Source: Gadus chalcogrammus (lineage: Eukaryota > Chordata > Actinopteri > Gadiformes > Gadidae). Taken from it: 64,000 nucleotides of DNA. This document shows positions 1 through 64,000 of the stretch, piece by piece. The DNA lies in the NCBI RefSeq assembly GCF_026213295.1, contig NC_079419.1, positions 26,265,206 to 26,329,205 of the forward strand, written 5' to 3'. Position numbers and translations under genes: made by a program. How positions within the stretch are numbered: position 1 is the stretch's first letter; every line of letters starts with the position of its first letter. The notes below the pieces were generated by a model that searched no databases, was not told the DNA's origin, and saw nothing but the letters and a program-made list of their open reading frames with translations.

Positions 1-318
1 TCAGACAATTAAAGTGCTCCACAAAAACGAAACGGGAGAGAGAGAAAGAGAAAGGCTTCAGAAGGGGGGTGCGCAGATAGCACAGTGCACATTTCCATTT
101 TTGCATTTTTGAAGCAGACCTCAAAAACTGAAAATAAATAAAAGTAACTGTGCTCCACAGAACAAAATGTAAACCAATGCATTCTGAATGGGAGTGTTTC
201 TCTGATTTCTCCATGCTACACAGAACGAAATGTAAACCAATGCATTTTGAATGGGAGCGTTTTTCAGACGAGAGAGAGAGAGTGTACACAGATAGTACAG
301 TGCACCCTCTAGTTATAT
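1..318. repeat. dispersed non-coding repeat, copy 1
   Basis: AT-rich segment with (AG)n stretches. It contains the phrases ACGAAATGTAAACCAATGCA and GCAGATAG(C/T)ACAGTGCACC. The same phrases recur at about 41530-41735 and 57890-58385, so this is an interspersed repeat. No coding potential is seen. The family is not recognised. Confidence 0.7.
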
Positions 319-675
319 AAACGGAGCACAAAAAGTAAGGAAATTTGTGTTTGGTTGATTATTTCTCTGTGGTAACAATGCTTTTTGGCAATAACTCTTA
401 TGCCGTTGGAAGCCTATAAAGATAAAGATAAAGATAGACTTTATTGTCATTGTACAGTCACCTATACAAAAAAAATTGGGAGTGCCAACTGAAGGTGCAT
501 TACACATACAAAATAAATAAATAAACAAATAAATAAATAAACAAGCAATTTAAGTTAAAAATTTAAAAGACAGAAATAAGAAAAACATTTGGAACAAGAC
601 AAGGACAGGTGATGTCAGAATAAATATAAAGGCCGTCAGCATATTGCACTATATAGAAAGTGAGGAATCTGTGTT

Positions 676-879
676 TCAAGTTTTATGCGTGTTAAGTGTC
701 CTGATTGCCCAAGGAAAGAAGCTTTTGTTCAGTCTGTTGGTTCTGCACTTCAGGCTCCTGTACCTCCTACCAGAGGGCAGTAGGCTGAGCAGGTTGTGGC
801 CATGATGGAGGTGGTCACAGATGATCTTTCTTGATCTTGAGATGCATCGTGAGCTGGCAATGTCATGCAAGGAGGGCAA
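676..879 (-). pseudogene. L2 ORF2 C-terminal end
   Basis: A short open stretch with the closing motif of L2 ORF2: a run of basic residues, LLSLLPSGRRYRSL, then NRLNKSFFPWAIRTLN before the stop. It lies between the RT domain and the AT-rich 3' tail at 419. It shifted out of the RT frame between 880 and 1010. The recognition is from general L2 family layout. Confidence 0.7.
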
Positions 880-1010
880 AGGAGAGCCAATAGTTTATTC
901 AGCTGACCTTATCACCCTCTGCAGCCTTTTCCTGTCAGCCACTGTACAGCCAGCATACCACACAGTGATGGAGAAGGCCAGCACACTCTCGATGGTGGAG
1001 CGGTAAAAGG

Positions 1011-1991
1011 TCACCAGCAGCTTCTCCTCCAGTTTGTTAGCTGTGTTAGCTGACCAGGATATGTCCTCGAGATGTGAGTTCCCAGGAACTTGAAGGTGGA
1101 GACTCTCTCCACACAGTCACCATTTATGTGGAGAGGGGCGGGGTCAGCTCTGTGACGCCTGAAATCCATTATAACCTCCTTTGTTTTTATTGTGTTAAGG
1201 GTCAGGTTGTTTGCAGCACACCACTCCACCAGCCGCTGCACCTCATCCCTATAGGCCGACTCGTCTCCTCCGGTTATGAGCCCCACCACAGTCGTATCAT
1301 CCGCAAATTTGACTATTGTGTTGGTGGGGTGGGTGGGAGTACAGTCATGAGTGTAGGTGGCATACAGGAGTGGGCTCAGCACGCAGCCCTGTTGAGAACC
1401 CGTACTCAGCATGAGGTTGGAGGAGCTGTGGGTGCCAATTTTAACAGACTGCGGTCGATTTGTAAGAAAGTATTTTATCCAGGCACAGGTGGCGGGGGGG
1501 AAGTCCAGGGCAGCTAGCTTGCTCACAAGGATGTCAGGGATGATGGTATTAAAGGCCGAGCAGTAGTCGACAAAGAGCATCCTTACGGAGGTCCCCGGGT
1601 GTTCCAGGTGGCTATGTGCAGTGTGGAGGGCTGTAGAGATGGCATCATCAGTTGATCGGTTTGCTTTGTATGCAAATTGGAATGGGTCAAAGGTTGAAGG
1701 GAGGCATTCTTTGATGTGATGGGTCATAAGCCTCTCAAAACATTTTGCAACCACTGGTGTTAGTGCAATGGGTCTGTAGTCACTGAGTTTATTGATAGTT
1801 GAATTTTTGGCGACAGGGATTATGGTAGCCGACTTGAGACATGGTGGGACGGTGGCATGTGTCAGGGACAAGTTGAAGATCTTAGTGAAGACCACTGCCA
1901 GCTGATCAGCACAAGCTTTGATTACTTCGCCAGGCACTCCATCAGGTCCAGTGGCTTTTCTTGTGTTCACTGACCTGAATACATGACTCAC
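1011..1991 (-). pseudogene. L2 ORF2 reverse transcriptase domain
   Basis: 326 open codons contain the palm and fingers motifs of a non-LTR reverse transcriptase. These are [12 protein letters not shown] near the start, [41 protein letters not shown] and the catalytic FADDTTVVG. The thumb begins with [10 protein letters not shown] and KFLGTHIS, then the frame is lost at about 1010. It belongs downstream of the endonuclease at 1942-3394. The polymerase residues look intact, and the break is by frame, not by active-site change. Confidence 0.9.
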
Positions 1992-3394
1992 TTGATGTGA
2001 GTGTGGATAGTGAGTGTGATTTGCTTGTGGTCGGAGGGGTCAGCATGTCTGTGCTGGGCCTTGTAGCCTCAAAACGGGCAAAGAAATGGTTTAAATGCTC
2101 TGCCAGCGAGGCGTAGGCACTGATGGTCACTGAGGGGCTGCTTTTGTAGTTTGTGAGATGTTTTAATCCCTGCCACACTTGACGAGGGTTGTTGTTTGTC
2201 AGATGGCCCTCAACCTTTCTTTTGTAGGCCTCCTTCGCACCTTTAATTCCTCTCCTTAGGTCCGCTCTCGCCACGCTGTACAGGACATTGTCCTTTGTTT
2301 TGAAGGTGGCGTTTCGGGCTCTCAGGAGTGACTGGACTTCACTTGTCATCCAGGGCTTTCGGTTTGGATATACTTTGATGTTCTTATCAACCGTCACATT
2401 GTCAGTGCAGTATTTGATGTATGACAATACGGTGTCAGTGAAGCCCTGTAGATCCTGTTGTTCAAGGATACTCCAATCTGTGTGAGCGAAGCAGTCCTGC
2501 AGTTGGGAGAGTGCACCCTCTGGCAAGGTTTTTACAGTCTTTGTGACTGGCTTGGTCTTCCTCCTAAGGGGAGTGTATGCTGAGATGAGGAGCAGCGAAA
2601 GATGGTCAGACAGACCCAGATGTGGGAGGGGGACTGCTCTATAAGCATGCTTTATGTTAGAATAGACACGGTCCAGTGTGTTGTTTCCTCTGGTGGAGCA
2701 CCGTACATACTGTATAAAATTGGCAAGGACCGTCTTTAGGCATGCTTGATTAAAATCCCCAGCGATGATGTGTACCCCACCAGGATGAGCTTGCTGCTGT
2801 TTATTGACACTATCATGTAGGTAGGTAAGAGCTATGCTAATATTTGCATCTGGTGGAATATAAACAGCAGTGATAATTACCACTGTCAGCTCTCTGGGCA
2901 GATAGAAGGGTCTGCAAACTACTGACATTGCTTCTATGTCCGGGGAGCAGTGAGTGTCTGTGCTCTTACTGCTTGCGCACCAATCATTGTGAACATAAAC
3001 ACACAGACCCCCTCCTCTGCTATTTCCGGAATCCTTGTTCCTGTTGGAGCGGTAGATAGTGCGTTCCGCTAGTAGAACTGACGCATCCGGGATCAGCTGA
3101 TGTAGCCAGATCTCCGTGATGATCATAACACAGCAATCGCGAACAAAGCAGTTGGCTTTGTTCGATGGATCTTGCGTTAGTCAGGAAGAGGCTGGGTAAC
3201 GGGGGTTTGTGTGGCTGTTTCCGTAGCCGGGCTAGAAGACCCGCTCGGCAACCCCGCTTCTGCTTGCGCTCCTTGCGCCGCCTACGCCGCTTGCTGGGGC
3301 CAACGACAATCCAAGGGGACTCCGGTGGCCGCGCTAGGGTTAGAGCGGGATGTTGTGATTCCACTGGAAGTCGCTCGTAACTGCAACCTGACAA
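1942..3394 (-). pseudogene. L2 ORF2 N-terminal part: apurinic-type endonuclease
   Basis: The endonuclease nicks target DNA to prime reverse transcription. A basic stretch (RRRRRKERKQKR) is followed by the typical L2 start PPLPSLFLTNARSI. The frame changes near 3120, and the protein continues with TEIWL, GDFNQ, the LDRVYSN region and GLSDHLSLLL, the last carrying the SDH catalytic motif of exonuclease/endonuclease/phosphatase proteins. About 394 codons are open after the shift. The frame changes again at about 1950-1990, where it overlaps the RT reading frame. The upstream ORF1 of some L2 elements is not evident. Confidence 0.85.
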
Positions 3395-3809
3395 CGCAAC
3401 CCGATGTTCAGGAGCTCTGTGTGGCTGTAAAAATGTTTAGCTTCACACCACGTCCTAAGACACACTAAAAATACAAAAAACACGATCATAATACACTTAA
3501 ATAATACACTAAATAAGAGAGCCAAGAGCCGCTGCGTCCGTGCGCGCCGCCATAGCAACCGGAATATACTAAACCTATATAGTTCCCTTTCAAATGGTGT
3601 CCCATTTAGAAGGAACATGCCCTTTTGGGATGAGCAGCAGAGCTGAGTATGTGAGTTGCGCCCATGAAAAACTTGCCAAATCATCTCTGCCAATGCCAAA
3701 CAGCTTATTCTGCAATTAACTCGTTTGGTGTTTGGCGGATTGGATGATTGAAGTTTGAAGAAACAAGACATATTGGCAATGAAAAAATTTATTCATTTCA
3801 CAAACAGGA

Positions 3810-4474
3810 GCCTCAGTAGCATGTGGAAGAACCATACACAGCCACGACAGCCTGGCACCTCCTCTTCATGCTGGTCACCAGCCTGATCACACACTGCTGT
3901 GGGATGGCATCCCATTCTTCAACCAGCATATGTCGCAAGTCAGCCAACGTGGTTGTGTTTGTCACTCTGGCACGAACAGCACGCCCAAGCTGATCCCACA
4001 AGTTTTCAATGGGGTTGAGGTCGGGACTGCTAGCAGGTCATTCCATTCTCTCCACTCCCACATTCTGGAGGTAGTCTCTAATAAACCACGCCCTGTGGGG
4101 GCGAGCGTTGTCATCTTGGAGGATAGAGTTCGGTCCCAGACTGTGGAGATATGGGATTGCCACTGGTTGCAGAATCTCATCTCTATATCTCTCTGCATCG
4201 AGATTGCCTCCAATGATGACAAGCCTAGTTTTTCCAGTGAGGGAGATGCCACCCCGAACCATTGCCTCCACCAAAAGATGTTATTCTATCGGTGCAGCAA
4301 TCAGCATAGCGTTCTCCGCGTCTTCTCCCCACGATCCAACTGCCGTAGGCAAAATCTGGACTCATCACTGAACATAACGTTCCTCCACAGGTTCCGGATC
4401 CAGTACACGTGTTGCCGACACCAGCGCAAACGGGCCTGACGGTGAAGCGCAGTCATGGCAGGACTCCTGGCAGC
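3810..4474 (-). pseudogene. Tc1-like transposase, N-terminally truncated and frameshifted
   Basis: Read on the minus strand, three frames together give the DDE catalytic core of a Tc1 transposase, the enzyme that cuts and pastes the element at TA sites. Visible landmarks in order are FSDESRF (first Asp), QDDNARPHRA (second Asp) and a PIENLWDQLGR motif with the third acidic residue, followed by the tail rich in Arg and Lys. The helix-turn-helix DNA-binding N-terminus is missing, because the sequence enters the neighbouring repeat at 4474. At least two frame changes (about 4300 and 4040) make it inactive. Confidence 0.85.
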
Positions 4475-4690
4475 CCTACACTGTAAAAAATAAAAAGTTA
4501 ATTCAACTTGAAATTTCAAGGCAACTGTCTGCACAGGATATTTGGGTTTTCACATCAACTCAAACATCACAGTTGTACCAACTAATTCCTTTTTTTTGAG
4601 GCAACTAGATTTTTGGGTTTTCATGTCAACTCAAACATCACAGTTGTGCCAACTTAATTCTTACTGTTGTACCAACTAATTTCTTTTTTT
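4475..4690. repeat. CACTGTAAAA-type repeat, left part (EnSpm/CACTA-like)
   Basis: Begins with CACTGTAAAAAATAAAAAGT, a terminus common in EnSpm/CACTA-type MITEs of fish. It contains two imperfect tandem units with TTGGGTTTTCATGTCAACTC and CACAGTTGTGCCAACTTAA. The unit resumes at about 7709 on the far side of the L2 LINE, so the LINE landed inside it. There is no coding content, and class assignment is tentative. Confidence 0.55.
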
Positions 4691-4712
4691 TGAGGCGACC
4701 TTCAAGCAATAT

Positions 4713-4953
4713 GTGAGCTGTCCTACCAGAGAGGAGAGGGCCCTGGACCTGATGTATGCTAACATTAAGGATGCATACATCTCTTCTCTCCCCCCTCTGG
4801 GCAGGTCAGATCATAACCTGGTTCACCTCAAACCCTGCTATGTGCCTGTGGTGAAGAGGAAGCCTACGACCACAAGGACTGTGAGGAGGTGGTCGGGGGA
4901 GGCTTATGAGCCACTGCAGGGCTGCTTTGAGGTGACTGGCCTGCACTCTGTGA
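4713..4953 (+). pseudogene. L2 ORF2 fragment: end of endonuclease domain
   Basis: The open stretch contains ALDLMYANIKDAY and PLGRSDHNLVHL, the region that carries the last catalytic motif (SDH) of the LINE endonuclease. The rest of the endonuclease is missing at the 5' truncation point. The reading frame shifts near 4950 into the frame of the following RT segment. Confidence 0.8.
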
Positions 4954-5014
4954 GCCCCACGGGGAGGACATTGATGGGCTTACAGAGTGCATCACGGACT
5001 ATATCAACTTCTGT

Positions 5015-6490
5015 GTGGACTGCAATGTCCCTGGTCGGACTGTTACCTGTTATGCCAACAATAAGCCGTGGATCACCAAGGACATTAAGGCCATCCTGAA
5101 TGAAAAGAAAAGGGCGTTCAGAGATGGCAACCGTGATGAGGTGAGGAGAGTACAGGTGGTACTCAAACTTGCAATTAAGGAGGCAAAAGGCAGATACAGG
5201 AGAAAGCTGGAGAATAAATTCCAGCAAAACAACACGAGGGATGTGTGGAGTGGTATGAGAAACATCACTGGGTTCCAGAAGACTGGTGGCATGGGGTTGG
5301 AGGGCTGTGTGGACCGGGCCAATGAACTGAACCTATTTTTCAATAGGTTTGATACTGCGGCCCCTCCCCCACAAGACTCTTCTGCTGGCTGCCAAACACC
5401 TACTGCCACTCCACCTCCCCCTACTCCTTCTCCTTACAGACCTCTTGTCTGCCCCTTGACACCTCAATTCACTCCTACCTACTCCACCCCTCCTCCCTGC
5501 TCTGCATCATGTCCTCTACAACCTGAGGACCTCACCCCTCCCCCAACTGTCACCTCTACCGTGTCCTTCACGCCTGACCTGGTGAGAAGACAGCTAACAA
5601 GACTCCACTCCGGCAAAGCTGCAGGCCCCGATGGTGTGTTGCCCAGGGTGCTTAAAGCCTGTGCCCACCAGCTGTGTGGAGTACTGAGTCTGGTCTTCAG
5701 CCTGAGCCTGCACCTCCAGAGGGTCCCCGTGCTGTGGAAGACGTCCTGCCTCGTTCCTGTACCTAAGAAGCCGCGTCCCAACGGCCCTCAGGACTACAGA
5801 CCGGTGGCCCTGACGTCCTACGTCATGAAGACCCTGGAGAGGCTCATCCTGGAGCAGCTAAGGCCTATGGTCAGGCCCTTCACTGATCCACTACAGTTCG
5901 CCTACCGGCCCCACCTGGGAGTTGAGGACGGCATCATCTACCTGCTGAACAGAGTCTACACTCATCTGGACAAGCCGGCAAGCACTGTGAGAGTCATGTT
6001 CTTTGACTTCTCCAGTGCCTTCAACACCATCCGTCCGGCTCTACTGGGTGAGAAGATGACTGCGATGGAGGTGGAGGCCCCCATCGTGTCCTGGATTGTT
6101 GATTACCTGACGGGCAGACCACAGTACGTACGCCTACAGAACTGTGTGTCTGACAAGGTAGTCAGCAACACTGGGGCCCCACAGGGGACTGTCCTCTCTC
6201 CCTTCCTCTTCACCCTTTTCACCTCAGACTTTAACTATTGCACTGAGTCCTGCCACCTTCAGAAGTTTTCTGATGACTCAGCAATAGTTGGCTGCATTGA
6301 AAAGGGGGATGACCGTGAATACAGGACTGTTGTGGACAACTTTGTCACTTGGAGTGAGCTGAATCACCTGCAACTCAACGTGACAAAGACGAAGGAGCTC
6401 ATTCTGGATCTGAGGGGGTGTACTTTAATAACAAGTTGGACTGGACTAGAAACGCCGAGGCTGTCTACAAAAAAGGCCAAAGCCGAGGTC
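5015..6490 (+). pseudogene. L2 ORF2 reverse transcriptase
   Basis: About 490 codons are open. They run from a Lys/Arg-rich linker and a Pro-rich spacer (about residues 130-180) into RT motifs: SGKAAGPDGVLPRVLK, QDYRPVALTS, LQFAYRPH, MFFDFSSAFNTI, GAPQGTVLSPFLF and the catalytic FSDDSAIVG. The end is abnormal: after KTKELILDLRG at about 6415 a short internal deletion and frame loss remove the region normally linking to the C-terminal domain. The polymerase motif itself is intact. Confidence 0.9.
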
Positions 6491-6509
6491 CTTTAACATC
6501 TGCCGGACG

Positions 6510-6887
6510 ATGCTGAGGATGTTTTATGAGTCTGTTGTAGCCAGTGCAATCTTCTTCGCTGTCACATGCTGGGGCAGTGGGATGAGGGTTGCAGACACCA
6601 ACAGACTTGAAAGACTGATTAGGAGGGCCGTTGATGTTGTGGGGGAGGAACTGGACACCCTGACGACCGTGGCAGAGAGGAGGATGCTGTCCAGGCTTCA
6701 GTCCATCTTGGACAATGTCTCACACCCTCTCTACGACATACTGGCCCTGCAGAGGAGCACCTTCAGCAGGAGATTCCTCTCACCCAGATGCACCACAGAG
6801 CGCCACAGGAAATCTTTCCTGCCTGTGGCCATTAAACTTTACAACGCCTCCCTTAGAATGTCAGACACCGTCCCTCTCTGTAATCTC
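6510..6887 (+). pseudogene. L2 ORF2 C-terminal domain
   Basis: The C-terminal end of an L2-type ORF2 follows the deletion at about 6420-6500. Visible landmarks are MLRMFYESVV, CWGSGM, ERLIRRA and the closing RHRKSFLPVAIKLYN. It is in a different frame from the RT segment, so the two no longer form one protein. The 3' untranslated region starts right after it. Confidence 0.85.
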
Positions 6888-6959
6888 TGACCTCAAACAA
6901 GGACTATAATTCTTGCACCTTTTGCACAATACTATACAATTATTTTTGTACAGTGCTGT

Positions 6960-7700
6960 CTTTTATGTATGTATGTGTATGTGTATATATATATGTATAT
7001 ATATATATGTGTATGTATATATGTATGTATGTGTGTATATGTATATATATATGTATGTATATATGGTGTTGTATATATATTTATATTGTCCTTAAATTTG
7101 TTATTTGTTTTTCTTAGGTTGTATCTTTTATCTTTTGTGTATGTATGTGTATTTATGTTGTATGTATATATATATATATATATGTGTGTGTGTATGTATA
7201 TATATATATGGATATGGATATATATGTTATATTTTATATTATATTTTATTCTTAATATTTATTTATTTATTTGTGTATGTATATCTGGTATATCTGAGTT
7301 CGTGACAAAAATAATTTCCCTCTGGGATTATTAAAGTATTTATCTATCTGTGTATGTATATATGTATGTATGTGTGTATATGTATATATATATATATGTA
7401 TGTATATATGGTGTTGTATATATATTTATATTGTCCTTAAATTTGTTATTTGTTTTTCTTAGGTTGTATCTTTTATCTTTTGTGTATGTATGTGTATTTA
7501 TGTTGTATGTATATGCATATATATATATGTGTGTGTGTATGTATATATATATATATATATATATGGATATGGATATATATGTTATATTTTATATTATATT
7601 TTATTCTTAATATTTATTTATTTATTTGTGTATGTATATCTGGTATATTTGAGTTCGTGACAAAAATAATTTCCCTCTGGGATTATTAAAGTATTTATCT
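6960..7700 (+). repeat. duplicated LINE 3' region with TATA/TATG microsatellite
   Basis: Two consecutive copies, about 6990-7345 and 7355-7700, of a roughly 345-bp unit. Each ends in CGTGACAAAAATAATTTCCC, then TTATTAAAGTATTTATCTAT. Each contains (TATG)n and (TA)n runs and the phrase CTTAGGTTGTATCTTTTATC. The terminal sequence is the normal end of this LINE family, so the unit looks like a tandem duplication of the LINE 3' untranslated region. Open frames here encode only Tyr/Val/Ile repeats and are not genes. Confidence 0.85.
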
Positions 7701-7708
7701 ATCTATCT

Positions 7709-7830
7709 AACTAGATTTTGGGGTTTTCATGTCAACTCAAACTTCTACAAAAATATCACAGTTGTGCCAACTTAATTCTTACAGTTATACCAACTAATTT
7801 CTTCTAATTATTCTCTAATTTTTGGTCCAA
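7709..7830. repeat. CACTGTAAAA-type repeat, right part
   Basis: Resumes the repeat broken by the LINE: TTTTGGGGTTTTCATGTCAA and CACAGTTGTGCCAACTTAAT match 4601-4690 closely. The far end of this element was not identified. From here to about 8190 I see only AT-rich DNA with no gene. Confidence 0.5.
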
Positions 7831-8192
7831 ATAACTTGTCTTTAATATCAATGAGAACTTCACAAATGTAGTTGTACACACTAAGAATTCTGAGTCAATA
7901 TTATGTTGTCATTCATGTGTAAAAAATGAACAATTACACAAACGGACAATAAACCAGCTTTTGCATTTTAAAACATTTTGCAAGTTTTATTTTTCACCAT
8001 GAGGGTAATAAAGAGCCTAAACGTAGCATTATAAACACCCCTTGCCACCACATCCAAAGCAAAAAATTAGTACCAGTATCAGTACCATTTTACTGACAAA
8101 ATGTCTATGTACTTTTAATAAAATAATGCGGGCAGATTACTTTACTGTAGGGCTTAACATAGCTGACCACAAACAAGCTCCCCATTTATCTG

Positions 8193-8312
<120 letters not shown>

Positions 8313-8454
8313 TCTCTGGTGTCAACCAAAAAAGGAGAGAGCAGGGGGAAACACAACAAACTCACCACGTAGGCCACGTAAAAAAAATCTAAAACGTTTC
8401 CTGATATTGTCTGGTCAGGCCCCAAGAATAAGAGGCATTCTAGAAATTGATCAA

Positions 8455-8777
8455 CCCTTGGCTCAAAGTAACAGCTTGGTTTTTAAGCTCCTTACACGCT
8501 GCAATCAATTGGCGGACATCTTTATGACAATGTGTTGAATAGTTTCAAATGTGTATTTGAGTTATTTTGGGTACTCCATGTTAAATGTGTCCATCAGCCC
8601 AAAAAGATATGCAACCGCTGTTGGGAGGTCTAGAAGATCTGTAAGGACAATGGACTCCTCCAAGACGACGGCAATGTTGATGACAGTGGGCTGTGCGTTA
8701 GGTGCATCATCATCCTCAAGCACGGCAAGGACACCCATCTGGACGCCTTTTGTCTGCTTGTCTTCTGAATTGGTTTC
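8455..8777 (-). pseudogene. SAMD3-like multicopy gene, last exon, broken
   Basis: On the minus strand a splice acceptor (TTTTTTCCAG) lies just before 8777. The exon then reads with a block MGVLAVLEDDDAP, an EESIVLTDLLDLPTAVAYLF block and LKYTFETIQ, ending near SLKTKLLL. I recognise this as the C-terminal segment of a teleost multicopy protein often annotated SAMD3-like or uncharacterised; this naming is from memory and unverified. Two in-frame stops (before LKYTFET and about 15 codons later) make it non-functional. It is the 3'-most piece of the gene whose other pieces lie upstream to about 55330. Confidence 0.65.
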
Positions 8778-9238
8778 CTGGAAAAAATTATAAAAATGAA
8801 ATACTGCTATGTAGCAAACAGGCTAATAAAAATACAGTCTAAAGACAATTTGTGTACAATTTTCTTTGCTAGCCAATTTAATATCTGTATATATATATAC
8901 ACATACACACACTTTTAACATTATATTGTTGATGATAGGGGTGTATTGATTGATGGACTATACATTTTGTGATCACAGTATAAGGTGGACAATGACTATG
9001 CAGTATTAGAAAAGGACATTCAGAACATGATGTTGGAGATTATGGCTCAATGTTTATATTATATGTTAAATATCATCTCATCTCATCTTCATCCGGGGTC
9101 GGGTCGCGGGGGGAGCAGCTCAAGCAGGGGGCCCCAGACTTCCCTTTCCCGGGCCACATTGACCAGCTCTGACGGGGGGATCCCGAGGCGTTCCCAGGCC
9201 AGTGTTGAGATATAATCTCTCCACCTAGTCCTGGGTCT

Positions 9239-9424
9239 TCACCGAGGTCTCCTCCCCACTGGACGTGCCTGAAACACCTCCCAAGGGAGGCGCCCAGTGG
9301 GCATCCTTACCAGATGCCCGAACCACCTCAGCTGACTCCTTTCTAAGTAAAGGAGCAACGGCTCTAATCCGAGTTCCTCACGGATGGCTGAGCTTCTCAC
9401 CCTATCCCTAAGGGAGACGTCCTG
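9239..9424 (-). pseudogene. Rex3 C-terminal fragment
   Basis: On the minus strand the stretch DVSLRDRVRSSAIREELG, then RSQLRWFGHLVRMPTGRLP and GRRPR, matches the C-terminal end of Rex3 ORF2. It is separated from the RT thumb (ending with MSFLRRLSKG at about 9725) by about 300 bp that do not belong to Rex3. The remainder to 9074 is the C-rich 3' end of the element. Confidence 0.75.
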
Positions 9425-9729
9425 TTCTTCTGCTACATCATGTACAAAAGTCAACAGGAAGTGGCAGCCAAGAAGTTCTTTTGATGAGACGGCAGGAAAA
9501 TGAGAAGATGTCCATATTGTCAATGATTTTTTTAGTTAATATAATTTGTGTTTGAAATTGTAAATAATTATACTTGAAGAAAATACTTTTGTTTAGAGAA
9601 TTTTGAAAACAAACGCAGCAACATGAACTAGGATCAGTAGTACCAAACTGCTCTAGTAGCAGGTAGGAGTTAAGAATCCAGCAGATTTCCATGCAGATGA
9701 AAAACATTCAAAATAAAAGTACCTTTGGA

Positions 9730-10817
9730 CAACCTTCTGAGAAAACTCATCTCGGCCGCTTGTACCCGCGATCTCTTCCTTTCGGTAATCACCCAACCCT
9801 CATGACCATAGGTGAGGATAGGAACGAAGATCGACCGGTAGATCGAGAGCTTTGCCTTGCGGCTCAGCTCTCTTTTCGTAACAACGGTGCGGTAAAGGGA
9901 ACACAATACCGCCCCCGCTGCTCCGATTCTCTGGCCAATCTCACGCTCCATCGTACCCTCACTCGCGAACAAGACCCCGAGGTACTTGAACTCCTTCACT
10001 TGGGCTAAGGACTCATTTCCTACCCGGAGTAAGCAATCCACTGGTTCCTGCTAAGAGTCATGGCCTCAGATTTAGCGGTGCTGATCCTCATCCCAGCCGC
10101 TTCACACTCGGCCACCAGCTGATCCAGTGAGTGCTGAAGGTCACAGGCCGATGATTCAATGAGGACCACATCATCTGCAAAAAGCAGTGACGGGATCCTC
10201 AGACCACCGAACTGCAACCCCTCCCCACCATGACTACGCCTCGATATCCTGTTCATGTACATCACAAACAAGATTGGTGACAAGGCGCAGCCCTGGCGTA
10301 GACCAACACCCACTGAGAACGAAACTGCAGAGGACGCAAACACAGCTCTCGCTTTGGGAGGACAGAGATTGTGATGGCCCTGAGGAGAGACCCCCTTACC
10401 CCATACTCCTGCAGCACCTCCCACAGTTTCTCCCGGGGGACCCTGTCATACGCCTTCTCCAGATCCACAAAACACATGTAGACCGGATGGGCATATTCCC
10501 AGGTCCCCTCCAGGATCCTTGCGAGAGTGAAGAGCTGGTCCGTAGTTCCACGTCCGGGGCGAAAACCGCATTGTTCCTCTTCAATCAGAGGTTCGACGAT
10601 CGGCCAAACTCCTTTCCAGCACCCTGGAGTAGACTTTACCAGGGAGGCTGAGAAGTGTGATACCCCGGTAATTGGCACACAATCTCTGGTCCCCCTTTTT
10701 GAATAGGGGAACCACCACCCCGGTTTGCCACTCCTTTGGCACTGTACCCGACTCCCACGCAATGTTGAATAGGCGTGTCAACCATGACAGCCCCTCAACA
10801 CCCAGAGCCTTTAGCAT
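9730..10817 (-). pseudogene. Rex3 reverse transcriptase, frameshifted
   Basis: Several minus-strand frames together read through an RT domain. The motifs are WQTGVVVPLFKKGD, RGITLLSLPGKVYSRVLE, EEQCGFRPGRGTTDQLF, FVDLEKAYDRVPRE, GLRQGCALSPILFV and the catalytic LLFADDVVLI. These are followed by EAAGMRISTAKSEAM, FKYLGVLFASEG and AKLSIYRSIFVP. At least three frame changes occur (about 10580, 10420 and 10040). The polymerase copies its own RNA into a nicked target. This copy cannot make a whole protein. Confidence 0.85.
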
Positions 10818-11014
10818 TTCTGGCTGGATCTCATCAATCCCATCAATTCCAAGTATGTTAAATATATATAATTTAATATAAGGGTAATTAAATGGTTCCT
10901 AGAGTACTGAGTTCACAATTTGTTAATGCAGTGTTATTTTGAATACACTTTGGCCTGCATGTTGACCTGGTAACGATAGTAAAAAGACAGAGTTGCTCTT
11001 TTTAGAGGTAGGTA

Positions 11015-11497
11015 AACCCTATTCTATAGTTTCCAAGCTTGTACTTTATGCTGATTGTCCAGCCAGCATATCCAGTGCCGGCACCAGGTTCCTTGAGGCA
11101 TGGATGTTGTTTGACAAGCTCAGAGGCAACAGAATCAAATTCATACTTATCGGGGTAGGCTTTGAAAACAAATAAAGCTTTTGCCAATTTGTCCAATTTG
11201 TCCATTTGTCCATTTTCACATCTCTGGTTACTTGTAATCCCGTTCCAGTTTTTTCTGGTCATTCCCCTTGTGGAGTTTCAGCTCGACATCGTACGAGAAT
11301 GTGGGTATTGGGAACGGCGTGGGCCACAGTGAAATGCTTCTCCTATAGGCACGAACAACTGAAGACGTACTGTGGCATGAATCTGGTGGGCCGATGCTGG
11401 CTGTATCGAGGGAATAGATGGAGGATGCCCAAGACTGAGGCAAGACAAGACTTTGTGATTTTGATGTCGATGGGGTCTCATCATTGCTCCAAACAAT
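11015..11497 (-). pseudogene. SAMD3-like multicopy gene, exon with HPCLKEPG motif
   Basis: The minus strand continues the PB1-like exon after removal of the BEL element. It shows WPTPFPIPTFSYDVELKL, a short frame break, then KALFVFKAYPDKYEF and KQHPCLKEPGAGTGY, ending at KYKLGNYR. These phrases are characteristic of the teleost SAMD3-like multicopy family as I recall it. A candidate donor follows at about 11015. A stop and frame shift near 11228-11260 indicate decay. The BEL/Pao element inserted within this exon at 11498-11502 (ATGTA target). Confidence 0.65.
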
Positions 11498-11502
11498 ATG
11501 TA

Positions 11503-11914
11503 TGTAGTGACTAAGCCCTAAACTTAGTACTACTGGTTGTTGATTCCGTTTATAGTTTCCGACGTGCGCCCAGCGCGCTCCAAGTACCGCAAAAACGAAG
11601 ACAGTTCAGTTTATTTTGCTGGTTTATTTTCCTTCCAATAATACACAGCCGCAGTAATTCTAACTCAAAATATATGTAACAAAACAATAAACCCGAATTC
11701 CTCACTAAACTAAGATGCATTAACACACGGGGACACGGGCACACGGGCACAGTCGAAAAACTGTTTGCTTCCCCATCAACAACAACCTGTGATCAGGTTG
11801 AATCAGGTTAAATGCCTCACTCTGCTGACCCGAGGTCAACTGAACCACACAGCCCCCTAGTGGCACGGGGGTAAAATTACACGACAATAAAGCACATTTA
11901 ATATGGCTCCTACA
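11503..11914 (-). repeat. BEL/Pao 3' LTR
   Basis: 412 bp, TGTAGTGACT...GCTCCTACA on the plus strand, TG/CA-bounded. It appears identical to the LTR at 18736-19147. It is the 3' LTR because pol reads toward it. 11915-12042 is the short 3' untranslated stretch between pol and LTR. Confidence 0.95.
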
Positions 11915-12042
11915 CACCAGCCCCTAATTGCGTCTGCTAGAGCAATTACACCAACAATTTTAAATGAGCCATGAATACCAAAAAATAAAAATAAAAATTA
12001 AAATATATGTGTATATAAAGCTCATTTTTAAATGGGAACCAA

Positions 12043-14694
12043 TTATTCCTTAGTTTCATTAAGCAAGCATATTTTGGTTATCGGTCGTTCAATGATATTT
12101 GTTTTGGTTTTTAAACGAACCACACGTACTAGACCTCTTTTATCAGGGAAGGTTTCCAGAACTCTTCCTAGCATCCATGACCCACGTGGTGCTGTGGAGT
12201 CTGCAACCATGACTAGGTCTCCAGGAACAAAACTCCTCTTCTCCTGGTTCCATTTTTGACGCTCCTGTAAAAGCGGGAGGTACTCACGGATCCACCTCTT
12301 CCAAAAGAGATCCGAGATGTACTGGGTTTGTTTCCATCTTCTCCTAGCATAAACATCCCTTTTGTCGAACAGTCCCGGTGGGAGAACTGGTTTTCCTTTG
12401 AGTAGCAGCAGATGGTTTGGCGTCAATGCCTCAAGGTCGTTAGGGTCCTCAGATAGCCTTGTGATGGGGCGATCGTTGAGCATAGCTTCAGCCTCACAGA
12501 GCACAGTATGGAACCCTTCGTCATCCAGGGTTTGCTGACGGAGCACCGAGCGCAAAATCTTCCTGATCATCCGGATCATGCGCTCCCAAGCGCCTCCGTG
12601 ATGCGACCCAGCTGGAGGGTTAAAGCTCCACTTGATTCCTCTTTTGGACAAGGCTCTTTCAATGCGGTCGTGATTCAAAGAGGCTAAGGCTTCTCGCAGC
12701 TCTCTTTCTGCACTGACAAAGTTGGTGCCATTGTCGGATCTTAAGTGTGAGACTTGTCCTCTTCGACAGATGAATCTACGCAATGCGTTGATGCACGAGT
12801 CTGTGTCGAGAGAATAGGCCACTTCCAGGTGCACAGCCCTGCTCGTCATACAAGTGAAAACCACTCCATATCTTTTCACGATGCTACGGCCTCTTCTCAC
12901 GTCAACTGGCCCAAAGTAATCTACGCCAACGTTAGTAAATGGTGGTAGATCAGGGACCACTCTCTCTTCTGGCAGGTCTGCCATTTTTTGCTCACCGGCC
13001 TTTCCACCATGGAGCTTACAGATGAGGCATCTGGATATGATCCTCCTCACTGCAGTAGGTCCACTCGTTATCCAGTATTTTCTCCTTGCAGCAGAAAGAA
13101 CATGATTTCTGCCTCCATGTCCGAGCTGTAGATGGATATGACGGAGGATAAGGTCGGAGATGTGTTGGTCTTTTGACAAGATGAGGGGATGTTTAATGTC
13201 CTCAGGGATTGCTGCCTTATTCAGCCATCCCCCAACTCGTAGAAGTCCTCCATCTAAAACTGGATCCAATCTGAAGATGCTGCTACTTCTTGGCACTTGT
13301 GGCTTGCCAGAGGTTAGTGCAGCAAATTCGGTTGGGAATCTCTCTTGCTGGCAAAAAGCGATTATGGAGGCCTCAGCCTCCAAGAGATCTTCCAGCGTCA
13401 CTTTCTGATTCCCAAGTGATGTTGAGAAAGCTTGCATCTCCTTTTGCACGTCCAACCTTGCTGCTCTAGTAGCACTGGTGCTTGCAAGCTCCAACTCCTT
13501 TCTCTTCTTACTCAGTTTGAGCAAAGTTCCTTTCAGCTTTATAAGCCATACAACTGCAACCTTTAATCTTTGCCAATCAGAGAAATGGGTCATCAGTTCT
13601 GATGTGGCATTGGTGTCAACAAGTACTGCATTGACCGTCAGACTTCTCTTTACTTCTGGGTCATCGACAGCGACACTTGTATCCATAGGAAATGTTGGCC
13701 ACGTTTCTTCAGGTTCCCGTAGGAATTCTGGGCCTTCCATCCATCTTTGCTTCACAAGATCTTCTGCTTTCAATCCACGTGAAGCATCATCAGCAGGGTT
13801 CAGGGAAGTGGGAATGTATCTCCACTGTTCAACTTCAGAGTTGTCCCTGATGGTGGTTACCCTGTTTGCGACGAAGGTTTGAAATCGTCGGTCCTCGTTT
13901 CTTATATACTTAAGAACTGATGTGCTGTCAGTCCAAAAGCAGGCCCTCTTCAGTGGAAGCTGGAGCTCTGCTTGAAGCATCTTGTCCACTCTTACTGCAA
14001 CAACGGCAGCGGTGAGTTCTAAACGGGGAATTGTGACCGGCTTTAGGGGAGCTACTCTGGCTTTGCCAAATAGGAAAGCAACATGAACCTGTTCATCCAT
14101 GTCCTGCATCCTCAGGTAAGTAGCCGTCCCATATCCGTTCTCGCTTGCGTCGGCGAAGTGATGTAGTTGTGCACTGACAGTCCTCCCAAATCCTTCAGGC
14201 TTAACACATCTGTGGATCTTGAAATATGCCACCTTCTCAAGATCCATCAGCCATTTTTTCCACTTCTGCTGGAAAGCTGGAGGTATTGGATCGTCCCAAT
14301 CACACTTCGTCCTGCATAACTCCTGCAACAGCAGCTTGGCGGGGAGTACAAAAGGTGCTAGGAATCCCAATGGATCGTAGACGGAACTGATGATAGATAG
14401 CATGCCTCGCTTGGTTGGCGGCTTCTCCTTGACCTTCAGCTTGAATTTGAAAGTGTCCGTCTCGATACACCACTGCAAACCCAAAGCTCTGTCCAACGGC
14501 AGCTTATCCCTGTCCAGATCAAGCTCATGCAGGTTCTTGGACTTGAGATCCTCTGGGAGGCTTTGAAGCACTTCCCGACTATTACTAATCCACTGAGTGA
14601 GGGTAAAACCTCCTTTTCTGCAAACGGTTGTAAGGTTCTTAACCATGGTGACTGCGTTTTCCTCAGAGGGCAGACTCTTCAGCAAATCATCCAT
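12043..14694 (-). CDS. BEL/Pao pol, C-terminal part: RT end, RNase H, integrase, DUF5641
   Basis: 883 codons. The frame begins at the catalytic MDDLLK box of the reverse transcriptase. It continues through the peptidase_A17-associated RT/RNase H region (CWTDSTSVLKY; LNPADDASRG), a zinc-binding integrase N-terminus (LGHGGRNHVL; CLICKLHGG) and the integrase core. The core shows DYFGPVDV, LRSDNGTNF and an E-containing GGAWERMIR, giving the DDE triad. The end has the WKRWIREYLPLLQER and PGDLVMVAD block of DUF5641, typical of BEL/Pao. It is open throughout. The start is not a true initiation site: it is separated from gag-pro-RT by a one-base frameshift at the T-run 14715-14718. Confidence 0.93.
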   Translation of the reverse strand: MDDLLKSLPSEENAVTMVKNLTTVCRKGGFTLTQWISNSREVLQSLPEDLKSKNLHELDLDRDKLPLDRALGLQWCIETDTFKFKLKVKEKPPTKRGMLSIISSVYDPLGFLAPFVLPAKLLLQELCRTKCDWDDPIPPAFQQKWKKWLMDLEKVAYFKIHRCVKPEGFGRTVSAQLHHFADASENGYGTATYLRMQDMDEQVHVAFLFGKARVAPLKPVTIPRLELTAAVVAVRVDKMLQAELQLPLKRACFWTDSTSVLKYIRNEDRRFQTFVANRVTTIRDNSEVEQWRYIPTSLNPADDASRGLKAEDLVKQRWMEGPEFLREPEETWPTFPMDTSVAVDDPEVKRSLTVNAVLVDTNATSELMTHFSDWQRLKVAVVWLIKLKGTLLKLSKKRKELELASTSATRAARLDVQKEMQAFSTSLGNQKVTLEDLLEAEASIIAFCQQERFPTEFAALTSGKPQVPRSSSIFRLDPVLDGGLLRVGGWLNKAAIPEDIKHPLILSKDQHISDLILRHIHLQLGHGGRNHVLSAARRKYWITSGPTAVRRIISRCLICKLHGGKAGEQKMADLPEERVVPDLPPFTNVGVDYFGPVDVRRGRSIVKRYGVVFTCMTSRAVHLEVAYSLDTDSCINALRRFICRRGQVSHLRSDNGTNFVSAERELREALASLNHDRIERALSKRGIKWSFNPPAGSHHGGAWERMIRMIRKILRSVLRQQTLDDEGFHTVLCEAEAMLNDRPITRLSEDPNDLEALTPNHLLLLKGKPVLPPGLFDKRDVYARRRWKQTQYISDLFWKRWIREYLPLLQERQKWNQEKRSFVPGDLVMVADSTAPRGSWMLGRVLETFPDKRGLVRVVRLKTKTNIIERPITKICLLNETKE

Positions 14695-17600
14695 GTAGAA
14701 GTTTCGGTTGACCGTTTTCGATCACTTCTAAAGGAAAGTGGGCCTGGTTGTCTTCAGCAGTCTTTCTAAGAGCAAGGCAGGCAACACTTGGTGATGAAAC
14801 TGCTCCAAATAAATGGACAGTCATTCGATGCTCTACAAGATCTTGTTCCAGGTTACCTTGAGGCCACCATAAGAATCTTAAGAAGTCTCGGTGTTCCTCT
14901 GCCACCTTAACTTGGTGGAACATAGCCTTTATGTCTGCCATTATCGCCACTTGTTCCTGTCTGAATCTCATAAGAACTCCAACTAACGAGTTGGTGAGGT
15001 TCGGTCCTTGCAAGAGCTGACTGTTGAGAGAGATCCCTTTGTACTCTGCTCCACAGTCAAACACCACTCGTAACTTTCCCTTCCGTGGATGGTACACACC
15101 ATGGTGCGGGATATACCACACCTTCCCTGTTGGTGCTTCTAACTGATGCTGCGGCACTTCTTCGGCGTAGCCATTGCTAATGACATCAGCAAGAAAGTTT
15201 TTGTACTCCTCATGAAAGCTTACGTCTTTCTGAAGTCTTCTTCTCAGACCACGGACACGTTGCACGGCAACCCTGAGGTTGTTCGGCATCAAAACATCTT
15301 TCCCTTTGAAAGGCAATTGAAATGTGTAGTGTCCGTTCTGGAGCTGAGCAGAGCTTTCCATTTTCTCCATAAACTTCTTTTCTTCTCTTGACATTTCTTC
15401 CTGTTCTGCAGAAGCTCGGTCATTGAAGTCATAGTTATATTGGCTAATTAACAGTTCTTCAATATGGTCAATGGCAATTCTATTTGCACAAAATGAAGGG
15501 TGGTCACTTCCACAGTCGTCACTTCCCCCTAACGGGCCATTTATTACCCACCCCAGTAGAGTTCTGATCGCGTAGGGTCCCTCTTCACCTTCACGACTGT
15601 TAATGACCTCCCAAGGCTCCATCAACTTGGAGGCGTTTGTGCCAATTAACAGATCCACGTCAGCGTTTATGTGTTGAATGTTTACATTGTCTAAATAATG
15701 CCATTTTCTCAGCTCCCTTTCACTGATTATGTTGGCTGTAGAGACGGGCATTTCTTTCTGGGTAAACACTTTGGGAAGTGGATAGAAGCTCTCACCAGAC
15801 AATCCGGAAATCTCCAGACTGTCAACGATAGAACTTTCTATTGAGTTGTTATGGCCCAAGGTGCGGATATGAATTTTGAATTTGCGTCCTTCCATGTTCA
15901 ACCTGTCGATAAGCTTCCTGGTGCAGAAAGTTCCTGTACTCCCTGGGTCCAGAAAAGCGTAGGTTTCAATAACCCTGTTTCCCTTTGCGCACTTCACCTT
16001 AACAGGCAAAATGGGAAGAATACCATTGCAGTGGCCAGCCCCTGTAAGACCACAAGCGGAGGATGTTGTGCGGCTCTCAGATGTTTTTGACCGCTCACTG
16101 TTCTTCTCATCCTTTGAAGAAACCCTTTCTTTCTCTTCAATGTGCAAAACACTGGGGTGCGTTCGGTTGCACTTTTTGCAAGTGATGCGCCTGTCGCAAT
16201 TCCTGCTCAAGTGTCCTGTGCACAAACAACTGAAACACAGACCTTTCTCCTTTAGATAGTCCAGTTTCTCCCTGTGTGGTTTCCTTCCCAGTTTAAAACA
16301 TTGATCTAAAACATGACCACCAGCAGCACAATACTGGCAGAAGACAGAAGTAGTTTTAGTGAAGGTGGTCACTTTGCCGAGAGCCTTTTCCCTCTGGTCA
16401 CCATCTGGTCTGCTGCATCCGTCCTCATTCCTGTGAGTGTCTGCTTTATATCCATCCTCAATGACCACCTGTGTTGCAAAGCTGTTTCTTCTCAGCCGTG
16501 GCGTCACCTGTATCTTGCTCACTTTTGTAGCTCCTTTGAGCACAGGTGAAGTGTCCTGTATATCACCAAAGACTGGATCTGAGATGATTCTGACCTGGCA
16601 CTCAATGAACTTGACAAGGTCTGAGAATCGTGCCCTTCGACCAGTTTTCTCCAGTACGTCACATGCCTTTGATCTCCACTTGTCTCTTAGTTTATACGGA
16701 AGCTTCTGACTAAGAATCTTCATGTTCGCTGGCATGTTAAGTTCCTCCAAATATTGAAGATCTTCCATAGCGTTGGAACACTCACGGAGGAAAAGCCCAT
16801 AAGCTTTGAGCGCTTTTGTGTCTTCAGCTTTGATGCTTGTCCATCCTGTAACCTTTTCCATGTAGGCCGCTGTTATTTTGAACTCATTTCCAAAGTGCTC
16901 CTTTAGTAACCTTTTAGCGACAGCAAATCCGTTGTCTGCAGTCATGTGAAGGCAGCTGCGTACAATATCTCTAGGCTGCCCCCTAGTGAATTGTTCGAGA
17001 TAGTACAAAAAGTCTCCTTTACAGCCAGTCTTTGCTTCCACGCAGTGCTCAAATGCCCTCATAAATGTGTTGAACTGCAAAGGGTCTCCATCATAAGTTG
17101 GAATTTCTCTGCGCGGCAGCAGATGTGATGTTTGCATTTGAACAAGGCGAGCCGTTATGTCATTCTGTTGTTGCAGCAGATTGTAAAGACCTGCCGTCTG
17201 ATTTTGGTCTTGCAGGGGTTGCTGCACTTGTTGGCCTAGAGTGGGTTGAAAGCTTTGACTGAATGTTGGCATTGATTGCAAGTGAGGCAGTTGAGAGCCA
17301 TGACTGACAGTTGGCTGTGGTTGTGATGCAAAATGCATGGACAAAGATGCTGAAACGATTGAAGTTTCAGCATTGCATTGTTCTGGTAAAGATTCACGCT
17401 GCTGTGCGGGTGGAGCCACATATATTGAGGCCTGTGGATTGAGAGAGGTGAGCTTAGATCTAGCCCCTTTTCTGAAGTAGGAAGCCATTCCATCAGATTG
17501 CCTTGAATGGATGCTGCTCCCCATCTGTAGCACTGCTAGCCTTGCAGAAGTGGCAGCTATCTCAGTGTCCAGCTCAAGCTTCTCCCTTTTTCTCCTCAAG

Positions 17601-18280
17601 AGAAGTTCCTGCTCCTCCAAAGCATGTTTAGCCTTTAAAGCAGCAGCTCGGGCCAAGAGTGCGGCCCGTTCCGCCTCTGCCCTGCGTCTGGCTGATGAAG
17701 TGGAGAATCTGCTACTTGACGATCTGTTTGAGCCATGGTGCCTTGACTGCACATTTGAAATGCTGTCTTGAGGTCCAATCTCATTTTCACTTTGGACAGT
17801 TTGAGATTGTTCAGTTTGACCCAGTAAATCATCATTAACCTGATCATCATGATCATCACCCACTTTAGTAGCTGGACAAGCAGCAGTGTCAGACAACCAT
17901 TGATTTGTACCCACAAGAAACTCCTTTACATTCAACATTTTAGCTTGGTACCATATTTCATGTTTGCTTGCTTCCTCAGCAGGCAATAAACCCAATAAAG
18001 ATGCATGCACCTGCTGTATTGTGTTACACAACTCATTAAAAATGGTTAACTCATTTTCAACCTTATTCACATGTTCTTTATCACCCATGAATTTAAGAAT
18101 AGATTGTTTTACTTTAGACAGTTTACCAAAGTTAGACTTTCTTTCCTTTTCTAAAATGCTTATTTTTTCCAACAAAGCTTTATGTGTTAATTTACCCACA
18201 CGTTTTTCAGTTACAGATTTTACCTCTGCACCCGCAAGCTCAGTCTCAAGGCCCAGTTGGCCTGTTTCCTCTTCAGCCAT
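14694..18280 (-). CDS. BEL/Pao gag, protease and N-terminal reverse transcriptase
   Basis: The first Met of the natural protein is likely at 18278-18280 (MAEEETGQ). A long acidic/coiled-coil N-terminus and a Gln-rich region precede the DUF1759-type gag core (PTYDGDPLQFNTFMRAFE). Two zinc-knuckle-like Cys/His clusters follow (CQYCAAGGHVLDQC; CFSCLCTGHLSRNC). The aspartic protease has LDPGSTGTFC. The RT begins with RVVFDCGAEYKGISLN and MADIKAMFHQVKV. The frame runs about 1,195 codons, then is thrown out just before the YMDD box by one extra A in a run of four. Otherwise it is intact, so the copy is probably young. Confidence 0.93.
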
Positions 18281-18735
18281 AATGACGACAAAGTCAGTTG
18301 GCTTTATTTGTCCGCAAAATAGTTTGTGTTGCGCAAACAACTCGTCTCGACGAGAAAGTTATTTTTAATCGGTTGCGAGTCTGCTACCAATGCATTGGGT
18401 TTACGCGAATGTGTGCACACAAATGCCATGGCCATTCATATCAGCGCTGATCCACACATACATAAACCTGCATGCCCCCAATCGAGCGTTGGCCGGCTTT
18501 GATGATTGATGTCCCGGTGAGATGATGCTGTCGCTGACCCGTAGCTCACTCCGGTAGCTCCAGCTCCGTAAGCGATCGGCAACTCCAAACACAGGGGCGG
18601 CTGGCCCCTGGTGGGCGATAGTGCCCCGCCCACCCTCACATCCGTGGTTTCCAAAGAAGACGTTAATCCACAATGTAACAAGTCGGCGTCCTCTTGGTGA
18701 ACGTTCTCCAAATCGAAGCAGTTTTTCGACCTAAA

Positions 18736-19147
18736 TGTAGTGACTAAGCCCTAAACTTAGTACTACTGGTTGTTGATTCCGTTTATAGTTTCCGACGTGC
18801 GCCCAGCGCGCTCCAAGTACCGCAAAAACGAAGACAGTTCAGTTTATTTTGCTGGTTTATTTTCCTTCCAATAATACACAGCCGCAGTAATTCTAACTCA
18901 AAATATATGTAACAAAACAATAAACCCGAATTCCTCACTAAACTAAGATGCATTAACACACGGGGACACGGGCACACGGGCACAGTCGAAAAACTGTTTG
19001 CTTCCCCATCAACAACAACCTGTGATCAGGTTGAATCAGGTTAAATGCCTCACTCTGCTGACCCGAGGTCAACTGAACCACACAGCCCCCTAGTGGCACG
19101 GGGGTAAAATTACACGACAATAAAGCACATTTAATATGGCTCCTACA
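18736..19147 (-). repeat. BEL/Pao 5' LTR and leader
   Basis: 412-bp 5' LTR for the minus-strand element. 18281-18735 is the leader between LTR and gag. The primer-binding site next to 18735 was not assigned to a tRNA. The following TGTAAGACTG resumes the host exon after the ATGTA duplicate. Confidence 0.93.
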
Positions 19148-19152
19148 ATGTA

Positions 19153-19263
19153 AGACTGCCTTTTCCGAAGGCAACTCTGTGATGTCTACTAAGTTGCAAA
19201 CTGCATCGCAAAACTCTGGGTCTTCATACTGTATGCAGAATTCACCCTCAAGTGCAAGTTTCT
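19153..19263 (-). pseudogene. SAMD3-like multicopy gene, PB1-like segment part 2
   Basis: The minus strand reads EKLALEGEFCIQYEDPEFCD, then AVCNLVDITELPSEKAVLH, an open stretch of PB1-like appearance (acidic OPCA-like EDPEF region). It continues the segment at 26766-26867 once the hAT at 19272-26765 is removed, and leads into 11497 once the BEL element is removed. Both insertions have perfect target duplications, so the join is well supported. Confidence 0.75.
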
Positions 19264-20139
19264 CCTGTAGTCAGAGGCGGCGCCAGGGTAGGGCTTGGTT
19301 GGGCTATAGCCCAATCAAGAATTGTGTTAGCCCTACTGTTAGCCCTACCATAAAACAACCAAGAAAAGTGCGGAGTCCAACAGCGCCCCCACGTCGTAAC
19401 GGCATTCAGGCAGCTGCAATGACAACTTGTCGTGGAAATATCAATCATAACTATAAATATACAATCACATACAAATTATATTAACCTTGTTTATATAATT
19501 ATTACATTAGAAGGAACTGTATACATTCTCCCTGTAACTTAAGTTAATTCGTATTCAAGTTCCCACTGGAGCCAGGAAGTCTGGTTTTGTGACCAGGCCA
19601 ATCGACTGACTTCTTTGTTGTGTAAACTCGTTTACAGCCAAACCTGTAGACATGTCCAATACCCACCCATTGTATTACAAATTTACTTGGCTTAAGGTCA
19701 CTCCCACTTCCTTCCCACAATGTTAATGTTCCCTATAAGAATCTTGTGAATCTATTGTCTCGGCGAATGTGTTCTTGGTAACTTTTGCTGCCAGTACTTT
19801 TCCCATGATCATGCTTTAAGATTAAATCAAATATTTCGCTGTCCGACGTGTTCGTGAGAGAACTTTCTCTTCATCACAACTGTCACTGATCTGGGTTCAT
19901 TAAGAGTCGGCCTCCAGCATCCGCCGTTATTATTAATCAACATGGACTGTGCTCTCTTGAGATCAGTGGGGAACCTGTCAGTCACTCCTGTGAGCGCGCT
20001 TTTAGTGTATGCTCGACACAGAGACAGTTTGGTTGAAATTTGAATTATCTTTGTTAGAAGCTACCTGGCTGTAATAGTTAGCGTTAGTGGCTTACAGTCA
20101 CGTTATTAAGTTAACGTTCGTAAGCTGGTCAAAATGTAT

Positions 20140-20963
20140 CATGGATAAATTTGTTTTTAAACGTCGTCGGACGGAAGAACAGATGGCGGTGGCGGGCGTT
20201 TTGGATAAAACTACGGACACACTGTTGACACCTGCGGGGGAAGACGACCACTCAGGTCCCGCGTCTCCCATGTGCCAGGCTCGGCCGGACAAAGATGAGC
20301 AAGAAGAAGAGGAGATGGAGCAGCAGGAGGAAGAGGACGAGGAAAGGGGCTGGCATGGTCAGCCACAGCCAACCACTGCCGGCATGGACACTGGCCATGA
20401 TGCTACTGCTACCACTGACATTAGCAAACGACCTGGAGATGGACCGCAGCGCCCCATCAGGAAAAATTACCCTTCAAGGCTAATAGGTAACTAGCAGAGA
20501 TCTTTCAATGCTACCTGGTTTGACACATACAGCTGGCTTGAATATTCAGTTGAGATGGACACAACTTTCTGCTTCGCCTGCTGACATTTTTTGGGTGGTG
20601 GTGGGCACCGGTTCCATTCAGAGCCGGCCTTTTCTAATGGATACAAGAACTGGAAACACGCAACAGCAGCCCTTAAAAAACACAACGCAAGTGCGGCACA
20701 CAAGTTCGCCATGGAGGCATGGGCTGAATTTAAACTGGCAACGACAGATGGCTCGAAATTAGGAAACATGATAGATGCGGGTCATTCAAAAATCGTAAAG
20801 GAAAACAGAGAGTATATGAGGGCTGTGGTTATGTCCCTATGTTATACTGCATGCCAAGGTATTGCTCAGCGAGGTCACCGAGAGGATGCAGAGTCAGAAA
20901 ATAAGGGCAACTTTGTGGAGCTGCTGAACGTAATTGGTGAATTTGATCAGACAGTAGCAAAAT
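20140..20963 (+). pseudogene. hAT transposase N-terminal part (TTF-type/ZMYM1-like)
   Basis: It starts at MDKFVFKRRR, a start common in ZMYM1-like and TTF-domain hAT proteins. An acidic Glu-rich segment precedes RPIRKNYPSRLIGN. After a frame change near 20500 it reads a TTF-type zinc-finger region (FDTYSWLEYS, TTFCFAC, FSNGYKNWKHA) and a helical region ending VELLNVIGEFDQTVAKL. The protein would bind the TIRs and nuclear DNA. A retroviral LTR begins at 20964 in mid-frame. The catalytic middle is absent. Confidence 0.85.
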
Positions 20964-21596
20964 TGTCGTGCCAATTTCTGTATCAGATATTGCGTCTAAG
21001 CAGATGAGATATTTAGATGCAAAAAAGCACACAATACTGTTGACAATTAATGATTATATATATTTGTAATAAAAGTATGAACAAAGATACATCACAACAT
21101 GCATCAACAAACAACATAACAGGCATACATTACAATAATCTGAGGCCTCAGATGGGAGCTTCTCTTTGCGTGTTACTTGATTCTCTGAAGATACGCTGCA
21201 GAAGTCCACTGAGTAGCTAAAGTCAGGAGCTTTTATACACTTAGATCGGATCCTTGAGGGCAGTTGGCCCCCATAAACGAAAAACCTTTGTTAACCAGAT
21301 GTTAATCTATTGATTGAAGTTTCTTCAGAGGTTAAAAGGTGGTTGAGGCTGTTCCTTATCACCCTTTGCTTCTCTACGCTCCCCAGGGGGTCAAGTAAAA
21401 CAGGCCCAAACCAAACTACAGACAACATGGAAACGGAATGTGAAACCAGATTACATCACATGAAACACTAAGAATTACATTTTAGAAGACCTTGCAGAAT
21501 TCCAAGAACGGGATGTGAAACCAGATTACATCACATGAAACACTAAGAATTACATTTTATAAGACCCTGAACATAACATGTAGATTTTCCATCACA
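20964..21596 (-). repeat. retrovirus 3' LTR with TATA box
   Basis: Bounded by TGTCG...ATCACA on the plus strand. It keeps a TATAAAAGCTCC promoter element on the minus strand at about 21230-21236. The opposite LTR lacks about 100 bp here. Confidence 0.9.
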
Positions 21597-21607
21597 ATCC
21601 CCCCTTT

Positions 21608-23488
21608 GATTATTTTATAATCACAAATTCAAAAATCGGCACTTCTCCGCTTTTATAGGAGGTTGTTCAGACTATTTATACCACCGTTCGCTTTTACAGA
21701 AGGTAGCATAAAATCACCTAACATCACAATCAAGTCATCTGTTTCCATATATTCAAAAGTCATAAAAATAAAAACAGAAAAGAAAACTAAAACAAAGAAA
21801 CAAGGCTACCTTTTAAAAACATTTCTAAAAAAAAATATACTTATTTGATGTGTCCTTAATGCTGCTTCCGTGATACAAACACATGAGTAGTTGGCAAGCA
21901 CTTAATGTTTACTACTCTAAACATTAATTGTCAATCCAGTCAGCATTAATAACACACAGTATAACCCAACATTTAAACGGTATTCCTCTTCTCTTTCCCA
22001 TTGTCCTTCATGATGTCTCTGAGGGACCTACATGGGGTTTGTTTAATTTTTTTTTTTGAGTAATTATTTCCTTTGGTTTGCTTTGGTATACCCAAGGTTG
22101 TTGTTGTGGGCTCCCCATCCCCCCTCTTGACGCATGAACTTTCCCATGTGTCAATTTACCATAATAAGGGAAAGCCCAGGCCTGTAAGCATGGCTTGCTG
22201 TTGCGAGCGCACCAAAAACCTTCTACTTTAATTCTGAAAAACATTGTAGCGTACATCATGGTTATGCTTTTTGGGGTTCAATTTTAACGTTTTGTGCCTT
22301 AATGAATTCTACCGCTGTCGTACATTTGAACTCTGTCTAACACATTTCTTTAACCTTCAACTTTTCTACTTGTCTATGTTTCTTCAAACCACTTTTCCTG
22401 ATGACTTTCAAACCTTTCAGATGTAAGAAATTATCACACAATTTATACACAGTCCTAGTTACACATTAGATCTTTCTCTTGTAATATGTGTGAATGCTGT
22501 GTCTAGTGCGATACTCTACATCCGCCTGGACACTGCTCTTCTCTCCATCCGCCTGGACACGCCTCCACCTCTCTCTCTGCTTTCTGCCTCTCATTTGCAT
22601 CACGGGCTTTCCTTTGAAGTGCCTGTCCCCACGTCTCTCCCGTCTCTGAGACCCTCCTTTGTCTCAATGTTCAGGCCCCTTTCTTGGGGCTACACAGGCA
22701 CCATGGAGGCCACCACTCTGGTGCTGTTGGTCCTGCTGGACTGTCTCCTTGTGTCTTCCAGCAGACCGGTCCGTAGCTCTTCAGGTGGGCCTCCCATGGT
22801 CTGTAACTTCATAAAGTCTGATGCAGAGGAGTTGTGACGTGGGGTATTTGCACTGTATTGGGCCACTGGTCGGGCTGAAAGCAGGAGAAGGAGGAGCGTT
22901 GTCCAGGTCCGGATCTATTTGAACAAAACTCGATGCAGATGGGTTATCTCTCTCCCCACCCCTTTCCTTATCTTGTCTTGCCTTACGTTCTCATCTATCT
23001 CTTCTCCTTCCATAACACATACTTCTTCCAATCTCTCTCATACGTTCATTAATTCACCTTGTTGCCATTTTGGCCATAAAACATTAACAAAATATCATAA
23101 TATAAAAATCTGCATTTTCAATATTAGGCAATACACTTCTGTTGTCCCCGTCACGTTGTCAGTCGGGGGTCAGTCGGGGTTAGTCTGGGTCAGTTGGAGT
23201 CATGTCATGGTTTATGGTTGACCATAAAAATGGTTGTGTTAGATTGTAATAATCGAGTGTCCACTGTCTACAATAGCCCGTTGTTTAAAATAACCATATC
23301 TAATAAATATATATAATAACCATATATAATATTACATTTAGCTGATCAGGTCGCGTAAGGCTGGTGAGAACCATACAACAATCATTTGGATGTGGTGTTT
23401 GCGTGCGTTGTGACGTTGAGACCATTTTGCGTGTTTGTGTCATGGTGTTCATACCGCCTCCTTGGACCTGGTCTGCTCCTGCGTCCCG
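21608..23488 (-). other. retrovirus interior without recognisable pol or env
   Basis: AT-rich and pyrimidine-rich sequence between gag and the 3' LTR. It includes short GTCAGTCGGGGT-like tandem phrases near 23160-23190. No protease, RT, integrase or envelope motif is seen on either strand. A short minus-strand frame at 22008-22259 is not recognised. Confidence 0.6.
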
Positions 23489-24612
23489 TCAATGCGAATG
23501 CCCCCTTCCATCTTTGCCTCTCTCTTTTTTCTTGGGACAGTCTTTGATCCAATGATCCTCGGCTCCACAATAATGACAGTTCCATCGTCCGGCGTTCTCC
23601 TTTCTCTTTTCTTTCGGACAGTCTTTGATCCAATGATCCTTGGCTCCAAAATAATGACAGTTCCATCGTCCGGCATTCTCCTTTCTCTTTTCTTTCGGCC
23701 GGTCGCCTCTTTGGTCTCTGTTGCGACGGGTGGGCTTAGGATTCTCCAGGGCCTCCAGTTGGGCGAGCTGGAGCTTCTTGGCTTCGTCCCTCCCGGGCAT
23801 GTCGCCTTGGCTGTACGTACAGAGTTGGCGAACTTTGCTGATGGAGGCCTTGTGTTGTTGGACCAACTCTTGAAGGGCTGTGGCGAAGGCAGCCCCTCCC
23901 ACTGCAGATGGGTCTGGGAGCCATTCCGCTATGTCCTTAATGTCACTGGGTCTCCATGCACGGAAAACGTATGCTGGACTGCCATCCTGGGGGTTCAGTA
24001 CTTCGATCATGGGGAATTGTCCATCCATCACGTCCCCATGTTTAAGAGTTGGGGAGAACGCCATTCCCTGGATTCTCAAGCGGCTGGCGACGGGCTCCCG
24101 CTTGGTCGGTGTGGCCGTCGCCTGCTGTGGAGCTTTCCTCTGGCTACGAGTTGCAGGCCTATCTCCTGCCGTGCTGCAATCGGGTGCTTTCTCCTCATCT
24201 TTGAGGTAAGGGTAGAGATTGTCCGATGAGGCGGCTTCAGGGGCGTTGTCATACGGGGGAGGAGAAGGGGGATTCGCACGCGGTCCGCCGGTGCAGCCCA
24301 GGTCCGGGTCTATATCTCGGGTGACATTGAGATTAAAAATCCCTACACTCTCTACGCTCTCTGTTTTCTATTATGGCCCTCTCTTTCCCACAAATAAAAT
24401 GCACACCAACATAGTTTGGAACTTTTCTTTTTCATTTCTGATTCCAACAATCGTCTCTCTAACTCCTGTAATCGTTTTAAGCTAAAACTCCCCATTTCAG
24501 GAAAGCCCAGTTTGCACCAATATTTTAAACCCTCCAGAGCCGATTCACCATGCTTCTCCAACATAACCTTTGCAGGTCCCGTTACCTCAGTTTTTCCAGA
24601 TTTTTTCCCCAT
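23489..24612 (-). pseudogene. retroviral gag remnant with duplicated zinc knuckle
   Basis: The matrix start is at 24612 with MGKKSGKTEVTG, where Gly2 could be myristoylated. After about 85 codons the frame changes. The capsid/nucleocapsid part (23489-24079) has FPMIEVLNPQDGSPAYVFRA, WLPDPSAVGGAAF and a KKLQLAQLEAL helix. It then has two tandem copies of a zinc-knuckle unit. The second, CHYCGAEDHWIKDC, fits C-X2-C-X4-H-X4-C. The first reads CHYFGAKDHWIKDC and has lost its second Cys. Gag would build the virion core. The copy is frameshifted between matrix and capsid. Confidence 0.85.
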
Positions 24613-25173
24613 ATTTTAGATCCTTTTACACTAGTTATTATTTAACAAATTATCTAATATCGCCGAAACCTCCTTGTTACTACACACATATACATATATT
24701 TATTAATGAATACCTATTATTATTATTTATATATATATATAACACCAACCGCGCTTCAACGGGTTTCCCTTTACCGTCCCTGACAGACCCTAGCTGCCCT
24801 TTCTGTTACCTATATAGCCATATATTGACGGAAGCGAAACGGAGCTACCGCATGTTCCTATAACAGAGTTTCTTTGAACGAGGCCTAAGTTCAGATATAA
24901 GTTTACGTTTACCGAAACATTTATATACCGTTCCTGTAACAGATTTTATTTTGAAGCTTTAACAGTATTGTGATCTCACCTGCTCGAATTCTTTTTTCCT
25001 TTGGATACCGTACTGAAGAACCACTAGTTTATCCCCAGGCACCCTTTCCTCGACCTCTGGCCATAAAACAGTCTGGTTACAGTCACCTGGAGGCGAGGTA
25101 GAGCTTTGGGACTGAGAACGAATCCTCAGACCTGTATTGGAAGCTGATATTTCGTAGAATCTTCAGGTTAGAT

Positions 25174-25191
25174 ATCCCGGACGAGCCCCCA
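25174..25191 (-). other. primer-binding site, tRNA-Pro type
   Basis: The minus strand reads TGGGGGCTCGTCCGGGAT, the standard gammaretroviral tRNA-Pro primer site, two bases inside the LTR. Confidence 0.95.
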
Positions 25192-25193
25192 AC

Positions 25194-25730
25194 TGTCGTG
25201 GCAATTTCTGTATCAGATATTGCGTCTAAGCAGATGAGATATTTAGATGCAAAAAAGCACACAATACTGTTGACAATTAATGATTATATATATTTGTAAT
25301 AAAAGTAAGAACAAAGATACATCACAACATGCATCAACAAACAACATAACAGGCATACATTACAATAATCTGAGGCCTCAGATGGGAGCTTCTCTTTGCG
25401 TGTTACTTCATTCTCTGAAGGTACGCTGCAGAAGTCCACTGAGTAGCGGTTTCTTCAGAGGTTAAAAGGTGGTTGAGGCTGTTCCTTATCACCCTTTGCT
25501 TCTCTACGCTCCCCAGGGGGTCAAGTAAAACAGGCCCAAACCAAACTACAGACAACATGGAAACGGAATGTGAAACCAGATTCACATGAAACACTAAGAA
25601 TTACATTTTAGAAGACCTTGCAGAATAGCAAGATTCCAAGAACGGGATGTGAAACCAGATTACATCACATGAAACACTAAGAATTACATTTTATAAGACC
25701 CTGAACATAACATGTAGATTTTCCATAACA
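25194..25730 (-). repeat. retrovirus 5' LTR lacking its TATA region
   Basis: For a minus-strand provirus this is the 5' LTR, next to the primer-binding site. Compared with 20964-21596 it lacks about 100 bp after GAGTAGC, including the TATAAAA box. Other small indels show that the two LTRs have diverged. Confidence 0.9.
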
Positions 25731-25757
25731 AGAGTCTCGGCACTCAGCCCCAAACAT

Positions 25758-26183
25758 GTGTCTTTCCTAGACAAGAAATGTCTGCAGCCCATGGCGCAGT
25801 TCTATGGAGTGACTGAGGAAAACCTGACAGCAGAGCTACACCAAATTCAGTGTCTGCTGGAAAGAAAGAAAGCACAGGGACATGTAGTGAATGACACTTT
25901 GGAATTTCTCGCTTTAATGCGACCTTACCGGGATGCTTTTGTGGATTTATACAGACTCATCTGTATTTCACTGACCCTGCCCATGACCTCTGCTTCGTGC
26001 GAACGCAGTTTCTCCTGCCTCCGTCGGATTAAGAACTATCTACGGAACAGCAGCGGTGATACCCGAAACAGCAACTTGGCGCTGCTGTCCATCAACAAAC
26101 AAAGGACAAAGACTTTGGATGTTCAGCGCATCATCGACATCTTTGCCTCCAATCACAAAAACCGGCGGATTGTACTCATTTGA
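25758..26183 (+). pseudogene. hAT transposase C-terminal dimerisation domain
   Basis: 141 open codons with the hAT family C-terminal dimerisation motif. LICISLTLPMTSASCERSFS, then LRRIKNYLRNS and LALLSIN lie in the usual order. It follows the 3' boundary of the retrovirus. Between the N-terminal remnant and this domain, several hundred residues including the catalytic core are absent, so the element cannot supply its own transposase. Confidence 0.92.
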
Positions 26184-26495
26184 AAATCTCAACCTGGTGA
26201 GTTTCAATATTGTTTTTGGAAACTTCAGTGACGTTTAGCGTGTTGTCCGCGTGATGTTCCTTCCTTGCTGCTGTCTTGTTTCTTGATTAGCATATTAAAT
26301 TAGTTGGAGATGTGTTTTGACTCTTGGCTGTTGTGTGGTAGTATTGTGTTTTGTTTAATTGGGTGATCTGTGTGTCAAAGTTTGGCTTATTGAGACCAAT
26401 CTTATATTGGTCTCATCGCCTTCTATATCTGCCAAATTTTCAGTCGGATCTACCGGCTGTGCTGTTAACGTAACTACAGTATTAACGTAACTAGC

Positions 26496-26618
<123 letters not shown>

Positions 26619-26765
26619 CGTGTGTGCGTGTGTCTAGCTGTGGGAGGGTGTTGTTTTATTGAATATATATTAACATTGAAATTCTGGCATTGATTTGAGC
26701 CCCACGGCTGTATGGGTTAGCCCCACCGTAGTTGAACCACAAAAAATACTCTGGCGCCGCCACTG

Positions 26766-26867
26766 CCTGTAGTCCATCATGAAGTTCCTCTAAAGATTCA
26801 GGAGCCCTGGTCAGCCGAATCTTCCGTATTAGTTTGGGGTTTATGTGCACCAATAGCAACAAAGCCT
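26766..26867 (-). pseudogene. SAMD3-like multicopy gene, start of PB1-like exon
   Basis: On the minus strand a clean acceptor (TTTGTTTTCACAG) precedes 26867. The exon reads ALLLLVHINPKLIRKIRLT, then RAPESLEELHDGLQ, like the start of a PB1-type fold. The hAT at 19272-26765 interrupts it at the CCTGTAGT target, and it resumes at 19263. Confidence 0.75.
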
Positions 26868-27041
26868 GTGAAAACAAAGATAAGAAAACATTATTGCATC
26901 AGCATGTAAACTGCATTGGTACATGACGACGACAGAGTCATTTTAAAACAGCATTGCGAATTCTGAATTCATAATTATTATGAATGGATGTTGAGTATGT
27001 GCAATGAATAAACCACACATTTAAAACATTGCAGTGTAAAG

Positions 27042-29765
27042 TAGGGGTGTGACGAGATCTCGTGCCACGAGATCTCGCGAGATTAAACTCAACGATATTA
27101 CCCGTCGTGTTAAAAATCTGTCTCGCGAGATTTCTGAGCTATCCAAACTTCTATTTGTGGCCTGTAGGGGCAGTAATGCGCCTTTGATACGTCTAGCCTG
27201 CCAGAACCTTACGAAGGAGAAGGAAAAGAAGAAGAGGAGGAGGAGGAGAAGGAGGGGAAGCAGGAGGCAGCAGCCATAATGACATCAGAAAATACCCGTA
27301 TTACCGTCGAATGTGCCCCCGCCAATTTTAAATGATTTGTTTGGCAGCATTTTGGGTACCCGGCGGAAATTATGAATGGCAGTAGAGTGACTGATAAGAC
27401 ACGGACAACACCAAGTTGTCAGTGACATACTTGGTCAGACTCTGTTTGCGCTATTTGCACTCTGTATTGATGGAGTAGAACTTTGATTGGGTTTTGCACC
27501 TAATATTGTTTGCACTTGAAAAAAAAGAGAATTATTTAATTTAATTCATTTTACTTCAACTTTTATACATTTTAGTTTTAGTTTCAATTTCATGAATGTT
27601 AAGAGTTATAATAAAACATTTCAAAATGCATGTGCAACTCGGTTAAAGGTCCCATGACATGCTATTTTATGTATTCTTTAATATAGGTATTAGTGGGCAA
27701 CTAACACAGTATTCAAAGACGTTCCCTAAATTCAGCCGTGGTGCAGAGTTACAGCCACTCCGAGCCATTCGCACATTGAGCTTCCCCCAAATGCGCTGTT
27801 TCGGTGGGCGTGTCAAGGAGGAGGGTGGGGGTGTGGCCCTGAGCAGCTTGCAGCCACCATGCGCTCTGTTTACAGTGGATGTATCGCAATGGCGAGGCGC
27901 ACACCCTTTAGCCGTGTTCTGTAAATATTCTAGAACACACGGGACTCCTGGAGCTCTACATCTAAATATTATCATATAGCCTACACAGATATCTATATCA
28001 TATAATATATATTATCACGGCCAAAAGCTGTGTGAGCCGATATTATGAATCTCAAACGACCGCGTTGGGTTCTCCGACGTTCCTGGTTCTTCAACGTCCA
28101 CATCAATGTGAATACACACACTGTAACGCAAGTGTTTCTTGTTGGTTCTTTGACGTGTCTTGTATTTCCACAACGAGACTGCGTGGGGGTTATCTGAGCC
28201 ATGGTTGAGAAGGAATTGGGGGAAAGGAACTTTGGTTTGACTCGCTGAAGTACATGAACTGCGACATGCCGCCGGTTGCCGCGAGGCACCATCGCCCGGC
28301 AGCGGGCAGCCGGCAGCGCGCGGTTCAGTCGACTTCAGGTTGATGTGAAAGTGGAAGAACCAGAGACGTCGCAGAACCCGACAAAGTCGTTTGTGATTCA
28401 TAATATCGTCTGGAGGCGCACACAATATGTTATATGATATAGATATCTATGTATTATATGATATTATTTAGATATAGAGCTCCAGGACTGTAACGCAAGT
28501 GTTGTACACTTCCTTGTTATTTGGATAACCGTTCTGCTGTTGGTGTGATGGCGCATAACATGAATGAATGAATTGGGGGGAAGGAACTTTGGCTTTGACT
28601 CCCTCAAGAACATGAACCACGACATGGAGGAGAAAGGGATTGTTGGAGGAGAAAGGGATTGTTGGCGGCGAATGTCTCCCGCTTGAGCCCCGCTGAGGGA
28701 CCACCGCCGGAGGCGGAGGTGCATAAGCGCTGCCCGGCAAAGATCCCTTTCTCCTCCTTGTCGTGGTTCATGGTCTTGAGGGAGTCAAAGCCAAAGTTCC
28801 TTCCCCCCAATTCATTCTCAACCTTGGCTGAGATAACCCCCAATACGAGTCTCGTTGTAGAAATACCAGAGACGAGAGTCCTACGTGATGCGCCATCACA
28901 CCAACAGCAGAACGGTTATCCAAATAACAAGGAAGTGTACAACACTTGCGTTACAGTCCTGGAGCTCTATATCTAAATAATATCATATAATACATAGATA
29001 TCTATATCATATAACATATTGTGTGCGCCTCCAGACGATATTATGAATCACAAACGACTTTGTCGGGTTCTGCGACGTCTCTGGTTCTTCCACTTTCACA
29101 TCAACCTGAAGTCGACTGAACCGCGCGCTGCCTGCTGCCGGCTGCCCGCTGCCGGGCGATGGTGACTCGCGGCAACCGGCGGCATGTCGCAGTTCATGTA
29201 CTTCAGCGAGTCAAACCAAAGTTCCTTTCCCCCAATTCCTTCTCAACCATGGCTCAGATAACCCCCACAACAGTCTCGTTGTGGAAAAACAAGACACGTC
29301 AAAGAACCGACAAGAAACACTTGCGTTACAGTGTGTGTATTCACACACACACATGTGGCGCTCGCACGGTCGAGTCTCATTGGCGGGCCAACGTCTCTGG
29401 GCGGGCCAGGCAGAGTAAGGGGAGGAGCTGAGATTCCTGATGACGTCATGAGCACAGACATTCCAAATCAGCGCGCTTGAGCCTCCGTTTTTTCGAAGGC
29501 GAGCAGAACAGCTAGTGCTAGTTTTACACCAAACGAAAGTTTTAGCCACTGGGGGACCATAGGCAGGCTAGGGGAACTCATATTTATGTTAGAAAACCTC
29601 CCAAAGTGAGATTTTCATGTCATGGGATCTTTAAATAAAAGTCTGTTGGTCCAGTCATATATTTTGTCATTGTAGTTTTCTTAAAATCTCGTCTCGTCTC
29701 GATCTCGTGAACCGAATATCGTGTCTCGTCTTGTCTCGTGAGCTGAGTGTATCGTCACACCCCTA
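27042..29765. mobile_element. non-autonomous hAT element (TAGGGGTGTGACGA ends)
   Basis: The ends TAGGGGTGTGACGA and TCGTCACACCCCTA are bounded by the 8-bp target duplication GTGTAAAG (27034-27041 and 29766-29773). Short GATCTCG/CGAGATC-rich subterminal repeats lie inside both ends. No transposase is encoded. A 2-kb TTAA-flanked palindrome (27647-29630) makes up most of its length. It lies in an intron of the SAMD3-like gene. Confidence 0.92.
27647..29630. mobile_element. 2-kb palindromic TTAA-target element (Kolobok- or piggyBac-like)
   Basis: The ends AGGTCCCATGACATG and CATGTCATGGGATCT lie inside a TTAA duplication (27643-27646 and 29631-29634). Long inverted arms, about 28015-28640 and 28735-29345, are mirror copies around an axis at about 28690. 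For example, GAACTGCGACATGCCGCCGG at about 28257 has its complement at about 29180. The TTAA target fits Kolobok or piggyBac. No transposase is present. Open frames on both strands are mirror images of each other and not genes. Confidence 0.88.
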
Positions 29766-29805
29766 GTGTAAAGTCACAATACATACCATTATACTCAATG
29801 CAGCA

Positions 29806-31420
29806 GACACACCTTTCGGGTCACCATCAACTGTCCCTGGTATGCAGCCAATGGGTGGTAATCATTCAAAGCCTCTGACTCCAGAATTTCTGTATCCATG
29901 AAACAACTATCAATGAGTTGGTATGATCTGTAATGTTCCAGGAACCAAGACGATAGCTTTGCAGTGACAAAATACACTTTCTCAAAGTCCACCAAAATGT
30001 TCAGTATCTTGAAGAACTCTGGTAGGCCACTGCATTGACCAGCAGACAGGATCATGCCTTTTACACTTTGTGTTCCGAACAAATGAACATCTTTGGCAAA
30101 TGACACACTATCTTGACTTGGATACTTCTTTTGAATGACCGTCCTGATTTTTTCATCTAAAGATGATATTTTGACATTGTCCATGCTACCAATATGCAGT
30201 TTTGGTTTGAATAGTCCTTGGCCATCGAGGAAATATGCCATCATTTGTTGATGTTTAGAAGAGAGAGTCAGTAGCACATTCCTGAAACAGTGAGCATCAC
30301 GCATCACCTTTTTGAAAAAACTGTGCTTAGATTCAAATCTAAGTGTCCACTAAAGGTCCAAAGCAGTGTGTGAGATGTACATAATGCTCGATAAAGTCAT
30401 GTTTTGGGCGCAACTTAAAGTAAGGAAAGGTGTCAATGAGCAACTGCCGATATTTTACTCTCCAGGTAACGCAATATTTCCTCTGATAACGTGGTAGACA
30501 CAACAATTTCGACTTTCCCTTTGAGGTCCATCAGAATTTCCCATGATGGTTCCCGTTCTGGTATATCATGAAAGGTAGCAAACGTAAAAGTGCCCAACTT
30601 TCGTGTCCACACTGATTCTCCCAGTTCCAATGCTAGCCTTTGTAATTTGCTGCGGCTTGTTGACCTTATCAGACAATTTGTATGGGAACAGCTTTATGCG
30701 TCTATTCAGTCCATCAAATGTAAGGAATCTTTTTCTAATCAATTCTTTCAAACATAAACATAACTCCACAGTGATAACACCTTCAAATAAGTCATGCAAA
30801 ATATCTGGGGGGAACCCAGTGACTGGATCGAAGTATGACAAGTTACTCAGTACACAGGCTGATTTAACACCATTCACACTTTGTTTGTCACTAGACTTGA
30901 GCTCTTCAACAAATGTGCCATGCTGCCTCACAGTTCTTAATGGAAAATCTCTTGGATCAACATTCGCAATTTGATCTTGGCAAATACAACAAAATCTGCA
31001 GAATTTTTCTACATTGAAAGATTCATGAAAACATGCTAAGCTACGAGCACCAAGATTATCAGCACATACACAGAATATTGTTCCTTTTACAAACTTATCT
31101 AAAACCTCTACAACAACCCCATCTCTTTCAAGAGATTCAACGTCCTTCATCAATGGATAAAGAAATGATTCATACCCAAACTGTTTAACGTCATTACTCT
31201 TTCCAAGAAAAGCCATCTGAATTAAGGGGAGCGTAGAACGAAACTTGCCCGGTAAATTGAGCAAAACGCAATAGACAGCATTGATCTTATGGATTTTTTT
31301 AGATGTCCCCAAAGGATTACATATTTCTAAGTAGTGTAGAATATTGGTGTATTTTAGTGTCTCTCTGTGTTCACATTTCTAGTCTAGGAACAGGCCAGTG
31401 CCTCAAACACTGATACAAGG
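29806..31420 (-). pseudogene. SAMD3-like multicopy gene, transposase-like core
   Basis: Minus-strand frames at 30566-31312, 30433-30630 and 29806-30307 form one decayed protein. Landmarks in order are ICNPLGTSKKIHKINAVYC, KQFGYESFLYPLMKD, CADNLGARSLACF, a Cys-rich FCRFCCICQ, GFPPDILHDLFEGVI and KHQQMMAYFLDG, ending at LMVTRK followed by a GTGTGT donor at 29805. The PPDxxHDLxEG block resembles motifs in large transposases, but I cannot name the superfamily. Frame breaks at about 30600 and 30310-30430 disable it. The retroviral LTR begins at 31421. Confidence 0.65.
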
Positions 31421-31820
31421 TGTTATTTCCAACATTCTGCCATTTGTAATATTCAACAAGGATGAACCAACCTGATTGTCTGGGACATAGCCAGGGCCAT
31501 ATACCTTATCAAGGGTGAGAGTGCTTCTGTTCTCTTGTTCGTCATGTTTTCTTTGATATAATACTCGCCCCAACCCTTTGGTTTGGGGAGAAGAGGGTTC
31601 AACAGTCAAGGAACACGTCTCAAAACTGCTCCTCCACTGCTTCCACTATAGATTATTCAACCTAAATCTGTATCTCGCTGTATTACATCCTGGAATAAAC
31701 CATCTATTCAACCCTCTGATCCAACCTGTCAAGTTGCTTTGATTTCGACTTACTACTACGACGGAAATTACACAACGCAGAGTCTATACGAACAGTTTAG
31801 AAATAAGCTGAAATCTAACA
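31421..31820 (+). repeat. 5' LTR of the second endogenous retrovirus
   Basis: Exactly 400 bp with perfect TGTTA...TAACA ends. A polyadenylation signal AATAAA lies at 31694-31699. The primer-binding site follows after two bases. A small open frame inside is not a gene. Confidence 0.85.
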
Positions 31821-31822
31821 TT

Positions 31823-31840
31823 TGGTGCCGTGACACCGTC
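31823..31840 (+). other. primer-binding site, tRNA-His type
   Basis: TGGTGCCGTGAC matches the first 12 bases complementary to the tRNA-His 3' end, the primer class that defines HERV-H-type elements. The last six bases differ partly. 31841-32498 is leader without a convincing gene. Confidence 0.8.
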
Positions 31841-32498
31841 TTGAAGAGAGAGGAGTGAGAAGACGATAGCCTCTGAAGATTGCCCTGTGATCGAGAAGAC
31901 CGCGCGCCCTGCCTGGGAAGACGTCTGATCAACGCCTGCCCTGCTGAGGGACCCGCATCTTCCACCACGCGGCTGAACCAGCGCATCTCCATGCGCCACG
32001 TGGGAATCAACGGTGACTGAATCTCATTCCACACTCTCGACCAAGAGAAAAGAACAAGAAAGTAATCTTGAAATAATCTACACACATAACCGATATTATT
32101 ATTTGTTTTACTATTAGGCTGCACTACATTTCATGAGTAATGAAGTTGTATCATTAAGAGCTTGACGAAGTGAGAACCTGTATTAGTGTTTAAGAGCGCT
32201 CAATAATCACTGAATATACGCTGAATGAATGGGAAAGAATTGTTTACACTGTGTTTAACTCTTTTGAGAAGAGGTGGGATAAGGGTTAGAGTCCTGAGTT
32301 TGTGTGTGGGTTGGAGTCCCAGAATAAGGCCTTTGGTTTATGGTTAGAGTCCCTTTGCAAGGAACCGAAGAAGAACTTCGCCTAACATGAGATAACGATC
32401 GACCCCCAAACTAATTGCTGGCCAAAGGAAGCCATCTGGATGGTTTTCAAAGACTGGATCAAGAAGACTAGACGAAATGAACCAATCGGTAGTTACTA

Positions 32499-33305
32499 TT
32501 GCCTCAGTGTAAGCACTACTTTATTAAGCATGTCAGCAACAAAAAGAGAGATGTATTGGAAAAGACAACTGCTCACTATGAAGATGCTCTGAAAAAAAAA
32601 GGAGAGCAAATCAAACTGCTTGCAGACGAAATTTGTTTGTTAAAGGATGAAGCGACTCTGAACAAGGAGCTGAGGAAGTTGACAGACCTACACACGACGC
32701 TGGACAATACATCTTCCCGATGCAGCAATCGACGCCATCTGGTGGTTTACAGGAGTCGAGACACAGTGTTCTTTCAGACATCAACAGCTTTATAGGCGAG
32801 TACCCGGTCATCTGCAGTAGTCCCCACGTGCCACAGAAGGGAAATCCATCTGCCCCACCTGACTATGCTAATTATGATGCGACCCAGACCCCACAACAAT
32901 TTCCCCAATTCTCCCCTGCCCCACTACATTCCTTCCTTCCACAACAATTTCTACATCCGAACCCCCCGGTACAACAACCCCCCGCGGTGAGGTCTGGAGC
33001 AGTGACTAAGAATGAGTCACTCAATGGAGGATTTGATGACAACATACAACCAAACAACCAACCACACTGCAGCGCGATGGGAGGCGCAGCCACACCACAC
33101 ATCAAGATCACAGATGAGGGAGAGGAGATTGATGGAGAAGACAGAGAGAGAGAAGTCTGCCCACAAGAGGGCTGTGCGCTTTGCCTGTATGCAGAAGGTC
33201 GATGAGAAAGACAAAATATTTAACCTCAGGCCCTTGAAGAAGATAGAAAGCGTGGACGGACGCACAATCCTCTATGAACCCTCCAGCCCGAAGGACATCG
33301 CGCTG
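32499..33305 (+). pseudogene. retroviral gag remnant
   Basis: Three overlapping frames. The first has a Lys/Glu-rich coiled-coil (EKTTAHYEDALKKKGEQ). The second is Pro/Gln-rich with APPDYANY, a PPxY-type late-domain motif used to recruit ubiquitin ligases for budding. The third ends FNLRPLKKIESVDG. Most of the capsid and any zinc knuckle are missing before protease starts at about 33457. Assigned to gag by position and composition. Confidence 0.6.
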
Positions 33306-33456
33306 TAGGTGTGCGGAAAATTGACCACCCAAGGAGAACAGGCCTACAGCCATGGATGAAATTGAAACAACTAATGCTTTTGTACGGACAAAAAGACAAA
33401 AAGAGGGAACTATTGAAGAAGTTACAGGCGAAGAGTGTTGAAGAACTCAGCCGCCT

Positions 33457-34490
33457 GTGCAATTCAGTGCCGGATGTGCCGCTGCCATCCGACAAGACAA
33501 AAACAGCTTCTACGTAACTGCTTTAATTGAACATCAATTTGAAATTGATTTCCTGATTGACACTGTTGCCGAATTTACTACAATCCCACCAAGAATTTTG
33601 AAATCTCTCAACCTCCCCATGTCAAAAACAAAGAAGATGGCCCGCAGTGCCGGAGGACACTGCCTCCATCTTTCACAAACAAATCCCATTAACTTTGCTG
33701 TTGGACCAACCGAGATAACAATACAGCTGTGGACAGGAGAAGATGTCCAGGAAGCCCTTCTAGGGATGGATGTGCTGCTATGTATGGATACTAGCCTCGA
33801 CTTCAAGGATGGAGAGGTGACGATGAATCTGAGGAGCCTCAAGAGGGAGGACCTCCAGGACCACCCCGTCTGGGCCAAGGGAAAGACCGACTGTGGCTTG
33901 TTGGACATGGAACCAGTGAAGTTAACAGGAAAAATGCCTCCAAGTGTCAAACAATATCCACTCAACAGAGCTGCCGTGGATGGACTGAGACGAATCATCA
34001 AAGACTTGAATGACCAGGGAATCATCTACAAGACTCAATCACCCTCCAACGCTCCGGTGGGGCCTGTGAAGAAACCAAATGGTTCATGGAGACTGACGGT
34101 GGATTATCGACTGGCGAACCAATGCCTCACACATCTGAGCCCTGTGGTTGCCTCCGGCGATCAATTCCTGCAAGACATCACTCCAGCTCACAAGGTCTTC
34201 ACAGTGCTTGATGCCGTAAACGCTTACTGGTCAGTACCGTTGGCCACTGAGTGTCAAGTTTGGCTGGCTTTCAGCTACGATGGATGTCAGTATACCTGGG
34301 CTAGACTGGCTCAGGGACTTGCCTCGGCCCCCACCATCTATCACCAGGCCTTGCAACGACACCTGACCCTGCCAGAAGCCCCCAAAATGACATCAGCAGT
34401 CATCACGTACTTGGACGACATCCTTATTGCCTCGGAGACCGAGGAGGAGCACGACAAGGACTTAAGGCGGCTGCATGCTTCAGCGTTGGT
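33457..34490 (+). pseudogene. retroviral protease and reverse transcriptase
   Basis: One frame. The protease region has FEIDFLIDTVAEFTTIPP, so the catalytic D-T-G-A reads D-T-V-A (33559-33570), an inactivating change of the flap-adjacent Gly. RT follows with QYPLNRAAVDGLRR, VGPVKKPNGSWRLTVDYR, FTVLDAVNAYWSVPL, ARLAQGLASAPTIY and the catalytic YLDDILIA. The frame stops being pol at about 34480, where a MITE interrupts the RT connection. Pol would copy the RNA genome. Confidence 0.88.
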
Positions 34491-35083
34491 GTTACGTTGT
34501 TGCGCAAAATTTACTCAAAGCAATTCATGCTCCCTTTTAGGTTGCGCGTGTTGCGCGTGTTGCCAAGCAATTTACCGCCAGAACAGTAGGTGGAGTAATA
34601 TGTGGAGGAAAGTTTTTCGTTGAAGACGACCTCGAGAATGACGTCTTTGTCTGTGGGAGTCGTTGGTTTGTTTATGTGCCAGATCGTGTTCTCCCCATAC
34701 ACAGTGAATGATGGCAACAGACAGAGGAACAGGGGTGATGAAGTTGTTGATCATTGGGGTTGTATAAATGTGCATATCTCTCTACATTTTAAAACGAAAT
34801 AATGTGTTGGCAGCAAAGTTAACTTCACTTCAGGTTAATGCTTTTGTATATGAGCCTGCCGGGTGATACTCCAGACAGGAAGTAGTAACCAGACCAGCAG
34901 ACCAATCACAGCCTTGCAGGCTGGGCGGCTCGCGTAAAAGCTTACGTAAAAAATGACGCAAGTCTAGAAAAATCGCCCGACGCACGCAAGACGTGAGAAG
35001 TCGCGCAAGGGGGGCGCAAGGGCGCGCAAGGGCCTCTTGCGCTTGCGCTTACGCTTACGTAACCGAGCATAAACCAGCCTTTA
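34480..35083. mobile_element. MITE inserted in retroviral pol
   Basis: About 600 bp of foreign sequence separates RT palm (ends KDLRRLHA) from the RT thumb that resumes at 35084 (KAMIDYLHVKGHKLSYDK). It is rich in GCGCAAG/CTTGCGC phrases and ends with CTTACGTAACCGAGCATAAA, whose complement resembles the left edge loosely. No coding capacity; superfamily unresolved. Confidence 0.65.
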
Positions 35084-36299
35084 AAGGCAATGATTGACTA
35101 TCTCCATGTGAAAGGTCACAAGTTGAGCTACGACAAGGCACAAATGTCTCAACCAGAGGTAATTTACCTTTGACAGAAAATCTCACAAGGCAAATGGGAA
35201 ATCACCCACGACCGCACTGCAACAAAAAGGAAAACGCCAGAACCGTCAAAAAACTACAAGCATTCTTGGATGGACGACCAGACTCCAGGGATATGATCAA
35301 GATGGAAGACCAATCACGAAAAGCTTTTGAGGAGTTGAGGCAACATCTGTGCGAAGCACCAGCGCTAGGACTTCCAAATGTCCACAGACCCTTCACACTC
35401 TTCGTCAACGAGTACAACGGGTTTATGACTTCAGTGCTGGCGCAGGAACACGGAGGACTGTGGAGAGCGGTGGGCTACTATTCTGCCAAATTGGACACGA
35501 CAGGCTTTGGCTTTGGTCCATGTTTGCGAGCGGCACAAGCTGTGTTCCTCGCCATCCAGCTAATCAATCTTGTGCTAGATCTGCAACTCTCCATCCGCTG
35601 CCCACACTCGGTCAACGCCCTGCTGGCCGGTAGAAGTACCATGCGTCTCAGACAGCCGCTGGGGAAACTGGCAAGCCGTGCTGGAATCTCCTATCATTAC
35701 ACTCCAGAAAGCATCAGTCTCAAACATCTCCACAATGATCGCCCCCACGGATGCAACGAATGAAGTGGATGACCATGTGTGCGAGGACATGTTAACGCTG
35801 ATGGAGCAGGGTCACTTCGTCAAGGAGGACCCTCTCCACAACCCTGATCTTGTCTTGTTCACCAGTTGAAGATTGGATCCCTGGAGCGGGATACGCTGTT
35901 ACAACGGAGCACGACGTCTTGGAATCCGGACCAATGGACCCTGGAACGTCAGCACAGCAAGCAGAACTCAAAGCATTGACCCAAGCACTCGAAATTGCAG
36001 AAGGAAAGTCTGCCACAGTCTATTGTGACTCCCGATATGCTCTGGGTGTTGTAAAAGATTTTGGCATTCTGTGGAAACAACAGGGATTCGTAACCGCCAA
36101 AGGCACACATCAAGAATGGCGAGCTGGTTGCAGAACTATTGGATGCAATGCTACTTCCCAGAGAACTGGATGTAGTGAAGATAATAGCACACAAAAATGG
36201 ACATGCACGAAGCAAGAGGCAACGCACTGGCAGATGCGGTATCCAGAACAGCCACAAGACAGAGAGACTAAACGGAAAACGACAATGGCAAATGTATGA
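35084..36299 (+). pseudogene. retroviral RT connection and RNase H
   Basis: It continues pol: KAMIDYLHVKGHKLSYDK, then a stop near 35172. A frame with EELRQHLCEAPALGLPNVHR and AQEHGGLWRAVGYYSAKLD (35170-35763) follows, then an RNase H stretch with QQAELKALTQALE and VYCDSRYALGVV. The last His-containing motif, IIAHKNGH, is in a different frame at about 36180. RNase H removes the RNA strand after copying. Several frame changes and the stop make it inactive. Confidence 0.82.
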
Positions 36300-36395
36300 G
36301 ACTGAAGAAAACAGATGAACATACATCAGAGGAGAAACAAAAGGAAAGCTTGAAAAGCATAATGGAGATGTGACGAGAAGAAAAATGGACATGGA

Positions 36396-37316
36396 TTGAG
36401 AATGCAGCAAAACTCGACGACGACAACTTATGGAGACACGGGAACAGGACAGCTGCACCACAGGGCCTACTACCATATCTGGCGACACAGCTTCATTCAC
36501 TCGGGAATGTGGGTGTGGAAAAGATGCTTCACAGGTTTGGACAAGTCTGGTGGTCACCCAAATTCAACGCTGCGGCAAAAGACATTGATGAGATGTTTTA
36601 CATGTCTCAAGAACAACCACGACAGGAAAGTGAAACTACCGATGTTGAAAGTCCCCGCACCCCCGGGTCCTTTCCGATGCTTACAGGTGGACTACATCAC
36701 ACTACCTCCATGTAAAGGATATCGAGAAGTCCTCGTGGTCGTTGACAAATTCTCGTCGGACTGGGTATGCTTCTGGATCGAAGCATACCCAGTCCGACGT
36801 GCAACAGCTGCAAACACAGCTAAAGTGCTAGTCAAAGATTTCATTCCACACTACGGGCTGCCTGATCAGATCTGCTCAGACAATGGAACCTATTTCACCG
36901 GAGCAGTCTGCGCCGAGGTGAGCCGTATGCTGAACATAACATGGTCCTTCCATTGTCCGTATCACCCCCAATCGTCAGGGCAGGTGGAACGAGCCAACAG
37001 GACACTGAAGGAGTGATTGGCGAAGATGCACCAAGAAGGGACTCCATGGGTGGATGCGATGCCCATCGCCTTGTTCAGGATGAGAGCTACATACAACAAA
37101 GACGTGGGACTGTGCCCCTACGCGAAAGTGTTTGGCCGATGCTTCAGTTTCCCAGGCTCTGTTGACTTGCGGACTGCAGATGTCCACCTGACATCAGACG
37201 CACTGATGAACTACTGCATCCAACTCTCCGAGACTCTCAAGGTGACATCAAACCAGGTTAAGGAAGCTTGGGCAGAGCCCCCAGAGGGAGGACACTCGTT
37301 AGTGCCAGGGCAATGA
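36396..37316 (+). pseudogene. retroviral integrase
   Basis: The catalytic core has LQVDYITLP (first Asp), VVVDKFSSDWVCFW, QICSDNGTYFTG (second Asp) and HPQSSGQVERANRTLKE (Glu), so the DDE triad is present. A TGA stop at 37014-37016 interrupts right after this, and the same domain carries on in frame to 37316 (YNKDVGLCPYAKVFGR). Integrase joins viral DNA to the chromosome. Upstream frame changes at about 36500-36650 damage the zinc-binding N-terminus. Confidence 0.87.
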
Positions 37317-38162
37317 TCCACAAACCACAACGACTAGCATTAGAGGCCAAATATGAGGGGTCATACCAAATTCTATTAGTTACTCAATCTGCTGTTCGTG
37401 TAGCTAAGAAGACAAAGTGGATACATGCAAGCAACTGCAAATAAGTTGATTCACCGACTTGGAATGACACTCGTTAGATTTGGCACGCAAACTAATTGAT
37501 ACGGGGTGAAGAGTAGGGAGTATTTGTTATTTTCATTCCTTTATTTTCACGAGGTTAGTCTTCGAAAGATGCTAGGACTTTTGTCATCGCCTATCTAAGT
37601 GAGAGTTCATGTTGGTTCCTTCTTGACACAACTGCTCAGCTTTAGAACATTTATGTTTGTTTTGTTTTATTTATTTATAGGGTTCACTCATTCATTCATT
37701 CATTCACACAAGGTTTATTGAGAACCATGATGACCGATTACTGATATAACCATTTTCGAATCAAGCGATTTTTTTTGCATGATAATTTTTTCATTGTTTA
37801 TCGAATCATTAAGACAATTACTAACCATAGTTGATTATTATTACTGTTGGAGGCTGTGACAATGCCTCCCCCATGACTGGTACTGCACTTTTTCTTTGTT
37901 TCATGTTTCATCCTACCTGGATAATCCAGGAGACACGGACACTTGTTGAGTCCTTGGGATAGCAGAGGCGGCTATCTGTTCTTGAACTGAACTGTGTCTC
38001 AGTGTTTGTCCTGACGCCCTACTACAAACTTTCATCCTCGTCCCCCATCACACCTGCGGTGGCCATCAACTGGAAAATAACTCTGTTGCAACTGCTACTC
38101 AAAACCAACTGAGTCATGATGTTACCAGTATTGTTTGTGATTTTGTTGTGCCATTTTTTTTA

Positions 38163-39308
38163 CAGGGGGAAATTGTTAATTTGACAGCCATAATGTAATC
38201 CACAAAGATAACACCTTTTTACAAACTGCCCATGGGCTAGCTAAGGCTAAAGGGGGGCAGACGTGTTGGGTTTGTGGGCTTATGCCATCTTCATCTCAGG
38301 TATATCCTTACCTTGCTGTCCCGTTTACCATCCCAGAGTATATTGCAGCTTACAAACATGATGTCATCGGAGGTACCCCTAGATCTGGATCTGTAGCAGC
38401 ACCACAGGTTCCCTATTATTTAGGTCCCCCAATTAAGATCAAATTGAGCTATGCTCCTAAGGGTGTCATTTGTTGGACCAATGAAGGAAAGGGGCGGGAT
38501 ATGGGTAAGAGTGTGTGTTCATATTCAGCTATTGTGGGCCAGGAACAGGTTTCCATATCAGAGAAGAATCTGTTGGTGAATGTCCCCCTACCCCCATTAA
38601 CCCGCGTGCCTGGTGCTTCACCTGGCCAAACGATTGCCACTGATGCCTTGCCTGCGGTAAATGGGACAATGTTTGTGTGTGGACAGGACCCTTATTCATA
38701 TCTGCCTCCTAATTGGAGTGGTTCATGTTATGTCGCCTATGTAGTGCCTGCTTTGGCGATTGTGTCAGAGGAACATTTGAAGGGTAATGCTACAATTAGA
38801 TCTAAGCGTGATTTATTCCATCAGAATTTTCAAGTTGCTACTCCAACTCAAAGAGTCTTTTCTGCTATCATTCCACACTATGGTATCACAGTTGCTCTTG
38901 ACGAGATTAGAGATTTAGTACATATTATTGACGCTATAGTGAACGCTTCCGGCCATGGCCTGACTGACCTTAATCATGAATTGTACGGGCTTAGAACAAT
39001 AATTTACCAACATCAGTATCTATTGGACTTCCCTGCTGTGCATCTTGGAAGGTACTGTTTCTTTATCGAGCGCCATTTACACCAGAGATGTTGCACATAC
39101 GTCCCGGATGCGTCTACGAATGTGTCTAATTATGTACATGACATCTATGATAATGTGGCTAGGCAGAAGTTGGAAACTGCGACTTGGTCTTTGGGAGGAT
39201 GGCTAAGTGAGTTGGGTGGGTCGATGTTTTCTCAGATAGTCCAAATCGCACAGCCATTTGTCCTTCCCGTTATTATGCTCTATGTGGTAGTCAAGTTAGC
39301 TCTCTGTT
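38163..39308 (+). pseudogene. retroviral envelope glycoprotein, truncated by Harbinger
   Basis: A candidate splice acceptor (TTTTTTTTACAG) ends at about 38162. The surface subunit contains CWVC at 38264-38275, a CXXC motif of gamma-type Env. The first Met in the open frame is 38282, after that motif, so the natural start lies upstream and is lost or spliced. A furin site RSKR is at 38798-38809. The transmembrane subunit has heptad-like Leu/Ile positions, a Cys followed by 10 residues and Cys-Cys (39056-39094), and a hydrophobic anchor near 39240-39300. From about 39309 the frame reads into the Harbinger end. 37317-38162 shows nothing convincing. Confidence 0.88.
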
Positions 39309-39526
39309 GGGGCTTTCACACCAAAAAGAACCAAGAGCCAGTTCCGGGCTGGTGCTAGGGCCAGTTCCAAACTGGTTCCAGCCTTATCCCAGTTAAGAAC
39401 CGGTTGGTTTCACACCGGCCAGAGCCAGCCATGGAGCCGGCGAGAGCAACGTCATGACGTCACTGCAAACGTCTGCTTACGTCTCCGCTTTACCAGCAAC
39501 CCTCGCAGTTTCAAACAACAAGAACA

Positions 39527-39648
39527 ATGGTGGAATACTCCGCAGCTGTTCAAGTTTTGCTCCTGGATTTGGGCGCCTACTTAGGCAACCAAACACAACA
39601 GATCCAGCAAATCTGTGATACTGATCGTGTGTGCGAGAGCGAAGAAGG
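39527..39648 (+). other. candidate first exon of Harbinger transposase gene
   Basis: ATG at 39527 opens MVEYSAAVQVLLLDLGAYLG and reaches a GTAATT donor at 39649. An acceptor (TTGATTACAG) ends at 39797, just before the transposase body. The phases do not join in frame as read, so the exon may be decayed or use another donor. Confidence 0.45.
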
Positions 39649-39797
39649 GTAATTATCAAGCACTTTTTTATTGTCGCTGTTAGCCTTTGTTGTAAACGAG
39701 CCGGCTAGCTCATTATAGCTAACCCTCTAGCATCGACTAAGCTGGCATCTAAATAGTGAATCGAGTAATGATACCTTGTTTTCTTCTTTGATTACAG

Positions 39798-40733
39798 TTA
39801 ATATTGTTGCGGATGGCAAGGCGGAGGCCACACCCTATCTGGGCGCACCCGCAGTCTCCACACTGGTGGGAGACAATTGTTCCCGATTTCAGCCCGCAAC
39901 AATTCGTGCAGAATTTCCGTGTGTCCCGGGAGTTGTTCGAATACATCTGTGACCGTCTAAGGCTTGCGTTGGGGAGAAGGGATACCAACTTCCGTTTGTG
40001 TGTCCCGATTCGAAAACGTGTCGCCATTGCCCTATGGAAGCTGGCCACCTGGAATGAGTACAGGACCATCAGCCATCTGTTTGGAGTCGGCGTCAGTACT
40101 GTGTGCAATGTGCATATGTGTTCAGGCGTTCTGCAGCGCGGCCATCAAGGTGCTGCTTCCCATTCACATAAGAACCCCCGATGCTGAAAAGTTGGTGGAG
40201 ATGGCAACTTTCTTCCAAAACCGTTGGAGACTACCACAGTGTGTTGGTGCAATTGATGGAAGCCACATTCCTATACTGGCACCAGAGGAATACACACGTG
40301 ACTACTACAACTGGAAAGGATGGCATTCTGTAGTTTTGCAGGCAGTTGTAGATGGCAAAGGACTTTTCTGGGATGTCTGTGTTGGCTTTCCTGGAAGTGT
40401 GCACAACGCCAGAGTGCTGAGACAGTCACAGCTGTGGGAAGTACTCGGTGACGGGGAGTTACTGGGTCAAAACAAGGTGACCATCTCGGTCTGTTGTGGA
40501 GATGTGTTTTGGAAAGAAATGACAGCAAACTGGAGCTCAGCAAGAAGATGGCGCTGACCTGCTGTGTTCTTCACAATATCTGTGAGGAACATCGTGACAA
40601 TTTTGCATTGGAGGTCACGGATAGGCCTGTTAACATTCAGCCACACGGGCAAGCTTTACCTGAGCATGGCAATCTGGAAGGGTCAAACATAAGAGCTGCA
40701 TTAATGGCGTACTTTAACAGAGGGGATGAGTGA
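39798..40733 (+). pseudogene. HARBI1-like transposase, frameshifted and deleted
   Basis: The N-terminal domain has FVQNFRVSRELFEYICD, RVAIALWKLAT and ISHLFGVGVSTVC. A small insertion shifts the frame at about 40110. The DDE_Tnp_4 core then has VGAIDGSHIPI (first Asp) and GFPGSVHNARVL, where the usual second Asp reads Asn. A deletion after LLGQNKVTI (about 40480) removes the conserved GDSAYPL region and the third acidic residue. KLELSKKMALTCCVLHNIC closes the protein, in another frame. Normally the nuclease acts with the Myb-like partner. 40740-41074 is 3' untranslated DNA with AATAAA at about 40914. Confidence 0.88.
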
Positions 40734-41074
40734 TTTACTTTTAGTAACAACATCCCCCATTTTTCTTTAACATTGTAACTGAGCATGTTGGCATGTTAAT
40801 GTAAGCTAATTGCAATTCCAGAAAAACTTTAGATAATGTGGTATAATATTCCCCCCAATTCTCTTGTAATACTGCCTACGCTATTTGTTTGCAGGACATG
40901 AAGAGTTTCATACAATAAACAACACAGAATAACCAGTGTCTTTTAGAAGTTTATTTAAAAAATATAATAAAATACAAATGTAAAAAACCGTGTGCAAAAT
41001 TAAAATAAAAGTGAAAATTACAAAGAAGAGGAACAGTGTTGTCTTTTGACAAACACTTTTTGGGGTTTTGGGGT

Positions 41075-44000
41075 TCATTTGGTCTTCATTTTCGCCCAGC
41101 CTCCATCCCCGTCACAACACGTCCCATCAGCCCGGTCAAAGCGGTGTTGCTTGTGCTGATCTGCTCCTGTCACCACTCTGGAGGCCTCCAGGGATTGGAG
41201 GTGGCTCTCGTCAGACCTCTCCAGGTACTGCAACAATTCGCTGTCGTCCTTATCCCACTTTCTTTTTCCTGTGTACAAGAAATATTATATCAGATTTATA
41301 TTGTATACTCATAACATTTAAATGCACCTTTTAGCAGGGGACTAAATATCCTGCTAAATGCAGATCATAAAGTAATGTATTGTTTCTTGCAGGTAAGTGT
41401 AGCTGGAGTTGGTTTGATACGACTATAGTAGGATGTTGTCAGTATTTCACAGGGTGTACAGATGAGTACACCAAATCTTTCAACCCGGTATCACGCAATT
41501 GCGTGCTCCTGCGCACGAACGTTAATCTATTGAAGCGTGTTCCCGAGCACGATAGTCCGACTTTTTGCGTTTTACACAAAACGAAATGTAAACCAATGCA
41601 TTCTGAATGGGAGTGTTCTAAGACAATTAACGTGCTCCACAAAACGGTACGAGAGAGAGAGAAAGAGAGAGCGGGAGGGACAGAGAGAGAGAGGCTTCAG
41701 AAAGGGTGTGCGCAGATAGTACAGTGCACCCTAGTTATGTTTATGCCAAAACCTATATAATTAGGCTGTGGAAATTGCAATAAGTTAAGAACACAACTTC
41801 GCACGTTGAGCACACAGCCGTGTGACTCGTTTATTTTGTAAAAAAGAAAACCGGAAAACAAAGCGTGCTGAAGGTAAACAAATCCAGCATGGTCTGTGAC
41901 GTCATGAGACGCACGTAATCCTTAGGGACCGCGATCCCTGAACCACCAAGAACGTAAATGACATGCAGTAAACAACAACACAATTGAAAGAACAACACAT
42001 AACGAAATACTGTAGGTGAATTATGTTACGGTCACTACAAGGCTATAATTATATTATTTAGCGTGTAATGAGACAATCTATAGCCAAATTGTCGAAGATG
42101 CCCGAGAATCTTCGGGGATATCAGCATGGGAAATCGGCGAATCAGACCCATGAAGGGGGGGGGGGGGGGGGGGACACGTTAGTTGAAGGGGGGGGGGGGG
42201 GGGGGAGGACACGTTTGTTGAGGGGGGGGGAGACACGCTCGACAACGAGAGTTGGTTTTTATTGAACGCTCGACAACGAGAGTTGGTTTTTATTGAACGA
42301 GACTTCAACACGGAACAGCTGCACGAATCGAAGGTCACGTCACTCTCGGTGACGGTGTCGACAATAATGAACACACGAACAATGTTAATAGAACAACACA
42401 CAACCACATAACATCCCGAACCCATTAACCCCACTTAATCCTAACAACAAAACAAGTTAACAAAAGCCCCATTTGTCAACTGAGAACCCCAATTCCCAGA
42501 ATCCCCCGCGGCTCCGGAACACGGCGTAGCTTATATTAATCTTTATTATCTGAATGGGAAATGCAATATTTTAGGACAGATACACCATTAAACGCGTTTC
42601 TAATGACATTTCTAGCGAGAAATGTACATTTTCCTTACATAATCTTCAGTCAGTGAATGTGTATGATCTTTATTAATCTTTATTATCTGAATGGGAAATG
42701 CAATATTTTAGGACAGATACACCATTAAACGCGTTTCTAATGACTTTTCTAGCGAGAAATGTACATTTTCCTTACATAATCTTCAGTCAGTGAATGTGTA
42801 TGATCTTTATTAATCTTTATTATCTGAATGGGAAATGCAATATTTTAGGACCGATTCACCGTTAAACGTGTTTCTAATAACATTTCTAGCGAGAAATATA
42901 CTTTTTACTTGCATAATCTTCAGTCAGTGATTGTGTCTGATCTTTAGTTTTATAGTTATTAGGATTTGATCGGCTCGCTCGCATGTTTCAACGACGTCAG
43001 GTTGCTTTCGCTAAACTAGCAGCTCACGTGCTTCCTGCGTTTGTGTTATTAAACTGTTACTTTATGTAACTTTTAATGATATCATCTTGTTAGAAACACG
43101 TATATCTGAGAGCCAACCCAGTCGCCAAAAGCATACGTTGACAGTGTACTTTTCGTGAACACTGGATTACGTCGCATTTCAACATAAAATAGCGTGTTAT
43201 ACACACACACACACACACGCACGCACAAGCACAGACACACACACACAAGCACACACAAGCACACACACGCACGCACAGACACACAGACACACACACACAC
43301 ACGCACACGGTGCATTTCGCTGCTAAAACAACAACAAAAAAATATTCCCTCAAATATTATTACTTTCAAAACGTTGGCCAAAATGGCCAATAATATCATT
43401 TTTTATTTGGGATGCTTCTAGGACATTTTGGGTGGATTTTGAACGGTATGTGGGGGGCACGTTTTTTGCAGGACCTGGCAACCCTGCGCTGTTGCCCGAG
43501 ATCTGGATCCACCCCGGCGTGGTGCCGTCTCCTTTTGACCTTTTGACCCCAGACTTCTGGGGGAATAGCTGAATCAATTCATTAGTCAATCAGAAGCATG
43601 TAAATATCGTCCCGGTGGCGTAAGAGGACGAACAAGGTGTCCTTCAACATCTACGCTTCCAGGAGATTGCAACGGTGCCACACATGAGCATATTCGAACA
43701 TGTTTAATGGTAGTAATTAGCTGTCGAAATTGGAGGCCTTAATCAATACTGAGCAGCTATTGATTTGCTGCCCGATAAAGATTTGTCACAAATGACATGT
43801 TATTTAGCATCTACACGTTGAGCTGAGTCCAATGACACCAAGAACGACACTCTAGCTAATGGTAACATGTGTTTTACATGGTACACCCAGGTCTAGGACA
43901 TGATCTCGGTGTAGCAAGAGGCCGAGCTTGATCTCATTGGACTCAGCTTAACGTGTAGATGCTAATTAACATGTAATTTGTCAAAAATCTCCATCGGGAA

Positions 44001-46634
44001 GCAAATCTATAGCTGGTCATTATTGATAAAGGCCTCCAAAATCGACAGCTAATTACTACCCCGAAACATATTCAAATATGATCATGTGTGGCACTGTTGC
44101 AATCGTCTCGAAACGTAGATGTCAAAGGACACCTTGTTTGCTCTGTTGCACCACCGGGAAGATATTTTCATACTTCTAATGGATTGATTCATATTTTAAG
44201 GTTCTCGGAGTGAGACTTTAAGTGGCTGCAGCAGAAGTGTTGAGACGAAAGATTATATCAAGAGATTTATAGAATATTCCCATTCACATTATGATTCTTC
44301 GTCGTAACATCCGACCAAACATCCTTTACATTCACAGAGCGAAGATTATGAAAGTCCAGGCTCAGCAAGTGCTCCATCTCGTTGCACCTGCACCCAGCGG
44401 CTCGCTTGCAAGATTTTGGCCTGAAGTTCTTCCCAGACCAGCTGTGTCTACACACCTTAAACCACAAATGTACACCTCCATCCCACAAAAAATGGGGACT
44501 AGAAACTAACCTCTGTCTTATGTACATTTACTGTACTGTTGGAGGTCACGCCCCTTTGCCGACCTTTTCGAGATAGCTAGGGATGCTAAAATGTTTACAC
44601 ACATTTCCCGGGGCCCCGTGTACGACATATCCGAGATTTGGAGTTCTAGCCCTTTCCCAAATCGAGTGTCATTTGGACAAAGCCCATCAGAAGTGTAGCC
44701 TGCAAGGCCTAATGGTTCAGAATGTGGTGGAAAAACAGTTTTTGAGATAGGAAGGTCCTACCGCCCTGAAATTTTAATACCTTATTCTAGGGCCTAACTG
44801 GGACCTCCGCACCGAAACTTGGCCCGGTCGGACCTGAGGGCAGGAAGGGGGGGCCTGCCCTCGGGGTCTGACCGGGCCAAGTCTCGGGCAGGAAGGGCCC
44901 CCCCTTCCTGCCCTCGGGGTCCGACCGGGCCAAGTTTCGGTGCGGAGGTCCCAGTTAGGCCCTAGAATAAGGTATTAAAATTTCAGGGCGGTAGGACCTT
45001 CCTATCTCAAAAACTGTTTTTCCACCACATTCTGAACCATTAGTCCTTGCAGGCTACACTTCTGAGGGGCTTTGTCCAAATGACACTCCATTTGGGACAA
45101 CTTTTTTTCTCTAAGGGCTAGAACTCCAAATCTCGGATATGTCGTACACGGGGCCCCGGGAAATGTGTGTAAACATTTTAGCATCCCTAGCTATCTCGAA
45201 AAGGTTGGCAAAGGGGCGTGACCTCCAACAGTACAGTAAATGTACATAAGACAGAGGTTAGTTTCTAGTCCCCATTTTTTGTGGGATGGAGGTGTACATT
45301 TGTGGCTAAAGGTGTGTAGACACAGCTGGCCTGTGGCCACGTTTTTGAAGTCGGGGGTCAAAAGGTCAAAAGGAGCCGGCACCACGCCGCTTATGAGATA
45401 ACAAAAAGTTAATGTGTGTTTCTCTCATAACTTTTTGTCATTATTAAAGAGAGGCCTGATTCTCAGATATGCATGTTGGATGGCTAGGGTGTAGGTCTGG
45501 GAAGAACTTCAGGCCAAAATCTTGCAAGCGAGCCGCTGGGTGCAGGTGCAACGAGATGGAGCACTTGCTGAGCCTGGACTTTCATAATCTTCGCTCTGTG
45601 AATGTAAAGGATGTTTGGTCGGATGTTACGACGAAGAATCATAATGTGAATGGGAATATTCTATAAATCTCTTGATATCATCTTTCGTCTCAACACTTCT
45701 GCTGCAGCCACTTAAAGTCTCACTCCGAGAACCTTAAAACATGAATCAATCCATTAGAAGTATGAAAATATCTTCCCGGTAGGTGCAACAGAACAAACAA
45801 GGTGTCCTTTGACATCTACGTTTCGAGACGATTGCAACAGTGCCACACATGATCATATTTGAATATGTTTCAGGGGTAGTAATTAGCTGTCGATTTTGGA
45901 GGCCTTTATCAATAATGATATTAGATTAGATTTGCTTCCCGATGGAGATTTTTGACAAATTACATGTTAATTAGCATCTACACGTTAAGCTGAGTCCAAT
46001 GAGATCAAGCTCGGCCTCTTGCTACACCGAGATCATGTCCTAGACCTAGGTGTACCATGTAAAATACATGTTACCATTAGCTAGAGTGTCGTTCTTGGTG
46101 TCATTGGACTCAGCTCAACGTGTAGATGCTAAATAACATGTCATTTGTGACAAATCTTTATCGGGCAGCAAATCAATAGCTGCTCAGTATTGATTAAGGC
46201 CTCCAATTTCGACAGCTAATTACTACCATTAAACATGTTTGAATATGCTCATGTGTGGCACCGTTGCAATCTCCTGGAAGCGTAGATGTTGAAGGACACC
46301 TTGTTCGTACTCTTACGCCACCGGGACGATATTTACATGCTTCTGATTGACTAATGAATTGATTCAGCTATTCCCCCAGAAGTCTGGGGTCAAAAGGTCA
46401 AAAGGGGACGGCACCACGTCGGGGTGGATCCAGATCTCGGGCAACAGCGCAGGGTTGCCAGGTCCTGCAAAAAACGTGCCCCCCACATACCGTTCAAAAT
46501 CCACCCAAAATGTCCTAGAAGCATCCCAAATAAAAAATGATATTATTGGCCATTTTGGCCAACGTTTTGAAAGTAATAATATTTGAGGGAATATTTTTTT
46601 GTTGTTGTTTTAGCAGCGAAATGCACCGTGTGCG

Positions 46635-46700
<66 letters not shown>

Positions 46701-48755
46701 TGTGTCTGTGTGTCTGTGCGGGCATGTGTGTGCTTGTGTGTGTGTGTCTGTGCGTGTGCGTGCGTGTGTGTGTGTGTATAACACGCTATTTTATGTTGAA
46801 ATGCGACGTAATCCAGTGTTCACGAAAAGTACACTGTCAACGTATGCTTTTGGCGACTGGGTTGGCTCTCAGATATACGTGTTTCTAACAAGATGATATC
46901 ATTAAAAGTTACATAAAGTAACAGTTTAATAACACAAACGCAGGAAGCACGTGAGCTGCTAGTTTAGCGAAAGCAACCTGACGTCGTTGAAACATGCGAG
47001 CGAGCCGATCAAATCCTAATAACTATAAAACTAAAGATCAGACACAATCACTGACTGAAGATTATGCAAGTAAAAAGTATATTTCTCGCTAGAAATGTTA
47101 TTAGAAACACGTTTAACGGTGAATCGGTCCTAAAATATTGCATTTCCCATTCAGATAATAAAGATTAATAAAGATCATACACATTCACTGACTGAAGATT
47201 ATGTAAGGAAAATGTACATTTCTCGCTAGAAAAGTCATTAGAAATCGCGTTTAATGGTGTATCTGTCCTAAAATATTGCATTTCCCATTCAGATAATAAA
47301 GATTAATAAAGATCATACACATTCACTGACTGAAGATTATGTAAGGAAAATGTACATTTCTCGCTAGAAATGTCATTAGAAACGCGTTTAATGGTGTATC
47401 TGTCCTAAAATATTGCATTTCCCATTCAGATAATAAAGATTAATATAAGCTACGCCGTGTTCCGGAGCCGCGGGGGATTCTGGGAATTGGGGTTCTCAGT
47501 TGACAAATGGGGCTTTTGTTAACTTGTTTTGTTGTTAGGATTAAGTGGGGTTAATGGGTTCGGGATGTTATGTGGTTGTGTGTTGTTCTATTAACATTGT
47601 TCGTGTGTTCATTATTGTCGACACCGTCACCGAGAGTGACGTGACCATCGTTTCGTGCAGCTGTTCCGTGTTGAAGTCTCGTTCAATAAAAACCAACTCT
47701 CGTTGTCGAGCGTTCAATAAAAACCAACTCTCGTTGTCGAGCGTGTCTCCCCCCCCCTCAACAAACGTGTCCTTAAAGTTCGTGCGCAGGAGCGCGCAAT
47801 TGCGTGATACCGGGTTGAATCTTTACTGTGTGTCACAGCCTGGTGGTAAGATGAATATATCTTAACGTTTACATGGTGTCTGTGAAGCATACTTTATAAA
47901 TAACACAACATTTTTACCGTGTCTGGCAAGTGAAGTGTTGGAGCTTCCAAGGCTGGACGGTGATGGTGATGGTGAGCTACAACTCAGCGGCGGTGGTAGC
48001 TCCGCGTTACAATACTCTTCTACGGCAGACAACTCTGTAAACAACAATGCTTTAAAACAAACTTTTCCCAAACAATGTATACAAGGTTAGACCCTTGTGG
48101 AACCAAATGCAATGTGTGTAGGAAGCCTGTAGTTGAGCAATGACAGGTGTTGCACGCTCACATTTTATATTGTTACAGCGATAGCTCAAGTAGGAGGCTT
48201 GTTATTATCAGTTACAGTAGCTAGCTAGCTGCCGGGCAGCTAACATTGTACGAACACATAGCCACGGGACTTAACATAACACTAATTATAAAACGCACAG
48301 CAAGGTACATGAATGGTGGTTGGGAGACGGACTGAAACATTTGAAAAGTGGAACTTACCGATATCAGGGGTGCTTTGGATGAGCGACTCGTCCACCATCG
48401 ACTCCAGCATGGCCGTCGCAGAATTCAAGGCCCCGGTGATTTTGCATGCCGGTCTGTCGCCGAGGACCGAGTCTAGGACATCGAAATGTGGACCTTTCTT
48501 TGGCCGTCCATTGCCGCTTCCCCCCAGGTCTTTTTTCTGGTCCCTGAAGTTCTTCTTCAACTTTTTCATTTCATTTACAATCTGCTCGGCGCTCCGGTCA
48601 TACCCCGCCGCAGTCATCTCCCGCTGCAGCTGCTCGAAGACAACCTTCGTCCGGGTTGCTCCTTCTAACTTCTTCTGGACCTCGGCAGAAGACCAAAATC
48701 CAAGGAGACAGGTTGTCTCCTCCACGGTCCACTGCGATTTTGTCTTCCCGTCCAT
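41075..48755 (-). CDS. Harbinger Myb/SANT-like DNA-binding protein, three exons
   Basis: Exon 1 is 48359-48755 (ATG at 48755), exon 2 is 47918-48034 and exon 3 is 41075-41268. Donors GTAAGT and GTAAAA and acceptors TTGTTTACAG and TTGTACACAG fit the consensus. The phases join exactly, giving 708 nt and 235 residues plus stop with no internal stop. The N-terminus has the Myb/SANT-like trihelix (SQWTVEETTCLLGFWSS; NEMKKLKKNFRDQKKD). A Ser/Pro-rich linker and a basic C-terminus follow. The protein brings the transposase to the TIRs. A 6.3-kb palindrome sits in intron 2. Confidence 0.85.
41523..42202. repeat. left-arm-only segment with dispersed repeat copy and poly-G tracts
   Basis: This 680-bp stretch has no mirror partner: in the right arm, GTGCGCAGGA near 47782 is almost adjacent to ACACGTTTG's complement. 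It includes another copy of the dispersed repeat of 1-318 and two poly-G runs (about 42154-42171 and 42189-42206). Confidence 0.75.
42541..42955. repeat. three 137-bp tandem repeats, left arm
   Basis: CTTTATTATCTGAATGGG starts at 42541, 42678 and 42815, a period of 137 bp, with the third copy more diverged. Mirrored copies lie at about 47030-47450. Confidence 0.92.
43610..44215. repeat. secondary palindrome within left arm
   Basis: GTTGAGCTGAGTCCAATGA (about 43816) is answered by TCATTGGACTCAGCTTAACG (about 43934), and flanking blocks mirror out to about 43670 and 44110. The axis is near ACATGTGTTTTACATGGT at about 43870. The halves differ at scattered bases, so it is older than the main palindrome. 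Confidence 0.88.
45775..46335. repeat. secondary palindrome within right arm
   Basis: Mirror copy of 43610-44215 with the same internal axis near GTACCATGTAAAATACATGT at about 46052. It confirms that the small palindrome existed before the large one formed. Confidence 0.85.
47030..47450. repeat. three 137-bp tandem repeats, right arm (mirror)
   Basis: The reverse complement of 42541-42955. Each unit contains CCCATTCAGATAATAAAG. The diverged copy is again the innermost, so the tandem array predates the arm duplication. Confidence 0.9.
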
Positions 48756-49349
48756 CGTTCACTTCGGTGATTTAAAAATGCTGCTCTTCGTTGGTCTTCC
48801 TGTTAGGATAACCCCGCCCCCTGCCCCCGGCGTAAAAGCAGTTCTCGTTCTAGCCCAGCTCAAAAGTGGGGGTGGAGTTGAACCGGTCTTTAGAGGCCGG
48901 AGCCGGTTTTCTTTCAATATTCATTCGGTATCTCACTATGGGACACGCCCCTCGCGCTGTCCCCCAGAAGCAATTTTACACTACGCCAGTCGTGACTGGC
49001 CAACAGACGTGACGTCTGCCTGCAGAGGAGGGGCTCCCTCCTACTACATAAGCCCCGTCGTCACGTCATCTCTTCAGTCTTTAACCTCTTCTCGCTCCTA
49101 GAAGCACCTCGCAGACAGAAGTCGTAGACGGACTAGCACACTGTTCACTGAGCGAGCTAACCCCTCGGTCACCGAACGCTAGCCTATCGCTACCTCTGAC
49201 CTCTGTGAGACTGAAGAAGTAAGCTAGTCTGTCACCAAACAGTAGCCTCTGCTAGTATCCATACTAGCTGCTAGTATCTACACTAGCTACACCCGTGTCC
49301 CGGCTGACCTGTCACCAAACAGCAGCCGGCATAAACGGAAGGCAAGAAC

Positions 49350-50919
49350 ATGCAGTCAGAGGTTGAACCTACCCTAACCGAGGGCTCGGGGAAGCCTCCG
49401 ACAAAGTTCTGCGCGTGCGGGAACAAAATGTCGGGAGCGGATAGCCACACCGCCTGCATTCGCTGCCTTGGGCTGGAACATGCCAAGGCTGCCCTTGCAT
49501 TCCCGCCTACCTGCGAGCATTGCGCACGGTTTTCAAATAAAACCCGCAAACGCCGGCTGACTAAGCAGGCGAAGCTCAGCACAGATGATCCGGTAATGGG
49601 GGTAACCGACCCGCCACTACCGGAGCTAGCGGGAGGTTCCCGGGGGCTCTCTCCTACTGGGAACCAGCTGGGGATCGGAGGTGGACCTCACCGACGCTTC
49701 CCAGCCGCTGGAGTTGACTCAGCCCGACGCTTTCGAGGCTAGCCTGCTGGAAGGGCCCGACGAAGCCGAGGGCGATCACTCCGAGTCGGGGGGGGAATCC
49801 ATTAGCCTCGCCTCTGACGAGGACGAGGATGATGATTCCTTTTCCCCCCGCACCGCGTCGCCTATGGTGGTGGGCGGTGCGTGCACCCCCTCCCCGAACC
49901 CGGCCGTGAGCATGGACCTACACGAGGCCTGCAAGAGGGCGGCTGCGCGGCAAAACATCGAGTGGCCGGAGGCCCCGGTGGAGACCGCCACATCTCGCTA
50001 CGAGGGCAAGCGACTCCCAAAGGCGAAGGCTTCAACCAGCCTGCTACTTCCGGCCTTTCCCGAGCGCCTGGAGGAAGCGACCCGGTCTTGGGGCAAGCCT
50101 CTCTCAGCCAAGATCCCCGTCCAGGGTGGATCGGGGTTGGATTGGGCCGGTATGGAGGAAAAGGGGTTCTCCCATCTTCCTCCGGTTGAACCACTGCTGG
50201 CGTCGCACCTCCACCCCACGCAGAAGTCCGCCATGACTTCAGCGAGCCCTACACTGCCGTCCAGAGCCGACTCCTTCCAGTCATCAATGACCGAGAAGGG
50301 CTACAAGGCGATGGCGACGACGGTGAAGGCGCTCAACGCGTCGTCGCTGCTGCTGGCCTACCAGGCTGAGCTGGAGCTCGACATGTCCTCGTCACCCACC
50401 CCAGCCCTTTGGGATGAACTGTGCGTGGTGACGGACCTGTGCCTGCGCCTTCACAGGAGCGCTGTCCAGGCGTCCGGAAGGGCCATGGCGCTGATGGTCG
50501 CTCAGGAGAGGGCGAGGTGGCTGAACCTCTCCAGTCTCTCTCTGAGGGAGAAAACCCAACTCCTAGACGTGCCTGTGGACCCGAAAGGCCTGTTTGGCCC
50601 GGCGTATGATGTCATGCTGAAACGCTGGGAGGAAAAAAAGAGGGAGGGTGAGGCGCTGCGACTGTGTCTTCCCAGAAGAGCGCCTTTCCCCGCCAACGCA
50701 CCCGGCCAGGTGTTCACCCAGCCCCGCGCTCCTCCGCCGGCTTACCGCGGCCAGAAGCGTCAGCCCCACCCAACCCACGGGGCCGGCCGGGGCCAGAACA
50801 AGCCGCCGGAGCACAGTGGCGCGTGGGCAAGGAAGCCACCCGCGCCCGGGGTGGCGCCAGGTGGCCGTGCAGCCCCTTCGGCTACTCAGGGGGCCGGGAA
50901 GAAACGGCGCGCTACCTGA
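49350..50919 (+). pseudogene. DIRS gag-like protein, one frameshift
   Basis: ATG at 49350. The N-terminus has a Cys/His cluster (FCACGNKMSG, HTACIRCLGLEHAKAA, TCEHCARF) typical of DIRS ORF1. The frame shifts by one base near 49675, and the second frame (from about 49676) carries an acidic Ser/Asp/Glu stretch, then a helical domain with MTEKGYKAMATTVKALNASS and WDELCVVTDLCLRLH. It ends in a basic Pro/Gly/Arg tail. It would package element RNA. 50920-51284 is spacer DNA. Confidence 0.82.
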
Positions 50920-51479
50920 GGCGCTGCGACCAGGGGGGTGCGGCAGGCCCGGCCAGACGCCGTCGCCGTCCCCCCTAGGTGTTCTGTTTCAAACCCGGTT
51001 CCAAGAAGGGTTACAGAGGGCATGTTCCAAGCCCTGCAAAAGGCGTGCAGAAGGCCATACAGCCTTCACAGTTCACGACGCGAAGGAGAGAAGGGTCGGA
51101 CCTGCAGAGAGCTCGGTGGAGCCGCAGCAGTGTCTCGCAGACACATGCATGTGTACAAGCACACACCAGTGCCCAACATCACACATGTGTCCCCCTTCCC
51201 CAATTCATTATTCATTAAAAATGTTTGCCAGCGCGCATCCAGGCTCCGAGCCGAGGGCGCAGCTGCTTGTGAAAACAAAAAAAAATGAAAAAAATGATAA
51301 ACATAAAAAAGGAACAGAACGTAATAAGACGGTGCTTGGTGGGCGTGCGCTCCGGTGCGCAACCCACCACGCCCGTTCGGGCCGGCACGACAGCGGAACC
51401 AGCGACGCTGGGACCGCTGGCTGGCCGGGCTCAACAGTGGCGGGCATGTGGTGCGTCGGATTGGGTTATAAAAACTGTA

Positions 51480-53062
51480 ACCGCCGGCTACAGGCTCCAA
51501 TTTTCGTCCACTCCTCCCCGTTTCAACGGGATACTGCAGTCGCAGGCCCGTGGAGAGAAAGCTCAGGTTCTACAGGAGGAAATCACCTCTCTAAGAAACA
51601 AAAGGGCAATTCGGGTAGTGCCACCGGAGAAAAACCAAAGCGTTTTTTACTCGAGGTACTTTCTAGTCCCGAAGAAGGGAGGGGGCCTCCGGCCGATATT
51701 AGATTTACGCGCTCTGAACAGATACATGAGACAGTACAGTTTCAGGATGCTGACACACGCCGCTCTCATATGCTTCGTGCGCCCGGGAGGCTGGATCTCA
51801 AGCATAGATCTGAGGGACGCTTATTTCCATATCGCCATTTATCCCCCTCACAGGAAATATCTCAGGTTCGCCTTCCAGGGCGTAACGTACGAGTATTTGG
51901 TTCTCCCGTTCGGCCTTTCGTTAAGTCCACGGGTGTTTGTGAAATGCACGGAGGCTGCCATCGCGCCCCTCAGGTTGAAGGGAATGCGTTTGGCAACATA
52001 TATAGACGACTGGCTTCTAGCCACACAGTCGCCCCAGGAGGCTCAGGCGCAGACTATTGGGTCTGATGGCGTCGGCGCTGGTAGTAGTCCCACTTGGCCG
52101 CCTCCATATGAGGCCGGTTCAGCGATGGGTTGCATCACTTAGACTGAACCCGACGTGCCATGGCCATCACCGGGTTTTGATCTCCATGGCATGCGTCTCG
52201 GCGCTGCGCCCTTGGGGACGCGCGTACTTTCTGACTACAGGCGTTACCATGGGAACTGTCCTGGCGAGGAAGGTCCTTTCAACGGATGCCTCTCGGGCGG
52301 GCTGGGGAGCCGTATACGAGGGCAGATCAGTAAATGGCACTTGGAGCTCACATATGCAGTTTGTTCACATAAACTGCCTGGAACTTCAGGCGGTGTCACT
52401 GGCGCTGAAACATTTTCTTCCCTTTCTGAGAGGGCAACATGTTCTAGTCAGGACGGACAACACCACGGTGGTGGCGTATATAAACCGTCAGGGGGGGCTG
52501 CGCTCCCCTCAAATGCACACGTTGGCACACAGACTGACCATTTGGGGCAACGCCCACCTGTTGTCGCTGAGAGCAACACACGTGCCGGGCGCGCGGAACT
52601 GGGGAGCAGATTTAATGTCCAGGGGCGACCCTCGCTACAAGGACTGAAAACTCCACGTCGTGGTCGTGAACCAGATATGGGAGAAATACGTTCGAGCAGA
52701 GGTCGATCTCTTTGCATCAGAGGAGAACACTCAGTGCCCTCTGTTCTATTCCCTAACCGGTCGGAGCGCCCCAATGGGGCTGGATGCTTTGGCATACGAG
52801 TGGCCGCGCGTCCTCCTGTACGCTTTCCCCCCATTAGAACTGATCATTCCTACTCTCGCCAGGGTGCGAGAGAAGGGTCATGCGCTGATCCTTATAGCCC
52901 CCCGTTGGCCGGGGAAATATTGGTTGACGGAAATAGTCCAGTTGCTGTGCGGCCAGCCTTGGCCTCTGCCTTTACGAAGGGACCTCCTGACGCAAGCGCA
53001 TGGGGAAATCTTCCATCCTCATCCGGAGCGCATGGCTCTATGGGCCTGGCCCGTGAAAGGAT
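51480..53062 (+). pseudogene. DIRS reverse transcriptase, RNase H and DIRS-specific domain
   Basis: RT motifs run QEEITSLRNKRAIRVV, FYSRYFLVPKKGGGLRPILD, ISSIDLRDAYFHI, LPFGLSLSPRVFVKC and the catalytic ATYIDDWLL. The frame shifts at about 52050 into RNase H (STDASRAGWGAV with catalytic Asp; LELQAVSLALK; VRTDNTTVVAYINRQGG; ADLMSRGD). A TAA/TGA-type stop near 52645 precedes the third part, which has EVDLFASEENTQCPLF and LYAFPPLELI, found after RNase H in DIRS elements. Copying is by RT; integration uses the recombinase downstream. Confidence 0.88.
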
Positions 53063-54107
53063 GAACCTAACGGCGGCTGGACTCCCATTGAATGTCATTA
53101 CGACTATCCAGGGCGCCAGGGCTTCCTCCACGCGTAGCGCATATGAAGGGAAATGGCGTGCGTTCGAGGATTGGTGCGCGAAAGCTGGGGAAATAGCTTT
53201 CCAGAGTCCCGTGCCTGTTATTCTGACATTTCTACAGGATTTGCTGGATAAAGGCCGGGCTTTCTCCACTGTCAAAGTGTACTTGGCCGCTATATCGGCT
53301 TGTCACATAGGTTTTGGGGACAAATCGGCAGGTCAGCACCCTATCGTTTGCCGGTTTATGAAAGGTGCACGCCGTCTTCGGCCGGTGTTGCGGAGCTTGG
53401 CTGCTCCTTGGGATTTATCTACGGTGCTTGATGCACTGTCACGCCCACCGTTTGAGCCCTTACAACAGGTAGAGCTTAAGACGCTCTCGTTTAAGACGGC
53501 TTTGTTGCTCGCGTTGGCCTCGGCTAAACGCACTAGTGACATCCATGCGCTGTCGGTTAGCCCGACGTCTATGCAGTTTTTGCGGGGGAACTCAAAGGTT
53601 CTATTAAAGCCGAACCCTGCGTTTGTTCCCAAGGTATTCGACTCTGCGTTGTCATACCGCCCTATTGAGCTGTTGGCTTTCCATTCTCCCCCTTTCTCCT
53701 CCCAGGAGCAGGAGCGGCTGAATGCGCTCTGCCCGGTGCGGGCTTTACGCGTCTATGTTGATAGGACGGCTGGATTCAGGAAATCGGAGCAGCTGTTTGT
53801 ATCATGTGCTACGTCACATCTGGGGAAGCCTCTCTCGAAGCAGCGTTTATCACACTGGATCGTGGGGGCTATAGCCATGGCTTATAGTAGCGTGGGTTTG
53901 GAACCCCCTATCGGCCTGCGCGCACATTCGACTCGCGGCATGTCCGCATCCTGGGCACTGTTTCAGGGGGTCTCAGTGGAAGAGATATGTGCGGCTGCCA
54001 GCTGGGCGACGCCTCACACTTTCGCTAGATTCTACAGGTTGGATGTTACTGCGCCTAATCTGTCTCACACAGTCTTGAGCGTTGGATCGGTGAACATGCC
54101 TGTTTGA
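52900..54107 (+). CDS. DIRS tyrosine recombinase
   Basis: The C-terminal about 400 codons of a frame open since 52155. The frame overlaps the RT/RNase H region in another phase, as usual in DIRS, and the true start is not certain. A core-binding domain begins near ASSTRSAYEGKWRAFEDWC. The catalytic domain shows the R (SAKRTSDIH, Arg 53529-53531), the HxxR box (AHSTR; His 53925-53927, Arg 53934-53936) and the nucleophilic Tyr (ARFYRLD, 54033-54035). No stop or shift is visible. The enzyme joins a circular DNA copy to the genome. The whole tetrad pattern is present, so it may be functional. Confidence 0.92.
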
Positions 54108-54152
54108 TGGGTTTGCACTGGTACTTCTTTGGCAATACGGGAGTTACTATAT

Positions 54153-54240
54153 CCCATAGTGAGATACCGAATGAATATTGAAAGAAAACTTAGGGTTAAG
54201 AAATTAACCAAGGTTTTCTGATATATGAGTGAGGTATCTC
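54153..54240. other. DIRS internal complementary region
   Basis: CCGAATGAATATTGAAAGAA complements the left terminus (48906 onward), and the adjoining GGTTTTCTGATATATGAGTG complements the right terminus (up to 54486). This template lets the ends be completed during replication. Confidence 0.95.
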
Positions 54241-54532
54241 ACCAGACCACCCTCCTTGCCCGGAGCGAGGAAGAGGTGTTTTGCCTAGACTGAAGAGATG
54301 ACGTGACGACGGGGCTTATGTAGTAGGAGGGAGCCCCTCCTCTGCAGGCAGACGTCACGTCTGTTGGCCAGTCACGACTGGCGTAGTGTAAAATTGCTTC
54401 TGGGGGACAGCGCGAGGGGCGTGTCCCATAGTGAGATACCTCACTCATATATCAGAAAACCTTGGTTCATTTCTTAACCCTAAGTTCTTTGGCAGTGTGA
54501 AACCAAAACAATGGCCCTAGCTCCGAACTGGC

Positions 54533-54565
54533 ACGAACAATTTAGAAATAAGCTGAAATCGAACA
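54533..54565 (+). repeat. last 33 bases of the retroviral 3' LTR
   Basis: Matches 31788-31820 with two differences and ends in GAACA where the 5' LTR ends TAACA. It directly abuts the truncated Harbinger end. Confidence 0.85.
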
Positions 54566-55330
54566 GTAGAGTCCTACAGAAATGCTTGCTTCTTGCTCCC
54601 CCAGAAGAGGATTTTCTTTGAAGTACTGGCCGTCTAGAAATGACTTGAATTGACCTGGGGTTTCCTCTTGATAAAATACCAACTTATCGAAAACATCTGC
54701 CTGTCTCAACAACTTCTCAACAACACTAATGATCGAAACATAAACAAATGAGTTTTTATGGGTTCTTCTATATGTATATTCGGTTGGCTCAATTACAGAA
54801 AAGTGCTCCTTAAAATAAAGATTTCTCCTATGATCAGTGGACAATACACCTTTTCCTTCGGTACTTAAAATGAATGGATTTGTTTTGAATACTGCATCAT
54901 TAATCTCTTGTACAACGCGGTCATCTACTTCAATACCATGTTCAGTAAGCACCTCTTTGATTCTTCGAAGACAATGAGAAATTCAGAAAATCATTGAGTT
55001 CTTCAACTATTTTCTGTAAAGAATTTTTAGACACATGTAATAAAGTATGCATGAACAGAAAGAGAGATGCAACTTTGTGTTCAAGGGTCTCAGCATCTAT
55101 AAACTCATCTCTTTCAGATATATTTTAACCTTGACTGGAACCGCCTCGTAATGTCTCTACCCTTACAGCAATTATCTAATGGTTGGTCAAGGCCCTGAGT
55201 CTCAGTTTAATTTTCAGAGTGGACTCTTACACAAGTTCTGATCTCATTTACATACTTGTGTTTTCTACTTCTGTGTGAACTAAAGGTTTTAAAATTGTTA
55301 GTCTTGACTGGCGCTGGCAAATCCACAGAA
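54566..55330 (-). pseudogene. SAMD3-like multicopy gene, 5' part with C2H2-like motif
   Basis: On the minus strand the segment near 55260-55330 reads APVKTNNFKTFSSHRSRKHK, half of a C2H2-like zinc finger. A helical region follows (ERDEFIDAETLEHKVASLFL; HVSKNSLQKIVEEL), then, after a one-base shift near 54960, EVDDRVVQEINDAVF, a region with TYRRTHKNSF and SFLDGQYFKENPLLGEQEAS. Retroviral LTR begins at 54565. Several stops and shifts show decay. The order of blocks matches teleost SAMD3-like multicopy genes as I remember them. Confidence 0.62.
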
Positions 55331-55696
55331 GTGGCACTTAATAGAAAAACTGCAATGAGAAGACAATACAAGAGCAACTGAACAGAGTAATTACCCCAGA
55401 CACACAACAGTTCAACTTAACGCAACAGCATCACACAGTTCAAATATTGCACTGAAGCACTCTGAATCCTATTCTAGACCTGCTATATTACCATTAATGG
55501 GGAAATAGTGGTAGCAACTAGGATATCAATATTTCTTTATATGATTATGGTTGTCCCCGTTGGAAAACGAGAAATGACGATTTATTTAAAAAGGTGGCGA
55601 AGAAGCTGGAGGAAGCCGGTGTCGTGCCAATGTAGTTACCCCCATAAGAAGTGTAACATCATCAACATGCATTCAGTACAAACTACGCTTCTGTTA

Positions 55697-56524
55697 AGGT
55701 ACGGCCACACTGAACGTGTTACGCACGTAATCATTATATGTCACCGGCGACGTTCTATACATTATCCCGCTTATTACACGGCTACTTGCCAAAACGAAAA
55801 AATAACTTCACATGGTGTCTTTTTACAATTTATTCGTTACCAGCATTCGTAGTGTTGATCAGCAGAGAAATAGTCTGCCAAAGACGTTGACGTCGCTTAG
55901 CAATCGAAGACGCTGGGGTTGACAAGTTACCGGACTACTACCCATGCAAGTGAACGGAGCGTTCCACGCCATTGAGAAGACCTGAGTAATAAAGGCCTAT
56001 AATATTTCTGTTTATGGCATAGATTTCTCCTCAGATTAGGCCAATAAAGCAATGATTAAAAAAAAAAACACAAACGCTCGATCAAAGGCCCGGCCTGAGG
56101 ATAGTAGTGGGAAAAATCGGCTCGGGCAGAGAAACTAAACTCTAGTGCATGACATCCTCCGTAGGCGCTCTCAGCTGGGTGAGTTTCACCACCTCCTCAT
56201 CATTTCAGCACACACCGAAACGACGACTTGGTCGTCCATGTTCTTTCTGCTTCTGTGCGTCCTCCGTCTCTCTGCTAGTGATATCGGGTCAAGCTCAACG
56301 CTGATTGGCTATCGCGGCTAAGCGTCACGCGCAGGCACGTCAAAAGTAAAAAAAATTGAACTCTGCGCGTTGGTCCGTTGAGCGCGTTATTTAGGTGCGT
56401 AAAACGCGTCACGCCGCTTCAGCGCGTGTAACGCATCTACGCGCCTAAACCAATGGTTCCATATGCAAAAATGCAGATTTTCAACGCCTCTAACGCGTGT
56501 AACACGTTCAGTGTGGCCGTACCT
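55697..56524. mobile_element. PIF/Harbinger-type MITE with TTA duplication
   Basis: The ends AGGTACGGCCACACTGAACG and CGTTCAGTGTGGCCGTACCT are perfect inverted repeats inside a 3-bp TTA duplication (55694-55696 and 56525-56527). The 828-bp interior has no coding capacity and includes several GCGTAACGC-like phrases near the right end. Confidence 0.92.
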
Positions 56525-56527
56525 TTA

Positions 56528-57890
56528 CGAGAGTAGCGTATGTGTGTGCGCGAGAATGGCAGTGTGTGTGTGAGTGACTTCAGCGAGTGAGTGAGTTGAC
56601 GAGCGAGGGGAGAGCGAGCGGTTGGGCATGTCAATTAAGTGAATGAACGAGTCCGGCTGTGTCTATGCAAACATGTACTGTTAAGTCAGTGGAAATACGA
56701 ATAAAGTACCCAGCCTGTCAATAATCGGTGGCCGCTTCATTCCGACCTGTAAGTAGACTCAATGCCGCTCAAAGTGAAGGGTGTTACCCCTGCGAGAACA
56801 TCGGCCCTGGAGGGAATGTCTCTCCTGTGTTCCTCGACAGCAGGAAAGGTGTAACACTTTGATTTCACCCAAGGCTGAATAAAAAATACCTGCCTTTCTA
56901 AATGTTGGTCATCAACAAGGTTGTAAAGTAGTAACTTCAGGCACATCTGTCAAAATATATATTTTTTACGATCTTTATCCATTCACTGAGCCGCGGCCGA
57001 ACTGACGCGGATATTCTGGAGTATACCCAATGAATCGATTTTCTCACTGCCATGAAAACTCGGACAATTGCAGTTGTCCGATTGAGGATCATAGTCGAAC
57101 TATGGCTTTCATCGGATTTAACTGTGCATGTACACGTACTGACTGCAAGTTTTGAGGTTAACTCAGCTAGCAGCTACTCATTTCAGTCGGTCACATATCC
57201 ATAGAAAGCTAGTTTAAGCACACTTCCACAAACAATCACAACAAACGCCGAAATTCAAAATGCTGTTGAACTTAAATGTATTGTAACTTACCTTTTGGGG
57301 GACAATTCCGACACCAATGCTTCTGATGACACAAAATGGTGGACGCAAATTTCTCAACGAGGGCTAAAATAATCCCAGAGAAACTGCCTTGCAGAGCTTG
57401 TGCAACCAAGGAACCCAAATGAGCATGTGCAGATTAGTTGACCCGTCTCAAGTAGGATCCAACTCTTATTTGTTTATTTTGCCAACTCAGTTCATGTATA
57501 GAGATCAACTTTTAACCAGAAACGTTTGGAAGTTAGTTGAAACAGCTCAAAAAAATCAGTTTACAATGCAACTTGTAGTTTTATATTCACTTAATGTAAA
57601 ACTCCTTTTAACTGTGCGTTCACACAAAACGCGACATTTGTCGCCCGTTCGCGTTGTTGCCGAAGTTTTGTCGCGCCACAAATCATAATCTGTCGCTGTG
57701 CACGTTTTGTCGAATTTGTCGCGCCACAACAACATAACCACCATTGCATGTCTTTACCTTTTGTGCAAATCTGTAGAAGACTTAGTACTGACGGGGTGAT
57801 GAAATGGTCTTCTTGGGATGCACCTAGGGGTACCAGAAGCTCAAAACAAGTGTCAATAGCAACATCAAAATAACAAAATAAACTAGAGAG
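56528..57890. other. gene-poor stretch with a candidate 5' exon
   Basis: No confident gene. A minus-strand GTAAGT donor at about 57290 follows a short open stretch (57291-57420) and could be an untranslated first exon of the SAMD3-like gene. At 57610-57745 a GCGTTCACACAAAACGCGAC-type sequence resembles one end of a fish DNA transposon. 56737-56946 has an open minus-strand frame that I do not recognise. Confidence 0.4.
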
Positions 57891-58390
57891 AAAGAGGGAG
57901 AGAGAGAGAGAGAGAGAAAGGTTTCAGAAGGGGTGTGCAGATAGTACAATGCACCCTCCACTTATGTTTGTGTCAAAACAATAAATGCATCATGAAATGC
58001 CCACGGAAAATAATCTATTGAATCGTGCCCCAGAACATGATTGTCTGACTTATTTTGTGCTAGACAGAACAATACTTAAACCATTGCCGTTCATTGCCTA
58101 TTGCCTATTTTCTTCGACCACAGAAGAGTTGTGCGCAGATAGTACAGTGCACCCTCTACTTATGTATGTGTCAAAACAACAAATGCATCAAAGGGTAAAT
58201 GTAGTGTATTAGGGATACTCTGATTTCCCCGTTTTTTACAGCAGACCTCCTCAAAAACTTTTTGTTCTCACGCTCACGGAAAGTAATCTATTGAATCGTG
58301 TCCCAGAGCGGTTGTCCGACATTATTCATACTGCACAAAACGAAATGTAAACCCATGCATTTTGAATTGGAGCGTTTCTCAAATATACAC
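57890..58390. repeat. dispersed non-coding repeat, copies 3 and 4
   Basis: Two partial units carrying TAATCTATTGAATCGTG, ACAAAACGAAATGTAAAC and CAGATAGTACAGTGCACCCT, as in 1-318 and 41523-41735. (AG)n opens the stretch. Confidence 0.75.
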
Positions 58391-58643
58391 ATATACAGGT
58401 ATATATATATCGTCGCTGTCCGATGAAACTCACGTACATCCAAAACGGTTACTGTTCAGGAAATGAAAAAAACACCCTAATTTCAAAGCAGTTGAACGTA
58501 GCGTTGTCATACTTGGTACGTCATCTTTAAATGTAATCGTAATATTGCCAGTGTGATGGTATAGTTAGTTTAAATGGACATACGTGCATATTTTAACGGT
58601 GGTCGATACGCGTTCTTCCGATCATGAATTGGCAAGTCGCGTT

Positions 58644-58747
58644 TCATACTGACAGATGAATAGGCTACGCTAAGTTTATAAATAGCCTACGTCCAACCTA
58701 AGGCTATTTAATAAACTGAGCATAGCCTATTAATCTTGTCAGTATGA
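58644..58747. mobile_element. 104-bp hairpin (miniature foldback)
   Basis: TCATACTGACAGATGAATAG at the left is mirrored by CTATTAATCTTGTCAGTATG at the right, with AAATAGCCT/AGGCTATTT near the loop. The stem covers almost the whole length. Confidence 0.8.
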
Positions 58748-59042
58748 AAATCAGTGTACTGATTCATTGTCCCTTCATAATTATGTCTCCTGCTAACTAT
58801 GAAGCGATAATGAATCAGTACACTAACAAGCTATACAGAGGTTGTAACGTTAGACCTACCGTAATTGTGTCACTCCTCCACTCCTTGACCTACATCTCAG
58901 TCGACAAGGGGAAAACTTTTTCTAGCGATAAAGTTAGGCCTACTGTAAAGGAAAGCTATTGTCTCACCAGGCTATCATCAAAATAATATTTATTTGGCAC
59001 TGTATTGCAGAAAAGAAAAGCAAAAATTAAGCTGCCATTTCA

Positions 59043-61638
59043 CTAAACTCCAACTAGCCCGTTCCTGTTTAAGCAGTTACGGCTAATTAGACTCACTACT
59101 GCTACTACAGGTGGAATTATAAAATGACAAATCGGTTTTGGACTTGAACGAGCTCCCCGAATGACTGCAGCATACTCAGCTGGAACATGTACATCTCGGT
59201 TCCTTAACTTTCTTTCGATCACACTGTGCACAGAGTCACATTCCATCTGTGTGTGGCCTCTTTGAAGGTACTTCTGCGTCACTTGCTTTTTTCTTTCAGT
59301 GGCAAACTTTAAGAGGGCATTGCTCAGGACCAGGTTTCGGTTTTGATAACCACACCCATCACTCCAAAGAATGAATTCAGTGTAAGTGGGGTGTGTTTCA
59401 AGATAGTCCACAATGCAGGAGGCAAACTCATTGGCAGAGACCCCCCCTCACCCTCATGCCAAAGGTAATTTGTCGCTTCATGTGATGCCATATTGTAGAT
59501 GGTAAAATTATGGACACCAAGCTTCATTTTGTAGTAGAGGGCAGACGCTTGAAGCTTTGGGCAGAGGAGAAGGCCCTGCAGATCCATGCATGCAACCAAG
59601 GTGGTGTTATTTGCAAGTTGTTTGTCCCTATCCTTTTTTGCTCGTGTCTCGTCCTTCTTAACGCAGTGTTCCTCCCACACAGCAGCCTCGATGTTCCCCG
59701 CTCTGAAGGCACAGCAAGTGTCACACTGATCTTTCTTTGGATGGAACAATGACAGATTTAAATCTTTAAAGGTGTTACTGAACACTTGTCTTGACAGAGG
59801 CTGGATGCCGTTGGCTGCACATGTCTGCTTATATTGTGAGTGGAGATGATTGATTGACTTGAATAAAGGCTCCAGGTACATCTTGGAAGAGGAGGACCTA
59901 CAGTAGTGCGATGGTACTTTCGGCAGTTTAAGAAGAAAGGACTTTAGGAAGTCCCGCTCCTCTGTCCTCACCCTCACTCTTGCCATCTTCTCAGGACTTT
60001 CCTCTCTTCTTCCAACCCATTTTAGAAAACTCCACTGCTTGATGCCAAGGGTCGACAGGAACATCCGCTGACAAACTCTGAGCCTTCTACCATCAACACA
60101 TAAAAAACAACAGAGAGATGGTGACCTTCGAGACTGAACTGCTTCTGTCCGGCGCCGCTTGACATCACTCACCTTCACCAGTCACTTCACGTAGATTTTC
60201 CTTTCTTTCCCCAAAAAATACTTGAATATTTCTTCCCTCTTCCCTTCATCGATTTCGGTGCAGTGTAGTTTGCTGGATTCCTGGCAGAACTCAGCCAGGC
60301 ACCGCCCCTCCATTTTTTTTTCTTCTTTGTTGATGAATTCATTTTTTTTCCGTCCAAGATATGATTGGCCCCTCATTCTTCTCCTTTTCTGGATGTTACC
60401 CTTCCAAGCATCTGGGTTGGCCCTCTTTCTTGACCTTCCCCAGTCAACAGCAATATCAACAGCATCTTCATATGATTAAAAGAAAAACAAAAGAAAACAT
60501 GTTTCACAAATTCACATTTCTCTTGCATGGTTTCTTAGCATGTGGAAGTATGTGTGTCAATGTAGGCATGCATTAAAGTTTGGCATTGCGCTATTGACAA
60601 TAAGTTACTCACCTTCATTGACAGGTGTGTATTCCGGGTCATTTTCAGGATCGTGTTCAAGTGAGTCTTAGAGCAATATAGAGGAACACATTTAGTACAA
60701 CAAATGCACTTATGACATCATTCTGATATAAGATTGCATTCATTTTGACTCATAATTGATTAAATACACTAGATTTGTAATTAGTAATGGGCTTTAGTCT
60801 GTCCAACTCAAAACCAATGTGAGGTGGAGGCTGCAGTGTAGCCTAATCTGAGAATAAGAATAATAAGATACTTACCATCACTGGCACTTTCAGAGTGATT
60901 GTCATAATCACTTTCCAGAGAATCTAACAACAATAAAATATAATGTACATTTAGCACGCTACAATGCTTGAACATTTCAGAACTGAGCAGCAAGCGTACA
61001 GTAACTATTCATTTTGAATTCTCTGAGTAATCATTTTTAATTTAGCTACATACAATTTGATGAGTTAGCATTTGGATTCCTTCCTTGATCAAGGGAATCA
61101 GAACAAGTGTGGCAGGCTTTCATCTTAATGTGCAACACATCAATAGGCTTTAGGTTGCAGAATAGTAGGTAGCTGCTACTGGGAGAAAAATAATTTAAGC
61201 CTAAAGTACCTACCCTCATTGGCAGCTGTATTTGCACCGTCACTTTCAACTGAATCTAACAATGACAGAGGGAAATCGGTGCGTTAACATCTCCGCAAAT
61301 GAAATCGTAGCAAGTTGGGTATAGTGTTGGAAATGCTCAGCCTCTACCAAGCGGTACGAGTGAGGCATGCTCTCGTGACAATCACGACAGTAACATTACA
61401 GTCTATAATTTGATCACTTAAACTAAGGAAAAAAACATATTTGTTTGAATCGTATCAATGTCACTGAGTTTATTTACCAACTAGCAAGCAAACAAGCAAG
61501 CTAATCTGTGTTTAGCCTACTTAATTTACGTTCGTCAGTCAGGTTCACAATAAAAAATATTCGGTGAAAATTACTCCATCTTATATTGCAACTAGAATAA
61601 ACTTGAGAACAGTTGACAAAAAAACAAAATACCTTACC
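59043..61638 (-). pseudogene. DDE-transposase-like gene (DUF7869-like), multi-exon
   Basis: Exon 1 ends at a GTAAGG donor (about 61633), then come three small exons (61214-61255, 60876-60923, 60613-60666) and a large exon from about 60466. The large exon has DWGRSRKRANPDAWKGN, a Cys/His stretch (CLAEFCQESSKLHC), CQRMFLSTLGI and a FHPKKDQCDTCCAFRAGN metal-binding-like site. It then has CMDLQ, YYKMKLGVHNFTIYN, LWSDGCGYQNRN and HTQMECDSVHSVIERK, which offer Asp, Asp and Glu for an RNase H-like core. A TGA stop at 60182-60184 and a one-base loss in a G-run (C-run 59441-59447) break it. Family naming is from motif memory. Confidence 0.75.
60613..61255 (-). other. three serial acidic micro-exons of 42, 48 and 54 nt
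   Basis: 61214-61255 (42 nt), 60876-60923 (48 nt) and 60613-60666 (54 nt), each with AG acceptor and GT donor on the minus strand. All begin around D-S-x-E and are rich in Asp, Glu, Ser and Asn. Lengths are multiples of three, so skipping any of them keeps the frame. They probably arose by exon duplication. Confidence 0.75.
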
Positions 61639-61911
61639 TTCAAAGTGTTATTCGGCTACCCGATGATGCGCTTCCAGAGACGCTAATGAGATGACTCCAC
61701 AGGGCGGGAGATACGCGGCGTGATTGACAGCTTTGACACCAAATGGATATACTTGAAAATCAGATGACATGATTTCACAACTGTCATGATATGTATAAAT
61801 GCAGATCATGTGTAAGCCACTGGAGGCGCTAGAGTTGAATAAACTACCACAAGATGGCTGCAACATCTGGCTGAGTTGTTTGTCTGTTTACTTTATATTA
61901 ACAACGTAACA

Positions 61912-61924
61912 TGGTGTCAGAAGT
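61912..61924 (+). other. primer-binding site, tRNA-Leu type
   Basis: TGGTGTCAGAAGT matches 13 bases complementary to the tRNA-Leu 3' end, directly after the LTR. Confidence 0.8.
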
Positions 61925-61957
61925 AAAAGGAAAAACACTAACATCGGTATTGCAAAC

Positions 61958-62652
61958 ATGGAAGGACTTAAGCCGCCCGCTGGACTTGATCTACTGCACG
62001 GTAACCTGTCAGAAAACTGGAGGAGATTTCGGCAGAGCTTTGAGCTGTATTTAACAGCTGCTGGGGGCGCTAGCAAGTCAGCTAAGGTACAGTCCTCACT
62101 ATTTCTTCATATAGCCGGCGAAGAGGCAGTGGAAGGGTACAATACCTTCACGTTTGACGAGGAGGATGATAGGCTTAAACTGGCGATAATTCTGGAAAAA
62201 TTTGAAGAATACTGCAACCCCAGAACCCCTACAAATTTTTCACGTGTGTGCAAGGGGACATGTCATTTAACCAATCCCTTACGGAGTTAAAACTAAAGGC
62301 AAAGTCATGTGAATTCGCACAGTTAAGAGAGTCCCTTATCAGAGATCGAGTTGTCTGTGGAATCACGTCTGATACGTTGAGAGAGCGATTGTTACGTGAA
62401 GTTGACATTTCTCTTGAAAAGGCAGCGCAGCTGTGCCTCGCGGCAGAAATAACAAAAGTACAAATAAAACAAATGCATGAAGAGGATCACAATGCGCAAT
62501 CCTTTGCAAGTGAAAGCAAGGACATAGATGCAGTGAGGCACAAGCAGACACGCGATAAAGAATACCGAAATAAAACCCAAGTAAGCATGCAAGACAAGGG
62601 TCGCACGTTTTATTGCACAAGATGTGGAACTGAGCATGTATCACGAAAATGA
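61958..62652 (+). pseudogene. Gypsy gag
   Basis: ATG at 61958 opens MEGLKPPAGLDLL, then LSENWRRFRQSFELYLTAAG and FLHIAGEEAVEGYNTF, the retrotransposon gag core. The frame shifts at about 62245, continuing as FNQSLTELKLKAKSCEFAQL, RDRVVCGITSDTLRERLLRE and a first zinc-knuckle half (FYCTRCGTEHVSRK) before a TGA at 62650-62652. The second knuckle, CKNCEKMNHFAKVC, comes just after the stop in the same frame. Gag would form the particle core. Confidence 0.88.
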
Positions 62653-63387
62653 CCGGCTTTTGGCAAACAATGTAAGAACTGTGAGAAAATGAACCACTTT
62701 GCCAAGGTGTGTAGGTCGATGAAGACAGTGTACTCAGTAGATGATGACGACACAGATCAACAAGCAAGTCTGTTCCTTGGTGTTGTGAATGCAAAGACAC
62801 AGAGACAGGCAGATGAATGGACTGTTGAATTAAAATTGGATCACAAACAAGTCAAATTTGATACTGGTGCACAGGCCAATGTAATTCTCTTGCAAAGAAT
62901 AGGGAAAAAGAACATACTACGACCAACAAATGTGAAACTTTCAACGTACACTGGAGACAAAATACCAGTGAAGGGAAAGTGCAAATGGAGCGTGAAATAC
63001 AAAAAGAAAGCATTTAATCTGGAATTCATTGTTGTAAAATCAGATGCCAAACCAATACTTGGGATTCAGGCATGTGAAGAAATGGGGCTCATCAAGAGAG
63101 TTATGGCACTAAATAAAAGTGACAAAATGGATATCTTCAAGGAGTATGCTGATGTGTTTGAGGGACTAGGCTGCCTAGAGGGAGAACACACTATTCAAAT
63201 TGATGAAGGCGTGACACCAAAAGTGCACCCACCTAGGAAAATTCCTGTCACTTTGAGAGAAAAACTAAAAACAGAATTGAACAGAATGGAAAAAATGAAA
63301 GTGATTGTAAAAATCGAAGAGCCAACTCAGTGGGTCAACCCTATTGTTATAGTTGAAAAGCCTAATGGAAAACTAAGAATTTGCTTA
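62653..63387 (+). pseudogene. Gypsy protease and start of reverse transcriptase
   Basis: Follows the gag stop in frame: a knuckle (CKNCEKMNHFAKVC), then the aspartic protease with KFDTGAQANVILLQR (catalytic D-T-G-A intact) and PILGIQACEEMGLI. The RT opens with DVFEGLGCLEGEHTIQ and ends at WVNPIVIVEKPNGKLRICL, where the next element cuts in at 63388 before the first RT catalytic motif. The rest of pol is not in the window. Confidence 0.9.
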
Positions 63388-64000
63388 TGTTACGGGTCCC
63401 AGGATTGGGTGCCACGGCAACAATAAAGAAATCTGTAATGTACAGAAAATGGTGAGAAACAATGAAGACACGACTGCTCAGTTCGTCATCCAAGTTGCGT
63501 CTCTATTCAAATTCACAAATAAAATACAAACATTTCTCTGAGTGTCTCTTGTTCAGTCTTCAACTGTTTAAGTACATCAAATATTAACTACATCGTACAT
63601 CCTATTCTAATTCACATTCATGTTATAGCTCGTGCACATTCAATATTCTCCATTAGTCCACTTGACTCTACTTGAGCAACGTACTCATTTACATTCACCT
63701 GTTTAAGTGAGTTAAAGCATTAATAATAATATAGTGCAATAAACAGCATTAATCCACTGTACTTGAATGCAACATGTTGTTGGCAATCATTCTCGATTCA
63801 CACACACTTAAATAACACATAAGTATTACTCAGAGAAAGCTAAACGTTTTCAATACAAAGTTAACCAAGTTGTGACTGGATGTAACAGTAACATTTGTAT
63901 CTTTAACCAGTATGCATTAATATAAACATACTTTCAAACTTGTATATCTGTAACCATGAACCTTTAACATTTATTCATATTCCCATTTGAACTGTAGTGT
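63388..64000. repeat. probable LTR start of another retroelement, runs off the window
   Basis: Begins TGTTACGGGTCCCAGGATTG exactly where the Gypsy RT frame is broken. The remaining 613 bp are AT-rich without open frames or known motifs. A 5-bp duplication (GCTTA on the left) would be expected at the far end, outside the window. Confidence 0.5.

Follow-up and report, generated by a model that had tools for sequence, protein, structure and literature searches.

A 6.3-kb palindromic insertion in Gadus chalcogrammus and its probable family of foldback-type elements

Several described transposons share features with the palindromic element analyzed in this study. Galileo, a P-superfamily transposon of Drosophila, likewise combines 7-bp target-site duplications with long, internally repetitive inverted arms and has copies that consist of arms only. 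Duplications of this length, called unusual in an initial annotation of our locus, are documented for Galileo (PMC4168063, PMC2775673). Dada transposons generate 6–7-bp duplications and have CT|G at many of their targets (PMC3706591), also like the element. In Atlantic cod, gadMor-hAT-1784 and gadMor-hAT-8043 are palindromic, internally repeated and free of ORFs; they were assigned to hAT and proposed to recombine ectopically (PMC12368964). A palindromic family without transposase is already in print for this fish, and its likeness to the element is one of description, not of compared sequences. A foldback architecture is also described for Tetris of Drosophila and for the Mutator/Foldback element Tm1 of nematodes.

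Structure of the insertion

The analyzed window comprises 64,000 bp of the G. chalcogrammus genome (contig NC_079419.1, positions 26,265,206 to 26,329,205). Within it, positions 41481–47817 represent one insertion of 6,337 bp with inverted ends and AATCTTT on both sides. At the left junction, ...ACCA-AATCTTT is followed by CAACCCGGTATCACG, with the element starting at 41481, and at the right junction the element ends at 47817 with ...CGTGATACCGGGTTG, followed by AATCTTT. The outermost 45 bp of the left and right ends agree at 43 positions. The ends and duplications were thus confirmed at exactly the coordinates that had been annotated initially. The ends are of the CAACCCGGTATCAC type.

The interrupted DNA is a Harbinger-like transposon, and because uninterrupted copies of it exist elsewhere in the genome, the insertion can be recognized as precise. 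Two paralogous sites lack the element: one carries a single copy of AATCTTT (L036) and the other AATCTAT at the same place (L037), which bears out the earlier claim of a single insertion.

The arm segments of the element are 94–99% complementary (42206–42736/47243–47773, 99%; 42734–43308/46670–47244, 96%; 43204–44009/45927–46732, 97%; 44153–44439/45494–45780, 99%; 44434–44654/45113–45333, 98%; 44655–44853/44899–45097, 94%), and the arm-to-arm repeat makes up ~85% of the element. A near-complete inverted repeat with arms of ~3 kb had been proposed; the long arms stand, but they are unequal, as ~680 bp of the left arm beyond the terminal 45 bp have no counterpart on the right (Table 1). Chance is ruled out for arm matches of 200–800 bp at this identity. 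The 15-bp end by itself tests this less strongly: with up to three mismatches it matched the window three times (0.87 expected), a number reached by 6 of 100 shuffled sequences, whereas with zero mismatches only the two real ends were retrieved. A 200-bp core (44781–44980) is common to other copies.

The initial statement that no known domain is encoded on either strand held for the left arm, where a six-frame domain search returned only PRA1 at E 0.53; in addition, the element contains no stop-to-stop frame of 130 amino acids or more.

Table 1 Features of the insertion and the interrupted transposon, in window coordinates
Feature	Coordinates	Strand	Basis
DDE_Tnp_4 ORF of the interrupted Harbinger-like transposon	39964..40557	+	
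Target-site duplication, left copy (AATCTTT)	41474..41480	+	junction sequence; paralogous uninterrupted sites
Left terminal inverted repeat, begins CAACCCGGTATCACGCAATTGCGTG, with perfect palindrome CACGCAATTGCGTG inside	41481..41525	+	
Left-arm segment without right-arm counterpart in the window copy	41526..42205	+	
Left inverted arm	42206..44853	+	
Three tandem units, ~137 bp each, left arm	42534..42946	+	
CA-type microsatellite, left arm	43201..43308	+	
Smaller inverted repeat nested in left arm (43581–43842/43927–44188, 84%)	43581..44188	none	
Central spacer of the palindrome	44854..44898	none	
Right inverted arm	44899..47773	-	
Three tandem units, ~138 bp each, right arm	47032..47445	-	
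Right terminal inverted repeat	47773..47817	-	43/45 positions as in left repeat
Target-site duplication, right copy (AATCTTT)	47818..47824	+	junction sequence
Myb/SANT ORF, presumably also part of the interrupted Harbinger-like transposon	48282..48755	-	

Copies of the family in the source genome

The exact 23-bp end occurs 185 times in the 630-Mb source genome, and the reversed control sequence was not found. Among the 100 of these ends that were listed, neighboring ends within 25 kb formed 31 convergent pairs, no divergent pair and one tandem pair. Sixteen copies, which represent part of the family and were picked among the best matches of the genome search, were read at both ends; 14 of them have identical 7-bp flanks, and the flanks of the other two (L010 and L025) do not match. 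In a looser search with a 16-bp end, matching 7-bp flanks were observed for 12 of the 23 convergent pairs within 25 kb among the first 100 places listed, and the flanks of the remaining 11 candidate pairs were unmatched. The unmatched flanks may reflect mispairing, chimeric copies or spread by other routes. The shared ends, the 7-bp flanks of the fully read copies and the uninterrupted sites support the foldback family and the single, transposition-type insertion that had been suggested at the outset.

Copies at unlinked places with different flanks carry the same ends, arms and centre. Inverted arms account for at least 83% of the sequence in 10 of 14 copies measured and for 25–68% in the other four. 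When 22 arms from 14 loci were compared (matches below ~1,000 bp were dropped), arm identity was 99.14% within copies (8 pairs) versus 98.99% between copies (223 pairs), and the arms of the copies were interleaved in a tree. Homogenization of the two arms inside one copy was looked for in the same 22 arms and not seen. As the arms are no more alike within a copy than between copies, the palindrome was inherited; it had already formed and was multiplied as such.

The family ends are also retained by elements of other internal content. One copy of 14.4 kb, flanked on both sides by AGCCTAC, contains, in its inner 10 kb, an inverted repeat of other sequence, and L040, whose flanks agree at six of seven bases, has 15-bp ends with two mismatches on one side and one on the other. 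Ends differing at base 16 were found at 25 places, with no facing pairs within reach among them. The sub-terminal repeats are widespread in the genome, and all relatives reached through them lack a transposase of their own.

The insertions show a target preference. Over 88 distinct flanks, C occupies position -2 in 43 and T position -1 in 44, and the first duplicated base is G in 33, which gives the loosely palindromic motif (C/G)TG-N5-CA(G/C).

Candidate transposases and alternative origins

Long inverted arms, terminal repeats and a constant target duplication are features of foldback-type elements. Since the family has many copies and no transposition enzyme was found, the element resembles a large transposon of the foldback type that is moved from outside, and we consider it very probable that it belongs to a foldback family of non-autonomous TIR DNA transposons which is moved in trans by a transposase made elsewhere. 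A search for full copies with a transposase between the arms, as advised in the initial annotation, retrieved none with these ends among the copies examined; because no autonomous copy was found, we infer the moving enzyme. Six-frame Pfam scans of L035 (1–4200) and L014 (1500–6000) gave no family below E 0.05. Coding remnants in other copies, namely a Gypsy-type polyprotein (L013), a weak hAT-like fragment (L012), a LINE-like reverse transcriptase (L018) and a decayed Harbinger-type fragment (L040), look like later, nested insertions and were rejected as the family's enzyme. L030 contains a Myb domain (E 1e-12); the Myb ORF of the window was absent among the 20 longest matches between L030 and the window.

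The mobilizing enzyme could be a P-superfamily transposase and the element an analog or relative of Galileo, an assignment that we regard as tentative. Galileo combines 7-bp duplications with foldback-like arms containing internal tandem units and with transposase-less copies (PMC4168063, PMC3573991). A 7- or 8-bp duplication is expected of the P superfamily, and the 14 copies with identical flanks have 7 bp; G as first and C as last duplicated base are common to the targets of the element and GTANTAC. P-superfamily genes are also present in the source genome (55 RNaseH_N and 49 GBD matches). However, none of these 104 P-domain matches lies inside the 64 distinct convergent pairs listed (the genome has at least 64), and two P loci (C15:26869441-26869888 and C8:25520877) lie within 20 kb outside one listed pair. 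Another P gene (C2:12391262), 6.2 kb from a single real end, was probed with four short pieces; the only one of them located between the gene and the end, 501 bp long, had no match at any other locus. One P family begins CATAGACATC; a TIR search around five P loci yielded nothing even for this family and so carries no weight. No remnant of a P protein was detected when 21 foldback loci were searched, the best match having E 0.20. In the stretches read of the P loci L029, L031, L032, L033 and L034, the 15-bp end with up to two mismatches occurred only in L029, where it belongs to a neighboring foldback copy ~2.5 kb outside the P gene and was rejected as the end of a P element. Moreover, the (C/G)T|G motif differs from the AANGT/ACNTT surround of Galileo's GTANTAC (PMC4168063), and Galileo arms measure 18–1,250 bp in D. 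mojavensis (PMC3573991) as opposed to ~3 kb in the element. The likeness to Galileo is one of architecture and duplication, not of compared end sequences, and no linked P transposase was found for the element.

It is doubtful that the ends, with their 7-bp duplication and CT|G target, are those of an as yet undescribed lineage of transposases or of a Dada relative that has TIRs. Besides the similar duplication length, Dada has a similar target: four of five zebrafish sites have CTGCG in common, its GCG lying within the duplication (PMC3706591), and this resembles the CT|G of the element. Neither the P nor the MULE search found a gene inside the end pairs listed; the seven MULE transposase matches in the genome are all more than 20 kb from the 64 pairs listed. 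Dada, however, is described without terminal inverted repeats and targets small RNA genes (PMC3706591), whereas the element has such repeats and sits in a Harbinger-like copy in a window with no tRNA and no Rfam match. An enzyme that was not found is weak evidence for a new lineage. It also appears unlikely that the ends, the 7-bp stagger and (C/G)TG-N5-CA(G/C) mark a TIR lineage distinct from P, hAT, Dada and Mutator, whose non-autonomous members would repeatedly have become near-complete palindromes of at least 6 kb, with different arms and still transposing.

Duplications made by hAT transposons are 8 bp long, and those of the element family 7 bp. Membership in a MITE-like family derived from hAT, the origin proposed for palindromic gadMor-hAT-1784, is improbable, despite the published precedent of a transposase-less, palindromic and internally repetitive fish family; the arms of gadMor-hAT-1784 are ~600 bp long and built of 167–169-bp units (versus ~3 kb and 137-bp units in the element), and the main text of its description contains neither "TSD" nor "target site duplication" (PMC12368964). 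An assembly artefact, such as the inverted join near 44890 that had been considered initially, or a local inverted duplication has nothing but the size of the element in its favor and is practically excluded by the 185 exact ends with listed neighboring pairs facing each other, by the recurrence of these ends, arms and centre at unlinked places whose flanks differ, and by the uninterrupted sites.

Transposition model and implications

If the palindrome is moved in trans, a transposase made elsewhere would recognize the outermost inverted repeats and mobilize the palindrome as a single unit, which would then be joined to DNA at (C/G)TG-N5-CA(G/C) targets opened by a staggered cut of 7 bp. The enzyme is presumably a DDE transposase acting by cut-and-paste chemistry, and the long arms may be passengers that favor recombination and are not needed for movement.

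DNA palindromes several kilobases long are expected to be unstable and to favor inversions. Palindromic elements of cod (PMC12368964) and Galileo of Drosophila (PMC2775673) have each been suggested to play a part in rearrangements. The many copies of one inherited palindrome described here, one of them with a proven uninterrupted site, provide a natural test of how palindromes survive through transposition, and the same genome offers a test of whether such palindromes seed rearrangements.

Structure and insertion site of the window element

The foldback element in the window is 6,337 bp long and carries CAACCCGGTATCACG at both termini in inverted orientation, with matches at 43 of the 45 outermost positions of the two termini. 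Re-reading of the termini and of the AATCTTT on either side showed that the coordinates in the initial annotation were exact. Its description as a nearly complete palindrome holds only in part: the arm-to-arm repeat accounts for ~85% of the element, in highly complementary segments, but the arms are unequal, with ~680 bp of the left arm lacking a partner in the right arm. The arms also contain three 137-bp units. Consistent with the earlier view that no recognizable domain is encoded, the element contained no stop-to-stop frame of at least 130 aa, and the best match in a six-frame Pfam scan of the left arm had an E value of only 0.53.

The element is flanked by DDE_Tnp_4 and Myb/SANT ORFs, a combination typical of a Harbinger-like transposon. 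When both flanks, joined at a single AATCTTT, were searched against the genome, uninterrupted copies were found at C10:8372146 (93% over 396 bp, single AATCTTT) and C3:10503652 (88% over query positions 85–396, site AATCTAT; C numbers denote contigs). These copies indicate that the event added 6,337 bp and a single 7-bp duplication at one position, in line with the single insertion initially proposed. The evidence that a member of a non-autonomous family of foldback DNA transposons genuinely and precisely inserted here is good. The window is transposon-dense, with further ORFs of several types.

Features of the window (window positions)
Feature	Position	Remarks
Foldback element	41481-47817
Left-arm stretch without partner	41526-42205
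Main arm segments	42206 to 47773	each 199-806 bp, 94-99% complementary
Spacer between arms	44854-44898	45 bp
DDE_Tnp_4 ORF	39964-40557	flank of element
Myb/SANT ORF	48282-48755	flank of element
BEL/Pao-type retroelement, env-like (TLV_coat), phage-integrase-like and Plavaka-like ORFs	among 12043-14694, 52155-54107, 30566-31312, 38282-39358	first two above, last two below Pfam cut-off
Diverged copies of sub-terminal segment	57895-58376; 1-316	tandem near 58 kb
284-aa ORF (minus strand)	59324-60178	beside sub-terminal repeats; Pfam matches all below cut-off
Two copies of another segment	20964-21136; 25193-25366	4.2 kb apart; also just inside related end C2:12397615 (L041)

Family copies, related forms and target sites

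Exact matches to the first 23 bp of the element numbered 185 across the 630-Mb genome (reversed control, 0), and its 16-bp end, with any base but C at position −7, was present at 622 places. Among 100 listed places of the 185, neighboring ends less than 25 kb apart were convergent in 31 cases (3.9–19.1 kb, median 6.8 kb), tandem in one and divergent in none. Both ends were read in 16 copies picked from the best matches of the genome search (the window copy, L009, L010, L011+L012, L013, L015, L017–L022, L024–L026, L028), and 14 had identical 7-bp flanks, the exceptions being L010 and L025. The matching flank of L020 sits in a CA microsatellite, L028 has an additional left end bearing the identical flank, and only a single end was seen in L014, L016 and L027. 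The first 100 places of the looser 16-bp list included 23 convergent pairs spaced by no more than 25 kb; flanks matched in 12 of them and differed in 11.

Target preference was assessed with 88 distinct flanks from the first 100 listed places after removal of duplicates and microsatellites (binomial p values against flank composition, uncorrected). Position −2 was C in 43 (p = 2e-6) and G in 25, and position −1 was T in 44 (p = 2e-5). The first, sixth and seventh duplicated bases were G in 33 (p = 1e-5), T in 41 (p = 3e-4) and C in 31 (p = 0.03), respectively. TG spanned the cut in 21 of the 88 flanks, whereas flank composition would predict 4.6 such cases and the frequency of TG within the flanks 7.6. 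The motif on both strands is (C/G)TGANNNTCA(C/G).

A 14.4-kb copy at C1:20538749 has matched AGCCTAC flanks and an inner 10 kb that also forms an inverted repeat, with segments of 3.1 kb (97%) and 0.57 kb (95%); this inner part has only ~80 bp in common with the window arms. C1:20666910 has the same flanks and is probably a duplication. In locus L040 the 15-bp ends carry two and one mismatches and lie next to TGTCTTT and TGTCATT, and its inverted stretches are all short, none exceeding 209 bp. The sub-terminal segment of the element belongs to a large, widespread dispersed family (40 of 1,055 genome candidates scored). Together, the 14.4-kb copy, L040 and the sub-terminal repeats indicate that similar ends are common to elements of different content. 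A Myb/SANT-like domain (L030, 3559–3759, minus strand) lies within a 10.7-kb relative with matched flanks, either nested or as part of it.

Candidate mobilizing enzymes and possible inversions

Among candidates for the mobilizing enzyme, the P superfamily is tentatively placed first. Its member Galileo has foldback-like arms and makes 7-bp duplications whose consensus, GTANTAC, lies within a 15-bp palindrome with the halves AANGT and ACNTT (PMC4168063, PMC2775673); Galileo copies with the longest arms were never nearly complete (PMC3573991). The genome contained 55 RNaseH_N and 49 GBD matches, none of which (0/104) lay inside 64 distinct convergent pairs (69 intervals, five double) from an incomplete pair list, and two P loci lay within 20 kb outside a convergent pair. 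P loci, read in part, had ends other than foldback ends or undetected ones; a TIR search there found none, even for a P family with a visible left end, and is thus uninformative. Searches of 21 foldback loci for remnants of P proteins were negative. Four P-type transposase-like ORFs (870–890 aa) occur within 30 kb at C9:19030393-19060196 (L034), two of them within a 97% direct repeat. Dada elements produce 6–7-bp duplications, often at sites where CT precedes GCG; they have no TIRs (PMC3706591), in contrast to the inverted termini of the window element. None of the seven MULE matches in the genome was within 20 kb of the 64 listed pairs.

The published description of gadMor-hAT-1784 from Atlantic cod (PMC12368964) presents a palindromic, transposase-less element at inversion breakpoints, with arms of ~600 bp made of 167–169-bp units, as against the 137-bp units found here.

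Among the listed ends, 16 pairs in the same orientation lay no more than 50 kb apart. Possible REARRANGEMENTS, with reverse-complement 7-bp flanks, was seen in three of these pairs, at two places (C1:593424 and 629932, TTCAGAC/GTCTGAA; C2:17553449, 17560573 and 17585481, GAATAAT/ATTATTC), with ends 25–37 kb apart. These flanks resemble the exchanged duplications left by ectopic inversion at Galileo breakpoints (PMC2775673). Since the outer flanks at C1 fail to complete the pattern, ectopic inversion between copies is a lead only.

History of the palindrome

A 1.1-kb arm stretch was compared among 22 arms from 14 loci, with matches below ~1 kb left out. Identity was 99.14% within copies (8 pairs) and 98.99% between copies (223 pairs), and arms of different copies were intermixed in the tree. 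The 200-bp center of the window element aligned over its full length at 94–99% in seven other loci and partially in six more. Ten of 14 copies measured were self-complementary over at least 83%; the others (L018, L019, L021, L028) reached 25–68%, in some of them because of nested insertions. The similar identities, the mixed tree and the common center argue that the palindrome multiplied as a unit rather than arising anew in each copy, and the ~1% divergence among the sampled copies suggests a recent expansion.
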